From an uncultured Verrucomicrobiae bacterium (GTDB lineage: Bacteria; Verrucomicrobiota; Verrucomicrobiia; JADLBR01; CALLMV01), in the NCBI GenBank assembly GCA_938005615.1, contig CALLMV010000011.1, forward strand, positions 1-64,000: 64,000 nucleotides of DNA. Direction: 5' to 3'. Under the pieces are notes generated by a model that made no database searches, was not told the origin of the DNA, and was given only the letters and a program-made list of their open reading frames with translations. Positions 1 through 64,000 of the stretch are shown here, one piece after another. The position numbers and the translations under genes are program-made. Position 1 is the first letter of the stretch, and every line of letters begins with the position of its first letter.

Positions 1-2
1 AC

Positions 3-131
3 TGGCTCGAACTCCTCATGGAATCCGGTCGTGTCTCATCCGACCGCCTCCGTCCTCTCTACCAGGAAACCTGCGAATTGACTGCCATCATCGTCACCTC
101 GATCAAAACGGCAAAAAGCAACGCCAAATGA
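3..131 (+). CDS. Four helix bundle protein, C-terminal fragment (cut by window edge)
   Basis: An open frame runs from the window edge to TGA at 129-131. It reads WLELLMESGRVSSDRL, then LYQETCELTAIIVTSIKTAK. This is the usual C-terminus of the small four-helix-bundle family (23S rRNA intervening-sequence type, about 120 aa), with its WLELL helix and the ELTAI..TSIKT final helix. The N-terminal two thirds lie outside the window. The biochemical role of the family is unknown. Its members are often found in accessory regions, which fits the broken restriction-modification gene directly downstream. Confidence 0.7.
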   Translation, partial: WLELLMESGRVSSDRLRPLYQETCELTAIIVTSIKTAKSNAK

Positions 132-209
132 GAAATGCAGATTGCAAAATGACCTGTCGAGCCGCTGCCATTTCCCCCAAAGTTTTGCCTTTCTAACTTT
201 TCCCTTCCC

Positions 210-487
210 ATGAACCTTCCCCGCACGCGCGACCTCCTCCAGGCCCTCGACTTCGCCACCCTTTTCATCGAAGAACTCGGCTGGTCGCACCCAACCACCC
301 CCAGGCCCGGCTCCAGTTGCGAGCCGAGATGGATGCCATCGTCGCCCGTCTCTACGACCTCACCGAAGAAGAATTCGCCCACATCCTCAGCACCTTCCCG
401 CTGGTGGACGCCGCCACCAAATCCCACACCCTCGCCACCTACCGCCACCTCCTGCAAAACGGCCAGCTTCCTGATACATATTTTTGA
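210..487 (+). pseudogene. Remnant of an Eco57I-type restriction-modification gene
   Basis: Two pieces of one protein lie in different frames. From ATG 210 the first reads MNLPRTRDLLQALDFATLF then IEELGWSHP, like the N-terminus of large Eco57I-type restriction-methylase proteins. From about 293 another frame reads HPQARLQLRAEMDAIVARLY, DLTEEEFAHILSTFPLVDAA and so on, to TGA at 485-487. This looks like the extreme C-terminus of the same family. The roughly 1000-residue methylase/nuclease middle is missing and the ends are out of frame, so this is an internally deleted, frameshifted relic. The family call rests on remembered sequence patterns. The following 488-660 holds nothing I can recognise. 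Confidence 0.6.
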
Positions 488-660
488 ACCAAAAATCTGA
501 ACCGAAGCAGGCAAGAAAATCTCCCAAAAATAAGAGCACGCTTGATAAGCGGCACGAGCCCCTTGTGCTTGCGCGCGTTCGTCCTGAGCGGCACAGAAGA
601 CCACGTCCCGCAGTCGGTCAGAAAAATTCAGAAAAACACTTTTTGTGCTGTGATTTTTGA

Positions 661-1101
661 CTACTCAGCTTGCGGCGCGATGGCTTGCGGTTCACCGGAT
701 GTCGCGCGCTCAGTAAACGTCGGCAAGGTCTGAATCCCCAAGCCGCGCAGAGCCTCCGTAAGGCGTATGATTTCGCCCAGCGGCACGGAGCGATCCGCAC
801 GCAGGGCCACTTTTTCCGGAATGCGCGGGAATTTCATTTTGAAGGTTTGCGGCAAATCTTCAAGGCTGGTCGGTTGCTCGTTGAGGAAGATTTGCAGATC
901 CGCCGTGAATGTGATGACCACAGCATCTGTCGCACCCGCGTCTTCTGTTTGTGTCGCCGCCGGCAAGTCAATCTTCACGGCAGGCTGTGGCCGCTTGAAG
1001 GTGGTCGTCACGACAAAAAAAATCAGCAAAATCGTCAGAATATCCAACATCGGCACGATGTTAATCGCCGGTGGTCTCCTCTTGCGCGGAGCGAAGATCA
1101 T
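661..1101 (-). CDS. exbD: ExbD/TolR-family biopolymer transport protein
   Basis: A 146-aa inner-membrane protein with a short basic N-terminus and one transmembrane helix (about residues 12-33). The helix contains MLDILTILLIFFVVTTTF, whose Asp is the proton-carrying residue of the ExbD/TolR family. The rest is a periplasmic domain of normal length. With ExbB it forms the proton-driven motor for TonB- or TolA-type energy transfer. Its start overlaps the exbB stop by 4 bases, so the two are translationally coupled. No tonB gene is in the window. Pairing with the TonB receptor at 9.3 kb is plausible but inferred. TolR cannot be excluded. Confidence 0.88.
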   Translation of the reverse strand: MIFAPRKRRPPAINIVPMLDILTILLIFFVVTTTFKRPQPAVKIDLPAATQTEDAGATDAVVITFTADLQIFLNEQPTSLEDLPQTFKMKFPRIPEKVALRADRSVPLGEIIRLTEALRGLGIQTLPTFTERATSGEPQAIAPQAE

Positions 1102-1727
1102 TGGCCGGGACCTCCAATGTTCATCCGGCTCATCATGCGCAGGACGATTTGCATATAGTGGTCAAGCTCCGCGACGAAGACATCTACCCGCCGCGAAAGC
1201 AAGTTCCAGCAGATGATGGATGGGATCGCGATCACAAGGCCCACCACCGTCGTCGAAAGGGCTTCTGAAATGCCACGGGCCACTTCTATGCCCTTTTCTC
1301 CAAGGCCCTCCGGACCGATGTTGCCGAAGATCCTCATCAATCCACTAACAGTGCCCAAAAGTCCAAGCAACGGTGCAAGCCCAGCCACAATCTCCAAAAC
1401 CACCAATCCCCGCTCCATCAACGTGGTTTCACGCCGGGCCGCTGTGCGAAGTGCTTCGGCGGCTTCTTCCCGATCCATCCAATTTTGAGACAACGCAACA
1501 TCCACCAGGCGCGAGAGACTACTTTTTTCATGCTCCTTGAGCTTGTGCAGATTTCTTAAATCAGGAGTCTCTCTGGAAAGTTCCTCAGGAAGCTCTTCTC
1601 CCAAAATGTTGCGCAGAGATATTGCACGAAAGCGCTCGATAATCACTGTGAGCGAGACGATGGAACACAAGACCAGCGGCCACATAAAAAAACCGCCCGC
1701 AAGCACGAGATCCCAGAACTCTGACAT
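1098..1727 (-). CDS. exbB: ExbB/TolQ/MotA-family proton channel protein
   Basis: A 209-aa inner-membrane protein with a transmembrane segment near residues 13-30 and a cytoplasmic helical stretch with many charged residues. Two further membrane helices (about 108-130 and 150-175) include GLAPLLGLLGTVSGLMRIF and STTVVGLVIAIPSIICWNLL. The TVxGLxxxF and TxxGLxxAIP patterns are those of MotA/TolQ/ExbB proton channels. It is the first gene of the exbB-exbD pair and is transcribed divergently from rex across a 162-bp gap. That gap carries Rex-like half-sites, so NADH-linked control of this motor is possible. Confidence 0.88.
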   Translation of the reverse strand: MSEFWDLVLAGGFFMWPLVLCSIVSLTVIIERFRAISLRNILGEELPEELSRETPDLRNLHKLKEHEKSSLSRLVDVALSQNWMDREEAAEALRTAARRETTLMERGLVVLEIVAGLAPLLGLLGTVSGLMRIFGNIGPEGLGEKGIEVARGISEALSTTVVGLVIAIPSIICWNLLSRRVDVFVAELDHYMQIVLRMMSRMNIGGPGQ

Positions 1728-1838
1728 GCCGCATACTGTGTGCTGCTCTGATTCTTTGGCAAATACGATTGTAAAAAATCTCCGCGTCCAAGGCCTGATC
1801 GCTGCCGCTGAACAAAACAGAAAAAATCCGCAAAAAAA

Positions 1839-1878
1839 TTGTGAAAAAGATTGTGAAAAATCGTGTCATATTTCACAT
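1839..1878. promoter_or_regulatory. Candidate Rex operator cluster in the exbB-rex gap
   Basis: TTGTGAAAAA occurs twice as a direct repeat (1839-1848 and 1851-1860). It is followed by TCGTGTCATATTTCACAT (1861-1878), which keeps the GTG-N8-CAC spacing of the Rex operator consensus (TTGTGAA-N4-TTCACAA) with an imperfect left arm. The cluster ends 11 bases before the rex ATG. That position suits autorepression by Rex when NADH is high, and the cluster also faces exbB. The repeats are seen directly. Rex binding is inferred. Confidence 0.5.
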
Positions 1879-1889
1879 AGTAGGCAGAG

Positions 1890-2588
1890 ATGAAAAACCA
1901 CACTGACCAGCGCATTCCCTACCGCACCGTATATCGTCTCTCGCTTTATGCTCGGGCCTTACAACGCTTGCTGGAGCGCGGTGCAGAGACTGTGTCCTCC
2001 CAGACCCTCGCGCTGGCTTCGGGGGTGAAGGCTGACCAGGTGCGCAAAGACCTCACCCAAATCGGACACTTCGGCCGCCCCGGCCTGGGCTATCCCATCA
2101 CCAGTTTGCTCGGGCACCTGCACGACGTCCTGGGCACGACGCGGCTGCGCCCCGTGATCTTGGTCGGGGCCGGTCGCCTCGGGCGTGCCCTGATGGCCTA
2201 TCCGGGATTCAACAAAGAGGGCTTTGAACTGGTGGCCGCGTTTGACTGTGACCCGAAACAATACAGTGCCCATTCTGGAAAAAACGGATCGGTGCCAGTC
2301 TATCCCATCCAGAATTTGTCCAAGGTTGTCGCCCGCCACAACGCTCGCTTGGGGATCGTGGCCGTGCCCGCAGAGAGTGCACAGTCCGTCGTGAACCAAC
2401 TCATCGAAGCAGGCATTCGCGGAATTCTGAACTTCTCTCCCGTGCTGCTCCAGGTGCCCGAGGGCATCACGGTGAATAACGTGAACCTCGCGCTGGAACT
2501 CGAGCAGCTCCACTACTTCACGGAGGACTCCGCGCATTCCGCAAAAACCTCGCACGCTAAATCACGCAAAGCTATTAAGCACCGCTAG
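1890..2588 (+). CDS. rex: Redox-sensing transcriptional repressor Rex
   Basis: A 232-aa protein with an N-terminal winged helix (about residues 8-80: RTVYRLSLYARALQRLLERG, then SSQTLALASGVKADQVRKDL). This is followed by a Rossmann NAD(H)-binding domain with VGAGRLGRAL near residue 93 and a C-terminal swapping helix (NNVNLALELEQLHYFTED). Rex proteins are about 210-225 aa; the tail here is slightly longer and basic. Members leave DNA when the NADH/NAD ratio rises and so control fermentation and respiration genes. The start follows candidate Rex sites. The stop is one base before the obg ATG, so the two genes are probably co-translated. Confidence 0.93.
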   Translation: MKNHTDQRIPYRTVYRLSLYARALQRLLERGAETVSSQTLALASGVKADQVRKDLTQIGHFGRPGLGYPITSLLGHLHDVLGTTRLRPVILVGAGRLGRALMAYPGFNKEGFELVAAFDCDPKQYSAHSGKNGSVPVYPIQNLSKVVARHNARLGIVAVPAESAQSVVNQLIEAGIRGILNFSPVLLQVPEGITVNNVNLALELEQLHYFTEDSAHSAKTSHAKSRKAIKHR

Positions 2589-2589
2589 C

Positions 2590-3756
2590 ATGTTCTTCGA
2601 TCACATCATCATCCACGCGAAGGCCGGCGACGGCGGCCGCGGCTGTGTCGCCTTCCGTCGGGAAACGTTTGTCCCCAAAGGCGGCCCCAGCGGCGGCGAC
2701 GGCGGCAAGGGCGGCGACGTCATCCTGGAAGTCTCGCCGCACCAGAGTGACTTCCGCGATTTTTACTATCAACCCCACCTTCGCGCCAAACGCGGCGAAC
2801 ACGGCCAAGGCTCGAACTGCACCGGCCGTAGCGCACCTGATCTCATTGTGCCCGTGCCTCCCGGCACCCTTGTGTATCGGATCCCAGAACATCTCCTGCC
2901 CGCTAACAGCGCAAACGCTCTGGAGCCTGACGAGGAATCTCCCGCGTTTGCTGAAGAAGATCAGGCGACTGAAGACAGCTTCGCCTCGCAAGGCTCCGAG
3001 GACGACGCCATAACACAATCCGCCCGCAGAAAGATCAACCCGCGCACCACGCCGATGGAACTCGTAGCGGATCTAGTCACGATTGGCCAGCGCGTCACCC
3101 TCTGCCGTGGCGGGCGCGGCGGCCTGGGCAACCAGCACTTCGCCACGCCCACACACCAAGCTCCCACCCACGCTCAGCCCGGGGAAAAAGGCGAGCAGGC
3201 CAGCTTTTACCTCGAACTCAAAAGCCTCGCCGATGTCGGCTTTGTCGGCTTCCCCAACGCCGGCAAATCCACCCTGCTCGGTGCACTCACCAACGCCAAA
3301 CCTCTCGTCGGTGCCTACCCCTTCACTACGCTTCATCCGCACGTCGGGATCCGCGAATTGCCCGACTACTCCCGCATCACCTTTGCTGACATCCCCGGCC
3401 TCATCCCGGGTGCGCACGAAGGCGTGGGCTTGGGTCATGACTTTCTCCGCCACATCGAGCGCACCAAGCTGCTACTGTTTGTGCTCGATATGGCTGGCAC
3501 AGAAAATCGCGATCCCGCCGATGACTTCACCATCCTGCTTCAAGAACTCGCGGCCTACTCTCCAGAGTTGGCCCGGCGCCCGCGCCTCATCGCAGCCAAT
3601 AAATCCGACCACCCTGACTTCGCGATTTTTCTTCCGGAATTTCAACGGCGCTTCCCTTCAGAAACGATCCTCCCCATCTCCGCGCAAACGGGCTCCGGGC
3701 TGGAAAACCTGCTTGCACACATCACGGCGTTGCTACCCGCAAAACTGCCCGTGTAA
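2590..3756 (+). CDS. obg: GTPase Obg/CgtA
   Basis: A 388-aa ribosome-associated GTPase. The glycine-rich Obg fold starts at once (IHAKAGDGGRGCVAFRRE) and ends near GGRGGLGNQHFATPTHQAPT. The G domain has a P-loop (GFPNAGKST), switch region (DIPGLIPGAHEGVGLG), NKSD and ISAQTGSG motifs. It acts in large-subunit assembly and stress control. Unusual is an acidic insertion of about 50 residues (roughly 97-150, rich in Glu, Asp and Ser) inside the Obg fold, between the GTLVY strand and the ELVADL strand. No extra C-terminal OCT domain is present. It lies one base after rex. Confidence 0.95.
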   Translation: MFFDHIIIHAKAGDGGRGCVAFRRETFVPKGGPSGGDGGKGGDVILEVSPHQSDFRDFYYQPHLRAKRGEHGQGSNCTGRSAPDLIVPVPPGTLVYRIPEHLLPANSANALEPDEESPAFAEEDQATEDSFASQGSEDDAITQSARRKINPRTTPMELVADLVTIGQRVTLCRGGRGGLGNQHFATPTHQAPTHAQPGEKGEQASFYLELKSLADVGFVGFPNAGKSTLLGALTNAKPLVGAYPFTTLHPHVGIRELPDYSRITFADIPGLIPGAHEGVGLGHDFLRHIERTKLLLFVLDMAGTENRDPADDFTILLQELAAYSPELARRPRLIAANKSDHPDFAIFLPEFQRRFPSETILPISAQTGSGLENLLAHITALLPAKLPV

Positions 3757-3800
3757 AAAATCGGATTAAACAACGACATCGTTTATAGCACAAATATTTC

Positions 3801-3829
3801 TTGAGATTCCGTCTCATTTAACGGATAAT
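3801..3829 (+). promoter_or_regulatory. feo promoter with overlapping Fur-type box
   Basis: TTGAGA (3801-3806) and GATAAT (3824-3829) are separated by exactly 17 bases, a good sigma-70-type promoter. Overlapping it is the inverted repeat TGAGA-N5-TCTCA (3802-3816), the half-site spacing of Fur boxes of the TGAGAATnATTCTCA kind. The predicted transcription start, near 3836, lies inside the first possible feoA codon. This argues for the second ATG (3850) as the real start, with a leader of about 14 bases. Iron repression of feoAB is expected. Binding is inferred. Confidence 0.65.
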
Positions 3830-3834
3830 GCTTC

Positions 3835-4074
3835 ATGTTTTTACAGCTCATGACACTTGATCAACTTCGTGGCAAGGAATGGATGAAGATCGTGCAAGTG
3901 CGCGGAGAATCCGATGCCACCATCCGCCTGCACGCCCTGGGATTTTTGCCTGGCCGTAAAGTCCGCCACCGTAACACGGCCCTCTTCGGCGATCCCCTGG
4001 CTTATGAGTTGGAGGGGCAGAAGGTCAGCCTGCGTAAATCCGAAGCAGCCCTGGTGGAAGTCGAGCCTCTATGA
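3835..4074 (+). CDS. feoA: Ferrous iron transport protein FeoA
   Basis: A 79-aa cytosolic SH3-like protein. The core runs from MTLDQLRGKEWMKIVQVRG to LGFLPGRKVRHRNTALFGDP and LRKSEAALVEVE, the usual FeoA pattern with its LGhxPG turn. It assists FeoB in Fe2+ uptake. ATG 3850 (MTLDQL) is likely the true start because the promoter predicts a transcript start near 3836; the longer form from 3835 adds only MFLQL. Its last codons overlap the feoB start by 4 bases (ATGA), so translation is coupled. Confidence 0.9.
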   Translation: MFLQLMTLDQLRGKEWMKIVQVRGESDATIRLHALGFLPGRKVRHRNTALFGDPLAYELEGQKVSLRKSEAALVEVEPL

Positions 4075-6302
4075 TCGCAGAAGCGCCGCAGAAAAAATCT
4101 GCAAGCTCCAGACTGCCCCGCATTGCCCTTTTCGGTAACCCTAATACCGGTAAGTCCACAATCTTTAACCAACTGACCGGTCTGCGGCAGCGCATCGCCA
4201 ACTACCCCGGAATCACCGTCGAAATGCACCTGGGCCGCTGCAGGATAAACGGCGCGCCAGTGGAGATCCTCGACCTGCCTGGCACTTATAGCCTCTCGGC
4301 GACCTCTCCGGATGAGCGCGTCGTTATAGAAATTCTGACCGGACAATCCGGCAAGCCGCCCCCCGACGTGATCGTCTGCATCCTCGACGCCACCAACTTG
4401 CGCCGCAATCTGTTCCTAGCTTCTCAACTGGCAGAATACTCCCTGCCCATGGTGCTTGTGCTCAATCAGTGGGATGAAGCCCGCCGCCGCGGCATCGCCC
4501 CCGACCCGGATGCCTTGGAGGAAATCCTCGGCGTGCGCGTGGTGCCGACCGTGGGCATCAAGGGCGAGGGGCTCGACACCCTTCGTGAAGCCATCGCCGA
4601 AGCACTCGAACACCCACGCCGCATGCGCCGCATCGAGTGGCATCCCGGCGTGCAGCAAGCCACCGCCAAGCTGCTTGAAGTCAGCAATGGCACTTTTTCC
4701 CCCGCCGAGGTGCAGCGCCTTATTTTCGATTCAGACAGCTCGCTCAAAAATCGCCGACCCGAACTGCGCCCGCAGATCGATGACCTTATTCACCAGGCCC
4801 GGGAATTGGTCCGCCACGAATCCGGCCTCAACCCCTACGCCGCCGAGGCCATCCTGCACTACTCGCACCTGGATCGCATCCTGGGCCGAGTGCTCAACGA
4901 CTCGCAACGTGCGCTGAATCGCCAGGCTGATGAGACGATTGACTCCCTGCTCGTGCACCGCTTCTGGGGCAGCGTGATCTTCGTTGCCATTATGACGGTG
5001 ATCTTCCAATCCGTGTATGCCTGGGCTGCGCCGTTCATGGCACTGTTCGAAAACTTTACAGCCTGGCTTCAAGCACTCGCAGCTCCACCGCTGGCGGCCT
5101 TCCCGCATTTCCAAAGTCTCGTTGTGGACGGCATCATCGCCGGTGTAGGCAGTGTCATCGTGTTTCTCCCGCAGATTTTTATTTTGTTTTTCTTCATCGC
5201 GCTGCTCGAAGACAGCGGCTACATGGGGCGCGCCGCTTTCTTGATGGATAAACTCTTTGGCTGGTGCGGCCTGAACGGAAAAAGTTTTGTGCCCCTGCTT
5301 TCCAGCTTTGCCTGCGCCATCCCAGGAATCCTGGCCACGCGCGCGCTGGAAGATCCCAAAGCTCGCATTACCACGGTGCTCATGGCTCCGTTCATGAGCT
5401 GCTCCGCACGCCTGCCGGTTTACATTTTGCTCATCGGCGCGTTCATCGAGCCAAGCTTTGGCCCTGTGGTCGCGGGGTGGACTTTGCTCGGCATGCACTT
5501 TGTCGGCCTGGCCTTGAGCCTGCCGTTTGCATGGATTTTTAACCGGCTCATGTTTCGCATTCCAAATCAACCGTTCATCTTGGAAATGACGTCCTACAAA
5601 ATTCCCCACCTGCCCAATGTTCTGCTGCGCATGTGGGAGGGGGGTCGCGAGTTTCTGCTGCGTGCGGGCACTGTCATCCTCGCCTTCTCTGTCATTATTT
5701 GGGCGTTGCTTTACTTCCCCCGCAGTGCGGAAATCTCTGAGCAGACAACGGCCCGATTCATCACAGAGACCGTCGCGACCACCGGCCTCTCTGAGAGTGA
5801 GGTGCGTGAACTCCTGAATGACCCGGAATCGGAACTCTCCAGCGAACTTGAACACAGCTTGCAATCCGCCTGGGTCAGCCACAGCTACTTGGGCACGCTG
5901 GGCAAGGCGGTGCAGCCCCTCTTCGCACCCGCGGGCTTTGACTGGAAAATTACGCTCGGCATCCTTGCCAGCTTCCCCGCACGCGAAGTCATCATCGCCA
6001 CACTCGGCATCATCTACAACCTGGGCAGCGAAGTGGATGAAGAAAGCGTCGGCCTGCGCGACCGCCTGGCCGCAGAGGTCTGGACAGAGGGCCCGCACGC
6101 GGGGCAGCCCGTCTTCACACTTCCCACGGTGTTTGCCCTGATGGTGTTCTTCGCGCTCTGCATGCAGTGCGGTAGCACCGTGGCTGTGATCGGACGCCAA
6201 ATCGGTTGGCCTTGGGCGATCGGCTCATTTGTGTTTATGACCACGCTGGCATGGGCAGCAGCAGTGGTCATTTATCAATTGGGAAGCAGGATCAGTTTAT
6301 GA
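4071..6302 (+). CDS. feoB: Ferrous iron transporter FeoB
   Basis: A 743-aa inner-membrane Fe2+ transporter. The N-terminal G domain has G1 at about residues 21-30 (FGNPNTGKST), the G2 region (YPGITVE), G3 (DLPGTYSLSATSPDE) and a NQWDEA guanine-binding motif. A helical spacer follows, then the polytopic core with the two Gate segments (DSGYMGRAAFLMDKLFGWCG, then FVPLLSSFACAIPGI, and later ASFPAREVIIATLGIIYNLG). Length is normal. It sits between feoA and a small Cys-rich membrane protein, overlapping both by 4 bases, under the Fur-type promoter at 3.8 kb. Confidence 0.96.
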   Translation: MIAEAPQKKSASSRLPRIALFGNPNTGKSTIFNQLTGLRQRIANYPGITVEMHLGRCRINGAPVEILDLPGTYSLSATSPDERVVIEILTGQSGKPPPDVIVCILDATNLRRNLFLASQLAEYSLPMVLVLNQWDEARRRGIAPDPDALEEILGVRVVPTVGIKGEGLDTLREAIAEALEHPRRMRRIEWHPGVQQATAKLLEVSNGTFSPAEVQRLIFDSDSSLKNRRPELRPQIDDLIHQARELVRHESGLNPYAAEAILHYSHLDRILGRVLNDSQRALNRQADETIDSLLVHRFWGSVIFVAIMTVIFQSVYAWAAPFMALFENFTAWLQALAAPPLAAFPHFQSLVVDGIIAGVGSVIVFLPQIFILFFFIALLEDSGYMGRAAFLMDKLFGWCGLNGKSFVPLLSSFACAIPGILATRALEDPKARITTVLMAPFMSCSARLPVYILLIGAFIEPSFGPVVAGWTLLGMHFVGLALSLPFAWIFNRLMFRIPNQPFILEMTSYKIPHLPNVLLRMWEGGREFLLRAGTVILAFSVIIWALLYFPRSAEISEQTTARFITETVATTGLSESEVRELLNDPESELSSELEHSLQSAWVSHSYLGTLGKAVQPLFAPAGFDWKITLGILASFPAREVIIATLGIIYNLGSEVDEESVGLRDRLAAEVWTEGPHAGQPVFTLPTVFALMVFFALCMQCGSTVAVIGRQIGWPWAIGSFVFMTTLAWAAAVVIYQLGSRISL

Positions 6303-6463
6303 AACTCCTCGACTTGCTCTTTACATTTTCTGCGCTCGCCTTAGCGGCTGGTTCTCTCTTGCGCAGCGTTTTGCATAAGAAAAAAAACAACTCTGCTTGC
6401 GGCGGATCCTGCGCATGTCCGAAATCCCGCGCCAATCTCCGACACGCGCGTCCCACGAGGTAG
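6299..6463 (+). CDS. FeoB-associated Cys-rich membrane protein
   Basis: A 54-aa protein starting at the ATGA overlap with the feoB stop. It has one N-terminal membrane helix (LLDLLFTFSALALAAGSLL) followed by a basic stretch and a short cysteine cluster, CGGSCACPK. Small membrane proteins with this CxxxCxC arrangement are found directly after feoB in many bacteria (FeoB-associated Cys-rich family). They may play the FeoC-like accessory role, though the function is not settled. Position, overlap and cysteines all support a real gene. Confidence 0.75.
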   Translation: MKLLDLLFTFSALALAAGSLLRSVLHKKKNNSACGGSCACPKSRANLRHARPTR

Positions 6464-6527
6464 CCCGTCTGCGGGATCACTGTTCCTGCTTCCCCTCAAC
6501 ACGCAAAACATCTAAACATGCGCTCTC

Positions 6528-8297
6528 ATGCAAACTTACCGCACACATCATTGCGCCCAGCTTCGCTCCGAGCACATTAACCAACGCGTCACCCTCTCCG
6601 GCTGGGTGGACTCGCGGCGCGACCACGGCGGCGTGATCTTCATTGACCTGCGTGACCGCGAAGGCCTCACCCAGATTGTCTTCAAACCTGACACCGCCCC
6701 CGAGGCTGCTGCGACCGCCCACCACCTGCGACCCGAGTTTGTGATTTGCGTTGAAGGCACCGTCTCCGCCCGCCTGCCAGGCACCACCAACACAAAACTG
6801 CCCACGGGGGAAATCGAAGTCGTTGCGGATAAAATCGAAATCCTGAACACCGCTGAAACGCCGCCCTTCCCGCTTGACGATACAGACAGCAACGAAGACC
6901 TCCGCCTTACCCACCGCTATCTCGATCTGCGCCGGCCCAACATGCGCCACAAATTGCGCGAACGCCACCGCATCGTGCGCGCCATCCGCACCTCGCTTGA
7001 TGAACAAGGTTTCATCGAAGTCGAAACTCCCATCCTTTCGAAATCCACGCCCGAAGGCGCACGCGACTTCCTCGTCCCTTCGCGCTTGACCCCTGGCACG
7101 TTCTACGCGCTGCCGCAGGCGCCGCAGCAATACAAACAATTGCTGATGGTGGCGGGTTTAGAAAAATATTACCAAATCGCCAAATGCTTCCGCGACGAAG
7201 ACCTGCGCGCCGACCGCCAACCCGAGTTTACGCAGGTGGACATCGAAGCCAGCTTCATCACACGCAACGACATCATCGCCGTCGTCGAAAACATCCTCAC
7301 CCGCGTGTGCCAAGAATCACTGGGCTTCACCCCGCCCACGCCCTTCCCGCGCCTCGCCTGGCGCGACGCAATGAACCGCTACGGCTCCGACAAACCCGAC
7401 ACGCGCTTCGGACTGGAGCTGCAGGACTTTTCCGACGTGTTCGCCGAGTCGCAGTTCAAAGTCTTCCGCACCGCGCTGGAGAAGGGTGGAGTCGTCAAGG
7501 CCCTGAACGCCAAAGGCCTCGCGTCCATTACCACTGGCCAAATCGAAAAACTTACCGAGACGGCCAAGCGACACGGCGCCGCAGGCCTCGCCTTCATCAA
7601 AATCGAAGGCGGTGAGTGGAAGTCGCCCATCGTGAAATTCTTTACCGAACGCGAAAAAAACTTCCTGCAAGAACGCCTCGATCTGGAAGAGGGCGACCTC
7701 GTGCTCTTCGGTGCCGATAAGTGGGAAACAGTGTGCGAAGTCCTCGGCCGCATCCGCCTCGAAGCCGCAGACATGCTCGGCCTGCTTAAGGACAATCGCG
7801 ACTGGAATTTCCTCTGGGTCGTGGATTTCCCACTGCTGCAGTGGAGTGAGGAAGACGGCAAATGGAACGCGGTGCATCACCCCTTCACTCGCCCGCTGAC
7901 CGAAGACCGTGCCGCCCTGGAGGCCGGACGCTACGCCGACGTGCGCGCCGACGCCTACGACATCGTGCTCAACGGTGTGGAACTCGGCGGCGGCTCCATC
8001 CGAATCCACGAACGCGAGCTGCAACAAAAAATGTTCTCCATCCTCGGTGTGAACGAAGAGCAGCAACAAACCCAGTTTGGCCACATCCTCAAAGCCTTCA
8101 GCTTTGGTGCCCCGCCCCACGGTGGCCTTGCGCTGGGTCTCGACCGCATGGTGATGCTCTTGACGGGATCGAACTCGATCCGCGAAGTCATCGCCTTCCC
8201 GAAAAACAACCGCGGTCAGGACCTGATGAGTGCCTCGCCCTCGACGGTTGAGGAAAAGCAACTGCGCGAACTGCGCATCGCCGTGGCCTCAAAATAA
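6528..8297 (+). CDS. aspS: Aspartyl-tRNA synthetase
   Basis: A 589-aa class II synthetase of the bacterial type. It has an OB-fold anticodon-binding domain (about 15-105, [20 protein letters not shown]) and motif 2-like regions ([20 protein letters not shown]). An inserted GAD domain spans about 285-420, and motif 3 lies near the C-terminus ([14 protein letters not shown]). It charges tRNA-Asp in the cytosol. Whether it is discriminating or also charges tRNA-Asn cannot be read safely here. It stands alone, 64 bases after the feo operon. Confidence 0.96.
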
Positions 8298-8325
8298 CAC
8301 GGTGGGAAATACGCGGTCTCTCCGC

Positions 8326-8805
8326 TCAACTGCGTTTGATTTTCCGGAACGGCACACGCAACCCCTCGGCCTCAGCTAGGTCGCGCTGCCGTTCATCGAA
8401 AGTGAGGAAGCCCTTCATGCCCAAATGCAAAGCCGTCGCCACATGCAAGATGTCTGCCAAGCGGTGACCCTCACGTGAGGTGTGGGTCGCACTCAAACGC
8501 TCTGCGATCGCATGGACATCCGCCCAGTCCACAGGAACCACGCGCATGATGCCAGCCGCCAAATCCGATTGGAAATCGCGCAGCATGGCACTCGCTTCGC
8601 GCAACCCGTAGCCCTTGGTGCGGTCTTTGCTGTGCAGTCGCATCTGAAGCCGCACCGATTGGCGAAACTCGAGAAGCAAAAGTGTCGAGACGGGGAGAGG
8701 TTCACGATGAGCATCACGCCACTTGATCGCTTGGGATGTGAAAATCTGAAGACGATATAAAGAGCATAAAAATGATGTGTCGGGAAAGTGATCCATCACG
8801 CTCAT
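8326..8805 (-). CDS. PIN-domain toxin (VapC-like RNase)
   Basis: A 159-aa PIN-fold protein. The acidic residues expected for a Mg2+-dependent RNase are visible: Asp in MDHFPDTSFL, Glu in STLLLLEFRQS, Asp in GHRLADILHVATALHL and Asp in FLTFDERQRD. It follows a Phd/YefM-type antitoxin with a 4-base overlap, the standard antitoxin-toxin order. The RNA target is unknown. The family cleaves RNAs such as tRNA or rRNA in the cytosol. It is convergent with aspS. Confidence 0.85.
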   Translation of the reverse strand: MSVMDHFPDTSFLCSLYRLQIFTSQAIKWRDAHREPLPVSTLLLLEFRQSVRLQMRLHSKDRTKGYGLREASAMLRDFQSDLAAGIMRVVPVDWADVHAIAERLSATHTSREGHRLADILHVATALHLGMKGFLTFDERQRDLAEAEGLRVPFRKIKRS

Positions 8806-9065
8806 CCATCCTCACCCTCCAGCTCGTATTCGCGCATCTCCCGGATTTCTTGGAGAGTGAAGCATTTGTTCCCCCAGATTTTACGGAGACGTTCACGATA
8901 ATTAGGGTGTTTGATCGAGGTTTTCGCAATCGCGCTTTTCTTCTTTGGCGAGAGCACGGCCACAGGCTGGCCGCGTTTCTGGATCTGAATGGTTTCGCCC
9001 TCGGCAAGCCAGCCCTCGATTTTACTAAAGTTGTTCCTCAAATCGCGAACAGTGGCCGTCTTCAT
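8802..9065 (-). CDS. Phd/YefM-type antitoxin
   Basis: An 87-aa protein whose N-terminus (MKTATVRDLRNNFSKIEGWL, then GETIQIQKRGQPVAVLSP) is the typical DNA-binding and dimerising fold of Phd/YefM antitoxins. The charged, less ordered C-terminus would wrap the PIN toxin encoded next. The start codon lies inside a perfect palindrome (9064-9086), the likely autoregulatory operator. No ribosome binding site precedes the start, so a leaderless transcript is possible. Confidence 0.85.
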   Translation of the reverse strand: MKTATVRDLRNNFSKIEGWLAEGETIQIQKRGQPVAVLSPKKKSAIAKTSIKHPNYRERLRKIWGNKCFTLQEIREMREYELEGEDG

Positions 9066-9086
9066 GTGGACATTTTATGTCCACAT
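9064..9086. promoter_or_regulatory. Palindromic operator of the toxin-antitoxin pair
   Basis: Perfect 10-bp arms ATGTGGACAT and ATGTCCACAT separated by TTT. The left arm overlaps the antitoxin start codon (minus strand). This is the expected place for an antitoxin/toxin complex to bind and repress its own operon. The palindrome is seen directly; its role is inferred. Confidence 0.7.
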
Positions 9087-9141
9087 TTTGGCTTGTCAAT
9101 AAGCCACGCCTTTTGATCTCTCCGGAAGCTTCCAGAATGAT

Positions 9142-9170
9142 TGGTGACCCATGCGGCCGATGGGTCACCA
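9142..9170. repeat. Strong hairpin between TonB receptor and toxin-antitoxin operon
   Basis: TGGTGACCCAT (9142-9152) and ATGGGTCACCA (9160-9170) form a perfect 11-bp stem with a 7-base GC-rich loop. No T tract follows on either strand, so it is not a classical intrinsic terminator. It could still stop or stabilise the receptor mRNA, whose stop codon lies 111 bases away, or be a protein site. The surrounding 9087-9280 holds no gene I can support. Confidence 0.55.
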
Positions 9171-9280
9171 GGTTCGGTAAGCCGGTTCTATGCCGCAAGA
9201 CGATGCGAGAATCTGTTTTGTGAAATGAATATTTTGTGTCCTTTTGGCAGTTCTCTCTGGCGGGTTTTGAAGGAGCCGCA

Positions 9281-11776
9281 TCAGAACTTCCATTCGCCGG
9301 AGATGTAGTAACTGCGCCCGGGTTGCTGCTGGAGGAAGAAGGGTTCTTCGTAACGTTCATCAAAAATGTTGTTGATGCCGGCCACTACGCGGAATTGCCC
9401 AAAGCGTGTTTCGCCGAGTGTAGCTCCCGCGGAAACACCAAAAACGGTGAAGCCTTTAAGCGTGGGGAAGCCGCCTTTGCGAGAGCGTCCGGGATTGCCG
9501 AGGGCCTGATCGTTAATGCTGGCTGTTTGATCCTCGAAGTCCATCGCACTACGCCCTTCGATGCGGGCAAAGTATTCTTCAATCCAGGTGAGTCCGAGTT
9601 TCTTACGCCACTCGATGCCGTAGTTAAATATCCAATCGGGCACGCGCACCAGGTCGGCGTTTTCGGTGAACGTGCGCGCGGCATTGGCATAAGGCGTGAG
9701 CCGATCCCAAAACGTGTATGAGCCGCCCACCTCCACGCCGTAGAGGGTCACGTCGCCCACGTTGTCGTATTGCGCGGTGTTGATTCCCTCAATGATGCCC
9801 AGCTTGCGTTCGCCGATGTAGTCTGCGACGTGGTTGATGTAACCAGCGATCTCGAAGGAGAAATTTTGCGCGGTGCCTTTTGCGCCGATCTCCGCCGAGT
9901 AGCAGCGTTCCGGGTCGAGGCCGGGTTTACCAAGCACTTGGTTGGGCCCACCAATGTTGACAATGCCGCGTTGGTAACGTTCGCCCAAATCAGGCACGCG
10001 AAATCCACTGGCCAGCACACCGTAAGCCGAGATTTCGTCCGTCACGCGGTAGAGGGCGTTGATAGCGCCGGAGAGACCAAAGGCATCTTCGGAACTGTCG
10101 GAGATGGAGTCGCGCACTGAGAAGTAGTCCGCACGGATGGCGGGCGTCACATCCAGTTTACCATCCAGAAGTGTCGTGGTGTTTTGGGCGTAGGCGCCGA
10201 AGCGGAATTGCTCGGCGTCGGCACGCACGCGACTGAAGGTCGATCGGCTGCCTTCTGCTGCCAGGCTGCTGCTGAGCGGACCGATCTGTTGACGAAGATC
10301 AAATCCAGGAAAAAAGAAATTTTGCAGATCAAACGGCGGAACGATGCGCTGGCCGATGATGGTTTGGTTGGGCAGAAAAGGCCCGGCCAGCACAGCGTTG
10401 GTGTTTGGGTTGGCCACCACGCGGCGCACTTCGCGCTCGGGCAAGTATGCGGTGTCGTAAGCGAAGTCTAAACCCGTAATGAGTTTATTATCCGTGGCCC
10501 AGTTGATCCGAGTTTGGAAGTTGAGTTCGTAGGTGTTCACTTCGTCATCGGTTAGCACCTCGGATGTGGAGAGTGGGCCGATCGGGCCGAGTGTGATGTC
10601 GGTAAAGAACAAAGACTCTCTGCGAAACTGTCGGCGAATCTGCTGCCAGGCGAATTCGGCTGCGGCGTATTCCAGCGGCGCAGAGTCGTTAGTGTATTCC
10701 AACTTCACCCCGCTCAGAGAGCGCTGATAGAGCGGGAAACTGAAATGAAACGGTGCGCTAATGAGGCGTGTGGAGCCATCAGCGATGGGGAAGTAAATAT
10801 CCGGCGAGACTTGGTAAAATTGCCCGGGCACGGCATTGAATGGCGGCGTGGCTCCAGGGTTGACGACAGCGTTACCGGGCACCAGCACGCCGGGCGTGAT
10901 CCCCTGCCCCGCGAAGGCACGCACACTGGGCAATGTGATTTTGTCGTTCAAAATGAGCACGTCGGTGTTGCGTGTGATTGCGCCGTGGAAGCGGAGTTTC
11001 AGGTTGTCGTTAAAGAAAATATCGAGCTTGCCCCAGGCGTTCCAGTTCTTGAAGGAGCCAGAGCGCGGGGGATCGCTGTTGGGCAGGTTGGGTTCATCAA
11101 AATCGCTGTAAGAACCCCCAGCCGCCAACCCCCAGCCGGGGCCGCCGAAGTCAAACCAGCCGCCGGTGCGGTGGGCATCAAACGCGGAATCAAAAGTGTA
11201 GCCCAGCGCACCGTTCGCTCCGATCTCTTCGCGGCGGCGCGGCTGGCGGGTGATGACGTTAATCACGCCTCCAAAGGCGTCCGTGCCGTAGAGAACCGAC
11301 GACGGCCCTTTGAGCACTTCGATGCGTTCGATGGAAAAGGTGTCGTAGAGTGAGAGATTACCGCCGCCGTAACCGATCCCCTGCCCGGCCTGGCGGATGC
11401 CATCGGTTAAGGTGAGCACGCGCTGCGCCCCCAGGCCGCGGATGGAGAAGCCCTCTTGAAAGTAGCTCGGTGCGCCCTCCGCCGGTGCGAGCGAGATGCC
11501 CGGAATCTGGCGGATGGCGTTGTCCACATCTACGAGGTTAGGCCGTTCATCCAGACTTTGCCGACTTATGGTGGTGATGGACTGGGGCACATCGAGTGGA
11601 CTTTGCGCTTCCCCGCGCGACGCGGTGACCACGACCTGGATGTCGGCACGCTCTTGTGTGGCCGCTGTTTGTTGGGGGTGAACACTAGTGAGGGATGCCG
11701 CAAAGAAAAAAGCGGCTGTGAATGATGAACTGTAATTTTTTTGCATTTGCAAGTGTTTGAAATTTTTTCGGGACAT
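9281..11776 (-). CDS. TonB-dependent outer-membrane receptor
   Basis: An 831-aa outer-membrane receptor. The second Met (start at 11746) gives a better signal peptide (MQKNYSSSFTAAFFFAASL), so the true protein may be 821 aa. A TonB-box-like VVVTASR is followed by the plug (about 55-180: FSIRGLGAQRVLTLTDGIRQ, then IERIEVLKGPSSVLYGTDAF). A 22-strand-type barrel ends in the terminal Phe signature YYISGEWKF. A perfect Fur-type palindrome directly upstream points to iron, siderophore or haem import. The plug pattern recalls haem/haemoglobin receptors, but the substrate is not certain. ExbBD at 0.7-1.7 kb may energise it. Confidence 0.92.
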   Translation of the reverse strand: MSRKNFKHLQMQKNYSSSFTAAFFFAASLTSVHPQQTAATQERADIQVVVTASRGEAQSPLDVPQSITTISRQSLDERPNLVDVDNAIRQIPGISLAPAEGAPSYFQEGFSIRGLGAQRVLTLTDGIRQAGQGIGYGGGNLSLYDTFSIERIEVLKGPSSVLYGTDAFGGVINVITRQPRRREEIGANGALGYTFDSAFDAHRTGGWFDFGGPGWGLAAGGSYSDFDEPNLPNSDPPRSGSFKNWNAWGKLDIFFNDNLKLRFHGAITRNTDVLILNDKITLPSVRAFAGQGITPGVLVPGNAVVNPGATPPFNAVPGQFYQVSPDIYFPIADGSTRLISAPFHFSFPLYQRSLSGVKLEYTNDSAPLEYAAAEFAWQQIRRQFRRESLFFTDITLGPIGPLSTSEVLTDDEVNTYELNFQTRINWATDNKLITGLDFAYDTAYLPEREVRRVVANPNTNAVLAGPFLPNQTIIGQRIVPPFDLQNFFFPGFDLRQQIGPLSSSLAAEGSRSTFSRVRADAEQFRFGAYAQNTTTLLDGKLDVTPAIRADYFSVRDSISDSSEDAFGLSGAINALYRVTDEISAYGVLASGFRVPDLGERYQRGIVNIGGPNQVLGKPGLDPERCYSAEIGAKGTAQNFSFEIAGYINHVADYIGERKLGIIEGINTAQYDNVGDVTLYGVEVGGSYTFWDRLTPYANAARTFTENADLVRVPDWIFNYGIEWRKKLGLTWIEEYFARIEGRSAMDFEDQTASINDQALGNPGRSRKGGFPTLKGFTVFGVSAGATLGETRFGQFRVVAGINNIFDERYEEPFFLQQQPGRSYYISGEWKF

Positions 11777-11786
11777 GTCAATATTA

Positions 11787-11808
11787 AATGAGAAAGAGTC
11801 TCATTATA
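11787..11808 (-). promoter_or_regulatory. Fur-type box and -10 element of the TonB receptor
   Basis: AATGAGA-AAGAG-TCTCATT (11787-11805) is a perfect 7-5-7 palindrome with the TGAGA-N5-TCTCA core also seen before feoA. On the minus strand TATAAT (11808-11803) overlaps its upstream edge, with no good -35. The box would cover the -10 and start point. It lies in the 32-base gap after the mscS stop codon, so the receptor can be iron-regulated on its own. Confidence 0.7.
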
Positions 11809-13593
11809 CTAAATCCTTCTTTCCTCGTATGCTGGTTTAAACAATCCAAGTCCCCTCGGGCGTGAGAGGCTACCGCCTTGAGAAAACTCTTTGGCCAGTT
11901 GTCTCATCTCTTCTGGGCTCGTGGGCCCTCCTCTTCGAGGCGTGGGATGTTCGGGTGTGGTTTCGATATGGACAGTTTGTGTAGGAAAGGCAAACTCTAC
12001 ACCGAGAGTGCGGGCCAAACGAATGATCTCGAGGAAAATGCGCTGGCGTTCGACTAATTCTTCTGCCCATGTGGGGACAGTTACGAAGAAGTTTAGCAAA
12101 ATGTTTAAGCTGCTAGCACCAAAATCATTCAGAGTGACTTGGAAAGTTTCCTTGCGCGTTGTTGGGTTGGCAATGATGATGTTCTTGATGCCCTCGATGA
12201 AGGCTTCAATCTTCTCGGCCGAAGTGTCGTAGGTAATTCCTATTGTTGTTCTGACGCGTCGGTAGTTTCGCATTCCCAAGTTGTCAACTTGACCGGTAAC
12301 GATCTCAGAGTTTGGAACTGAGATTAAGGAATCGTAAAACGTGCGAATTCGTGTTGAACGAAAGCCGATTTCTTCCACGATGCCTTCACTATCTCCCACT
12401 TTCACCCAATGGCCAACCCTGAATGGGTGATCTAACATAATGGCTATTGAGCCAAAAAAATTGGCTAGCGTGTCTTTGGCAGCCATCGCGACAGCCAAAC
12501 CACCAATCCCCAAACCAGCAACCAATGAAACTACGTTAAAGCCGAGGCCTTGAGCGGCAAAAAGAGTGCCCAAAATGAGTACGAAGATTCTGGCGCTTTG
12601 TGAAAGCAGTTTTACCAGGTGATGATCAATGTTTCCTTTGTTGCGTGCCCTCTCGGTGGCTATCCTGCCAAGTGTTCCGGTGAAGGTTACACCTGCCCAA
12701 ACGATCGAAATGTAAAAGGTCAACTTGACTATTGTGAGTGTGATTGAAAGCGGAAGACCTGTTATTTCTAAAGCCTTTACCGAAAAATACCAAAAGCTAG
12801 AAGCAATTAACAAACTGACCGGCCACTCCATTGACTTGAGACACTCGTGATTCCAGGCTGGACGAGAATTTTTCATCGTCATGCAAATGAAGCGAAGCGT
12901 AAGCGCCACGATCAGCCGAATCGTCAATCCCAACAATATGAGGAGGAACAATCCCAACCATTGCCAGAGGGCGAGTCCTAAGTAAATTTGGTTTGCCCAA
13001 GCCCATTGAATTTTGAACTCGGCCCCTAAGCCCGCACCCATCCCTCCGCCCTTAACGTAAGGCAGATGCTTCACTTGATTGTACATGAGGAAAGCATCCC
13101 GCACCGTCTCTGCGCTAAAGAGAAACGACTGTTTGCCGTCTTCTGTGTTTTGCTTGGTAATAATGATTCGCGTGCCAAGCCAACTCCAGCGACTCAATTC
13201 GCTGGATGCCTCTTCATCCGGCATTTTTTTGAAGTCTGGCACCGCCACTCGATCGATGACTTCTTTAAGGCGAATTGCGGCTTGTTGTGCTTCCTCGCTT
13301 CGAGCGATTGCAGGCAAAAGGCTCGTGTCCAGGCAAGATACTGCGATGGCCAACGGGCCTGTGCCCGGCTCGCCACGTTTGACTAGTTCCCGGCGCTGAT
13401 TCATCGAATTCCAGAAAACCTCGAATACCTCGCGCGGACTGGATAGATTGGGCTCTCTGAGAATTGCTAAAGCCGAGGGCGGCTCAGTGAGCTTATCCGC
13501 TTGAACCTCGTGATTAAATGAGCCGAAAGTAATGAGCAAAGCGACTAGCAAACTATTTGATTCACGGGAAATAGGACAAAATGTTTTGCGCAT
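11809..13593 (-). CDS. MscS-family mechanosensitive ion channel
   Basis: A 594-aa membrane protein with a signal peptide (about residues 1-32), a periplasmic N-terminal domain and five or so membrane helices. The MscS core is at about 345-560: GLGIGGLAVAMAAKDTLANF is the pore-lining TM3 with its Ala/Gly packing. It is followed by the beta domain (DHPFRVGHWVKVGDSEGIVE, then RTFYDSLISVPNSEIV). This is longer than E. coli MscS (286 aa) and resembles the YbdG/YnaI-type larger members. It releases solutes on hypo-osmotic shock. It is upstream of the TonB receptor on the same strand. Confidence 0.9.
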   Translation of the reverse strand: MRKTFCPISRESNSLLVALLITFGSFNHEVQADKLTEPPSALAILREPNLSSPREVFEVFWNSMNQRRELVKRGEPGTGPLAIAVSCLDTSLLPAIARSEEAQQAAIRLKEVIDRVAVPDFKKMPDEEASSELSRWSWLGTRIIITKQNTEDGKQSFLFSAETVRDAFLMYNQVKHLPYVKGGGMGAGLGAEFKIQWAWANQIYLGLALWQWLGLFLLILLGLTIRLIVALTLRFICMTMKNSRPAWNHECLKSMEWPVSLLIASSFWYFSVKALEITGLPLSITLTIVKLTFYISIVWAGVTFTGTLGRIATERARNKGNIDHHLVKLLSQSARIFVLILGTLFAAQGLGFNVVSLVAGLGIGGLAVAMAAKDTLANFFGSIAIMLDHPFRVGHWVKVGDSEGIVEEIGFRSTRIRTFYDSLISVPNSEIVTGQVDNLGMRNYRRVRTTIGITYDTSAEKIEAFIEGIKNIIIANPTTRKETFQVTLNDFGASSLNILLNFFVTVPTWAEELVERQRIFLEIIRLARTLGVEFAFPTQTVHIETTPEHPTPRRGGPTSPEEMRQLAKEFSQGGSLSRPRGLGLFKPAYEERRI

Positions 13594-13645
13594 TTTCTTT
13601 TCTTGATAAAGCCCATCATCAAATCAAGCATGAATCCTGGAAGAC

Positions 13646-15082
13646 ATGACTGCCACCTTGGACAAATCCCCCTCAACAGTAAATTCACCTGCTATAAATA
13701 GCAAAAGTCGCCGCCCCCAAGCGGAGATCCCTAGTAACTGGGTGCTGCCCCACAGCATTGAAGCTGAGCGTTCCCTGCTTGGCTGTCTGATTGCCGCACC
13801 GCGCGATATGTCGCAAGAAGCCTCCTCGCGCCTGATCGAAGAGGTCTTTTACGACCAACGCCACCAGATCATCTACTCGGCCATTCGCACGCTCCACGAG
13901 GCCAATCTGCCCGTGGACACCGTCACACTACCCCAAAAACTCACAGACGCCGGCGTGCTCGATGCTGTGGGCGGCTATGGATATATCGCACAAATTATCG
14001 CCGAAGTTCCTACGCCGACAAACATCTTTACCTATGCAGAAATCGTCCGCGAAAAATACCTCCTGCGCCGCGTGATGGTCGCCTGCGCCGAGGTGTTGCA
14101 ATCCGTTAAAGAAAACGCCGACGATCCCAAACCAGTGCTTGAACTGGCCCAAGAACAATTCTTCGTTATCTCCCAAGACCGCATCGAAAAAGAAGCCCAA
14201 CCCGTCTCCGAACTCGTCATCCCCGCCCTTCGTCTCATCGAGAAGTATTACCAAAACAAAGGCAAAGTTGTCGGCATCCCCTCGGGCTTTGCTGATCTGG
14301 ACTCCCTCACCGGCGGTTTTCAATCCGGCCAAATGGTCGTGATCGCCGCCCGCCCCGGCATGGGCAAGACCTCTTTTGCACTCAACGTCGCGGAACACGC
14401 CAGCGTGGACGCCAAAAAGGCCGTTGCCATCTTCTCCCTTGAAATGACCAATCAGGAACTCATGATGCGCCTGCTTGCTTCTCGTGCCCGTGTCAGCAGT
14501 CAGACTATCCGAAAAGGCTTCACCACACAGGAGGACCTCATGCGCATTACACATGCCGCACACGAAATCAAGGACGCTCCGCTCTACTTCGATTCCACGG
14601 TAGGCCTTACCCTTGCCCAGCTCCGTACCCGCGCACGCCGACTCAAAAAACGCTACAACATCGACATGATCATCGTAGATTACCTGCAACTGATCATGCC
14701 ACCAGCCCATCGGCGCAACGACAACCGCGCCGTCGAAGTCGCAGAAATTTCCGGCGGAGTTAAGGCCATGGCTATGGAATTGGAAATTCCTGTTCTCGTC
14801 CTGTCCCAGCTCAACCGCAAACCCGACGAACGTGGAGGTCAGCCTCGCCTTTCCGACTTGCGCGAATCCGGCGCGATTGAGCAAGATGCCGATATCGTCG
14901 GCCTTCTTTACCGCCCCGAAAAATACGCAGACGACGATGAAGAACGGGGCACCCTCACAGGTGAAGCCATTCTCGACATCCAAAAACATCGCAATGGCCC
15001 TACCGAAAAAATATCCCTCACCTTCTTGGAACAACTCACCCGATTCGAAAATCGCTCGCTTTCTTCACAAGATTCCTTGTAA
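13646..15082 (+). CDS. dnaB: Replicative DNA helicase DnaB
   Basis: A 478-aa hexameric helicase. The N-terminal helical domain (about 30-140) begins with PHSIEAERSLLGCLI, the family signature. A linker follows, then the RecA-like domain with Walker A (ARPGMGKTSFALN, near 235), Walker B (MIIVDYLQLI) and the DLRESGAIEQDADIV loop. It unwinds DNA at the replication fork. A GGAAG sequence lies 7 bases before the ATG, one of the few convincing ribosome binding sites in the window. No intein or insertion is seen. Confidence 0.97.
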   Translation: MTATLDKSPSTVNSPAINSKSRRPQAEIPSNWVLPHSIEAERSLLGCLIAAPRDMSQEASSRLIEEVFYDQRHQIIYSAIRTLHEANLPVDTVTLPQKLTDAGVLDAVGGYGYIAQIIAEVPTPTNIFTYAEIVREKYLLRRVMVACAEVLQSVKENADDPKPVLELAQEQFFVISQDRIEKEAQPVSELVIPALRLIEKYYQNKGKVVGIPSGFADLDSLTGGFQSGQMVVIAARPGMGKTSFALNVAEHASVDAKKAVAIFSLEMTNQELMMRLLASRARVSSQTIRKGFTTQEDLMRITHAAHEIKDAPLYFDSTVGLTLAQLRTRARRLKKRYNIDMIIVDYLQLIMPPAHRRNDNRAVEVAEISGGVKAMAMELEIPVLVLSQLNRKPDERGGQPRLSDLRESGAIEQDADIVGLLYRPEKYADDDEERGTLTGEAILDIQKHRNGPTEKISLTFLEQLTRFENRSLSSQDSL

Positions 15083-15114
15083 AAAAAAATTTTTTCACAC
15101 ACTATCGCCGAAAA

Positions 15115-17475
15115 ATGAGACTAGTTGCACAAACAATTGCCGCATTAATCCTTTCAACACACACACTCTTACCTCAAGCCCCCCGAGTTGAAGAACTCGA
15201 CCCCCTGCCAAGTTCGACCCGACAGACTTCTGCGGCACGTGACCCCAGATTAACAGGTCCCAAAGTGACCGAAATCGTCATAGATTACATCGGTCCAAAA
15301 TCCGTATCCGAGAGCGTCATCCTCTCAAACATGAGAACCGCCGTCGGCCAGGTTTACAGCGATCTGATAATTGAGGAGGACGTACGAAATCTCTTTAGGA
15401 CGGGACTTTTTACTAACCTCCGCATATTTTCTGAACCTCAGCGCGGAGGTGTTCGTGTACGTGTCATCGTTCAGCCTCGCCCGCTTGTCAGGCAAGTCAC
15501 ATTTGCAGGATGGTCTCAGATCCGCGAAAATACCCTTCGGCGCCAAATCAAAACCAAGCCTGGAGATAATCTGAGCGAACCCCAGCTAGCCGAAGATGCC
15601 CGAAAAATCCTCGAATACTACCAATCCAAAGGCTTCAAGGATGCACGAGTGGAGTTTGACTACTCTACAGATCAAACCACAGGCCGGGCAAACGTAGTTT
15701 TCAAAATCGATGAGGGTAAACGCCAAATCATTCGCTCCATCACATTCAACGGCAACAAAGTGGTTCCATCCCGAGAGCTAATGCGTGCTATCAAAACTCG
15801 TCCGCGCAGCATCATCTCCTTTCTGTCCGGAACCGGGGTCCTCCAAGACACGCAATTTACACAAGACCTCCGTGCCATCGTCGAAACCTATCAAAAACGC
15901 GGATATATCGATGCCGCTGTTACAGACGTCGAATTCCGCCCAGCGGCTAAAGAATCTATCGATATTATCATCTCTGTGTTTGAAGGGATGCAATATCGCG
16001 TAGGCACCGTCGGCATCGAGGGCAACCGCCTTTATACTACTGACAGGATACGCCAGAACTTGCGCATGAAAGAGGGTGAGATTTACTCCCCCCAAGGTAT
16101 GGATGATGATATCAAAGCCATACGCGACCTCTACGGTGCCCAAGGCTATATCGATACACGCGTTCGCCCGGTGAATCGCCCCAGTGTTCAGACTGGAATT
16201 ATGAACATCAATTACCAAATTGATGAATCAGAAAAAAGCTTCGTCAACCGTGTGATCATTCAGGGTAACAACCGTACAAAAGATAAAGTTATCCGCCGCG
16301 AACTGGCCCTCGTCCCAGGTGATGTGTACAATACCGTGCGGGCCGAAGCCAGCCAGCAGCGTTTAATGAATCTCAACTACTTCTCAAAAGTTGACATCTC
16401 CCCTGAAGATACTCTCACGCCCGGTCAGAAAGACATGGTAGTGACTGTTGAGGAAAAGCGCACCGGTTCTTTCACATTCGGTGTCGGCTACTCCACGGTC
16501 GACAGTGTCATCGGCTTTGTGGAATTAACTCAGAGCAACTTTGACATTACTAACTTCCCATCCTTCGTCGGGGCCGGCCAACGCTTCCGCGCTCGCGCTC
16601 AGTACGGCCTTCAGCGCCAAGACTACGTAATATCTTTTACAGAGCCTTGGCTTTTTAACCAGCGACTCCTCTTTGGGGTCGAAGGCTTCTATCGCAACGC
16701 TCAATACCTTTCCTCTTTCTTCGATGAAGAGAGGTACGGAATCAATCTTCGACTTGCTAGACCAATTACAAACTTCATTACCGCGCGCGCTGTGTACAGA
16801 TTTGAGAATATCAACATCAACAATGTTCGCTCCTACGCGCCACAATTCTTCAAGGATGAAGCCGGTTCGCGCATCCGTTCTGCAGGCGAACTAGGAATCA
16901 CATTCGACAATCGCGACTCCCTCTTCCTTACTCGAAAAGGCACAAAAATAGATCTCTTCTTTGAGCTAGCCGGTGGTCCTTTCTTTGGTGACACCGACCT
17001 CTACCGCACCGGTTTTGAGGCCCGACAGTACTTCAGCCTGCCCTTGGATCTCATCCTACAACTCGGAGCCACAGGTGCAGTTGTTGATCATTACGGTAAT
17101 TCCAACCGCGTCCCAATATTCGACCGCCTCTTCAACGGCGGAAATGACACCGTTCGCGGCTTCCGTTTTCGTGACATCGGCCCCTACATCGGCAACGGCG
17201 TACGCATTGGCGGTAAAACGATGCTCATTCTTAACAGCGAAATCACGTTCCCCATCATCAGCCGCGTTCGAGGAGCAGTGTTTGCCGATGGCGGTTATGT
17301 GAACGAAGAAGCATGGGATTTTGATTTCAAAGACTTTAACGCTGGCGTCGGTTTCGGCGTAAGACTTGACCTTCCAATCGGCCCGCTTCGCCTTGACCTC
17401 GGCTTCCCTGTCATCACAGATAAATTCAACGATCGTGGCATGCAATTCCACTTTAATGTTGGCTACCAATTCTGA
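15115..17475 (+). CDS. bamA: Outer membrane protein assembly factor BamA
   Basis: A 786-aa Omp85 protein. A signal peptide (about 1-22) is followed by five POTRA domains (about 48-450), each with the beta-alpha-alpha-beta pattern and IxFxGN-type strands. The C-terminal barrel has the DTVRGFRFRDIGP loop (the VRGF lid motif of Omp85 barrels) and ends in FHFNVGYQF with a terminal Phe. It inserts beta-barrel proteins into the outer membrane. Followed by skp and lpxD, the usual envelope cassette. Confidence 0.96.
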   Translation: MRLVAQTIAALILSTHTLLPQAPRVEELDPLPSSTRQTSAARDPRLTGPKVTEIVIDYIGPKSVSESVILSNMRTAVGQVYSDLIIEEDVRNLFRTGLFTNLRIFSEPQRGGVRVRVIVQPRPLVRQVTFAGWSQIRENTLRRQIKTKPGDNLSEPQLAEDARKILEYYQSKGFKDARVEFDYSTDQTTGRANVVFKIDEGKRQIIRSITFNGNKVVPSRELMRAIKTRPRSIISFLSGTGVLQDTQFTQDLRAIVETYQKRGYIDAAVTDVEFRPAAKESIDIIISVFEGMQYRVGTVGIEGNRLYTTDRIRQNLRMKEGEIYSPQGMDDDIKAIRDLYGAQGYIDTRVRPVNRPSVQTGIMNINYQIDESEKSFVNRVIIQGNNRTKDKVIRRELALVPGDVYNTVRAEASQQRLMNLNYFSKVDISPEDTLTPGQKDMVVTVEEKRTGSFTFGVGYSTVDSVIGFVELTQSNFDITNFPSFVGAGQRFRARAQYGLQRQDYVISFTEPWLFNQRLLFGVEGFYRNAQYLSSFFDEERYGINLRLARPITNFITARAVYRFENININNVRSYAPQFFKDEAGSRIRSAGELGITFDNRDSLFLTRKGTKIDLFFELAGGPFFGDTDLYRTGFEARQYFSLPLDLILQLGATGAVVDHYGNSNRVPIFDRLFNGGNDTVRGFRFRDIGPYIGNGVRIGGKTMLILNSEITFPIISRVRGAVFADGGYVNEEAWDFDFKDFNAGVGFGVRLDLPIGPLRLDLGFPVITDKFNDRGMQFHFNVGYQF

Positions 17476-17531
17476 ACCAAACTTTCTATTCTCGTGTCCT
17501 AACCCCATAAAAAATAACCAGCTAACAAACC

Positions 17532-18125
17532 ATGAAAAAAATTACACTCCTAACATCTTTACTTACACTCACACTACTTCACCTCACCCCAAACATTCAG
17601 GGCCAATCTGGTCCGGTCAAAGTTGGCACTGTTGACCTTAATCTGATCTTCGAAGAACACCCCAAAACGGCTGAGGCACGTCAGCGCATTTCAAAAGTTG
17701 AAGAAGGTTACAGAACTCAGGCCGAACTCAATCAAACCAACCTCCGCAAGGATTACGAAAAAGCTAACGAACTCAAAGCCCGCGCAGAAAACACAGCGCT
17801 ATCTAAAGAACGCCGAGAAGCTGCGCAACAGGAGCTTGTCAACCTCGTGCGCGAAATCCAGCAGAAAGAACAAGAACTACAACGAACAACGGCCAGCAAT
17901 GTGCAAAATATCCAGGAACTCATGCAAAATCTCAGAAGCGAAATTGTAGATGAAATAACCCTCATTGTAAAAGACTTCGCCAAAACCAACAACTACTCAT
18001 TCGTCTTCGATAAAACAGGCCAAGGCCTCACCAGCGCCCCGATTGTTCTCTACGCTGCCGAGGGCCTTGACTTTAGTCAGGAAATTATCAAGCTCATCAA
18101 AGACAAATACGCCAAGAAAAATTAA
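17532..18125 (+). CDS. skp: OmpH/Skp-family periplasmic chaperone
   Basis: A 197-aa protein with a signal peptide (MKKITLLTSLLTLTLLHL, ending near QG at 27) and the Skp opening KVGTVDLNLIFEEHP. A long charged coiled coil (about 60-140) forms the tentacles. The C-terminal strand part contains NNYSFVFDKTGQGLTSAPIV. It holds unfolded outer-membrane proteins for BamA. Longer than E. coli Skp (161 aa) but within the family range. It lies 56 bases after bamA. Confidence 0.9.
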   Translation: MKKITLLTSLLTLTLLHLTPNIQGQSGPVKVGTVDLNLIFEEHPKTAEARQRISKVEEGYRTQAELNQTNLRKDYEKANELKARAENTALSKERREAAQQELVNLVREIQQKEQELQRTTASNVQNIQELMQNLRSEIVDEITLIVKDFAKTNNYSFVFDKTGQGLTSAPIVLYAAEGLDFSQEIIKLIKDKYAKKN

Positions 18126-18146
18126 TTTTACTCACCAGCCCGGCCC

Positions 18147-19214
18147 ATGATCTCCATCCGGGAAATCGCGCAAAAATTATCTGCAGAAATTATCGGCGGC
18201 TCCCCTGACTCTACGATTACTGGAGTCGCCGGCCTGCGCGACGCACGCCCTGACCAAATCTCCTTCCTTGCCAACGAAAAATACTTCCGCGCTGCACTAG
18301 CCACACAAGCAGGCGCCGTTCTCATTGCCAAGTCCGGCCGCCGTCCGCAGATCCCCGGTGCCCTAATGTTGGTGGAAAATCCCTCAACGGCATTCGCCCA
18401 AGTCTGTGCCCAATTTCACAAACCCCTGGCCGCTCCAACCCCTGGTATCCATCCTGCCGCGACCGTTCACCCCACAGCCACTGTTCATTCCACGGCCACA
18501 ATAGGAGCGGGTGCAGTTATCGAAGCTGGCGCCAAAGTTGGCGCGCGCACCATCGTCTCCCCTCTCGCATACATCGGTGAAGAAGCCATTGTCGGCGAAG
18601 ACTGCCTCATCCATCCCCACGTGAGCATTCTTCACCGCTGCGTGATCGGCAACCGCGTCATCATCCACGCCAACACCGTGATTGGCTCCGACGGCTTTGG
18701 TTTCGACATCTCGCAAGAATCCGCCGCTAAAATCCCCCAAATCGGAATCGTCCGCATCGATGACGACGTAGAAATCGGCAGCAACACCTCTGTAGATCGC
18801 GCTCGCTTTGGCCAAACCTGGATTCAGCAAGGCGCCAAAATTGACAACCTCGTCCAAATCGCCCACAACGTAGTCATCGGCCCCCACTGCCTCATCGCAG
18901 GCCAAAGCGGTATCGCCGGCAGTGCCCGCCTCGGCCGCCGCGTCATCATGGCCGGCCAGAGCGGCGTCAGCGGCCATCTCGAGATAGGCGATGGGGCCAT
19001 CATCACCGGCCAGACCGGGGTCGGCAAAGACGTACCCGCCGGGCAGATCGTCTCCGGCTACCATGCCGAACCGATGCTTCAGCTCAAAAAACGTCTCGCC
19101 CATGAACGCCGCCTTCCGGAATACGCCAAGCGGATCGCCCAGATCGAAAAACAATTGCAAGAACTGACCGCCCTGCTCAGCACCTCAAAAAGTCTGGAAG
19201 AAAAAAATTCCTAA
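18147..19214 (+). CDS. lpxD: UDP-3-O-acylglucosamine N-acyltransferase LpxD
   Basis: A 355-aa lipid A enzyme. An N-terminal uridine-binding domain (about 1-100) is followed by a left-handed beta helix of hexapeptide repeats (about 100-320). It contains the expected substrate region VIGSDGFGFDIS and catalytic-type His (IDNLVQIAHNVVIGPHCLIA). The C-terminal helix (LPEYAKRIAQIEKQLQEL) is typical. It transfers the third acyl chain onto the lipid A precursor, so the organism makes LPS. Last gene of the bamA-skp-lpxD group. Confidence 0.96.
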   Translation: MISIREIAQKLSAEIIGGSPDSTITGVAGLRDARPDQISFLANEKYFRAALATQAGAVLIAKSGRRPQIPGALMLVENPSTAFAQVCAQFHKPLAAPTPGIHPAATVHPTATVHSTATIGAGAVIEAGAKVGARTIVSPLAYIGEEAIVGEDCLIHPHVSILHRCVIGNRVIIHANTVIGSDGFGFDISQESAAKIPQIGIVRIDDDVEIGSNTSVDRARFGQTWIQQGAKIDNLVQIAHNVVIGPHCLIAGQSGIAGSARLGRRVIMAGQSGVSGHLEIGDGAIITGQTGVGKDVPAGQIVSGYHAEPMLQLKKRLAHERRLPEYAKRIAQIEKQLQELTALLSTSKSLEEKNS

Positions 19215-19229
19215 CATTTTTTCAGAAGC

Positions 19230-19244
19230 AGAGAATCATTCTCA
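19230..19244. promoter_or_regulatory. Orphan Fur-type box
   Basis: AGAGAATCATTCTCA is a near-perfect 7-1-7 inverted repeat (GAGAAT-C-ATTCTC) and one base away from the common Fur box TGAGAATCATTCTCA. It begins 16 bases after the lpxD stop. No established gene follows until tRNA-Pro at 19694. It may control a small RNA or the small open frame at 19250. The repeat is seen directly; Fur binding is inferred. Confidence 0.55.
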
Positions 19245-19249
19245 GCATC

Positions 19250-19441
19250 ATGAAATTAATTGAAGCCCTGCCGACAGATAAAAAAACTCGGTATTTACTT
19301 CCCAGAATTCCACTTTCAGTGCGTTATGTTCTTCATCGCCCTTTGAGCCGGTTTCATAAACGACAAATGGGCTTTCATCGCTATCGTCACCACGGCACAT
19401 CGGAAAACAAAAAGAGCTATCTTCTAATCTTGCGTGTCTAA
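19250..19441 (+). CDS. Possible 63-aa protein downstream of the orphan Fur box
   Basis: ATG at 19250 opens a 63-codon frame (MKLIEALPTDKKTRYLLPRI, then SVRYVLHRPLSRFHKRQMGF) that is basic and rich in His, Arg and Lys. I recognise no family. No ribosome binding site precedes it, but this genome rarely has one. The opposite strand has a competing 68-codon frame (19454-19248, acidic), so coding is not proven for either. Its interest comes from the Fur-type box 6 bases upstream. The rest of the 19215-19693 gap holds no other supportable gene, only the palindrome at 19665. Confidence 0.25.
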   Translation: MKLIEALPTDKKTRYLLPRIPLSVRYVLHRPLSRFHKRQMGFHRYRHHGTSENKKSYLLILRV

Positions 19442-19655
19442 ATCGACAAATCATATCAACTCGTGATCAACTAGAACCCGTCACCACATCGCTTCATGGT
19501 CTACACCGGCTTGGCAACCTTGCCTAAGCTAAAAGTTTATAAAATCAACGATCCCACGTCTCATCACAAAGCACCGCCTAGTCGGCAATCGTGCTGTGCA
19601 GATGAAGTTGTGACACGAGTTCACTTTGAGAAGAACTATACCTCAATCAAAGCTC

Positions 19656-19685
19656 TTGATTTCGTTCTGATTCAGAATCAGAATA
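19656..19685 (+). promoter_or_regulatory. tRNA-Pro promoter region with a perfect 19-bp palindrome
   Basis: TTCTGATTC-A-GAATCAGAA (19665-19683) is a perfect 9-1-9 inverted repeat ending 10 bases before the tRNA-Pro gene. TTGATT (from 19656) and AGAATA (19680-19685) could be its -35 and -10 elements, with the palindrome filling the spacer. It could be an operator or a structured leader. The palindrome is certain; its role is not. Confidence 0.45.
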
Positions 19686-19693
19686 AACATCTT

Positions 19694-19767
19694 CGGGCCG
19701 TAGCGTAGCTTGGTAGCGCGCTTCCTTGGGGTGGAAGAGGTCCCGGGTTCAAATCCCGGCGGCCCGA
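19694..19767 (+). tRNA. tRNA-Pro (anticodon GGG)
   Basis: A cloverleaf can be drawn: acceptor CGGGCCG/CGGCCCG, anticodon stem CTTCC/GGAAG with loop TTGGGGT (anticodon GGG), and T arm with GGTTCAAAT and a CCCGG/CCGGG-type stem. The 3' CCA is not encoded (A then CAC). It reads CCC/CCU codons. Confidence 0.95.
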
Positions 19768-19806
19768 CACCTCAAAAAAGTACTAGCAGAAAGCATTTGA
19801 GATTTT

Positions 19807-19877
19807 TGCGGGCAGAGGGAATCGAACCCTCGACCCAAGCTTGGGAAGCTCATGTTATACCATTTAACTATGCCCGC
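19807..19877 (-). tRNA. tRNA-Gly (anticodon CCC)
   Basis: On the minus strand the acceptor is GCGGGCA/TGCCCGC with discriminator A. The anticodon loop is TTCCCAA (anticodon CCC) and the T arm has GGTTCGATT. It is 71 nt long with no encoded CCA. It reads GGG codons. It lies tail to tail with tRNA-Pro. Confidence 0.92.
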
Positions 19878-19954
19878 TTGCGTCAGATAACATACTCAAA
19901 AAAGTTACATAAAATCAAGTCTGGCCGGATGAATTATCTGAGATCCTGTTCGGA

Positions 19955-20752
19955 TTAACTTGCTTTGACTCTGCGCCACATTTCATCCATCTCGTCAAGG
20001 CTCTTGCCTGAAATTCCTTGAGCTTCAATCAGCCGAAATCTGTGTTCAAACTTCCTGCTGGCGCGAGACAGCGCCACCTCTGCATCAATCCCGCACTTGC
20101 GTGCCCAGTTGACTACGGAAAATAATAGATCACCGAACTCCTCCTCCAACTTTGCGTTGTCGTCTGCTGCTGCTAAATCCACACTTTTCCTGGCAGAATC
20201 ACATTCCTTCAGTTCTTCGGATACCTTCTGTCTAGCACCTTTATCATCAGGCCAATCAAAACCCACGCGAGATGCTTTTGACTGCAGCTTCTGCGCCCGT
20301 GCCAGTGCGGGCAAACTGACAGGCACCCCGTCCAACACACTCTCGCGGTCAGTTTTCTCTCGGGACTTCAAAACTTCCCATTGTGAAAGAACCTCCTGCT
20401 TACTCTTGGCATCACTCATCTCAGAATGCCCATCCAGCGTGGGAAATGGGCGAAAAACATGAGGATGTCTTGCGATCATCTTGTGTACAATCACACGGCA
20501 CACATCCTCCCAGCTAAACGCATCACGCTCTGATGCAATTTGCGCGTGGAATACGATATGCAATAGCAAGTCCCCCAACTCCTCCAACAACTCCAGGTCC
20601 TCTTTTTTATCGATCGCTTCAATCAACTCATAACACTCTTCGATGAGTGCTCCACGCAAAGATTCATGAGTCTGCTCTCGATCCCAAGCACAACCCTGGG
20701 GAGAACGTAGCTTCTGCAAAATCGCAACCAAAATTTCCACTGGCTTGAGCAT
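19955..20752 (-). CDS. mazG: Nucleoside triphosphate pyrophosphohydrolase MazG
   Basis: A 265-aa protein with two MazG helical domains. The first (about 15-115) has CAWDREQTHESLRGALIEEC, then YELIEAIDKKEDLELLEELGDLLLHI. The EExxE(12-28)ExxD-type Mg2+-binding residues are visible, and a second copy at about 170-240 has KLEEEFGDLLFSVVNWARK. It hydrolyses NTPs and dNTPs to monophosphates, cleaning nucleotide pools. It is divergent from elbB, with only 25 bases between the starts. Confidence 0.94.
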   Translation of the reverse strand: MLKPVEILVAILQKLRSPQGCAWDREQTHESLRGALIEECYELIEAIDKKEDLELLEELGDLLLHIVFHAQIASERDAFSWEDVCRVIVHKMIARHPHVFRPFPTLDGHSEMSDAKSKQEVLSQWEVLKSREKTDRESVLDGVPVSLPALARAQKLQSKASRVGFDWPDDKGARQKVSEELKECDSARKSVDLAAADDNAKLEEEFGDLLFSVVNWARKCGIDAEVALSRASRKFEHRFRLIEAQGISGKSLDEMDEMWRRVKAS

Positions 20753-20777
20753 GGCTACAAACTATAGTCGTTGCACT

Positions 20778-21461
20778 ATGGCACAAAACAAAAACATTGC
20801 AGTTGTCCTTTCTGGCTGCGGAGTGTACGACGGATCCGAAATCTCAGAAGCTGTGCTCACCCTTCTGCACATTTCTCGAGCTAAAGCCGAGGCTGCTTGC
20901 CTAGCACCCAACATTCCTCAGCGTGATGTCACCAATCACCTGGCAGGCGGACGCTGCGAAGGGGAAATACGCAACGTGCTGGTGGAGGCGGCAAGAATTG
21001 CAAGAGGCAAAATCAAGGACATCGCACACGCTGATCCCCAAGATTATCATGCAGCAATTTTCCCAGGCGGTTACGGCGCTGCTAAAAATCTTTCAAACTT
21101 CGCATCACTGGGCGCGAAATGTGAAGTACAACCCGCCGTCCACAAATTTATCACAAGCATGCATGCCGCAGGCAAACCTCTCGGCTTCATTTGCATCTCG
21201 CCCGCACTCGCAGCACGAGCGCTAGGCGAATTCAAACCTCTATTGACTATCGGTAATGATGCCACAACTGCCCAGACTCTCACTGAACTCGGCGCGACTC
21301 ACATCTCCAGTGCTGTTGATGAGATCTGCATCGATGAAACCAACAAAATTGTCTCTACCCCCGCCTACATGATTGAGGGTGCACAACTTGCAGACATTTC
21401 TTTAGGCATCGAAAAGCTTGTGAAGGCCGTTATAAAACTCATTCCTAAAAACGGAAAATAA
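20778..21461 (+). CDS. elbB: Isoprenoid biosynthesis glyoxalase ElbB-like
   Basis: A 227-aa DJ-1/PfpI-type protein. Its features are NIAVVLSGCGVYDGSEISEA at the N-terminus, the HADPQDYHAAIFPGGYGAAKNL elbow, and a nucleophile Cys in LGFICISPAL near residue 145. These are the standard marks of ElbB, a class I glutamine-amidotransferase-like family with weak glyoxalase activity and an unclear role. I chose ATG 20778 (MAQNKN) because the longer frame would run back over the mazG start. Confidence 0.88.
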   Translation: MAQNKNIAVVLSGCGVYDGSEISEAVLTLLHISRAKAEAACLAPNIPQRDVTNHLAGGRCEGEIRNVLVEAARIARGKIKDIAHADPQDYHAAIFPGGYGAAKNLSNFASLGAKCEVQPAVHKFITSMHAAGKPLGFICISPALAARALGEFKPLLTIGNDATTAQTLTELGATHISSAVDEICIDETNKIVSTPAYMIEGAQLADISLGIEKLVKAVIKLIPKNGK

Positions 21462-21468
21462 CACTTTC

Positions 21469-22929
21469 GTGAAATCCAGAACCAACTCCACCTGGGGAGG
21501 GCGCTTTTCCCAAGCGCCCGATCAGCTCCTGCGAGACTTCACAGAATCAGTCTCATGCGACAGCCGCATAGCTGTGCAGGATATCCTTTGCTCTTTAGCC
21601 CATGCCGCTATGCTTCACAAACAGGGCATATTAACACGAAAAGAATACACCTCTATCAGAAAACATCTTCAGAACATCCACAAAGAAATCGTCTCAGGAA
21701 AGCTTGTCTGGAAAACCGAGCTTGAAGACGTTCATATGAATATCGAGTCGGAACTTACCCGACGCACTGCGGCTGGAGCAAAACTCCACACCGGTCGGTC
21801 GCGTAACGACCAAGTCGCCACCGACCTTAAACTTTGGATACTGGATACTAGCGCAAGCCTTCGCGGACACATCCGCCTAATGCAAACCGCACTTCTTCTC
21901 TGGGCTCAGCGCCAAGGGCACTTTATCATGCCTGGCTACACCCACCTCCAGCGCGCCCAACCCATCCTTCTTGCTCATCACCTCCTAGCTTACATAGAAA
22001 TGCTACAACGCGACATCGGGCGATTTCTTGACTGTGAAAAACGCACCCGAAGCTGCCCGCTGGGTTCAGGAGCGCTTGCTGGCAGCACCTTGCCCTTAGA
22101 TCGCAATCATACTGCAAAAGAGCTCGGCTTCATCGACAGCAACGGGCGTCCACTGCTCACAGCCAACTCACTGGACGCAGTCAGCGATCGGGACCACGCT
22201 GTAGAATTCCTCTCCGCCTGTGCACTGTGCGGCATTCACATCAGCCGCCTCTGTGAAGATCTTGTCTTGTGGTCCACTTCTGAGTTTTGCTTCATCCGCA
22301 TCGGGGATGCCTTCACTACAGGCTCTTCCCTCATGCCACAGAAAAAAAACCCAGATATTGCAGAGCTAGCCCGCGGAAAAACCGGCCGTCTCATTGGCAA
22401 TCTCGTTAACCTCCTAGTCACCCTCAAAGCTCTTCCTCTCTCTTACAACCGCGATTTGCAGGAGGGTAAACCTCCAGTTTTTGACTCCGCAGAAACACTG
22501 AGCCGCACATTGCAAGTGCTAGCTGCCATGATACACAACACGAACGCCATCCAAAGCAATTGTGAAGCCGCAGCATCCGATCCGCTTCTGCTTGCCACGG
22601 ATGTCGCGGATGAATTAGTCCGTCACGGAGTTCCCTTTCGTGATGCCCATCATATCGTTGGTGCTGCAGTAGCATATAGCGAAAAAAACAATTGCTCGCT
22701 CTTCAATATCCCAGAGCAAGAGGCAAAGAAAATTTCTCCGCTTCTACCCAAAGCGCTATCAGCAGCCAACAAACCACCCAAGCAGCAATTGAAAAAACGC
22801 AATATGCCAGGAGCTCCCAACCCGGAGCTTGTCAAAAAAGAAATCCTGCGCTGGCAGAAAATTTTAGCATCCAGCTCCAAAGAATCGTCCTCCACGTTAC
22901 GCGCTAGTCACACTACCCGCAGTAACTAA
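21469..22929 (+). CDS. argH: Argininosuccinate lyase
   Basis: A 486-aa fumarase/aspartase-superfamily enzyme starting with GTG. WGGRFSQAPDQLLRDFTESV is the family N-terminus, LHTGRSRNDQVATD is conserved region 1, and GSSLMPQKKNPD is the signature with the catalytic Ser loop. It makes arginine and fumarate from argininosuccinate. The basic tail is about 20 residues longer than usual. Partner argG is 32 kb away at 55 kb. It starts 7 bases after elbB, probably in the same transcript. Confidence 0.96.
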   Translation: MKSRTNSTWGGRFSQAPDQLLRDFTESVSCDSRIAVQDILCSLAHAAMLHKQGILTRKEYTSIRKHLQNIHKEIVSGKLVWKTELEDVHMNIESELTRRTAAGAKLHTGRSRNDQVATDLKLWILDTSASLRGHIRLMQTALLLWAQRQGHFIMPGYTHLQRAQPILLAHHLLAYIEMLQRDIGRFLDCEKRTRSCPLGSGALAGSTLPLDRNHTAKELGFIDSNGRPLLTANSLDAVSDRDHAVEFLSACALCGIHISRLCEDLVLWSTSEFCFIRIGDAFTTGSSLMPQKKNPDIAELARGKTGRLIGNLVNLLVTLKALPLSYNRDLQEGKPPVFDSAETLSRTLQVLAAMIHNTNAIQSNCEAAASDPLLLATDVADELVRHGVPFRDAHHIVGAAVAYSEKNNCSLFNIPEQEAKKISPLLPKALSAANKPPKQQLKKRNMPGAPNPELVKKEILRWQKILASSSKESSSTLRASHTTRSN

Positions 22930-22952
22930 ACCCGGTGAGTTGGAGCAGAAAT

Positions 22953-23026
22953 TTGCGGGGGCCGGATTTGAACCGGCGGCCTTCAGGTTATGAGCCTGAC
23001 GAGCTACCTGGCTGCTCCACCCCGCA
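22953..23026 (-). tRNA. Initiator tRNA-Met (CAT)
   Basis: The minus strand closely matches bacterial initiator tRNA: GCGGGGTGGAGCAGCC, D loop GGTAGCTCG, anticodon loop CTCATAA and T arm GGTTCAAAT. Two features differ from E. coli. The first pair is T1:A72 instead of the C1xA72 mismatch, and the anticodon stem begins A29:T41 instead of G29:C41, leaving two of the three usual G:C pairs. The discriminator is A and no CCA is encoded. Confidence 0.93.
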
Positions 23027-23127
23027 TTTTTAATGTATCTTCTTTCATCCTCACTGGTCAACAGAATTTTGTCGTGTTGACATTTTTTTTATGTCACTTC
23101 AATAGTAACAAACTAAAAAATTATCCT

Positions 23128-23298
23128 ATGCCCCGCGAACAAATCATCCTTGAATGCTCTGAAGCTGCCAAAGAAGGAAAACCAGCCTCCAGATACTACA
23201 GCACGCGCAACAAGCGAACTAACCAAGAAAAAGTCGAAAAGAAGAAATACAATCCTTTCCTCAAGCGCCGCACTATCCACCGCGAAGTCAAATCGTGA
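23128..23298 (+). CDS. rpmG: 50S ribosomal protein bL33 (cysteine-poor form)
   Basis: A 56-aa basic protein from ATG 23128. MPREQIILECSEAAKEGKPA, then YYSTRNKRTNQEKVEKKKYN and PFLKRRTIHREVK, match bL33 throughout. Only one Cys is present, so the zinc-binding CxxC pairs of the C+ form are missing and it should work without zinc. A Fur-family regulator starts one base after its stop (GTG at 23300), so the two are coupled. Confidence 0.95.
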   Translation: MPREQIILECSEAAKEGKPASRYYSTRNKRTNQEKVEKKKYNPFLKRRTIHREVKS

Positions 23299-23299
23299 A

Positions 23300-23755
23300 G
23301 TGTCCCTCCCAAAGACACGTCCACAAAGTTCTCCAGCTGCACTGCTGAGGAGTCTTGGTTTGCGAGCCACTCCCTGCCGCTTGGCCATAATCTCTTTCCT
23401 CAAAGGCAAACATAGCCCCAAACACCTTGCAGAAATCCACGCCGCGCTGGGTGCCCGATACGATCTGGCAACAATCTTCCGCAACTTGCGCGAATTTCAT
23501 CATGCTGGACTCGTTAGCACTCACGACATGGGTGACCGCAAAAAGTGGTTTTCCCTGACTATGCCCGGATCCCCTCACAAGCACTACTTGCGTTGCACCC
23601 TCTGTGGCGAAACCCGCGAAATCTCACAATGCCTTTGGCACGATGCGGACAGACACATCGCCCAGAAATACGGCTATAGACTAGTCAGCCACAAACTTGA
23701 ATTCACAGGCATCTGCCCAGGCTGTACAACAGTCCACTCGACAAAAATCAGATAA
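23300..23755 (+). CDS. Fur-family metal-responsive regulator
   Basis: A 151-aa protein from GTG 23300. A longer frame exists but overlaps rpmG almost completely. It has a winged helix (about 15-80: LGLRATPCRLAIISFLKGKH, then TIFRNLREFHHAGLV) and a dimerisation domain with PHKHYLRCTLCGE. The two structural-zinc pairs are CTLC and CPGC. It could be Fur (iron; the window has Fur-type boxes before feoA and the TonB receptor) or Zur (zinc; its coupled neighbour is the zinc-free bL33). The HKH in place of the usual HHDH leaves the metal open. A secreted nuclease-like gene follows at once. Confidence 0.85.
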   Translation: MSLPKTRPQSSPAALLRSLGLRATPCRLAIISFLKGKHSPKHLAEIHAALGARYDLATIFRNLREFHHAGLVSTHDMGDRKKWFSLTMPGSPHKHYLRCTLCGETREISQCLWHDADRHIAQKYGYRLVSHKLEFTGICPGCTTVHSTKIR

Positions 23756-23757
23756 CT

Positions 23758-24762
23758 ATGAAAAAACATCCAACCCAACGAATAACAGCCCTTGCTCTAT
23801 TGATCGCATTCCTGAGCCTACTCACTTTTCTAAAAGCAAATCCCGAACAATTTACAGTTGCCACTTTTAACGTTCAAAACTGGGGTCGTACAGGCAGGTT
23901 TCTAGACGGCGAGTTTCAGCAAAATGTGATGAAACCTCAGAGCGAACGCGATGCAGTTATATCAATCATCCGTGAACTCAATGCTGACGTCATCATCGTT
24001 CAAGAAATCATCCTCGAAGAGGCCGAAATTAATGTGCGGGATATCATCTCCGCGCTCAAACGCTCTGGCATGGATTACCCACACAACCTCCTCAGTACCG
24101 GTTCGGACGGGCGCATCGGCATCCTCGTGCTCAGCCGCCTTCCTTTCCTAGAAAAAAATGTACTTAACGAAGATGAATATCGCTTGCGTGACGACACCGG
24201 TAAATTGCACGTCTTTCGTGTACAGCGTGGATTTGCCTACGTAGCTGTTGCCCCACAAAAGGGCATGAGAATAGATATCCTTGGTGCCCACTTTAAAAGC
24301 CGACTCCCCCACTCTGTCTTCAAGAACGACGAACAAGGAATATCCGGAGAGCTCCAAATGCGACGCCAGGAAGCCTTGTTGCTCCGCAGTCACGTGCTAA
24401 AAATTTTGCATGAACGCCCGGACGCTCACATCATCGTCGCCGGTGACCTGAACGACACTACCAGGCACCGCAACAATCCGCCCGGCCCTATCGAAATCCT
24501 CGCAGGCCAATTTGGGGAACCCAACCGACTCACCATCCTTGATATCACAGACAACGTCGGCGACTACTGGACGCACTACTTTCACGCCCAAAGATCCTAT
24601 GACCGCATTGATATGATTCTCGTCACGCAGAACCTCGCCTCAAGCTTCATCTCGGAAAAATCTTTTGTTTATCGCAAAAGTCCTAACGGCCCCGATTGGC
24701 GCGACGCCTCAGACCATCGAGCAGTTCGCGCTGTGTTCCGTATCGAAGGCAGTACAAACTAA
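23758..24762 (+). CDS. Secreted endonuclease/exonuclease/phosphatase-family protein
   Basis: A 334-aa protein with a signal peptide (about 1-27: ITALALLIAFLSLLTFLKA). A DNase I-like fold follows: FTVATFNVQNWGR (metal Asn), DVIIVQEIILEEAE (metal Glu), AHFKSRLPHS, HIIVAGDLNDTTR (Asp/Asn) and a final DASDHRAVRAVF (Asp-His). Catalytic residues are complete. Such exported members are nucleases, lipid phosphatases or phosphodiesterases; the substrate is unknown. It starts 2 bases after the Fur-family gene, so metal or phosphate scavenging control is possible. Confidence 0.82.
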   Translation: MKKHPTQRITALALLIAFLSLLTFLKANPEQFTVATFNVQNWGRTGRFLDGEFQQNVMKPQSERDAVISIIRELNADVIIVQEIILEEAEINVRDIISALKRSGMDYPHNLLSTGSDGRIGILVLSRLPFLEKNVLNEDEYRLRDDTGKLHVFRVQRGFAYVAVAPQKGMRIDILGAHFKSRLPHSVFKNDEQGISGELQMRRQEALLLRSHVLKILHERPDAHIIVAGDLNDTTRHRNNPPGPIEILAGQFGEPNRLTILDITDNVGDYWTHYFHAQRSYDRIDMILVTQNLASSFISEKSFVYRKSPNGPDWRDASDHRAVRAVFRIEGSTN

Positions 24763-24765
24763 ACG

Positions 24766-26421
24766 GTGTCGCAGTTAAAAATAGCAGTGCACTCCACTCT
24801 ACAAGTCCCCCCCACTTACACCTCTCGCATCAGCCGAGAAGCCGCACGCCGCCGCACTTTTGCCATCATCTCCCATCCCGACGCCGGGAAAACCACGCTC
24901 ACAGAAAAATTCCTCCTCTACGGGGGGGCCCTTCACCTAGCCGGCAGCGTGACTGCACGTAAAAACCAACGTGCCGCCACAAGTGATTGGATGGCTCTTG
25001 AACGCGAACGCGGAATTTCCATCACCTCCACTGTCCTCCAGTTCGAGTATCGCGACCGGGTCATCAACCTGCTGGACACCCCGGGCCACCGCGATTTTTC
25101 TGAAGATACCTACCGCGTACTCACTGCAGTGGATGCGGCTGTTATGGTCATCGATGCGGGCAAAGGCATCGAATCGCAGACACGCAAACTCTTTGAAGTC
25201 TGCCGCAAACGCGGTGTACCCATCTTCACATTCATGAACAAACTCGACCGTCCGGCCCGCAGCCCTGTGGAGCTCTGCGACGAACTGGAATCTGTACTCG
25301 GCATTGCTGCCTGTCCCATGAACTGGCCATTGGGCGATGGAGCAGACTTTCGGGGTGTGTACGACCGCCTGCAAAAACAAGTACATCTCTTCGAGCGCAC
25401 ACCGGGCGGAGCCTACCGCGCGCCTGTGCAAGTCGCCGGTCTCGAGGATCCCGCTGTGCGAAATACTCTCTCTGAATCCGTCTACGCTCGCGCCACGGAA
25501 GAGTTGGAACTGCTCACCGGTGCCGGGGCCGAATTTGATCACAGACGTGTCCTGTCTGGTGAACTCACCCCTGTCTTTTTTGGCAGCGCCGCTAACAACT
25601 TTGGAGTCCAACTCCTGCTCGACAATTTTACAGAACTCGCACCCCAGCCACTCCCTCGCCGTGCACAGCAGCGCCTCGTACATCCGGAAGAAGAGACCTT
25701 CTCCGGCTTTGTCTTTAAAATCCAAGCCAACATGAATCCCCGTCATCGAGATCGCATGACGTTTATCCGCATCGTCTCTGGACGCTTCGAACGTGACATG
25801 ACGGTGACCCAGGCCTCCACTGGCAAAAAAATCCGCCTTTCCAACGCCCAAAAAATGTTCGCCCAAGACCGAGAGACCCTCGACGAAGCTTGGCCTGGAG
25901 ACGTCATCGGCATCGTCGGCAACCACGACTTCACCATTGGCGAAACCCTCTCGCCCGACGGCCTGCTTTCGTTTCACGAAATTCCGCGATTTGCCCCGGA
26001 ATGCTTCGCCCTGCTCATCAACAACAGCACTGCCAAATACAAACGCTTTCGCGAAGGGCTTGACCAACTCCTCAAAGAGGGTGTCGCGCAGCTCTTCGAA
26101 CTGGAACAATCCCATCAAAAAATCCCACTCATTGGTGCTGTAGGTCCCCTGCAATTCGAGGTGCTTCACCACCGCCTTACAGAGGAATACGGTGCGGACT
26201 GCCGCATCGAAAACGCCGCTTGGAATACCGTGCGCTGGCTTAGGCACAAGCACTCCGCAAACACCGCCACCTTGCCCCCATTACCCAGTGGGGCGACTTT
26301 CGCGCGTGATCCGGCCAACCGCCTTGTCGCCCTGTTTACCAGTGATTGGTCCGCACGTTTCTTTGCAGAGCAGAATCCGGAATGGATCTGTGAGAGCCAA
26401 CCTCTTGAGTCAAATTCCTGA
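24766..26421 (+). CDS. prfC: Peptide chain release factor 3
   Basis: A 551-aa translational GTPase starting with GTG 3 bases after the nuclease stop. The G domain has G1 (ISHPDAGKTTLTEKFLLYGG), a switch with RGISITSTVLQFEY, DTPGHRDFSEDTYR and NKLDR. Domains II and III follow (FVFKIQANMNPRHRDRMTFI is diagnostic of RF3 rather than EF-G). It recycles RF1/RF2 after termination. The first 20 or so residues are unconserved, so a start slightly downstream is possible. Confidence 0.95.
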   Translation: MSQLKIAVHSTLQVPPTYTSRISREAARRRTFAIISHPDAGKTTLTEKFLLYGGALHLAGSVTARKNQRAATSDWMALERERGISITSTVLQFEYRDRVINLLDTPGHRDFSEDTYRVLTAVDAAVMVIDAGKGIESQTRKLFEVCRKRGVPIFTFMNKLDRPARSPVELCDELESVLGIAACPMNWPLGDGADFRGVYDRLQKQVHLFERTPGGAYRAPVQVAGLEDPAVRNTLSESVYARATEELELLTGAGAEFDHRRVLSGELTPVFFGSAANNFGVQLLLDNFTELAPQPLPRRAQQRLVHPEEETFSGFVFKIQANMNPRHRDRMTFIRIVSGRFERDMTVTQASTGKKIRLSNAQKMFAQDRETLDEAWPGDVIGIVGNHDFTIGETLSPDGLLSFHEIPRFAPECFALLINNSTAKYKRFREGLDQLLKEGVAQLFELEQSHQKIPLIGAVGPLQFEVLHHRLTEEYGADCRIENAAWNTVRWLRHKHSANTATLPPLPSGATFARDPANRLVALFTSDWSARFFAEQNPEWICESQPLESNS

Positions 26422-26458
26422 AGCTGAATGGGCTATCACACCCTACGAGCCTTTTGAC

Positions 26459-26530
26459 TGGGCGGTGAGGGGTTCGAACCCCCGACCCTCCGAGTGTAAA
26501 TCGGATGCTCTACCACTAAGCTAACCGCCC
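26459..26530 (-). tRNA. tRNA-Val (anticodon TAC)
   Basis: The minus strand gives acceptor GGGCGGT/ACCGCCC, D arm TAGCTTAGTGGTAGAGC, anticodon stem TCCGA/TCGGA with loop TTTACAC (anticodon TAC), and T arm GGGGGTTCGAACCCC. Discriminator A, no encoded CCA, 72 nt. It sits between prfC and the end of the long minus-strand pilus operon. Confidence 0.95.
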
Positions 26531-26534
26531 TGAG

Positions 26535-27026
26535 TTAAAAGGGGACGTAAGCAGCACGTCCGTCTCCCTTCACCTCAATTATACCGTTGCCGTGGATTGC
26601 GACAACCTCAAAAAAAATGGTATATCGTGCTGCATCTATTTGATTGAGATCAAAGTAGCGCACACCGGTAGAGGCGAAATGAAAGTCACCTGCCAATTCG
26701 GGCTGTCGTCGCTCTATGGCCGGGCATTGGAAGTGCATTTTTCTGATCCCATAGGGTGCCAGAAGGTGTGCCACCATGTCCATATGTGTTGGGAAGTAGT
26801 CATTGAGATTCACGTTGTCCGATTTATGTTCCGCCACATAGCTCAAACTAGCTTGCCCGAGCTTGCCGCGAAGTGAAAGGCATTGGACAAAGTTAGTAGT
26901 ATTCATAGCCGAATTTACTACTGGGAAGGACAAAGCGACTAAGATTGATATCACTGAAATGGTAACCAGGGCCTCCACGAGGGAAAGCCCTGTCTGCAAA
27001 GCGAACTGCCTGCTTCTCACAGGCAT
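26535..27026 (-). CDS. Type IV prepilin-like (pseudopilin) protein
   Basis: A 163-aa protein with a class III signal: FALQTG, cleavage, then LSLVEALVTISVISILVALS, including the Glu at +5. The mature part is small, without the paired C-terminal cysteines of major pilins, and looks like a minor pilin or type II secretion pseudopilin. It is the last gene of the minus-strand run containing two secretins, a PilM-like protein and Amuc_1100-type proteins, 6 bases after the preceding gene. No prepilin peptidase, PilB/GspE ATPase or PilC is in the window. Confidence 0.75.
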   Translation of the reverse strand: MPVRSRQFALQTGLSLVEALVTISVISILVALSFPVVNSAMNTTNFVQCLSLRGKLGQASLSYVAEHKSDNVNLNDYFPTHMDMVAHLLAPYGIRKMHFQCPAIERRQPELAGDFHFASTGVRYFDLNQIDAARYTIFFEVVAIHGNGIIEVKGDGRAAYVPF

Positions 27027-27032
27027 GAGAGT

Positions 27033-27656
27033 TTACCGGAAGATTTTGACTCTACCGATGCCTTGGAGGGCTTGGCCGCCAGCAACTTCGATGATGGTAG
27101 TGCTGTTTCCTGTCACGTCTATCGGTCCCATAGATGACTGTAGAGTAAAGACGGAGAATATCTGGGAGTTATCGTCGCGATAGTTGATCGATCTGAAAAA
27201 TTTTCCCGCAGTCACTTTCACATTTTTGAGAATCCCTTCCTGAGTAAACTGAACATCTGAGCCGCTGCCTATTTTTTGTGCGGAATAGCTAAATGTGTAG
27301 CTTATATCATTTGCCCGGTTGATAATGGGGCTTGCCAAGCTAGGGCCAGGTGACAAGGGAAAAACACTAAACGTGGCTGCAGAGATGGGATTAGATAACC
27401 CGCCCAAGAACATCCTTCCATTTGCGCCGCCGGTTACAAAACCAAACTCTGTAAATGCCAAAGAAAAGTTAAACAGGCCAGATACGTTTATCCCAAAACT
27501 TGGACCTGGGTTGTAGATGTGAAAAACGGGGAAAACGATCGCCGAGTAACTACCTACGGCGCCTGAACCAAACCTGAAGCTTTGTGCTTGGGATGAGGTG
27601 GTAGCCGTTGCCAGTATTGCTGCTGCTAACAATGTGGTTAATGTCATTTTTTTCAT
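27033..27656 (-). CDS. Secreted protein of unknown function, 207 aa
   Basis: A signal peptide (MKKMTLTTLLAAAILATATT, cleavage near SQA-Q) is followed by a Gly/Ser/Phe-rich sequence of predicted beta strands. No cysteines, lipobox or sorting tail are seen. I do not recognise the family. It lies 14 bases after the second secretin and 6 bases before the prepilin-like gene, so it is probably exported or assembled with that system. It could be a repeat-poor surface subunit or a passenger of the locus. Confidence 0.6.
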   Translation of the reverse strand: MKKMTLTTLLAAAILATATTSSQAQSFRFGSGAVGSYSAIVFPVFHIYNPGPSFGINVSGLFNFSLAFTEFGFVTGGANGRMFLGGLSNPISAATFSVFPLSPGPSLASPIINRANDISYTFSYSAQKIGSGSDVQFTQEGILKNVKVTAGKFFRSINYRDDNSQIFSVFTLQSSMGPIDVTGNSTTIIEVAGGQALQGIGRVKIFR

Positions 27657-27670
27657 TTATCATTTCTCCT

Positions 27671-30040
27671 TTAGTTGAGTGATTTGAGCTGTTCGAGAGT
27701 AAGTGTTTCTATAGGGTTAAGAAATTCACCAGTTGGAGTGATTAGTCTTGGGCTAACGAAAATCATGAGGTTTTTCTTGATAACTCTACTAACTTTAGAC
27801 CGAAAGAGGCGACCAATCAAGGGAATATCTCCAACAATCGGCACTTTGTCGTTGATGGTTTGATTATCTTCGCGAAGAAGTCCGCCAAGTACGAGTGTTT
27901 GTCCGTCAAAGACCTGCACGCTCGTGCGTATGGTGCGGGTATTGAAAACAGGCATATTGATGATATTAGGAGTCAAAGGCAAATTAGCATTTCTGTTTAA
28001 GGGATTTAAAATAGGCTCACCGTAATTGATAAACCCTTCGAACTCTGTAACTTCTGGGATAAGATCCATGCTGATAGTAAAGTTGTCAGGACCAACTTGG
28101 GGGCGGACATCGAGGACGACACCGACTTCTTTTTCTTCAAACTCTGCTGGGAAGGAAGGAGCAACTACGGGTGTAGCAATTTGGGTTCCTCCACCTCCGC
28201 CGCCGCCTCCTCCACCAGTGTTATTAAAATTTTGGGGAAATTCTGGCTTGTCGTACTCGCTGGGGTAGTAGAAGCGGCGGATAATTTTGATATTAGCGCG
28301 CTCGCCGGAGCGTGCGATGACTTTGGGTGCGGAAAGCACGTCAAAGCCATTCTTCTGCGAGAGTGCGCGTATCATGACGTCGAAATTGTATCCCACGGCC
28401 TGAACGGCAAAGTTCAGCTTGTTAGAGATGGGATCAGTGTTTGCGCCGCGATTGGCGTTTAGCAGGGCATCAATGGAGCGGGTAGGCAGGTCGAGAGAAG
28501 TTCTCAAACCGTTGAGGTTGTTGAGGCCGTTCATGTTATTGTCGGAGAGGTCGCCACGGGCGTAAGTATAATTGCCGTCCTTGACGACGTTCATCGCGGT
28601 TGAAATTTCGTCGAGATCGGACTGATTAATTTCAGTAAATTTAGTCTCGATCATGACTTGGGGTACAACTTCGAGGTCTGAGCCAATGAGCATGTCTATG
28701 ATTTCGATTTGCTGCGGGGTGTTGCGGACGGTGAGCCGTCCAGTCGCGCTGGAATAAACGACGGATGAGCCCGCGGCATCAAAGCTCACACCACGACTAA
28801 TGAGTGCCTGTTTGACATCAAGAGTACCAGCTGTGGTAATGTTGTCCTGGAGTTGCACCCTGCGACGTCTGCCGGTGCCCGTCTCTTCTGCTCTGGCGGC
28901 TGAAGTGGTTAGGAAGTCGGGGCGTACTAGGTAATCCTTGGTGATGAGTTGGTTGGTCTCGGCGGTCAGTGGAACAATGGTGATGGCGAATTCGCCAATT
29001 TGAAATTTAACGTTGGCAAGTTGGCAGGCGTATCTGAGCACTTCGAGCATGGGCATATCGGTCACAGTCATCGTCACGTCTCTGGTCTCAGTATCACCTA
29101 CGCGGGATACGAAGTTGAATCCGCGTTTGTCTGGAGAGGGGTCAAGCTCTTTGCTGCGGATGTTCAGGAAGTTGATGACGTCGCCGATGCTGGCTTGATT
29201 GAAGGAGACACGTGGAACGATCATTTGGGATAGTCTCCGCTCGATGGATTGGGTGCTGCTTTGGTCTATCACAGTACCCCCACCTTGGTAGGCAGCCACG
29301 ACCTCCTGAGGAATTGGGCTTTCCCAGGCAGCGTTAACTTCGGTGAGTCGCTCCTCACGGGTGCTGAGTTTGGCAGCGCGAGCGTGGCGCATTTTTTGGT
29401 CGTAAACACGGCGGAGCATTTGCCGTGCTGTTCTGTTGTAGGGGTCAACTACGAGCACTTGTTGAAACTTGCTCTCTGCAGCATCAAACTGACCTGTTTT
29501 GAGGAAAGCCTCGCCCTCGGAGAGTAGGTTCTTTACTTCAACGATGCTGCGCATGAGGCGCGGAGTGACTGCTGCACCTTCGGGCCAGATGACTTCATTA
29601 TCCGGACCGACTTCCACGCCCATAGCCGCATAGAGCTCGCGGCGCAAACGCAACACACGGGAGTTTTCAGGCGCGTAAGCGTAGGCTTCCTCGAGGCGTT
29701 CACGGGCGATGTTTAGGTCATCGGCGACGAGTGATTCTCGGGCTAGTTCGACAAGGCAGATGGCTATGCTGTCGTAGATGCGAGCCTGGAGTTCCGCGGA
29801 GCGAGGCGCAAGAGGCGGCAGCAGAGTTGAAGCCGAGCGTAAAATGGGAAGTGCCTCGCTGTATTTGTTTTGCGCCATGAGATCCACAGATTCGTTGTAG
29901 AGTTCCTGGGCACGAACGGCGGCATCCTCTCTTTTTTGTCTTTCATTTTGGACAATTTGCGTGGCTGTTTGAGCCTCGGCAGGGATGCTCTGAAGCACTG
30001 CCAATCCAACCAGGGTGATGATAGTAACTGTGGGTTTCAT
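27671..30040 (-). CDS. Second secretin of the pilus locus (GspD/PilQ superfamily)
   Basis: About 789 aa from the Met at 30040 (MKPTVTIITLVGLAVLQSIP, signal peptide); an upstream Met at 30073 would add 11 residues. TPR-like helices (about 30-210) are followed by N-domain modules with VTDMPMLEVLRYACQL. The secretin pore (about 490-790) contains VFDGQTLVLGGLLREDNQ, the signature VPIVGDIPLIGRLFRS and KKNLMIFVSPRLITPTG. A run of ten Gly codons sits at 28187-28216, just before the pore strands. It is a paralogue of the secretin encoded directly upstream, with the same architecture. It would form an outer-membrane ring. Confidence 0.88.
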   Translation of the reverse strand: MKPTVTIITLVGLAVLQSIPAEAQTATQIVQNERQKREDAAVRAQELYNESVDLMAQNKYSEALPILRSASTLLPPLAPRSAELQARIYDSIAICLVELARESLVADDLNIARERLEEAYAYAPENSRVLRLRRELYAAMGVEVGPDNEVIWPEGAAVTPRLMRSIVEVKNLLSEGEAFLKTGQFDAAESKFQQVLVVDPYNRTARQMLRRVYDQKMRHARAAKLSTREERLTEVNAAWESPIPQEVVAAYQGGGTVIDQSSTQSIERRLSQMIVPRVSFNQASIGDVINFLNIRSKELDPSPDKRGFNFVSRVGDTETRDVTMTVTDMPMLEVLRYACQLANVKFQIGEFAITIVPLTAETNQLITKDYLVRPDFLTTSAARAEETGTGRRRRVQLQDNITTAGTLDVKQALISRGVSFDAAGSSVVYSSATGRLTVRNTPQQIEIIDMLIGSDLEVVPQVMIETKFTEINQSDLDEISTAMNVVKDGNYTYARGDLSDNNMNGLNNLNGLRTSLDLPTRSIDALLNANRGANTDPISNKLNFAVQAVGYNFDVMIRALSQKNGFDVLSAPKVIARSGERANIKIIRRFYYPSEYDKPEFPQNFNNTGGGGGGGGGGTQIATPVVAPSFPAEFEEKEVGVVLDVRPQVGPDNFTISMDLIPEVTEFEGFINYGEPILNPLNRNANLPLTPNIINMPVFNTRTIRTSVQVFDGQTLVLGGLLREDNQTINDKVPIVGDIPLIGRLFRSKVSRVIKKNLMIFVSPRLITPTGEFLNPIETLTLEQLKSLN

Positions 30041-30079
30041 ATTTTGAGTTGTGTTGTTTTTGATTGTTCTCATGAGCGT

Positions 30080-32524
30080 TTATTTCCCGCGAGTCTTTTC
30101 GGGTGCGGCTTCTGCTATGGTTTTTGCTCCTCCGAGAGAGGTTGAGATTGGTCTGCCAGACCAGCGTTCGACACGGTCGAAGACAGGCGTGTTGGAAAAG
30201 AGATCGTCATCGCGTCTGCCTCTGACGTTAAAGGGGTCTCCGTCCGGTTTTACAAGGTCGCAGGTCACAAAGATAATGAGATTTTTCTTAAGACTCTGTT
30301 CGATTTTCGAGCGGAACAGGCGGCCGATCAGCGGGATGTCTCCGAGGAAGGGGATTTTATCGTTGACCGTCTGGTAGTCATCTCGGATGAGTCCTCCGAT
30401 GGCGACGGTCTGGCCGTCGGATATTTGCACTTTGGTTTCTATGGAGCGTAGGTTGAAGACGGGTTTATTAATGACGTTTTGAACCAGCGGTGTGACTTGG
30501 CCTGTGGTAAAATCCAGCGTGGAGATGGGGGATCCGTAGTTGATGAATCCCTCGAAGTCCAGCACGCGAGGGGCTAGAGTCAGGTCAATAGTTAAACGGT
30601 CTGGAGCCACTTGCGGTGTAGCATTAAGAATGACGCCTGTATCCTCTTTGGTAAAAGTGGTGGGGGTGGAGGGGACGACGAGGCGGATGGCGGTTCCGTT
30701 AGGCAGCAGGGTGGTGTTTCCGTCAAACTCTGCGTTTTCGTATTCATCAGGGAAGAAGAATTCGCGGATGATTTTAATTTCAGCTTCCTGTCCGCTGCGG
30801 ACGGTTACACTAGGCACTGCGAGTAGGTCGCTGCCAGTTTTTTGTGAGAGGGCGTAAACTAGCATTTCAAATTCAAACTGGGAGAGAGTTAGCCCGGCTT
30901 GGATGGCATGGCCAATGGGGCCGAGTGCACCCAGCGCCTGGCCCAGCAGGCCGTCAATGGCGTTTTGGACGATTGCCTCTCCGGCCACGCTGAGCTCAGG
31001 TGGCAGGGGGGCAAAGATGTCTGTGGGATCGAAACGAGGCGCTGAGGTGCGCAGACCAGGCGTGTCGGTCAGTTGGCTTTGTCCGCGACCTTTGCGGTTG
31101 AGGTTCCACCTGAAGGACATTTCTTCAAGGTCGTTTTGATTCACTTCCATGAAGCGGGTGGCAATGTTTACTTGGGGGATGAGTTCGTTGTCGTCTTGCA
31201 GGGCTTGTTCAATGAGCTGAATATTGCTGAATGTGTTGGCAACAATCAGCTTGCTGCCGATGGGCTGGTAAGTGGCAAAAGAGCCAGGAGCGTCAAATGT
31301 CACGCCCAGTTGTGAGAGACGTTCTGTAACTTGTCTGCGCTGATCTTCGATGTTATCCGCAGCGGGTGGGAAAAACCCGGATGCAACGCGAAATTCTCTG
31401 GTGATGAGATCTTCGATGTTTTCAGCAGAAGGAGCGATGTAAACGGCGAATTCTTCTACGCGGTAGATGAGTCCAACTTGGTCCGCGATAAGGTCGAGCA
31501 CTGCGCCTAAGGGGAGATTACTGACGGCAAGTGTGACAAAGTTCGAGGCCTCAATGGAGGGCTTGACAATCAGGTTAACCCCCTTGCCTTCAGGATCTGC
31601 AATCCGCGCCTTGTCGCGGAGTAGTGCAATTGCTCGCTCGAGCTCGGTTCCATCGAAGTTGACTTGATCAATGATGATTGAGTTGAGTTTTTCTGTGATT
31701 CTGGCGATGTTGGTGATCCGCTGGCTACGGCCACCGCCCATTTGGGCGTCACTCACAAGAGTCGTTTTTCTGATGGGGTTACTCCACCCTGCTTCAACTT
31801 CGTACAGCATGCGTTCGCGAGTCTGGGTTCGTGCCTCCAGGTAGTAACGATTTTTTAGCTTAGCAACTTCCTTAATTCCTTCGCGTGCGGCAACATTATA
31901 TGGGTCGAGCACGAGGATTTTCCGGTAGCGGTCGTCAGCTTTATCAAACTGGGAGGTGGCACGAGCGTTGGCAGCTTCATCGAAGTAGCGATTCACTCGG
32001 CTGAGCGCGATCAGAAATTCTTGAGTCATGGCCGGAGCAATGTCTGCAGGAATTTCTTTAACTGGTATCCCGAGTTCTGAAGCTGAAACCGCATAGATTT
32101 TTTGGAGGTCTCTGTTACCGGGGTCGACGGCTAGTACCTCTTTGGAGAGGTCGTGAGCAGTCTGATAATCACGTCGTGCAAACGCCTGGCGTGCGAGCTG
32201 AGTGTTAGCCAGGGTGAGACCTGTGACTGCTCGGCGATAGACTTCCTGAGTCGCAGGTGCCTCTGTGAGATTGTTGATCACGTAACGGAAGCGGTTGGCG
32301 GCCGCAGCGTATTGCTCTGCTGCGAGTAGCCTGTTGCCGTGAACCACTGCTTCGCGAGCCACATTTAACAATTGAACTCGGCGAGCGGTCTCCGAGCTTT
32401 GCGCAAATGTATTATGAGGGATTGCTAAACTCAGCATCATTAGCGTGAGGGGGATCACCCCGGATGAGATGATTGTGTGGTGGCTATTTTTGTTCATTTG
32501 GGTGATTTTGTACTGTGGGTTCAT
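30080..32524 (-). CDS. Amuc_1098-like outer-membrane secretin
   Basis: About 814 aa from Met 32524 (Met 32497, MNKNSHHTIISSG, is an alternative; both precede one signal peptide ending in NTFAQ). The longer frame overlaps the previous gene and is unlikely. The order is TPR-like helices (QTAHDLSKEVLAVDPGNRD, later DDRYRKILVLDPYNVAAREG), N0/STN-like module (VSNLPLGAVLDLIADQVG), N1-type module and secretin pore. The pore has ISDGQTVAIGGLIRDDYQ, VPFLGDIPLIGRLFRSK-type signature (here IPFLGD) and KKNLIIFVTCDLVKPDG. This is the architecture of the Akkermansia Amuc_1098 secretin. It heads the second half of the operon. Confidence 0.88.
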   Translation of the reverse strand: MNPQYKITQMNKNSHHTIISSGVIPLTLMMLSLAIPHNTFAQSSETARRVQLLNVAREAVVHGNRLLAAEQYAAAANRFRYVINNLTEAPATQEVYRRAVTGLTLANTQLARQAFARRDYQTAHDLSKEVLAVDPGNRDLQKIYAVSASELGIPVKEIPADIAPAMTQEFLIALSRVNRYFDEAANARATSQFDKADDRYRKILVLDPYNVAAREGIKEVAKLKNRYYLEARTQTRERMLYEVEAGWSNPIRKTTLVSDAQMGGGRSQRITNIARITEKLNSIIIDQVNFDGTELERAIALLRDKARIADPEGKGVNLIVKPSIEASNFVTLAVSNLPLGAVLDLIADQVGLIYRVEEFAVYIAPSAENIEDLITREFRVASGFFPPAADNIEDQRRQVTERLSQLGVTFDAPGSFATYQPIGSKLIVANTFSNIQLIEQALQDDNELIPQVNIATRFMEVNQNDLEEMSFRWNLNRKGRGQSQLTDTPGLRTSAPRFDPTDIFAPLPPELSVAGEAIVQNAIDGLLGQALGALGPIGHAIQAGLTLSQFEFEMLVYALSQKTGSDLLAVPSVTVRSGQEAEIKIIREFFFPDEYENAEFDGNTTLLPNGTAIRLVVPSTPTTFTKEDTGVILNATPQVAPDRLTIDLTLAPRVLDFEGFINYGSPISTLDFTTGQVTPLVQNVINKPVFNLRSIETKVQISDGQTVAIGGLIRDDYQTVNDKIPFLGDIPLIGRLFRSKIEQSLKKNLIIFVTCDLVKPDGDPFNVRGRRDDDLFSNTPVFDRVERWSGRPISTSLGGAKTIAEAAPEKTRGK

Positions 32525-32559
32525 AAACTCAAGAACGGATCTTTGGAATAATGGTTGTC

Positions 32560-33621
32560 TTAAAAGAATATTTCGGTAGAAGTTTCTGTAGGTTGTTGTG
32601 GGGTGGGTTGGGGTGCTGTACGCGATATCCACTCCTCTTCATGGGGAAGTGGCGGATGAAGTTCAAATCTGGCTCCAGTAGTAATTTCCTCTACAATTGC
32701 ACTAGATTGGCCATCTTTCTCACCAACGCTAATGAGTTTAAACTTCTGGCCGCGTAGTAAGAAATCTCTGGAGACTCGAGCTTCTATGATTTCGGAGACG
32801 GGTCCAGCGGAAAGGTCGCGCAAAAACATGATGGATTCAGGGGAGTCAATTTCTCTGCCTAAAATAAGCGTCACCTTCTCCCCAGTAATCGTGTGTTGGA
32901 GATCCAGCTCTGAGTCATCGAATTCTCGATCTCCTTCTATTCTTGGGTCGAAACGCACTTCTACTTTACGCCGAAATTGACCGACCTTCCATTCTTCGAT
33001 CACATCACCGAACACCACGAAAGGGCTCCTGTTTCTGCGATCTTTTGCGTCTTGAAAGTTAAGCTGATAATTCATCACGCCATCAAGTTCGTTGTATGCC
33101 CGGAAAATCATGCGGAATGGGATTTTTCTGCTGTCCACTATACGAAGCTTAGTGATATGAGGCGGATGGCTCTGGGAATCAGTCGGATTAGTGCCAGCTA
33201 CGAATTCATCTTTGTTGAGGAAACCATCACCATCGGGATCTTGAATGCCAACAAAGGGATCAGCCAGCGACAGGGAGTATCTGGACTTCCACTCACGAGG
33301 GATGCCGTATTTGTCAGTGGCTTGGGCATCGTAAACTTTGATGAGACCCTTATCAGGGAGAAACTCAATGGGCCGAGAAACGACGAGGCGATGGGTGCTT
33401 GCTGGCTCCTGCCAAGGGGAAAAAGCAGAGAACTGACGGGTGAGGTTTGAAAATTTCCCATCATCAGGATCCTTGGGCAGCGGCACTTCGCGCATTGTAG
33501 CACTTATTTGTCCCAATGAATAGTTTCCTGGCTGAATAGCAACAAATACAGCGATCACTGTGAGGATGACAAGTGCCAGAGATAGTGAAAATTTCTCCCA
33601 ATGCTGGACGATAATATTCAT
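32560..33621 (-). CDS. Amuc_1099-like pilus-system membrane protein
   Basis: A 353-aa protein from the ATG at 33621, which overlaps the previous stop by 4 bases (ATGA). A short cytoplasmic end with one membrane helix (about 12-32: LSLALVILTVIAVFVAI) is followed by a periplasmic part. This carries one Ca-type repeat, DPDGDGFLNKDEFVAGTNPTD (about 130-150), and a beta-rich C-terminal domain. Position between Amuc_1100-like and secretin genes, single anchor and repeat fit the Amuc_1099 family. It may play the PilP/GspC role of linking inner-membrane parts to the secretin, which is inference. Confidence 0.72.
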   Translation of the reverse strand: MNIIVQHWEKFSLSLALVILTVIAVFVAIQPGNYSLGQISATMREVPLPKDPDDGKFSNLTRQFSAFSPWQEPASTHRLVVSRPIEFLPDKGLIKVYDAQATDKYGIPREWKSRYSLSLADPFVGIQDPDGDGFLNKDEFVAGTNPTDSQSHPPHITKLRIVDSRKIPFRMIFRAYNELDGVMNYQLNFQDAKDRRNRSPFVVFGDVIEEWKVGQFRRKVEVRFDPRIEGDREFDDSELDLQHTITGEKVTLILGREIDSPESIMFLRDLSAGPVSEIIEARVSRDFLLRGQKFKLISVGEKDGQSSAIVEEITTGARFELHPPLPHEEEWISRTAPQPTPQQPTETSTEIFF

Positions 33622-34625
33622 TTTACCTGCTCCTGCGAATTTTTCCAACCGATGTAATCAATCCTCATGGCCACTCTAATGGTCTCATTGCCGACTATGA
33701 TGACTGGAGCAATGCTACCAGGCAAGATTCCCGGGATAGCCGATGTGCCGCCGGCGGTCTGAGTTCTGCCGGCAGTAGCAGTTCCGGCTGCAGCAGCTCG
33801 AAGCTGCTCGATCGTGGGTAAACTGCTCTTAGAGTTTTCGATGTCCATAACGCGAATAACGTAATATGGATTCGGTGGGTTATTTTCTCTCTTCTCGCTG
33901 GTAATATCTGGCGGCTTAGAAAAGTGATTGACAATTCTGCGCAATGAACTTTCGTCAGATTCAAATTCGACGACAAAAGGAAGAATTTCGTAGGAGAGAT
34001 TTTGCGAAAAACTCACCGGCGGGATGTAGTCAAGATCTACGTTCTGGGCTCTGACACCCGTAGCAGCATCTAAGGCACCACCTGGGGGCGAAGTCTCGAT
34101 GAGCATGCGACGTACAGCGTATATACGTGACACTCGGGTTTCGATGAGTTTCTCTACGATATTTTCCACGAGTTTAAGCTGTTTGGAGAGTTGCGCGGTA
34201 TCTTCTGCCACAGGGGTATTAGTCGCGTAGAGGGAGAATCCAAATTGGAAGTTTTCCGGTATGGTGATCCCAGCGTTTTGGCAATCCTCTATTAATTTTT
34301 GTTTTGTTCTAGCAAAAAGGGATTGGAACATAGTACCCGAAATCTCCTCGGTGTTTATTGCTGCGGCGGCGAGCGCATCAAGGCTTGGACGAATATCTTT
34401 TTCCAACCGATTGTTGTTTTCTTGCAGAGTGTTCAAATTGGCTTGACTGGGAAAGTTGGGTCTGGATTGAAGACGGTTGTGCTCAGTTCTGGTCTGTTGA
34501 AGTGACGCTTCCAATTCGACAACTTGCTGGTTGGTCAAATACCAACCGAAAGAACCGGCAGCAATGATTATCGTAGAAATTCCGGCCATCGCCAGTATTG
34601 CAGGACTGAGTTTATTCTGTGCCAT
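33618..34625 (-). CDS. Amuc_1100-like pilus-system protein
   Basis: A 335-aa protein with one N-terminal membrane helix (about 9-30: AILAMAGISTIIIAAGSFGW), a coiled coil (about 32-90: VELEASLQQTRTEHNRLQSR) and a mixed alpha/beta periplasmic domain. A Thr/Ala/Gly-rich tail segment (about 285-310) precedes a last strand. Size, layout and neighbours match Amuc_1100, the abundant pilus-locus protein of Akkermansia. The layout also resembles PilO/PilN. It begins 1 base after the PilM-like gene and overlaps the next gene by 4 bases. The family call rests mostly on context and architecture. Confidence 0.72.
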   Translation of the reverse strand: MAQNKLSPAILAMAGISTIIIAAGSFGWYLTNQQVVELEASLQQTRTEHNRLQSRPNFPSQANLNTLQENNNRLEKDIRPSLDALAAAAINTEEISGTMFQSLFARTKQKLIEDCQNAGITIPENFQFGFSLYATNTPVAEDTAQLSKQLKLVENIVEKLIETRVSRIYAVRRMLIETSPPGGALDAATGVRAQNVDLDYIPPVSFSQNLSYEILPFVVEFESDESSLRRIVNHFSKPPDITSEKRENNPPNPYYVIRVMDIENSKSSLPTIEQLRAAAAGTATAGRTQTAGGTSAIPGILPGSIAPVIIVGNETIRVAMRIDYIGWKNSQEQVK

Positions 34626-34626
34626 G

Positions 34627-36411
34627 TCAGGGAATGAGTGAAATTGGTTCTTTTAAGGGTATAGTAATCTCAAAACGCAACGCAATGTTGCGGTCAGCCG
34701 CATCGACATCGCGTTTAATGAGACCTTGTTTGTCAACCTCTTCCTTGGTAAGTGCAAAAGGACTATTCGCAGCAAGGATATTTTTAACGAAATCATCTAC
34801 ACGAGATTCTCCCATGAGTCCCACGTCTTCTTGGGAATCCATTAGACTGGAACGGTCGTAAGACTCATAAAAGCCGGCAAGTCGGATATGACTGATGAGC
34901 GCCTCGGTGCTTTCTGTTGTTTGGACACGACGACCTGTTCGCGTTTCCGTCAAAGCCTGGTTGGGAAGGAATGTAACGGGCTTCTCACCGCTCAGAGGCT
35001 CTATGTCGGTAAGCCAAATTCCCGTAACTGCATTTTCGTTCAAGTATTCAAGCAATTCGATCCAGCGTTGTTTATCGATCGAGAGGGCCAGGATTTGGCT
35101 GCCGATGTTTTTTAAGGTGGCTGCCCTTTTTTCTTCAACCTCCATTTTTCTGAGGATGGAGTTGCGCTCAGAGAGCTCTGTTTGCAGTGCATTTTTTTCT
35201 GCTGCAACCACGTTTGATTTAAGCAAATTCGCAACGATGGGAACGGCAAAGGCCGCAGCGAGAATCAATGATGTTGTTGCAATCAGCGTGGATTTCTTTC
35301 TGGCTTCAAGTTTGTTACGCACAGAATTTGGCACGAGATTGATTTCTACAGGAGTCTGAGGAAGAAATCTTGTGGCCAATCCCACTACTGTTCCGAACCT
35401 GTGGGCCGTTTCGGCAAACTTGGCAGTATCTGCGCCAGGTGCAGCTTCAACATTTCTTAAGGGGTTAAAGTATTCAACTTCACAAGAAAGCTTTTCTTTC
35501 AAGAAAAGATCCATGTAGGCTAGAGAAGCTGTACCCCCAGCGAGCAAAATCTTACTGGGACTGCTACCGCCGTGCTGAGTGCGATAAAAACTAATCGACC
35601 TGACTATTTCTGCATGCAGTCTGGTCATGACGGTGCGAATGATTTTGGAAACCCTAGCGGCCACCTCGTCGGGGGGGTCTTCATAGCCTCCTCCCAAACC
35701 AACAAAGCCTTTGCCTTGTTTAATAATCTCGGACGCAGCAAAGGGCTCCTTCAAGTCTTGCGCGATAGACTGGGTGATTTGATTGCCTGCGATAGGAACG
35801 CCCCGGATAAAGATTCTTCCATTTTCTGAAAAGACCAATTGAGTGGCCTTGGCGCCCATATCAACAAAAAGAATACACCCGTCAACATTCGGATAGTTAA
35901 ACCTCAGAGCGTTGTAAGAAGCCAGGGGAGAAACGTCCACAAACTCGGCCAAGTTGCCTGAGGCCACGACAGCAGCATTGATTTGGTCTAAAATGTCAGA
36001 TTTTATCGCGACAATAATGCACTCCAGGTCGCTAGATGTTGCCCCGGAAATGAGTTGGTAGTCCCAGACAACTTCGTTCATTTGAAAAGGCACATTTTGC
36101 TGAGCCTCAAATTTGACCATCTGGCTGATTTGAGACGGAGCAGTAGCTGGAAGACGAACGATTCTTGTAAAAACCAGTTGGCCGGATACTGAGAACGCCA
36201 CCCGCGCGGACTTCACACCAATCTGTGAGCAAATAGATTTCAACACGCCAATTAATGAAGCAAATGTCGTTTCATCAGTAGACGCAAGCTCGAGGGGTTG
36301 CTCCAACAGGTTTATGACTCGCAATCCACCACCCTGACTGATCTCAAAATGTCCGGCATGGACTGAGTGCGTACCGATATCGAAAGTGATAATTGGAGAT
36401 TGGCGGCTCAT
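34627..36411 (-). CDS. PilM-like actin-fold protein with a fused PilN-like part (Amuc_1101 type)
   Basis: A 594-aa protein. The N-terminal two thirds (about 1-345) is an FtsA/PilM actin-like ATPase: ITFDIGTHSVHAGHFEISQG (phosphate 1), MVKFEAQQNVPFQMNEVVWD (PilM signature), VDMGAKATQLVF (phosphate 2) and ILLAGGTASLAYMDLFLKE (adenosine). A membrane helix (about 372-392) and coiled coil follow. Then comes a small domain with ELLEYLNENAVTGIWLTDIE, the pattern of PilN. So PilM and PilN functions appear joined in one chain. It should sit on the inner membrane as the platform of the pilus-like machine. Confidence 0.82.
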   Translation of the reverse strand: MSRQSPIITFDIGTHSVHAGHFEISQGGGLRVINLLEQPLELASTDETTFASLIGVLKSICSQIGVKSARVAFSVSGQLVFTRIVRLPATAPSQISQMVKFEAQQNVPFQMNEVVWDYQLISGATSSDLECIIVAIKSDILDQINAAVVASGNLAEFVDVSPLASYNALRFNYPNVDGCILFVDMGAKATQLVFSENGRIFIRGVPIAGNQITQSIAQDLKEPFAASEIIKQGKGFVGLGGGYEDPPDEVAARVSKIIRTVMTRLHAEIVRSISFYRTQHGGSSPSKILLAGGTASLAYMDLFLKEKLSCEVEYFNPLRNVEAAPGADTAKFAETAHRFGTVVGLATRFLPQTPVEINLVPNSVRNKLEARKKSTLIATTSLILAAAFAVPIVANLLKSNVVAAEKNALQTELSERNSILRKMEVEEKRAATLKNIGSQILALSIDKQRWIELLEYLNENAVTGIWLTDIEPLSGEKPVTFLPNQALTETRTGRRVQTTESTEALISHIRLAGFYESYDRSSLMDSQEDVGLMGESRVDDFVKNILAANSPFALTKEEVDKQGLIKRDVDAADRNIALRFEITIPLKEPISLIP

Positions 36412-36414
36412 TGT

Positions 36415-37101
36415 TTACTTGAGGCTGGTTTTGTAAGGGCGATAGTATCTATCCCAAAAATCGTTCATCCACGGTGTTTCCGAAATAGGAAGAAGCACAC
36501 CGGTCTTTCCTTCCTTCCTAAACCAATCGGGGTTATCTCCTGCACGACTACCTCTTTCGCGAAGCTCAACTTCAATAACAGCCTTACTATTGTAGGACAC
36601 TTCAACAGCAACATTCGACGCACTTCTAATTCTGCTTTCTCCGCCAAATCTTTCTACCCAAGTTGGTGGGATAAACGCAATGAAAGCCATTTGGCGAGCG
36701 GGTTTGAGATGAGCGAAGCTTTGAGACAAGGAAAACACTTGCCTTTGATCGAATTCCACATCATCCCGGCTCGGCTCAGGAGTAAGCCAATGAATTTTAA
36801 CTTCTAAATCTTTGATGTAGTCCAGACGCCTTATCAAATCTTCAGGTATGGCTTCAATGACTACTTCAATCTGCACCCAGTTCACTATGTCAATTAGTCG
36901 TGTGCGAACGCTCGTAGAGCGTGGGGGCTCTACCGATTCTATGGTTATTGATCGAGGTTGAGCTGAAAATCCTCTGACGGTTTCCACTCCTTGGGCGCTT
37001 GAGCTGAGAGGTGAAATCATAAGCAGCCCCAAGAGCAGATTCATTAGAAAAATAGGCATTAAAGTTGATACTCGGATGACGGATTTGGTTTTGAGGACCA
37101 T
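36415..37101 (-). CDS. Amuc_1102-like pilus-locus protein
   Basis: A 228-aa exported protein from the Met at 37101, which gives a normal signal peptide (MVLKTKSVIRVSTLMPIFLM ending near SSAQG). A GTG at 37167, overlapping the nudix stop as TAGTG, would add a 22-residue basic extension. The mature part is a predicted beta sandwich (NWVQIEVVIEAIPEDLIRRL, then YIKDLEVKIHWLTPEP and AVEVSYNSKAVIEVELRERG). No cysteines are seen in the mature chain. Its place next to the PilM-like gene, 3 bases away, fits the Amuc_1102 family. The role is unknown. Confidence 0.65.
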   Translation of the reverse strand: MVLKTKSVIRVSTLMPIFLMNLLLGLLMISPLSSSAQGVETVRGFSAQPRSITIESVEPPRSTSVRTRLIDIVNWVQIEVVIEAIPEDLIRRLDYIKDLEVKIHWLTPEPSRDDVEFDQRQVFSLSQSFAHLKPARQMAFIAFIPPTWVERFGGESRIRSASNVAVEVSYNSKAVIEVELRERGSRAGDNPDWFRKEGKTGVLLPISETPWMNDFWDRYYRPYKTSLK

Positions 37102-37166
37102 GTCTCTGATTAGGCGAGAACACTTTCTACGGTCAATGCGGAAAAATTGTTTGCTAAAAAAATTCA

Positions 37167-37700
37167 CTAAATTGTAACCAAAGAAACAAGCCGTTCGTAG
37201 GGCACCGTCTCCACCCTCATCTGAAGCATTTTGTCTGTATCAAACACGAAACGAGCTGTGAGAAAATGACCGTCCAGTACAGCCGGCAGCCAGTATCTAT
37301 CGTCCTGCCACATCCGCTCAAAGGGAATTCGTGAGACTTCTACCCAAAACGGGATAGCCTCATCTGTTTCTCTCAAATTTCCTGTTAACGAGTTAGCAAG
37401 AAAAACGTGACACCGCATGGCATAACCGTCAGTAAACTGAAAATCGATCGAAGCATGGTGTGATGGTGACACCGGCTCGACACCGACTTCTTCACGCGTC
37501 TCCCGCACTGCGGCCTCGATTGCCGTTTCTCCCGGCTCTAAACGACCACCGGGGGCGTTGACTTTCCCGGCACCTAGGCCGCGCTTTTTTTCTATGAGCA
37601 AGAGCTTGTCTCCACTGCGAATAAATGACAGGACGGCTGTCTCCCGTGGGATCCACCCTCGCCAATCAAAATCCGCCCATCTACTGCTGTTGCAGATCAT
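37167..37700 (-). CDS. NUDIX hydrolase (MutT type)
   Basis: A 177-aa protein with a complete Nudix box, GGRLEPGETAIEAAVRETRE followed by EVGV (about residues 50-73). This gives the Mg2+-binding REx2EE core. MutT/MTH1-like surroundings (SFIRSGDKLLLIEKKRGLGA, then GKVNAPGGRLEPGE) resemble oxidised-purine nucleotide hydrolases such as MTH1 (2-hydroxy-dATP/8-oxo-dGTP). It starts at an ATGA overlap with leuD and ends at the first gene of the pilus locus. That makes it a bridge between the two groups. Confidence 0.88.
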   Translation of the reverse strand: MICNSSRWADFDWRGWIPRETAVLSFIRSGDKLLLIEKKRGLGAGKVNAPGGRLEPGETAIEAAVRETREEVGVEPVSPSHHASIDFQFTDGYAMRCHVFLANSLTGNLRETDEAIPFWVEVSRIPFERMWQDDRYWLPAVLDGHFLTARFVFDTDKMLQMRVETVPYERLVSLVTI

Positions 37701-38272
37701 GCGGTTTGCGGCTTGGGGATCATGCCCATTTTACGGGCATATTCAAAAATTCCACCGGCTTGCACCACAGGCAGCACCTCTCCCAAGGGTTTAAGCAAAT
37801 GGATCTGACCGGCAAATTCCAGGGTATTGTTTTTAAAGTTCACAGTCGCCAAGTCGCCGGTTTTCAATATATCACACAATCGCTCTGCGGAATCATATGG
37901 AAAAACTTCGCCGGTAGCGACGCAATTTCTGAAAAAAATGCGCGCGTAACTTTGAGCAACAACAACTTTTACACCAGCCGCACCTAGAGCAATCGGTGCG
38001 TGTTCCCGCGAGGAGCCACAGCCGAAATTCTTTCCTGCAATTACGATAGGATATGCGCTCTTCATTGAGCCTTCAGGCACTAATCTCACGGGGTAAAGCG
38101 ATTCGGGCAGGCCAGCCAGTGCATAGCTCCCCAACTTCTCATACTCCTCGGGAATTGTGGGCACCAAGTTCAAGTATTCTGCTGGTATGATCTGATCGGT
38201 ATCGATGTTGTCAGAAACAACATAAACAGGTCCTGTTACAATGTCTTCAAAACTCTTGGACTTAATGCTCAT
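37697..38272 (-). CDS. leuD: 3-isopropylmalate dehydratase small subunit
   Basis: A 191-aa swivelling-domain subunit. The features are VYVVSDNIDTDQIIPAEYLN, AGKNFGCGSSREHAPIALGA (substrate-recognition loop) and VVAQSYARIFFRNCVATGEV. It pairs with LeuC to isomerise 2-isopropylmalate in leucine synthesis. It begins 3 bases after leuC and overlaps the nudix gene by 4. The homoaconitase/methanogen HACN-like short form is possible from the size, but leucine synthesis is the simplest reading. Confidence 0.9.
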   Translation of the reverse strand: MSIKSKSFEDIVTGPVYVVSDNIDTDQIIPAEYLNLVPTIPEEYEKLGSYALAGLPESLYPVRLVPEGSMKSAYPIVIAGKNFGCGSSREHAPIALGAAGVKVVVAQSYARIFFRNCVATGEVFPYDSAERLCDILKTGDLATVNFKNNTLEFAGQIHLLKPLGEVLPVVQAGGIFEYARKMGMIPKPQTA

Positions 38273-38275
38273 AAT

Positions 38276-39655
38276 TTACTCCGATAAAAACTCTCTTGGA
38301 TCTGTAATGTAACCTGTCAAAGCAGACGCCGCCACAGTATATGGCGACGCCAAGTAAACACGCGACTCCTTATGCCCCATCCTACCAGGAAAATTTCGAT
38401 TTGTTGCTGAAATGCAGCTCATCGGCTTGTTAATCCTACCAAATGTATCCTGCGGACCGCCAAGACATGCGGCGCATGACGCATTCTCCGTCATCAATAC
38501 GCCTGCGCTCTCAAGTCTTTCCCAAACAGATTTCCCTTCCCATACGATAGACTGCAGCTCCCGCACTACCGTCGGGGTGGCTGGCACCCCAAAAGTGTCA
38601 ATTTTCACCCGCCTGTTTCCGATTACTTTTGCGAAAGCCAAGAAATCTGATGTTTTTCCTCCGGTACAAGAACCTATATAGGCTCTATCCAGCGTGACTT
38701 TATTCAAGTCCTTAGCCAGAGCTCTGTTGCCTGGATCTGGGTGTTGGGCAACCGTCGGTTCAATTTTGCTTAAATCGAATTTCCTATCGTAGCAAAAATG
38801 CTGATCCCGATCAAGTTCGACAGGCGTATATTCCTGACGCGTGCCGTTTTTTCTTGTGGATTCTCTCACATAATCCTCTGTCAGCCGGTCATAAGGAAAT
38901 ACTCCGTTTTTTCCTCCTGCTTCAATCGCCATGTTCGCAATAGTCATTCGGTCATCCATATTCAGCGATGCGACCCCTGGTCCTTCGTATTGCATTGCAC
39001 GGTAAGTGGCACCATCAAAACCGATATCCCCAATGATATGAAGAATGACGTCTTTGGCCATCACTCCAAATGGCAACTCACCTTCAAGCCAGAAGCGCAT
39101 TGTTTCAGGCACTTTCAGTAAGATTTTACCGGTGCCTAATACAAACCCGGCATCAGTGTTACCGATTCCAGTGGCAAACATGTTGAAAGCGCCTGCCATA
39201 CAAGTATGAGAATCAGTGCCTACCAGAATTTCACCGGGTCGACAGTGCCCCTTTTCAGGCAGAGCGGTGTGACAAACACCTGCAAAAGATGAACCGTATT
39301 GGCGCTTGAGCTGCCCTTTAGAAGGATCAAACTCCCACTTGGCATCAGCGCCGTCCCCATCAATTACATCGTAAAAGTAGGGAATCCCTTGTTCCCTGAC
39401 GAAATTGCGCAAAATGTCCACATTACGATTCGATTTACTGTCGGCTGTAAAAATGTAGTGGTCAGGAATGATCACTACACGAGATTTGTCCCAAACCTTA
39501 GCATTCTGTCCAAACTCCCGTTTAAATACCCCGATCGTGCCAGGTCCGCAGACATCATGCGTTAGTAAAGTATCGACATTCACCCAGACGTTTTCCCCAG
39601 CGGAAACACTGGATCGACCAGAAGCACGCGCCAGTAATTTTTCGGTAAGAGTCAT
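38276..39655 (-). CDS. leuC: 3-isopropylmalate dehydratase large subunit
   Basis: A 459-aa aconitase-family subunit. The 4Fe-4S ligands are seen in YIGSCTGGK and NASCAACLGG. Substrate and fold motifs include VGTDSHTCMAGAFNMFATGI and the C-terminal ATNRNFPGRMGHKESRVYLA with SPYTVAASALTGYI. First gene of a run of closely spaced minus-strand genes reaching 26.5 kb. The AT-rich 39656-39900 upstream is the likely promoter region, although I could not fix one. Confidence 0.92.
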   Translation of the reverse strand: MTLTEKLLARASGRSSVSAGENVWVNVDTLLTHDVCGPGTIGVFKREFGQNAKVWDKSRVVIIPDHYIFTADSKSNRNVDILRNFVREQGIPYFYDVIDGDGADAKWEFDPSKGQLKRQYGSSFAGVCHTALPEKGHCRPGEILVGTDSHTCMAGAFNMFATGIGNTDAGFVLGTGKILLKVPETMRFWLEGELPFGVMAKDVILHIIGDIGFDGATYRAMQYEGPGVASLNMDDRMTIANMAIEAGGKNGVFPYDRLTEDYVRESTRKNGTRQEYTPVELDRDQHFCYDRKFDLSKIEPTVAQHPDPGNRALAKDLNKVTLDRAYIGSCTGGKTSDFLAFAKVIGNRRVKIDTFGVPATPTVVRELQSIVWEGKSVWERLESAGVLMTENASCAACLGGPQDTFGRINKPMSCISATNRNFPGRMGHKESRVYLASPYTVAASALTGYITDPREFLSE

Positions 39656-40000
39656 ATTGCTCTTTTAAAGCCACAGAAAAAAAAAGCAATGAAACGCTAA
39701 AAAAAAGTTAAAGAAAGATTTCACAAAAAACGAACTGTTAGTCCACAAGTCTACATATAAAAATATCATAAACTTGACTAAATAGTTTGCTATGTTATTT
39801 TAAGTCTAAATTCTGAAATTTATGTCTTACAACGTAATTTTGTTAAAGCAGATGAATGCAGATCTTATATTTTGTAGTCCAATCAGTAGGTTTAACACTT
39901 TTATCTATTCAGAAGTTATTGCAAGAATTTCAATTATATGCAACCGTGCATGGCCACAATTAAAATAAAACTTAGACAGATAAATGCCGTAAGAATCTGA
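39656..40000. other. AT-rich divergent intergenic region
   Basis: 345 bases between the divergent leuC and TPR-protein starts. The stretch is strongly AT-rich with several A and T runs, many stop codons in all frames and no open frame worth reporting. It must contain the leuC promoter (minus strand) and that of the TPR gene. I see no convincing riboswitch, leader peptide or repeat. Confidence 0.5.
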
Positions 40001-41623
40001 GTGAAAATCAATAAATATTCACGTAAACGAAATGGGTTGATAATTTTTTCTGTGACTATTATTATTTCTGTTTCTATTGTTTTTAAAAAAAAAGATATTG
40101 CTAAGTCAATAAATGATCTAAGCGGACTATTTCATTTATCTCAAGCGCGTAGATTGTTATCTGATGTTAAATACGACTTAGCCTTAAATCACCTAAAAAA
40201 AGTAATCACAATTCATCAAGATTCAGTAGAGGCTTGGGAAATGATTGTTCTTATATCCAAAGAAATCAATGACGAACAACTTTTGCTAAGGGCGTTATCT
40301 AAACTATCAGTCTTAGACCAAAGAAGCAAAGCTAATGCAGTTGAGTTTCTCAAACTAGCACGTAATTCCAAACAAAGTTACTTGGCAGCACCTCTTTTAA
40401 GTTTAATCATAGACTCTCACCCATCCCGTCCAGAAATTCTTCATGAGAGTGCACTTATACTAATTTCTCTTGGTCTGACAAATTCTGCCGGAAATCTTCT
40501 TGGCGAAGCTATAAAACTTAACCCTGAAAATAATGAAATTATTTTTGCAAAATCTACACTTGATTTGCTATCTGATAACAGTCAAACTCTTGCAAGAGCC
40601 ACTAATAGCTTAGAGCAAATTCGACTAACTGACAAAAAATTTTCAATACCAGCAACAATTAATTTGATAAACTATTTCAGAGATAACAACACTACAAGAG
40701 CTTTAGAACTATTAGCGCAAGCCAAAAAAATCGAACCAGATAACTGGGCGCTAAGACTTTTGGAATTAGACCTCTCGTACAAGGCCGGTGAAGAGGAGTT
40801 GCCTCTGCTTTTCGAAAATATACTACCTCTGGCTGATTCTGAAGAAAAATTTATTGAATTAATCATCAGAGTCGCAAAATATCAAAGTCCAGAAGCAGCT
40901 CATAATTTCATTAACAACTTAACTACTGATAATATAACAAGCGCAACAAAAGATTACTTACGCTTACCGGTATTCTGGTTAACTAATGACTATAATTCGA
41001 TCTTAGATGCGACTGAAGATCTATCAATCAGAATTGATGAAAAGAGAGCTGCTAACATGTTGTTGTGGCGCGTTAGAGCGTTAACAAAAATTAATCCAAC
41101 ACTAGCAACTAACACCTTAAATAAGTTTATTAACAAATTTTCAAACAGCCCCAAAATATTAATAGATTCTGTTGAATTATTGAAATCTTGGAATTTACAA
41201 GAGTACACCAGACCCGTTTTACAAAGATTGGTTGATTCACGTGGTCCCTATCTGTACTATAGCTTAGTTTTGTTATTAGAGCAGGCTCATTTAGAGGGAG
41301 ATATCCTTTTGCTACTCAATACAACTTCTCAATTGCTTGAAATACAGCCAGATAACCCTATTTTACAGTTTAACTTTGTAACATTAGCGCTAGAAGCAAA
41401 TGTCAATATTCCTAAAGCAGAAAAAATTGCTGAGTCACTTTATCGTTCCTACCCGAATGAGCCAGGATTGCTTCATCTTTACGCACAGGCATTGGCAGCT
41501 AATGGAAGACAAGAAAAAGCTTTAGAGTTATACGATTCATTGTCTAGCAGTGACTTGAAAACAACACCGATCATCTTTTCATATGAGGCATTATTACTCA
41601 AAAATCTTCATGATATGAAATAA
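40001..41623 (+). CDS. Membrane-anchored TPR-repeat protein of unknown role
   Basis: A 540-aa protein starting with GTG. A basic N-terminus and single membrane helix (about 12-30: GLIIFSVTIIISVSIVF) are followed by an all-helical solenoid. TPR-like units include ALNHLKKVITIHQDSVEAWE, NLLGEAIKLNPENNEIIFAK, ALELLAQAKKIEPDNWALRL and LHLYAQALAANGRQEKALEL. Base composition is far more AT-rich than the surrounding genes, with Asn, Lys and Ile favoured, which suggests foreign origin. Such proteins often scaffold envelope or polysaccharide export complexes. No partner gene is next to it. Confidence 0.7.
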   Translation: MKINKYSRKRNGLIIFSVTIIISVSIVFKKKDIAKSINDLSGLFHLSQARRLLSDVKYDLALNHLKKVITIHQDSVEAWEMIVLISKEINDEQLLLRALSKLSVLDQRSKANAVEFLKLARNSKQSYLAAPLLSLIIDSHPSRPEILHESALILISLGLTNSAGNLLGEAIKLNPENNEIIFAKSTLDLLSDNSQTLARATNSLEQIRLTDKKFSIPATINLINYFRDNNTTRALELLAQAKKIEPDNWALRLLELDLSYKAGEEELPLLFENILPLADSEEKFIELIIRVAKYQSPEAAHNFINNLTTDNITSATKDYLRLPVFWLTNDYNSILDATEDLSIRIDEKRAANMLLWRVRALTKINPTLATNTLNKFINKFSNSPKILIDSVELLKSWNLQEYTRPVLQRLVDSRGPYLYYSLVLLLEQAHLEGDILLLLNTTSQLLEIQPDNPILQFNFVTLALEANVNIPKAEKIAESLYRSYPNEPGLLHLYAQALAANGRQEKALELYDSLSSSDLKTTPIIFSYEALLLKNLHDMK

Positions 41624-41867
41624 ACTCAAATATATTTTAAGCATTTTTGAAGCATGTACTAGAAGTCATATTATCTAGTATATTGTTTTTTTGGTTATCA
41701 GGTTATGATAATTACTAAATTGTTAATAATACTTTCTAACTAATTTAGACTTTATAACATTGAGAATTTTTACTTCCATCATTAGTTAGCCATTTTCAAC
41801 ACTTTATGTTGAGTATTTTTTTAATTTGCTTCTTTCCCGTTTCTTAATAATATTAAAAGACCTATAC

Positions 41868-42647
41868 CTAAAACCCTATACTGTTGCCTCCGTCGACTGG
41901 CAAATTTACACCAGTAATAAATGAGGCCGCATCGGAGCACAAGAATACAGCCGCGAAAGCAACCTCCTCCGCTTGGCCCATGCGGCCGAGCGGAGTCCTT
42001 CCAAAAACTTTTGCCTTGCGTTGAGGATCTGCATTTAATGCCTTGTCTGTCATGGCTGAGTAAATGAATCCGGGTGCAATAGAGTTTACTCGAATGCCAT
42101 GTTCGCCCAGCTCAGAAGCTAGTTCGACAGTAAGTCCTAGCACAGCGGATTTTGAAGCGGCGTATGCTGCGACTCGTGTCAATCCATACATAGCTGCCAT
42201 AGAGGTAATGTTGAGGATAACACCTTGTTTGCGAGGCAACATTTTTTTTACAACTTCTCTTGTCAAAGAAAATAGGCCTAAAACATTCGTTTGCTGAATG
42301 TTGGCACATTCTTCGTCTGTTATCTCCCAAAAATCTTTTTTTAGATTAATACCTGCGTTGTTAACTAGGATATCAATATCACCAAATTTAGTTGCTACGT
42401 CCTGCACCAAATGAGGAATTTTAGTCAAATCGGAAACATCGCCTACTACGTATGAAACTTCGTCACCTATTTCCTTCGATGCTTGCTGAAGAACTTCTTC
42501 TCTACGTCCTGTAATAACTACACGTGCACCAGCAGTGACAAAGGCTTTAGTGATGGCGAGTCCTATTCCAGTTCCACCACCCGTTACCAAAGCTAATTTT
42601 TTCTCCAAAGAAAATTTTTTTATAAAATCGAAATTTGTTTCTTTCAT
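41868..42647 (-). CDS. Short-chain dehydrogenase/reductase (SDR family)
   Basis: A 259-aa classical SDR. The features are an NAD(P) Gly motif TGGGTGIG, NNAGI near residue 100, a catalytic Ser in NITSMAAMYG and a YAASK catalytic pair, then SIAPGF. The end INLPVDGGNS-like (VNLPVDGGNSIGF) is typical. The overall pattern is closest to gluconate 5-dehydrogenase/2-deoxy-D-gluconate 3-dehydrogenase types, but the substrate is not certain. It lies in the AT-rich island, with an AT-rich gene-free gap (41624-41867) before it. Confidence 0.85.
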   Translation of the reverse strand: MKETNFDFIKKFSLEKKLALVTGGGTGIGLAITKAFVTAGARVVITGRREEVLQQASKEIGDEVSYVVGDVSDLTKIPHLVQDVATKFGDIDILVNNAGINLKKDFWEITDEECANIQQTNVLGLFSLTREVVKKMLPRKQGVILNITSMAAMYGLTRVAAYAASKSAVLGLTVELASELGEHGIRVNSIAPGFIYSAMTDKALNADPQRKAKVFGRTPLGRMGQAEEVAFAAVFLCSDAASFITGVNLPVDGGNSIGF

Positions 42648-42711
42648 AAAGCAATATTATTTAGTCTTTTTTAGTATTGAACCAAAATATATTTCGGGAG
42701 CAGCCTTATTA

Positions 42712-43629
42712 TTATCTAAACTCGTGAATGACTGGATTCCCCGCAAAGTAGTTGTTAAGGTTTTCAAGTTCCGAAAGAAGTTGACGCCTTAAAATTACTG
42801 CTCTGTCGGATAGTTTTTTTTGCTCAAGTGCGTACTCTTCGCGACCCTGAATGGTCTCGATCCTGATGGGATCAAAACCCAGCTCACGCAAATCGTAGGG
42901 GCTGGCTCGCATGTCCAATTCCCTTGCACTAATGGCCAAATTCAAGCTGTGCAGAACCGTTTCAGAACTCACCCAAGGGTGAAATTTCATTGCCCACTTG
43001 TACAAATCCATATTTACGTGTACGCAACCGGGTTGCTCTAATTGATATCGAGTGCTGGAATTGGGCTGTAAGACGTTAAGCGGACGAGCTTCTTCTGAAA
43101 AAAATCGGAATGCATCAAAATGCGAGCAATGAATTTCTCTGCTTTCAAGAAATTTTTCCAGTTCATGTTCACTCACTCTTAAACTGTAATTATGTCTCAA
43201 ACTGCTTGAACGATAGACCATCGCCCATTCGTGCAAACCAAAACATCCGAAATTAGCTTTTTGATTATTAATCGCACGTAATAAACCGATCACCCACAGC
43301 AAGGAATCTAGCCTCCTCTGAGGAAATTGTTCGCAGTCTATCCAGGCGCCTTCTTCAGTAAAATGCCAAGCTCTATCTGAAAAAACATCCTCTCTACCCG
43401 CACCTTCTAGTACAACGCCTATGCCGGGAGTCCACTCCCTGAGCCGCGCAGGCCGCACGCTGTAATATTCAAATAGAAAATCATAAACAGGATGCTTTTT
43501 GCCGGCAGCTCGACGAATTTGATGCTGCTGTAACCATGGCTCAACTTGATGTAAGTACGATATTCGTAAGTCTTGCCACTCTTCAAACTTAAGACTACGC
43601 ATCGAGTATTGGAATCCTAAAGAATGCAT
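42712..43629 (-). CDS. Conserved protein of the group annotated as 3-methyladenine DNA glycosylase
   Basis: A 305-aa soluble protein. Its most conserved-looking blocks are HPVYDFLFEYYSVRPARLRE, FGCFGLHEWAMVYR, HCSHFDAFRFFSEEARPLNV, EQPGCVHVNMDLYKWAMKF and LDMRASPYDL. These match a family common in Actinobacteria that genomes label as 3-methyladenine DNA glycosylase. I know of no strong biochemical proof, so treat the function as open. The second Met (10 residues in) may be the start. It is next to the SDR but in more ordinary base composition. Confidence 0.55.
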   Translation of the reverse strand: MHSLGFQYSMRSLKFEEWQDLRISYLHQVEPWLQQHQIRRAAGKKHPVYDFLFEYYSVRPARLREWTPGIGVVLEGAGREDVFSDRAWHFTEEGAWIDCEQFPQRRLDSLLWVIGLLRAINNQKANFGCFGLHEWAMVYRSSSLRHNYSLRVSEHELEKFLESREIHCSHFDAFRFFSEEARPLNVLQPNSSTRYQLEQPGCVHVNMDLYKWAMKFHPWVSSETVLHSLNLAISARELDMRASPYDLRELGFDPIRIETIQGREEYALEQKKLSDRAVILRRQLLSELENLNNYFAGNPVIHEFR

Positions 43630-43707
43630 ACATGCCCATTAACAAATCAAAAAAACATCGCAACTAGCACTTGTGACACACCACGCCTCTTGCCATAAAC
43701 CCAGATC

Positions 43708-45153
43708 ATGCCCAGACGGAATGACATTCACTCCATCCTCCTGATCGGCTCTGGCCCAATCATTATCGGCCAGGCCTGTGAATTTGATTACTCAGGTGCA
43801 CAAGCCTGCAAAGCGCTTCGTGAGGAAGGTTACCGCGTGATTCTCATAAACTCTAATCCTGCAACAATTATGACGGACCCAGAGTTCGCAGAAGCCACCT
43901 ACATCGAACCCATTACCCCCGAAGTCGTCGAGAAAATCATTCTGCGCGAACGCCCCGATGCACTATTGCCCACTCTTGGCGGTCAGACAGCTCTGAATTG
44001 TGCAATGTCTCTACATCGCGAAGGAGTCCTTCAACGTCACGGCGTCCAACTGCTCGGCGCCAACGCCGCCGCTATTGAGAAAGGCGAAAATCGCGAGCTC
44101 TTCAAAAAAGCCATGTTGCGAATAGGTCTCGATGTTGCCCGCTCTGGTACTGCCCACTCACTTGACGAAGCCCGAGAGATTGCTATGCAGATCGGTGCAT
44201 TCCCACTCATCATCCGACCAGCCTTCACTCTGGGCGGCACAGGAGGTGGTATCGCCTACAACCGGGAAGAATTTGACCAGATCGCTTCCCGGGGGCTCGA
44301 CCTCTCACCCGTCTCAGAAATCCTTGTGGAAGAATCGCTTGTGGGTTGGAAAGAGTTTGAAATGGAAGTCATGCGCGACCGCAATGACAACTGTGTGATC
44401 ATCTGCTCAATTGAAAACCTTGATCCAATGGGTGTTCACACGGGAGACTCGATCACAGTTGCCCCTATCCAGACCCTAACGGATAGGGAATACCAAAGAA
44501 TGCGAGACGCCTCTATCGCCGTTATCCGCGAAATTGGTGTTGAGACCGGTGGCTCAAATATCCAATTTGCCGTCTGTCCAAAAACGGGGCGCATGATCGT
44601 GATCGAAATGAATCCGCGTGTCTCCCGCTCATCGGCACTTGCATCCAAAGCTACCGGTTTTCCTATCGCAAAAATTGCTGCAAAACTTGCTGTTGGTTAT
44701 ACTCTAGACGAACTTCCTAACGACATCACCAAACGCACACCAGCTTGTTTTGAACCAGCCATTGATTATGTAGTTACCAAAATCCCACGCTTTACCTTCG
44801 AAAAATTTCCCGGTGCAGACACCACACTAACAACGGCCATGAAATCCGTCGGCGAAGTTATGGCTATCGGTCGAACCTTTCCCGAATCCCTCCAGAAAGC
44901 ACTTCGCTCACTGGAGACCGGTGCCCACGGCCTATCCGGTGGAAAATCCGGCGGAGATACCCCGCCACCACGCACCGAAATTGAACAAAAACTGCGCACT
45001 CCCAACCCCGAGCGCATTTTCTTCTTGCGCCACGCCCTGCGCTCCGGATTTTCCATTCCAGAAATTCATGCGCTCACAGGGATTGACCCTTGGTTTCTCG
45101 ATCAAATCTCACTGATTGTTCAAACCGAAGAACAACTTCGCACCTGCATCTAG
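43708..45153 (+). CDS. carB: Carbamoyl-phosphate synthase large subunit, N-terminal half only
   Basis: A 481-aa protein covering the carboxyphosphate (first ATP-grasp) half of CarB. It starts with [20 protein letters not shown], continues through [16 protein letters not shown] and [20 protein letters not shown], then the first part of the oligomerisation domain ([20 protein letters not shown]). The usual protein is about 1070 aa. Here the stop comes right after [12 protein letters not shown]-like sequence ([12 protein letters not shown]), a clean domain edge, and the next gene overlaps the stop by one base. No second half or carA lies in the window. A split carB is more likely than random truncation. 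Confidence 0.9.
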
Positions 45154-46151
45154 TGAACGTCCAAAGCCAGCTAGTTCCTCAACAAGCGCTGCGAACTGCA
45201 CTCACCTGGCTGTTGAAAATATTCATCAGCGTCCTACTTCTCGCCTGGTTTTTTTCCACACGAAATATTGACTGGCAAAATCTTAAATCTCTGTTGAGCC
45301 AGCTCCATGTCAGTCACTTTTTGCTGGCAACTATACTTTGGGTAATCCTGCTTGCTCTTGGCGGATGGCGCTGGAAGGTTCTTTTATCAGCACTCAACAT
45401 GCCTGTCACCAACGCCACATGTATCCGTCTCACACTTGCCGCGGTCTTTTTCTCTACCATCTCTTTTGGACCACTCGCTGCAGACGGCCTGCGTACTTGG
45501 TGGATGTCGCGCATCCATCCAGGCCGTACCACAGCGATAATTATTACTCTCGTGGTAGACAGGATTTGCGGCCTAGTTGCACTGGGAATCATTTGCCTAG
45601 CGATTTTCCCATCACAGTGGTCAACCTTGATATCCAAACCTTCCACAGCCGCCATCCTTGGAATTGTTCTCTCAATCTTAGGTGGAACGCTTTTGCTTCT
45701 GCTCTTTTCCCTTCTTTTTCGAGAATCCAATCCCGACACAACACCAGGCTGGATACAACACCTCCCCCTACAGAAACAACGCAAGGACCTCGCTGCCGCA
45801 ATCGGCGCTTATTGGTGCAAGCCCCAAGCTGCCGTACAAGCTCTCATGATCTCGCTGATCATCCAATCGCTTTCTGTGCTGAGCGGCCTTTTTATATTCT
45901 GGAGCCTCCGGCTCGAATTTCCAATCCTCTACGGTGCGTCAACAATACCGCTTATCAACGTCCTGCAAGCCCTTCCCATCACTATCATGGGCCTTGGCAT
46001 ACGCGAAACAACTGTCGCAGAACTATTCCGCCACATCACCCAGTTCCCCGAACCAGCACTAGCCTTCTCGCTTCTCAACCTCCTAATCAACCTGCTAGGA
46101 GCGTTTGTCGGCCTTATTTGCTGGCTCACCCTCAAAACCAGCAAATCCTGA
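45153..46151 (+). CDS. YbhN/UPF0104-type integral membrane protein (flippase-like)
   Basis: A 332-aa protein from the GTG that overlaps the carB stop (TAGTG); a longer frame would run inside carB. It has about eight hydrophobic helices. LGGWRWKVLLSALNM and SFGPLAADGLRTWWMSRIHP, then DRICGLVALGIICLAIF, are the hallmark regions of the lysylphosphatidylglycerol synthase transmembrane/UPF0104 family. ALPITIMGLGIRETTVAELF is the C-terminal one. Members move or modify lipids, but the substrate is unknown. No synthase domain is attached. Confidence 0.82.
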   Translation: MNVQSQLVPQQALRTALTWLLKIFISVLLLAWFFSTRNIDWQNLKSLLSQLHVSHFLLATILWVILLALGGWRWKVLLSALNMPVTNATCIRLTLAAVFFSTISFGPLAADGLRTWWMSRIHPGRTTAIIITLVVDRICGLVALGIICLAIFPSQWSTLISKPSTAAILGIVLSILGGTLLLLLFSLLFRESNPDTTPGWIQHLPLQKQRKDLAAAIGAYWCKPQAAVQALMISLIIQSLSVLSGLFIFWSLRLEFPILYGASTIPLINVLQALPITIMGLGIRETTVAELFRHITQFPEPALAFSLLNLLINLLGAFVGLICWLTLKTSKS

Positions 46152-46217
46152 TACCTCCCACTAAATTCACCAGTTTACCTCGACTCCTGAACACTGCAAA
46201 GTAAGGTAATCTGTAAT

Positions 46218-46472
46218 ATGATGAAAGCCAAAGTCCTCGTCACCCCTAAGCAAGGCATTCTCGATCCCCAAGGCGTGGCCGTCCAACATGCCATGTCCCA
46301 ACTCGGCATGTCTTGCGTCACAGAAGCCCGCGTTGGCAAAGTCATCGAACTTACTTTCACGGGCGAAAATGAACAAAAAACCCGAGAAAAACTCGATCAG
46401 CTCTGCCAAGAACTCCTGTCCAACCCTGTCGTCGAAGACTATCATATCCTCTGGGAGGGAAAAACAGCATGA
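46218..46472 (+). CDS. purS: Phosphoribosylformylglycinamidine synthase subunit PurS
   Basis: An 84-aa protein: KAKVLVTPKQGILDPQGVAV, then ALSQLG-type helix (AMSQLGMSCVTEARVGKVIE) and LLSNPVVEDYHI. These are the PurS fold and length. It bridges PurL and PurQ in the three-part FGAM synthase. Its last codons overlap the purQ start by 4 bases. First of the purS-purQ-purL-purF group. Confidence 0.94.
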   Translation: MMKAKVLVTPKQGILDPQGVAVQHAMSQLGMSCVTEARVGKVIELTFTGENEQKTREKLDQLCQELLSNPVVEDYHILWEGKTA

Positions 46473-47143
46473 AATGGGGCATCGTGCGCTTTCCCGGCTC
46501 CAACTGTGACCAAGACCTCTACCACGTCATTCGTTACATCCTTGGCCAAAAAGCTACTTATCTCTGGCACAAAGATACCGACCTCCAAAACTGTGACATC
46601 ATCGCCCTGCCTGGCGGCTTCTCCTACGGCGACTATCTTCGCTGTGGCGCAATCGCCCGATTCTCCCCCATCATGCAAGAAGTCCTGGCTCATGCTTCTC
46701 GTGGCGGACCAATCATCGGCATCTGTAACGGCTTTCAAGTTCTCTGCGAATCACAGCTTCTTCCAGGCGCTCTCATCCGCAACCGTACTCTTCACTTCGT
46801 CTGCCAACACGTCCACCTCCTAGGCGAAGGCCCGGCACTAAAGCAAACCAAACTCTACGTCCCGATAGCTCACGGAGAAGGCTGTTACTACAACAGTCCC
46901 GATGGTCTCAAGAAACTCGAATACGAAAACCAGATCCTCCTGCGCTATTGCAGCCCCCAAGGCACGATTACTGAGGAAGATAATCCTAACGGCTCCCTTA
47001 ATAACATTGCCGCCATCTGCTCCCCAAACCGCCGCATCTGGGGAATGATGCCCCACCCTGAGCGTGCATGCGAAGCTGCCCTCGGGTCCACAGATGGTCT
47101 CACTCTCTTTCGATGCTTCCTCCAACAGATCTCAACCGCATAG
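46469..47143 (+). CDS. purQ: Phosphoribosylformylglycinamidine synthase subunit PurQ
   Basis: A 224-aa class I glutamine amidotransferase. The features are GIVRFPGSNCDQDLYHVIRY, ALPGGFSYGDYLRCGAIARF, the nucleophile elbow GICNGFQVLCESQLLPGAL (Cys near 86) and the His-Glu pair in GMMPHPERA. It supplies ammonia from glutamine to PurL in purine synthesis. It overlaps purS by 4 bases and ends 3 bases before purL. Confidence 0.96.
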   Translation: MKWGIVRFPGSNCDQDLYHVIRYILGQKATYLWHKDTDLQNCDIIALPGGFSYGDYLRCGAIARFSPIMQEVLAHASRGGPIIGICNGFQVLCESQLLPGALIRNRTLHFVCQHVHLLGEGPALKQTKLYVPIAHGEGCYYNSPDGLKKLEYENQILLRYCSPQGTITEEDNPNGSLNNIAAICSPNRRIWGMMPHPERACEAALGSTDGLTLFRCFLQQISTA

Positions 47144-47146
47144 CAA

Positions 47147-49450
47147 ATGAACAACACCCTCAATACACAAGACACCTTCACCACAGCAGCGCGGCTTGGC
47201 CTCACAGAGCACGAAACGCAACTCGTTCTTCAAATCCTTGGCCGCAACCCTACATTCACAGAGCTTGGGATCTTCTCCGTCATGTGGAGTGAACACTGCT
47301 CCTACAAATGCTCCAAACCACTACTAAAAAAATTTCCAACAACTGGCTCTTCTGTTATCATAAAAGCAGGAGAAGAAAACGCCGGAATTCTCGATATCGG
47401 AGACGGATGGGCCATCTGCTTCAAAATAGAATCTCACAACCATCCAAGTGCCATAGAACCATTCCAAGGTGCTGCAACAGGAGTCGGCGGCATCATCCGC
47501 GACATCTTCACTATGGGCGCACGACCCATCCTCCTCGCCAACTCCCTGCGCTTTGGCGAAATCCGCGGCCACAACCCACAAGCCCTGCATAACCGGCGCC
47601 TGCTCGCTGGAGTTGTCGCCGGCATCGCTCACTATGGCAACTGCATCGGCTTACCAACAGTTGCGGGCGAAGTCAGCTTCGATCCCGCCTACGAGGGCAA
47701 CCCGCTCGTCAATGTCTTCTGCCTCGGCATACTCAGACATCAAGACATCCGCCTGGGCCGCGCCTCAGGCCCTGGCAACCCCGTTATTTACGTAGGTGCT
47801 AAAACTGGCCGAGACGGCGTCGCCGGCGCCTCCTTTGCCTCCCGCGATCTGACAGAGGATTCTAAAAAAGACCGTCCCGCCGTCCAAGTCGGCGACCCCT
47901 TTACAGAAAAACTTCTCCTGGAAGCCTGCCTCGAACTCTTCCAAGATGCAGAAGCCGTCGTTGGCATCCAAGACATGGGCGCCGCCGGCCTGACCTGTTC
48001 CACCTGCGAAACTGCAGCCCGTGGTAATTCCGGCATCGAAATCGAGCTCGACCTTGTTCCGCAACGTGAGACCGACCTAGATTCTTTCTCGATCATGCTC
48101 AGCGAATCTCAGGAACGCATGCTCATCATTGCCCGCAAAGGCCACGAGGACCGCGTTCTTAATACTTTCAAGAAATGGGACTTAGATGCTGCCATCATCG
48201 GTACCGTCACAGAAGACGGCCTCATGCGAGTAAATCAGCATGGAACTCCCGTGGCAGAAATACCCGCACGACGCCTCACCAACGAAGCACCGATCTACCG
48301 TTTATTGGCACAACCCCCTGCATCCTCCACCCACATCCCGCCTCAGCCAAATCTCAACAATTTAGAACTCACCGCCGCACTCGGCGCACTTCTCTCATCC
48401 CCCACCATCGCTAGCAAACGCTGGATCTACCGCCAATTCGACCACATGGTTCGTCTCGGGACGATTCTTTCCCCCGGGCACGATGCCGCTGTCATCCGCA
48501 TACCCATCCACGAAGACTCCGCCGAGTCACCCGCTTACAAATACATTGCCCTCAGCCTGGACTGTAACGGCCACCACTGCGCCCTCGACCCATACACAGG
48601 CGCACAACTCGCCGTTTACGAATGCGCCCGCAACCTTGCTTGCACCGGGGCCCGACCGATCGGCCTCACCGATAATCTCAACTTTGGTAACCCACACAAC
48701 CCCCATGTTTTTTGGCAGCTTGAACAAGCCACAGAAGGCATCGCCCAGGCTTGCATCCACCTTGGCATCCCCGTCACCGGCGGCAATGTCTCACTCTACA
48801 ACCAATCCCCCCTCGGACCTATTGACCCTACACCCACTGTCGCCATCGTCGGCCTTATCGACGATCCCTCCCACATCACCCCCAGCTACTTCCCGACTCC
48901 CGAACTCGATATCTGGTTACTTGGTCACCCCTACGGCCATCTGGGCGGCTCCCAATTTGCCAAAGAAATTCTTGGCAAAAAATCTGGACCCTGCCCGCAG
49001 CTTAACCCAGAACAAGAACTGGCCCTGCACCACCTCCTCCGTCAACTCATTGCCCAAGGACATATCGCCTCTGCACACGACTGCTCCGAAGGTGGACTCG
49101 CCGTTGCCATAGCCGAGTGCTGTTTCCACCCACTTCATCCTGTGTCAGCCCACTGCGACCTCACCTGCTTCTTGAACCCCCCAGCTCAGACCTGTTCATT
49201 TGCCGAACTACTCTACAACGAATTTCCCACTCGTGTTGTTATCAGCGCAAATCAAAATAATGCTCAAAAGATCTTGGAATCAGCACAGGCTCATCACATC
49301 CCAGCTACTAAAATTGGCCGCACCACGCCGCACGATAGTCCACTCACCCTCCAGCTTGCTAACCACAAACTAACATTCGACCGCGCGCAACTTTACAGCT
49401 CCTGGGCCACAGCACTGGAAAGCATCATGCAACTGCAGCCAACCACCTGA
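47147..49450 (+). CDS. purL: Phosphoribosylformylglycinamidine synthase subunit PurL (small type)
   Basis: A 767-aa ATP-dependent synthase of the B. subtilis type, which needs PurS and PurQ. It starts with [20 protein letters not shown], then [23 protein letters not shown]-binding [24 protein letters not shown] and a second half with [10 protein letters not shown]-like motif ([17 protein letters not shown]). Converts FGAR, glutamine and ATP to FGAM. Three bases separate it from both purQ and purF. Confidence 0.96.
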
Positions 49451-49453
49451 CCC

Positions 49454-50920
49454 ATGCCACCCACACCAAGCCACATCCCCCGCGAAGAATGCGGCATCTT
49501 CGGCGTGTTTGGACACCCCGATGCCGCACAGCTCACTTACTTCGGCCTCTACGCCCTCCAGCACCGAGGCCAAGAAAGTGCAGGCATCGTCACCTCCTGG
49601 CCCGGCGGAGGGCCCTTCAAACGCCACCGCGGTATGGGCTTGGTATCTCAAGTCTTTGACGAAAACATTCTCAAGACACTTGATGGTGATCGCGCCATCG
49701 GTCACGTCCGCTACTCCACCACAGGCTCCAGCCTTCTACGCAATGCCCAACCCTTGGTTGCCGAGACTGCAGCCGGCCAAGTCGCCATCGCTCACAACGG
49801 CAACTTGGTAAACGCCGGCCCCTTGCGCCGTGAGCTTGAAACATCCGGATCAATCTTTCAAACCACTACAGACAGCGAGATCATCCTCCACCTCATTGCC
49901 CGCGGCTTATCCGAATCGGGCGGTATCCTACACAATGCCTTACATCGCATCCTCGGCGCCTACTCCCTCCTCATCCTTGGCGAAGAGGAGATAATCGCTG
50001 TCCGCGATCCCCACGGCTTCCGACCCCTCTGCTACGGCCGACTTGGCCAGGCCCACATCTTTTCCAGCGAAAGTTGCGCCTTCGATCTGATCGGAGCTCA
50101 ATACGTGCGTGAACTCCATCCCGGTGAAGTCTTTGCCGTAGGACTGCAAGGACCGCGTACCATCGAAGACCTCAGCCGCAAAAAACGCTCTGCCCTCTGC
50201 GTCTTTGAACACGTATACTTTGCAAGACCCGACAGCATCCTCGATGGTCACCCTGTGTCTGAATCCCGCAAAGAAATGGGCCGCAGACTCGCCCGGCTCC
50301 ATCCAGTCGATGCCGACATCGTCGTACCAGTGCCCGACTCCGGTAACTACGCGGCTCAGGGCTACTCTGAAGAAAGCGGCATTCCCCTCGAGCACGCTTT
50401 TGTTCGCAACCATTACGTCGGCCGTACCTTTCTTCAACCTACTCAACTCATTCGCGACTTCAGCGTGCGTGTCAAACTCAACCTCATTCGTCCCCTCGTC
50501 CAAGGCAAGCGGGTCGTCGTCGTCGATGACTCGATCGTCCGCGGCACAACCTCCCGAGCCCGTGTCGTCAACCTCCGAGAAGCAGGTGCCCGTGAAGTCC
50601 ACGTGCGCATCTCCTGCCCTCCGCACAAACACCCCTGCTTTTACGGAATTGACTTCCCCGACCCCGCCAAGCTCATCGCGAACCAACTCCCCCCAGAAAA
50701 AATAGCCGAATACCTTGGTGCCGATTCCTTAGGCTATCTCGATGTGGATAACATGACGTATGCAGCGGGTGGTCCACGTCATAACTACTGCACGGCCTGC
50801 TTCACGGGCTTTTACCCAGAACCCTACGACTTCTCAACAGATAAACTCATCCTCGAACAACGGCGCTACACCACGCAAAGTCTCCTCCCACCTCACGATC
50901 AACGCACACTCCAGCTCTAA
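49454..50920 (+). CDS. purF: Amidophosphoribosyltransferase
   Basis: A 488-aa enzyme for the first purine step (PRPP plus glutamine to phosphoribosylamine). A 12-residue leader precedes Cys13 in EECGIFGVFG, the Ntn nucleophile exposed after cleavage, as in B. subtilis-type PurF. The glutaminase part includes GHVRYSTTGSSLLRNAQPL. The PRTase part has the PRPP loop VVVVDDSIVRGTTSRARV and CPPHKHPCFYGIDFP. The cysteines in the second half (CYGRLG, CPPHKHPC, YCTACF) leave an Fe-S cluster of the Bacillus type possible. Confidence 0.95.
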   Translation: MPPTPSHIPREECGIFGVFGHPDAAQLTYFGLYALQHRGQESAGIVTSWPGGGPFKRHRGMGLVSQVFDENILKTLDGDRAIGHVRYSTTGSSLLRNAQPLVAETAAGQVAIAHNGNLVNAGPLRRELETSGSIFQTTTDSEIILHLIARGLSESGGILHNALHRILGAYSLLILGEEEIIAVRDPHGFRPLCYGRLGQAHIFSSESCAFDLIGAQYVRELHPGEVFAVGLQGPRTIEDLSRKKRSALCVFEHVYFARPDSILDGHPVSESRKEMGRRLARLHPVDADIVVPVPDSGNYAAQGYSEESGIPLEHAFVRNHYVGRTFLQPTQLIRDFSVRVKLNLIRPLVQGKRVVVVDDSIVRGTTSRARVVNLREAGAREVHVRISCPPHKHPCFYGIDFPDPAKLIANQLPPEKIAEYLGADSLGYLDVDNMTYAAGGPRHNYCTACFTGFYPEPYDFSTDKLILEQRRYTTQSLLPPHDQRTLQL

Positions 50921-50939
50921 CAACATACCTCCACTGGCC

Positions 50940-51880
50940 TTATTTTTCCCTGCGACAACCTTTCAGCCGTGCTGGGTGTCTATTACGTTTAACCCAACCG
51001 CTGAAGAGCAAGCCTCCATTTGCCGCATCTCGTGGTGCACATCCCATCCGTGCTCGAAACTGGCGGGAAAAATAATTTGGATCGGCAAACCCACAGCGCG
51101 CCGCCACTTCCGCCACCCCTAACTCCGGCTCATGCCTCAACAAATCGGCCGCCCGCTGCAGCCGCCGCTCCAGCACGTAAACCGTCGGACTGCGCCCCGC
51201 CACTTCACGGAAACGACGGTAAAACGTCCGCACCGACATCCCCGCCTCCGCTGCCATGCGCGCTACCGGCAGCTCTTCAGCCAGACGCAATTCAATCCAA
51301 CTGAAAAGCCGTCCAAACACCGGCATCGGACGCTGCATACGGCAAGATCCCGCCAGCCTGTGCTGTCGCGCCAACAATCCCACCAACAAAATCAGGCAGG
51401 CTTCCGCCAACAAATGGCCCCCTCTGCGCCGCGCGAAGCCTCCTCCTCTATTCGATCCGCCCACTCCGCCGCCTGGCGCAAACCGGCCGCATCCAAGTGC
51501 AGCCGGTTGGTATAACCGTCCCGCTGCCATCCCGCGGCCGCCAGCGTAAACAACGCATGAAAGCCGGGCAACCCGCCCAGCTCTCTCTTCAGATGCGGTA
51601 TCAGATCCTTCCTCACTAACACATTCACCAGGTGTAGCCCCCGGGTGGCATCATACCCATGCGCCCGCCGCGGATCAATCACCAGCACATCCCCCGCACC
51701 CACGCGATGCCGGTAATTCCCCGTCACATGTTCCCCGGTCCCCGCCAAAATGATCACGATTTCGTAAAACTCGTGCCGGTGCTGCGGTGTCGGCACCTGC
51801 CTCACTTCCCTGTGCACCACCACCCGCGCCCGCGCATCACGGAAATAATCCTTGTGCCGCAGTGCTCCCGTCCGACTCAT
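50940..51880 (-). pseudogene. AraC-family regulator split by a one-base frameshift
   Basis: The N-terminal part (51880 to about 51420) is an AraC-type cupin sensor: VPTPQHRHEFYEIVIILAGT, then DVLVIDPRRAHGYDATRGLH. The frame then runs to a stop at 51392. The C-terminal part continues in another frame (GHLLAEACLILLVGLLARQH) to a double helix-turn-helix (VARMAAEAGMSVRTFYRRFR, then VAEVAARCGFADPNYFSRQF). The switch is at a G5 tract (plus-strand C5 at 51418-51422); one extra G would rejoin them. It faces the GH78 rhamnosidase across 69 bases and was or is its regulator. Sequencing error or slippage are alternatives to true decay. Confidence 0.75.
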
Positions 51881-51949
51881 GGCAGGATTATGCTAAATTT
51901 TGGCAGTATATTCAAGGCAGCTCAACCCAGATGTGCTTGGCTAAAATTC

Positions 51950-54256
51950 ATGAACACCTCAACCGCTGATGCTTCTATCTTTAGAGATGTCCGATGGATC
52001 GCCTCACCCGTTGTGGGTGGCCCCCGCACCAGCGCCCCGGCTCCTTATCTCCGGAAATCCTTCCGCCTGACCTCCGCTCCGTTACGGGCCTGCCTACATG
52101 TCACCGCACTGGGCTGCTACCAGGCTGAGATCAACGGCCAAAGCGTTCATGACACCGTCTTTGTCCCAGGCTGGACGGATTACCGCGTCCGCATTCCCTA
52201 TCAATCTTACGACGTCACCAATCTCCTGCGCGGCGGGGATAACGCCCTCGGAGCGATTCTGGGCGATGGCTGGTATTGCGGCCACATTGCCGAAAAAGAC
52301 CGCCAGTTTTATGGCGACCGCCCTCGCTTCCTCGCCCGTCTGGAAGCCACTTTGCCCGATGGCCAGACGTTCTCACTGGCCACCGATGGCTCTTGGAAAA
52401 CCACTACCGGCCCCATCCTCCAAAGCGACCTGATCATGGGCGAAAGCTACGACGCCCGCTTGGAGTTAGGGCCCTGGTCGTCTCCCGCATTTGACGACTC
52501 CGCCTGGCTCCCCGTCCGTGTCGAAGCGGATCCCGGCGTCAGCCTGGTCGCGCAAACCTGGCCCCCGGTGCGTCGCCAGGAAATCCTCCCCGGCCGACCC
52601 TGTGGTCAGCAAAATCTGCCCTGGGCTCCCAAGTTCCATCGCTTTGACCTGGGCCAGAACATCACCGGCCGCCTCCGCATCAGCGTGCGCGGCAAACGCG
52701 GCACCACCCTCAGCCTCGTCCACGCCGAAGTCCTTAACCCGGATGGCTCGCTCTACACCGAAAACCTCCGCTCCGCCCGCGCCACCGATCATTACACGCT
52801 GCGCGGGGGAGACGCTGAAACTTGGGAACCTCGCTTCACCTTCCATGGCTTCCGCTACGCCGAAATCCGCTGGCAGGGCCAGAGCGATGATCTGGAGATC
52901 CTGTCCGTGGAAGGCATCGTGCTCCACTCCGACACTCCGCGCACCGGTCATTTTTCCTGTTCCCATCCCTTGCTCAACCAACTCACTCACAACATCCTCT
53001 GGGGTCAAAAGGGCAATTTCCTGGAAGTGCCCACCGATTGCCCCCAACGCGATGAGCGCCTCGGCTGGACCGGAGACGCCCAGGTCTTCATCCGCACCGC
53101 CACCTTCTTTATGGATGTCCATGGTTTCTTTCGCAAATGGCTCCAGGACATGCGCGATGCCCAAGGCACCGCGGGGGATATTCCCCCGGTCATCCCCCAC
53201 ACCGGTTCCTTCGGCCTGCCCGGCGATGGCGGCCCCGCCTGGGCCGATGCCGCTTTCATCTGCCCCTGGACCATCTACCAACGTTACGGCGATCTCGACA
53301 TCCTGCGCGATCATTACGACTGCATGGCCCGCTACATGGCCTACCTGGAAAAAGAAAAAGTGCTCGGCTTTATCCGCTGTCACCCGGAAAAAGATGGCTG
53401 GGGCGGCTTTGGCGACTGGCTGGCCCTCGACGGCAGCGGTCGGATCGATGGCGGCACACCCAAGGACCTCATCGGTACCGCCTTCTATGCCCACAACGCC
53501 GACATCCTCGCCCAAACCGCTAAGTTGTTAGACCACTCCGATGATGCCTCCCGTTGGCGTGCCCTGCACCAAAACATTGTTCAGGCGTTCCGGAACCGCT
53601 TTGTCACTCCAGACGGACTGATCGCCGCCGGCACCCAAACTGCCTACGTTCTGGCCCTGCACTTTCATCTGGTGCCCGAGGTGGTGCGCTCGGTAACCGC
53701 ACGGCAGTTGGTTCGTCTGATCGAACTCAACGGCTGGAAACTGGGCACGGGATTTGTCGGCACGCCTTACCTCCTGCACGTGCTCGAAGCCACCGGCCAT
53801 TTGGACGTGGCCTACCGCCTGCTCGAACAGGAGGCGTTTCCTTCCTGGCTCTTCCCGGTAAAAAATGGGGCCACCACGATTTGGGAACGCTGGGATGGCT
53901 GGACCCCGGAAAAAGGCTTCCAGGATAAGGGCATGAATTCCTTCAACCACTATGCCTACGGCGCGGTGGGTGATTGGATGGTCAGCACCGTGGCCGGCTT
54001 GGAAGCCGCTGCCCCCGGATACAAGGAAATCCTCTTCAAGCCCCGCCCCGGCGGCAGCCTCACCCACGCCGAAGCCCGCCTGCACACTCCGCATGGCGAA
54101 ACCGCCATCCGCTGGGAACTCAAAGACCAAACCCTTCAGCTCCAGCTCACCGTCCCCCAGGGAACCATGGCCACCCTTTCCCTTCCGCCTGGCTGGTCTG
54201 CTTCAAAAACCTCGTTAGAGCCCGGCACGCATGCCCTGCAGGCGGTCAAGGGCTGA
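51950..54256 (+). CDS. Glycoside hydrolase family 78 alpha-L-rhamnosidase
   Basis: A 768-aa enzyme from ATG 51950; the frame continues upstream but overlaps the araC start. The N-terminal beta domains (about 1-330: LHVTALGCYQAEINGQSVHD, then DTVFVPGWTDYRVRIPYQSY) precede an (alpha/alpha)6 catalytic domain. That domain carries VPTDCPQRDERLGWTGDAQV, the acidic active-site stretch, and TTIWERWDGWTPEKGFQDKG, then MNSFNHYAYGAVGDWM. A C-terminal beta sandwich ends the protein. No signal peptide, so it likely cleaves imported rhamnosides in the cytosol. GC-rich like its regulator, suggesting one island. Confidence 0.92.
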   Translation: MNTSTADASIFRDVRWIASPVVGGPRTSAPAPYLRKSFRLTSAPLRACLHVTALGCYQAEINGQSVHDTVFVPGWTDYRVRIPYQSYDVTNLLRGGDNALGAILGDGWYCGHIAEKDRQFYGDRPRFLARLEATLPDGQTFSLATDGSWKTTTGPILQSDLIMGESYDARLELGPWSSPAFDDSAWLPVRVEADPGVSLVAQTWPPVRRQEILPGRPCGQQNLPWAPKFHRFDLGQNITGRLRISVRGKRGTTLSLVHAEVLNPDGSLYTENLRSARATDHYTLRGGDAETWEPRFTFHGFRYAEIRWQGQSDDLEILSVEGIVLHSDTPRTGHFSCSHPLLNQLTHNILWGQKGNFLEVPTDCPQRDERLGWTGDAQVFIRTATFFMDVHGFFRKWLQDMRDAQGTAGDIPPVIPHTGSFGLPGDGGPAWADAAFICPWTIYQRYGDLDILRDHYDCMARYMAYLEKEKVLGFIRCHPEKDGWGGFGDWLALDGSGRIDGGTPKDLIGTAFYAHNADILAQTAKLLDHSDDASRWRALHQNIVQAFRNRFVTPDGLIAAGTQTAYVLALHFHLVPEVVRSVTARQLVRLIELNGWKLGTGFVGTPYLLHVLEATGHLDVAYRLLEQEAFPSWLFPVKNGATTIWERWDGWTPEKGFQDKGMNSFNHYAYGAVGDWMVSTVAGLEAAAPGYKEILFKPRPGGSLTHAEARLHTPHGETAIRWELKDQTLQLQLTVPQGTMATLSLPPGWSASKTSLEPGTHALQAVKG

Positions 54257-54282
54257 TTTGCCCCGGCACCGTTTCCCAACGC

Positions 54283-54606
54283 CTAAATTTGAAATAGTTC
54301 CGGCGGCATGTTCCAGCGGACCAGCGCATCCCCTTGGCGGTCCGCCGTCAGCAAAAATTCCGCCCAGCCGGTGTTTTCCAAAGAGACCACCGGACAAAGG
54401 ATGTCATCGCGCAGCTTCTGTTCGCCGCGCCGCACCACATCATTCAGCATGCCACCCGCAGTCCCCCCGTGGCAGATCGCCAAATAGCAACCCGTGGGCA
54501 AACCCGCCGCCTCGGCCATAAACTCCCGCACCCGCCGACCAAATGGCACCTCCCACGCCTGATGGCGGTCCGGCTCACCAAAACCACAGTCCTGCCCGTA
54601 AGGCAA
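54283..54606 (-). pseudogene. C-terminal remnant of a histidine-phosphatase-like protein
   Basis: A 107-aa frame whose middle reads GCYLAICHGGTAGGMLNDVV, resembling the second catalytic His region (SHGGT type) of the phosphoglycerate-mutase/histidine phosphatase superfamily. The N-terminal RHG motif with the phosphorylated His is absent, and the sequence before the start is AT-rich and non-coding. So this looks like a 5'-truncated gene. It is convergent with the rhamnosidase, GC-rich like it, and probably part of the same decayed island. A short genuine protein cannot be excluded. Confidence 0.5.
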
Positions 54607-55025
54607 ACAATGCCGGTCTCAAAGGCTAAAAATTATCCTGTAAATAGAACGATCAGAGATGAATACCAGTAGTAGGCCCAAGCAACCGACTGTGTGTTTC
54701 AGGCTGAGCTTATTGCAAACCAAATGATCACGTAAAATTGCCACGTGTGAGGCGAGACTCCACGGAATAAAATGACCACTGCAAGCTGACTTCCGCGTTG
54801 TTAAAAAGTACTAAACAAAGCAGTTGTCGAGCAAGATGAAGAGACCTACGCACTGCCAACCACAACTTCGCCGGACAACAGAATTACTACGGAACATAGC
54901 CTCTGTAGTTCGTTAAATATTTTTTTACTCACGATCAACATACATCCCCGCTTTGTAACTCATTCTCGCAAAACACCAACAATTTACTTCCCAACTTAAA
55001 GACTAATTTACTAGCCTCCCCCACC
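54607..55025. other. Intergenic region before argG
   Basis: 419 bases of moderately AT-rich sequence with stops in all frames. It marks the end of the GC-rich rhamnoside island. The TTTTTTTA-containing part near 54920 may hold the argG promoter, but I cannot place one. No arginine box, riboswitch or RNA gene is recognised. Confidence 0.4.
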
Positions 55026-56273
55026 ATGAAAATCGTACTAGCATATTCGGGCGGTCTCGATACCTCGGTCATCCTTAAATGGCTCAAAGAGACCTATAAC
55101 GCTGACATAATTGCATTCTGTGCAGACATTGGGCAAGAGGAGGAACTCCATGGCCTTGAAGAAAAAGCTCTCGCCACGGGAGCTTCCCGCTGCATCATTT
55201 CCGATCTGCGCGAAGAATTTGCCGCCGACTTTATTTACCCGCTGATGCAGGCTGGTGCACTTTACGAAAATCAATACTACTTAGGTACCTCTATAGCTCG
55301 GCCTCTGATTGCCAAACGCATGATTGAAATCGCGCGCGAAACCGGCGCAGCAGCAATAGCCCATGGGGCCACAGGCAAAGGCAACGACCAAGTACGATTT
55401 GAACTAACCGCAGCAGCACTTGCGCCCGAGATCCAAGTGATCGCGCCCTGGCGTATTCCTCAATTCCGCCAACAATTTCCTGGTCGCCAAGAAATGATAG
55501 CGTATGCCACCAAAAACCAGATTAACGTCGAAGCCAGTGCCAGAAAACCTTATTCAATGGATAGGAATCTCCTCCACATCTCATACGAAGCCGGCCTACT
55601 TGAAGACATCTGGCTCGACGCCTCTGCTCCTGAACACCGCGAAATGTTCAAACTTTCCACAGACCCTGTTCTCGCACCAGACACCCCCGAATACGTCGAA
55701 TTAGACTTTGTCAAGGGCTGCTGCACTACACTGCGTGCAGCTAAAATCCCGGATTCTGGGCATCCCATGACACCACTTCAAGTTATGCAACACCTCAACC
55801 GACTAGGTGGTACCCACGGCATCGGCCGTGTTGACTTAGTTGAAAACCGCTTCGTCGGCATGAAATCCCGAGGCGTTTATGAAACCCCCGGCGGAGCCAT
55901 TCTTCACCACGCACATATGCAGCTTGAATCTATTACACTTGATCGCGAAGTCATGCGTCTTAAGCACTCCATTTTGCCCAAGTATGCAGAGCTTGTTTAT
56001 TACGGCTTCTGGTTTGCACCAGAACGCCACTTCCTTCAGGCTGCTATCACAGAATCACAAAAATACGTCAATGGCACCGTCCGACTGAAACTTTACAAAG
56101 GAAACATTATCACTGCTGGTCGCAAATCCCCTGATTCCCTCTACAACGAAACCATCGCCACAATGGAAGCAGACGGCCAGCAACTCTACAACCAGGACGA
56201 TGCCACCGGATTTATCCGCCTAAACGCTTTGCGACTAAAAGTCGCAGCACACGCAGGCCGTATACTAACATAA
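55026..56273 (+). CDS. argG: Argininosuccinate synthase
   Basis: A 415-aa enzyme joining citrulline and aspartate with ATP. The N-terminal PP-loop is [20 protein letters not shown]. The specific regions are [34 protein letters not shown] and [19 protein letters not shown]. Length is normal. It works before argH (21.5 kb), which lies far away, so the arginine genes are scattered. It is convergent with hisH. Confidence 0.96.
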
Positions 56274-56356
56274 TAAAGTAATAGCTTAGCCCAGGCTACA
56301 ATCCGTGTTAAAAGCTACAATTTGTATCTAACCGTATGATCGAAAAGAACTGAAAC

Positions 56357-56986
56357 TCACTTGCTTTTCACCACCTCACCACATAGTTCGAGAAAATTCT
56401 GCAACAACTTTAATCCCACCTCCTGGCTTTTTTCCGGATGGAACTGCACTCCATAGAGATTTCTGCGCCACAGTACAGAAGGGAATTTAGCCCCGTGTTC
56501 AGTCACACCGTACTCAACTTCAGCCTTCAAAGGTTGCCCATAAAAAGAGTGATCGAAATAAAAATACTCTCCATCAGCAATTCCCTTAAACAGTGAACAC
56601 CTGCTAGACGCCTCACACACAGAGTTCCATCCCATGTGAGGAACCATGGGTGCCACAGCACCAAATTTCACCACACGCCCCCGAACGATTCCAAGTCCCG
56701 TAATATTCAACGCCTCCTCGCTCGTCTCAAACAAAGCTTGCAAGCCTAAACAGATCCCAAGGTAGTACCCACCAGAAAGGATCCATTCCCTAAGCGCGCT
56801 TCCAAGCTCACTTTCCTGAAGACGCAACATGCAATCGCCAAAAGCACCTTGACCCGGAAATACCACACCTTTTACGTCAGAAAGTCCTTGCGGCTCACTC
56901 ACTACGCGTACGCTCGCACCACACTTTTGCAACGCTCGCTCTACGCTCCGCAAATTTCCCATTCCATAATCTATCAGCGCGACCAT
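56357..56986 (-). CDS. hisH: Imidazole glycerol phosphate synthase subunit HisH
   Basis: A 209-aa glutamine amidotransferase from the second Met (MVALIDYGMGNLRSVERALQ); the upstream Met adds 12 residues of no family likeness. The elements are GVVFPGQGAFGDCMLRLQES (oxyanion strand), the nucleophile Cys near 79 in LGICLGLQALFE, and the catalytic His and Glu in GVQFHPEKSQ. It feeds ammonia to HisF in histidine synthesis. No other his gene is in the window. Confidence 0.95.
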   Translation of the reverse strand: MVALIDYGMGNLRSVERALQKCGASVRVVSEPQGLSDVKGVVFPGQGAFGDCMLRLQESELGSALREWILSGGYYLGICLGLQALFETSEEALNITGLGIVRGRVVKFGAVAPMVPHMGWNSVCEASSRCSLFKGIADGEYFYFDHSFYGQPLKAEVEYGVTEHGAKFPSVLWRRNLYGVQFHPEKSQEVGLKLLQNFLELCGEVVKSK

Positions 56987-57055
56987 CGTTTGAAGGTGCT
57001 CTCTTTCCCTTCTTCCCGTCAAGCATTCCCAAATTACACTGATTATGCGGCTATT

Positions 57056-57451
57056 ATGCCAGCTTTAGTCTCATTATTACGGTACATAAATATGCTCTCT
57101 TTTGGAGCATACGCCCCTCTAAAGAGCTTAATTCTAAATTCGTGCAATGAGAATAACTCAATTATGATCAGTTCAAGTATTTTATCTATTCCGAAAGACC
57201 CCTCCAACTCTCTACTTGGTGAATATATCTCACTATCCGAATTCATGCCCTCCGAACTTATTCTCCAGATTAAGCCGAATAACCAAGCTGTTTTCAGCAT
57301 GAACTCTTACCCAATCACAGGCACATACACCATAGAGGACAAGGTGATCACCATTCATTTGACTGATGGCAGTAGGCAGGTTTTTATTATTGATACCGAA
57401 AACGAAGGATCACTCATTCACGACTTCACGAAAGCTGTTTTTGTCAAGTAA
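57056..57451 (+). CDS. Small protein of unknown function
   Basis: Up to 131 aa from ATG 57056; ATG 57164 gives a 95-aa version. The part most likely to be coding is the second half (LLGEYISLSEFMPSELILQI, then YPITGTYTIEDKVITIHLTD and RQVFIIDTENEGSLIHDFTK). It looks like a small beta barrel or sandwich with GEY/GTYTI strands, as in short lipocalin-like or exported proteins. I recognise no family. The N-terminal stretch, which contains a 7-bp inverted repeat (57091-57111), does not make a clean signal peptide. It is divergent from hisH. Confidence 0.5.
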   Translation: MPALVSLLRYINMLSFGAYAPLKSLILNSCNENNSIMISSSILSIPKDPSNSLLGEYISLSEFMPSELILQIKPNNQAVFSMNSYPITGTYTIEDKVITIHLTDGSRQVFIIDTENEGSLIHDFTKAVFVK

Positions 57452-57655
57452 AAGTAACAATCCAAATATCCATGAACATTTAAAGCGCACTTCACGCAGA
57501 ATCATACAACACAAATCTTGCGTTTTTGTGCAAATTCTCTGAGGGCACCCGTAAATGCTACTAATTGTACACCCTTCCCAAACAAATGCTATTACACCAC
57601 ATCTAATTGTGCTCAATAACACGCTTTTGCTGGACAAATTGTGCAAAACCTGTGA

Positions 57656-60415
<2,760 letters not shown>

Positions 60416-60419
<4 letters not shown>

Positions 60420-60631
60420 AAATCCAATACTTCCCAGCAACTGACACCCTCTCCATAGAACTCTCAGATTCCCCTGCTGCAGACACCCGCCTCATCACAG
60501 ACAACATCACCCTCGATCTCGACGCCCAAGGACAGCCCGTCGCCCTCGACATCGATCAAGCCTCAAAATACATCAACCTCACAACCCTAGATCTCTCCAA
60601 AATACCATTCCCCGTCCATCAAACAATCTGA
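60416..60631 (+). CDS. DUF2283-family protein (putative antitoxin partner)
   Basis: A 71-aa acidic protein: MKIQYFPATDTLSIELSDSP, then ITDNITLDLDAQGQPVALDI and DQASKYINL. The pattern MKIxYxPxTDxLxIxL plus D-x-D-x-x-G-x-x-x-x-x-x-I-x-x-A-S is characteristic of DUF2283. These proteins often follow small BrnT- or RelE-like partners. It overlaps the previous gene by 4 bases and ends 17 bases before gyrA. The antitoxin role is inferred. Confidence 0.75.
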
Positions 60632-60648
60632 ACCAAACAGCAACCGCC

Positions 60649-63249
60649 ATGTCCCTCTTTGCCCAAAACGAACGCCCCGACAAAATCAACGTCGCCGAAG
60701 AAATCAAAAACTCCTTCCTCGACTACTCCATGTCCGTCATCATTTCCCGCGCCCTCCCCGACGTGCGCGACGGACTCAAACCCTCCCAACGCCGCATCCT
60801 CTACGCCATGCGCGAACTCGGCGTCCTCCCGGGCCGCAAAACTCTCAAATGCGCACGTATCGTCGGCGAAACCATTGGTAAATACCACCCCCACGGCGAC
60901 CAAGCCGTTTACCCCACCCTCGTCAACATGGCCCAAACCTGGTCCATGCGCGACACCCTCGTGGACGGCCAAGGCAACTTCGGCTCCATCGAAGGCGACC
61001 CCCCCGCCGCCATGCGCTACACCGAAGCGCGCCTCACCCATCTCGGCGCTGCCCTCATGGAAGACATGGACAAAAACACCGTGGACTTCCAACCCAACTA
61101 CGACGAAAACGAAACCGAGCCCACCGTCCTCCCCGCCGCCTTCCCCAACCTCCTCGTCAACGGCGGCACTGGCATCGCCGTCGGCATGGCTACCAACATC
61201 CCCCCGCACAACCTTGGCGAAGTTGTGGACGCTATCTGCGCGCAAATCGACAACCCCGCCATCACCATCGCGGGACTCATGAAACACATCAAAGGCCCTG
61301 ACTTTCCCACGGGCGGCATCCTCGTCGGCATCGAAGGCATTAAAAACTACTTCGCCACCGGACGCGGCGGCCTCAAGCTCCGCGCCAAACTCCACACCGA
61401 AGAGCTCAAAGGCGGCAAAGAAATCATCGTCGTGGACGAAGTCCCCTACAACGTCAACCCCGCCGCTGTCGAAACCCGCATCGCCGAACTCGTCAACGAA
61501 AAACAACTCCCCGAAATCACCAACGTTCGTAACGAATCCGACGAAAACATCCGCCTTGTCATCGAACTCAAACGCGATGCCAACACCAAAGTTGTCATCA
61601 ACAAACTTTACAACCTTACCGCACTCCAAAGTTCCTTTAGCGCCAACATCCTCGCTATCGATCAGCGGCGCCCCAAAACCCTTAACCTCAAAGAACTCAT
61701 CTCCTGCTACATCGAACACCGCCGCGAAGTTATCCTCCGGCGCACCCGATTCGAACTGGCCGCTGCGGAAAAACGTGCCGACACCCTCGAAGCCTACCTC
61801 ATCGCCATCGCCAACCTCGACGAATTCATCCGCATCATCCGTGAATCCCGCAACCGCGACGAAGCTAAAATAAAACTCCTCGGCTACGAATTCCCCCGCA
61901 AAGCCGCAGAAAAATTCGGCATCCTCATCCGCTCCGAAGCCCGCCTCAATAACGGCCTCTACACCTTCACCGACCAACAAGTCGATGCCATCCTCGAACT
62001 CCGCCTCTACCAACTCACCGGCCTGGAAATCGACAAAGTCAAAAAAGAATACGCCGACATCCTCGCCACCATCACCGACCTCCAAGACATCCTCGCCCGT
62101 GAAGAACGCGTCCTCGGCATCATCAAAACCGACCTACGCACCATCAAAGAAAAATACGCCACCCCCCGCCGCACCCAGATCGTCCCCGACGAAGGCGAAA
62201 TGCAGATCGAAGACCTCATCGCCAACGAAGGCATGATCATCACCCTCACCCACAACGGCCTCATCAAACGCACCCCCACCTCCTCCTACCGCACCCAGCG
62301 TCGCGGCGGCGGCGGCGTCCTCGGCGTGAAATCCCCCGGCGATACCCCCGACACCCCCGACGCCACCGACTTCGTCGAACGTCTCTTCACCGCCTCCACA
62401 CACGACTACCTGATGTTCTTTACCAACACCGGCCGCGTCTACGTGGAACGCGTCCACGAAATCCCCGAAGGCACCCGCACCTCCCGCGGCCGTAACATCG
62501 CCAACGTCCTCGAACTCCAATCCTCAGAAAAAATTGTCGCCCTCCTCCGCGTCGAATCCCGCCGCGATTCCCAAGGCAACGACATCACCTGGAACGCCCC
62601 CGACAAATTCGTCTTCTTCTCCACGCGCCAAGGCACCGTCAAAAAGACCCCGCTCGACGCCTTCGCCAACGTCCGCAAAGGCGGCATTATCGCCATCGGT
62701 ATCGAACACGGCGACACCCTCATCCAGGTCCAACTCACCTCTGGCCACGACGACATCGTCCTCATCACTCGCCACGGCATGAGCATCCGCTTCAGCGAGG
62801 AAGACGTCCGCTCCATGGGCCGCCCCGCCGCCGGCGTCAAAGGCATCTCACTCGAAAAGGATGACCACGTCGTCGCCTCGGTGATCGTCGAAAACGACGC
62901 CCAGCTCCTCGTCGCCGGCGAAAACGGCGTCGGCAAACGCACCGGCTTCGAAGAATACCGCAAACAATCCCGCGGCGGTAAAGGCATCATCACAATGAAA
63001 ACCGGCGAAAAAACCGGCCTCGTGGCCGGCGCCCTCACCGTGCGCGACGACACCGAAATCATGTGCATTTCCTCCAACGGCAAAATGGTCCGCATCCGTG
63101 CCGCCGAAATCCGCGAAGCCGGCCGCAACACCATGGGTGTGCGCCTCGTCAATCTCGCCGAAGGCCACAAACTCATTGCCATGGCCCCTGTCGTCGATAC
63201 CGAGCAGGATGATTCCGAACCTAAAGACTCCAACGCAACGACGGCCTAA
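60649..63249 (+). CDS. gyrA: DNA gyrase subunit A
   Basis: An 866-aa cleavage subunit. The N-terminus contains [20 protein letters not shown] and the winged-helix domain with catalytic Tyr124 (MRYTEARL). The C-terminal wrapping domain carries the GyrA box as QRRGGGG (usual consensus QRRGGKG). In the quinolone region the sequence is [15 protein letters not shown], so the positions matching E. coli Ser83 and Asp87 are Gln85 and Pro89. Together with GyrB it supercoils DNA. Acidic C-terminal tail as usual. Confidence 0.96.
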
Positions 63250-63264
63250 GTCAACCGCTCTTCC

Positions 63265-63594
63265 GTGAACGCCTCAAACCCCTGGCTCTGGCTTCTCATC
63301 GCCGGCACATGCGAAGTTATCTATGCCCTCATCATGCCGCACAGCAAATCCTTCACCCGCATTGTACCCTCCGCCTTCACCATCCTCTTCATCGCCCTAA
63401 GCATGTATTGCCTCTCCTTGGCCATGCGTAGCCTACCGGTAGGCACCGCTTATGCCGTGTGGGTGGGCATTGGCGCATGCGGCACCGCAATCGCAGGCAT
63501 CTTCTTTCTTCAGGAATCCCGAGATCCAATGCGCCTTATCGGGCTAGGGCTTATCGTTTGCGGGATTGTGCTGCTTAAAATCACGCACAAATAG
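63265..63594 (+). CDS. Small multidrug resistance (SMR) family transporter, SugE/Gdx-like
   Basis: A 109-aa protein starting with GTG, 15 bases after gyrA. It has four membrane helices. The conserved Glu of SMR proteins is in AGTCEVIYALIMPHSKSFTR, and MRSLPVGTAYAVWVGIGACG, then GTAIAGIFFLQESRDPMRLI, are the helix 3-4 hallmarks. The pattern LSLAMRSLPVGTAYAVW is more SugE/Gdx-like (guanidinium export) than EmrE-like, but the usual Trp after the Glu is Tyr. No guanidine riboswitch is seen; it probably rides on the gyrA transcript. Confidence 0.88.
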   Translation: MNASNPWLWLLIAGTCEVIYALIMPHSKSFTRIVPSAFTILFIALSMYCLSLAMRSLPVGTAYAVWVGIGACGTAIAGIFFLQESRDPMRLIGLGLIVCGIVLLKITHK

Positions 63595-63760
63595 CTTGCG
63601 CCTACTGCCAGCGATTAAAATGACAATTTCATTTTTTATATATCAAAACTTTTTAACATAGTATTTTTATAACACTTAAACTTTTTGATATTTATGTTAT
63701 TTGAGCTCAGTTGACTCAGTCTGACTAAGCGTTCACGGGTCTCATCTCTGCCGAGACGTC

Positions 63761-64000
63761 TCAGGTAGATACTCGGAGACCATCATAAGCGGGGCGAATG
63801 TGAGCGGGCAACCGTTTGCAAAGTACATCGTAATCCATGTGATGCGTCATGTGTGTCAGAAACGTACGCTGGGCACCACACTCAGCACTGACAGCCAGCG
63901 CCTCATTTAGCGTCAGATGCGTCGGATGCTCTTCATAACGCAAAGCATCCAGCACCATCACTTCACAGCCATGCGCTAATTTTCTGGCTCGCGAAGGGAC
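63761..64000 (-). CDS. MBL-fold metallohydrolase, C-terminal part (cut by window edge)
   Basis: The frame is open from the window edge to its stop at 63761 (80 codons seen). VMVLDALRYEEHPTHLTLNE, then ALAVSAECGAQRTFLTHMTH, match the C-terminal region of PhnP/RNase Z-like metallo-beta-lactamase proteins. The Asp (LDALR) and His (THLT, LTHMTHHMDY) are late metal ligands. The family includes phosphodiesterases and hydrolases of small substrates. The AT-rich 63595-63760 before it contains no gene. Confidence 0.78.
   Translation of the reverse strand, partial: VPSRARKLAHGCEVMVLDALRYEEHPTHLTLNEALAVSAECGAQRTFLTHMTHHMDYDVLCKRLPAHIRPAYDGLRVST

Follow-up and report, generated by a model that had tools for sequence, protein, structure and literature searches.

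Eight minus-strand genes run head to tail at positions 26535-37101 of the window, by which we mean the whole 64,000-nucleotide stretch of DNA analysed here. Judged by their gene families, they are the local version of the pilus-like Amuc_1098-1102 operon of Akkermansia (MUL2). Taken as a whole, we consider it probable that this is a MUL2 platform and gate locus whose secretin gene was duplicated in the distant past and whose two secretins most likely serve one machine. Because two secretins and two more genes stand at the end of the operon, the locus is a variant of MUL2 and not a copy of it.

Gene content of the locus and its relation to MUL2

The conserved first gene of the operon (36415-37101) encodes an exported beta protein of the Amuc_1102 family (MUL2A type) with a signal peptide. 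The NCBIfam model NF042424 matched it with 30.6 bits (E 2e-7), which does not reach the family cut-off of 55, and a profile of 22 relatives searched against solved structures recovered the crystal structure 7dsz (E 2.5e-25). It is followed by an Amuc_1101-family protein (MUL2B type; 34627-36411), matched over its full length by NF045709 (501.8 bits, E 3.3e-150; equivalog cut-off 650). An earlier note on this DNA had read this gene as PilM, possibly joined to PilN, and the structure matches confirmed the fusion: profile columns 1-351 matched M. xanthus PilM (E 2.5e-56) and columns 356-487 its PilN (E 5e-8). The third gene (33618-34625) encodes a membrane-anchored coiled-coil protein of the Amuc_1100 family in a PilO-like position, with 124 bits to NF038287 (E 8.5e-36; cut-off 180) and matches of its relatives' profile to 6lad (E 5.7e-33), 6kny and 6laf. 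The fourth (32560-33648) is a membrane-anchored Amuc_1099-family protein that scored 83.9 bits with NF042425, over the cut-off of 50. The calcium-type repeat previously noticed in it proved real: it is a TSP3/EF-hand-like DPDGDGF motif, with the family-wide consensus DPDxDGFxNxEE. Similarity to the Amuc families was thus found for all four non-secretin proteins, and relatives' profiles searched against solved structures make those to Amuc_1102 and Amuc_1100 firm. Most scores lay under the strict equivalog cut-offs, as expected from a distant lineage. Neither 1099 nor 1102 had a significant sequence match among solved structures outside Akkermansia.

Two Amuc_1098-family secretins follow, the proximal at 30080-32497 (likely start ATG at 32497) and the distal at 27671-30073. 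They scored 532.6 and 584.8 bits with NF042912, respectively, both under the 750-bit equivalog cut-off, and 124.2 and 124.3 bits with the PF00263 barrel (E 5e-36 for both). Structure models, in which the loops are of low confidence, showed both to be full length, with a TPR-like helical N-region, N domains and a complete barrel, so that the two full tandem secretins described earlier were indeed present. The best fold matches of both were to PilQ (E 9e-18 for the distal and 1.3e-15 for the proximal copy), and GspD folds were matched too; the TM-scores were low, since the domains of a subunit modelled by itself have no fixed placement (pTM about 0.4). The conserved GFINYG hairpin, the gate signature and the whole barrel are kept in both copies, which are 34% identical to each other. 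They are also the only PF00263 matches in their own genome, a draft that is 76% complete.

The junctions are short throughout. There are 3 nt between 1102 and 1101 and 1 nt between 1101 and 1100, an overlap of 31 nt between 1100 and 1099 if the longest 1099 start is taken, and 62 nt between 1099 and the first secretin given the ATG at 32497. A further 6 nt separate the two secretins, 14 nt the second secretin from an exported-protein gene, and 6 nt that gene from a pseudopilin gene. The run of eight closely spaced genes, and the five Amuc families in order within it, therefore stand as the earlier note had them.

Compared with the Amuc_1102-1098 (MUL2) locus of Akkermansia muciniphila, the window has an identical set and order of the five families, including the PilM-type protein, the anchored 1100 and 1099, the exported 1102 and a TPR-bearing secretin. 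Genomes that we assign to the Akkermansia type carry a single secretin in the operon, with another family member elsewhere, whereas the window has a tandem pair, an exported protein and a pseudopilin. With the PilMNOPQ set of type IVa pili the locus shares homology to PilM, PilN and a PilQ/GspD-type secretin; in contrast to that set, PilM and PilN are fused, no PilP was detected and there are two secretins.

Distribution and history of the tandem secretins

Side-by-side secretins of the Amuc_1098 family were found in at least 22 of the 141 sampled genomes of the class, a count that leaves out three more genomes cut by contig ends. They span 12 of about 48 families (f2, f3, f16, f19, f21, f26, f29, f30, f32, f33, f37 and f45) and nearly always follow 1102-1101-1100-1099; further tandem genomes are L126, L131, L136, L156, L168, L170, L171, L175, L187, L197 and L199. 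Dozens of genomes repeat all five families in this order, a synteny that excludes chance. Three of the four other sampled genomes of the window's own order have the pair, and in the fourth (G025) a contig end interrupts the locus. The second secretin had first been seen as a feature of this genome; instead, as far as the contigs allow, it is common to the rest of the order, and the tandem is, on the sequence record, a recurrent ancient duplication within Verrucomicrobiota and no local oddity. Operons of Kiritimatiellia and Lentisphaerae, where readable, have one secretin each. Those of family f5, taken as Akkermansiaceae from very high family scores, likewise have one, with the second family member elsewhere in the genome; in L094 and L096 this second secretin was not a neighbour of the 1099-1102 genes. 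In the literature searchable here, which covers few subscription papers, we found no mention of paired secretins alongside MUL2 synteny.

Several records in the survey deserve separate comment. L136 bears the title Candidatus Methylacidiphilales and has the whole locus, tandem secretins included, in contrast to a report that MUL2 was not detected in Methylacidiphilales (PMC13174399); that title may have been loosely applied. L171 is labelled Betaproteobacteria but contains a tandem-secretin operon of verrucomicrobial type, and mislabelling or mis-binning is probable. L073 and L076 (family f26) are without a separate 1100 and have a 1099 match of 570-580 aa, so the two genes may be fused there. 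In L071 (G100) the proximal secretin lies in two reading frames, through decay or sequencing error. Long open-frame values in G107, G129 and G040 had raised the prospect of secretins fused in one frame; this was rejected, as a stop codon was found between the copies.

The first and second copies are, by their trees and positions, separate orthologous groups whose order has been kept. In the clade of the window, 13 first copies (T1, with the proximal secretin) and 13 second copies (T2, with the distal one) fell on opposite sides of one branch with support 88/89 in a 26-row tree; the split was less clean in trees of 37 rows and of all 81 rows, and the fine order within the clade depends on sampling. 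The T1 and T2 orthologs in the order-mate L126 are 48% and 45% identical to the window's copies, so that orthologs (45-48%) are closer than paralogs (32-34%), and a comparison of T1 with T2 gave essentially no fixed residue differences. A second clade (e.g. L168 and L175) has proximal and distal groups of its own. Holding all proximal copies together, as expected if every tandem pair went back to one origin, was strongly rejected by an AU test on trees smaller than the full 81-row set (p-AU 4e-50). The tandem therefore arose at least twice, or the copies were homogenised in one clade, and two or more origins appear the simpler reading of these trees.

Accessory genes, surroundings and candidate motor

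The two last genes had been proposed, together with the second secretin, to extend the operon into a larger machine. The genes are present, but they form a separate module that also occurs after single-secretin operons. An exported protein follows the secretin or secretins in the window, L053, L066, L077, L086 and L088; with the exception of L066, each of these has a pseudopilin after it. Since L077, L086 and L088 have only one secretin, the module does not depend on the duplication; the idea that the pseudopilin goes with the second secretin was rejected because families f4 and f7 carry the module with one secretin.

In the window, the exported protein (27033-27656) has a signal peptide and an unknown fold and is fast evolving. 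These proteins are barely alike in sequence across genomes, with weak similarity of the window's protein to the exported proteins in the corresponding position of L053 and L066, and no Pfam or NCBIfam family over cut-off and no PADLOC match was found for it. The pseudopilin (26535-27026) has a prepilin-like N-terminus and an H-X9-DG-like C-terminal motif. Its N-terminal methylation motif (PF07963) scored 17 bits, below the Pfam cut-off of 21.2, but its mature part matched pilins linked to the operon in other genomes (E 7e-6 to 9e-4); these homologues support the prepilin-like identity proposed earlier. The mature part had no match to six compared prepilins of its own genome.

On the same strand, a tRNA-Val (tac) at 26459-26530 begins 4 bases past the pseudopilin stop and may share its transcript. 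Upstream, leuC, leuD and a NUDIX gene (37167-39655, minus strand) run straight into the operon with short gaps and overlaps; a conserved link to these genes was rejected, as none was found near the operon in relatives. Further on, the G+C content drops from about 0.48 to 0.34 at 39900-42000, over a TPR gene (40001-41623), which may mark an acquired stretch. Promoter and terminator scans of the locus gave no more matches than shuffled sequences.

Candidate motor genes lie outside this operon. A PilB-PilB-PilC run was found in the same genome at G000:C17 (L204:3446-8079), and the genome's ORFs of the T2SSE family comprise three PilB-type and two further ATPases, with locations also at C24 and C4. 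In G025, PilB and PilC genes are near the locus. Two PilB-type ATPases in tandem ahead of PilC are found in other genomes of the class as well as at C17; close pairs of such ATPases occur in single-secretin genomes too.

Proposed joint function of the pair and its alternatives

In G016, of the same order, the 1102-1099 genes are on one contig (C33) with no secretin beside them, and the secretin pair is on another (C110), still in tandem and with an exported-protein gene after it. Across the survey, 30 of 31 pairs had no more than 27 nt between the two genes, and in 12 of the pairs these overlapped by exactly 4 nt. That the pair moved as a unit, in constant order and tightly coupled, leads us to favour joint function on genomic grounds, although this has no word to say on mixed rings. 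Furthermore, T1 and T2 distances were correlated (0.98; partial correlation 0.90 given 1099-1101), for which the paralogs' shared constraints may explain part. In 30 of 31 pairs one partner only has an N-domain loop that is longer by 7-34 residues and often Ala/Pro-rich. The long-loop copy is the distal one in one clade and the proximal one in the other; because pairs within a clade are not independent, this asymmetry counts as two observations and not thirty. The window's pair is the sole exception, both segments having 50 residues. Other tandem operons (L131, L136, L156, L170 and L187, and L168 and L175 of the second clade) share the order 1102-1101-1100-1099 followed by two secretins with the window, but differ from it in combining a long-loop with a short-loop secretin and in having no detected pseudopilin after the pair. 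About a quarter of the sampled families share the duplication and it has at least two origins, which suggests that the two channel proteins act together. A second secretin is not a mechanical necessity, since the operon has a single one in many relatives, among them Akkermansia. We conclude that, as far as gene order and divergence can tell, the two secretins are produced together and function as one unit within MUL2, a machine resembling type IV pili, in which they may be in physical contact.

In the machine that we propose, Amuc_1101 (PilM-PilN), 1100 and 1099 would form an alignment complex spanning the inner membrane and periplasm, 1102 would be its exported beta protein and the secretins its outer-membrane gate. 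Motor and platform would be supplied by the PilB, PilB and PilC encoded elsewhere in the genome, a partnership that we infer along with the substrate and co-assembly in one machine. After the ancient duplication in this lineage, both secretins would be made together from their tightly coupled genes and kept paired. Such coupling and retention make one machine most likely, with the two acting in a shared ring or as two specialised channels, and the last two genes would add an exported accessory protein and a minor pilin. The Akkermansiaceae 1099-1102 locus, MUL2, has been connected with the attachment and uptake of large glycans (PMC13174399), and by analogy the machine encoded here probably has such a role.

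Under this best explanation, one case is that of two separate homomeric channels on one inner-membrane platform, for example one for a pilus and one for protein release. We regard this as a real possibility that falls short of probable. Barrel, gate signature and hairpin are whole in both copies, the N-domain loop differs in length in one copy of most pairs, and no other secretin accompanies the several T2SSE-family ATPases of the genome, although one could be missing from so incomplete a draft. The pair comes with a single platform set (1099-1102), however, and its order and tight coupling suggest balanced production and not alternative use. The other case, co-assembly in one heteromeric ring or in two stacked rings, we put forward tentatively. 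Constant order, coupling, movement as a unit, correlated divergence and repeated origin would all fit it, but paralogs are retained together for other causes as well; to our knowledge secretins are regarded as homomeric rings, and we know of no heteromeric secretin.

Two readings outside the best explanation fare worse. Redundant copies might simply raise the amount of an abundant protein, and Amuc_1098 does sit in the outer membrane and, of the proteins there, is the most abundant one in A. muciniphila (PMC4960237). We think plain dosage improbable, as orthologs are far more alike than paralogs, and fixed positions and recurrent loop differences have been kept over very deep divergence. A chance neighbourhood of unrelated secretion genes can be set aside with near certainty: the minus-strand run does go on upstream into genes unlinked to the operon in relatives, but the recurrence of five families in one order across dozens of genomes refutes it.

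The boldest form of the shared-gate idea, that on two or more occasions Verrucomicrobiota evolved an outer-membrane secretin that is heteromeric or two-tier and built from two specialised, tandem-encoded paralogs, seems to us doubtful; if true, such a two-component secretin would be the first natural gate of this kind known to us. Akkermansia's single-secretin layout is not the sole layout of this locus in the phylum, and the ancient, repeatedly evolved and co-transferred pair offers a naturally occurring test case for whether secretin rings can be mixed or one platform can have two exits.
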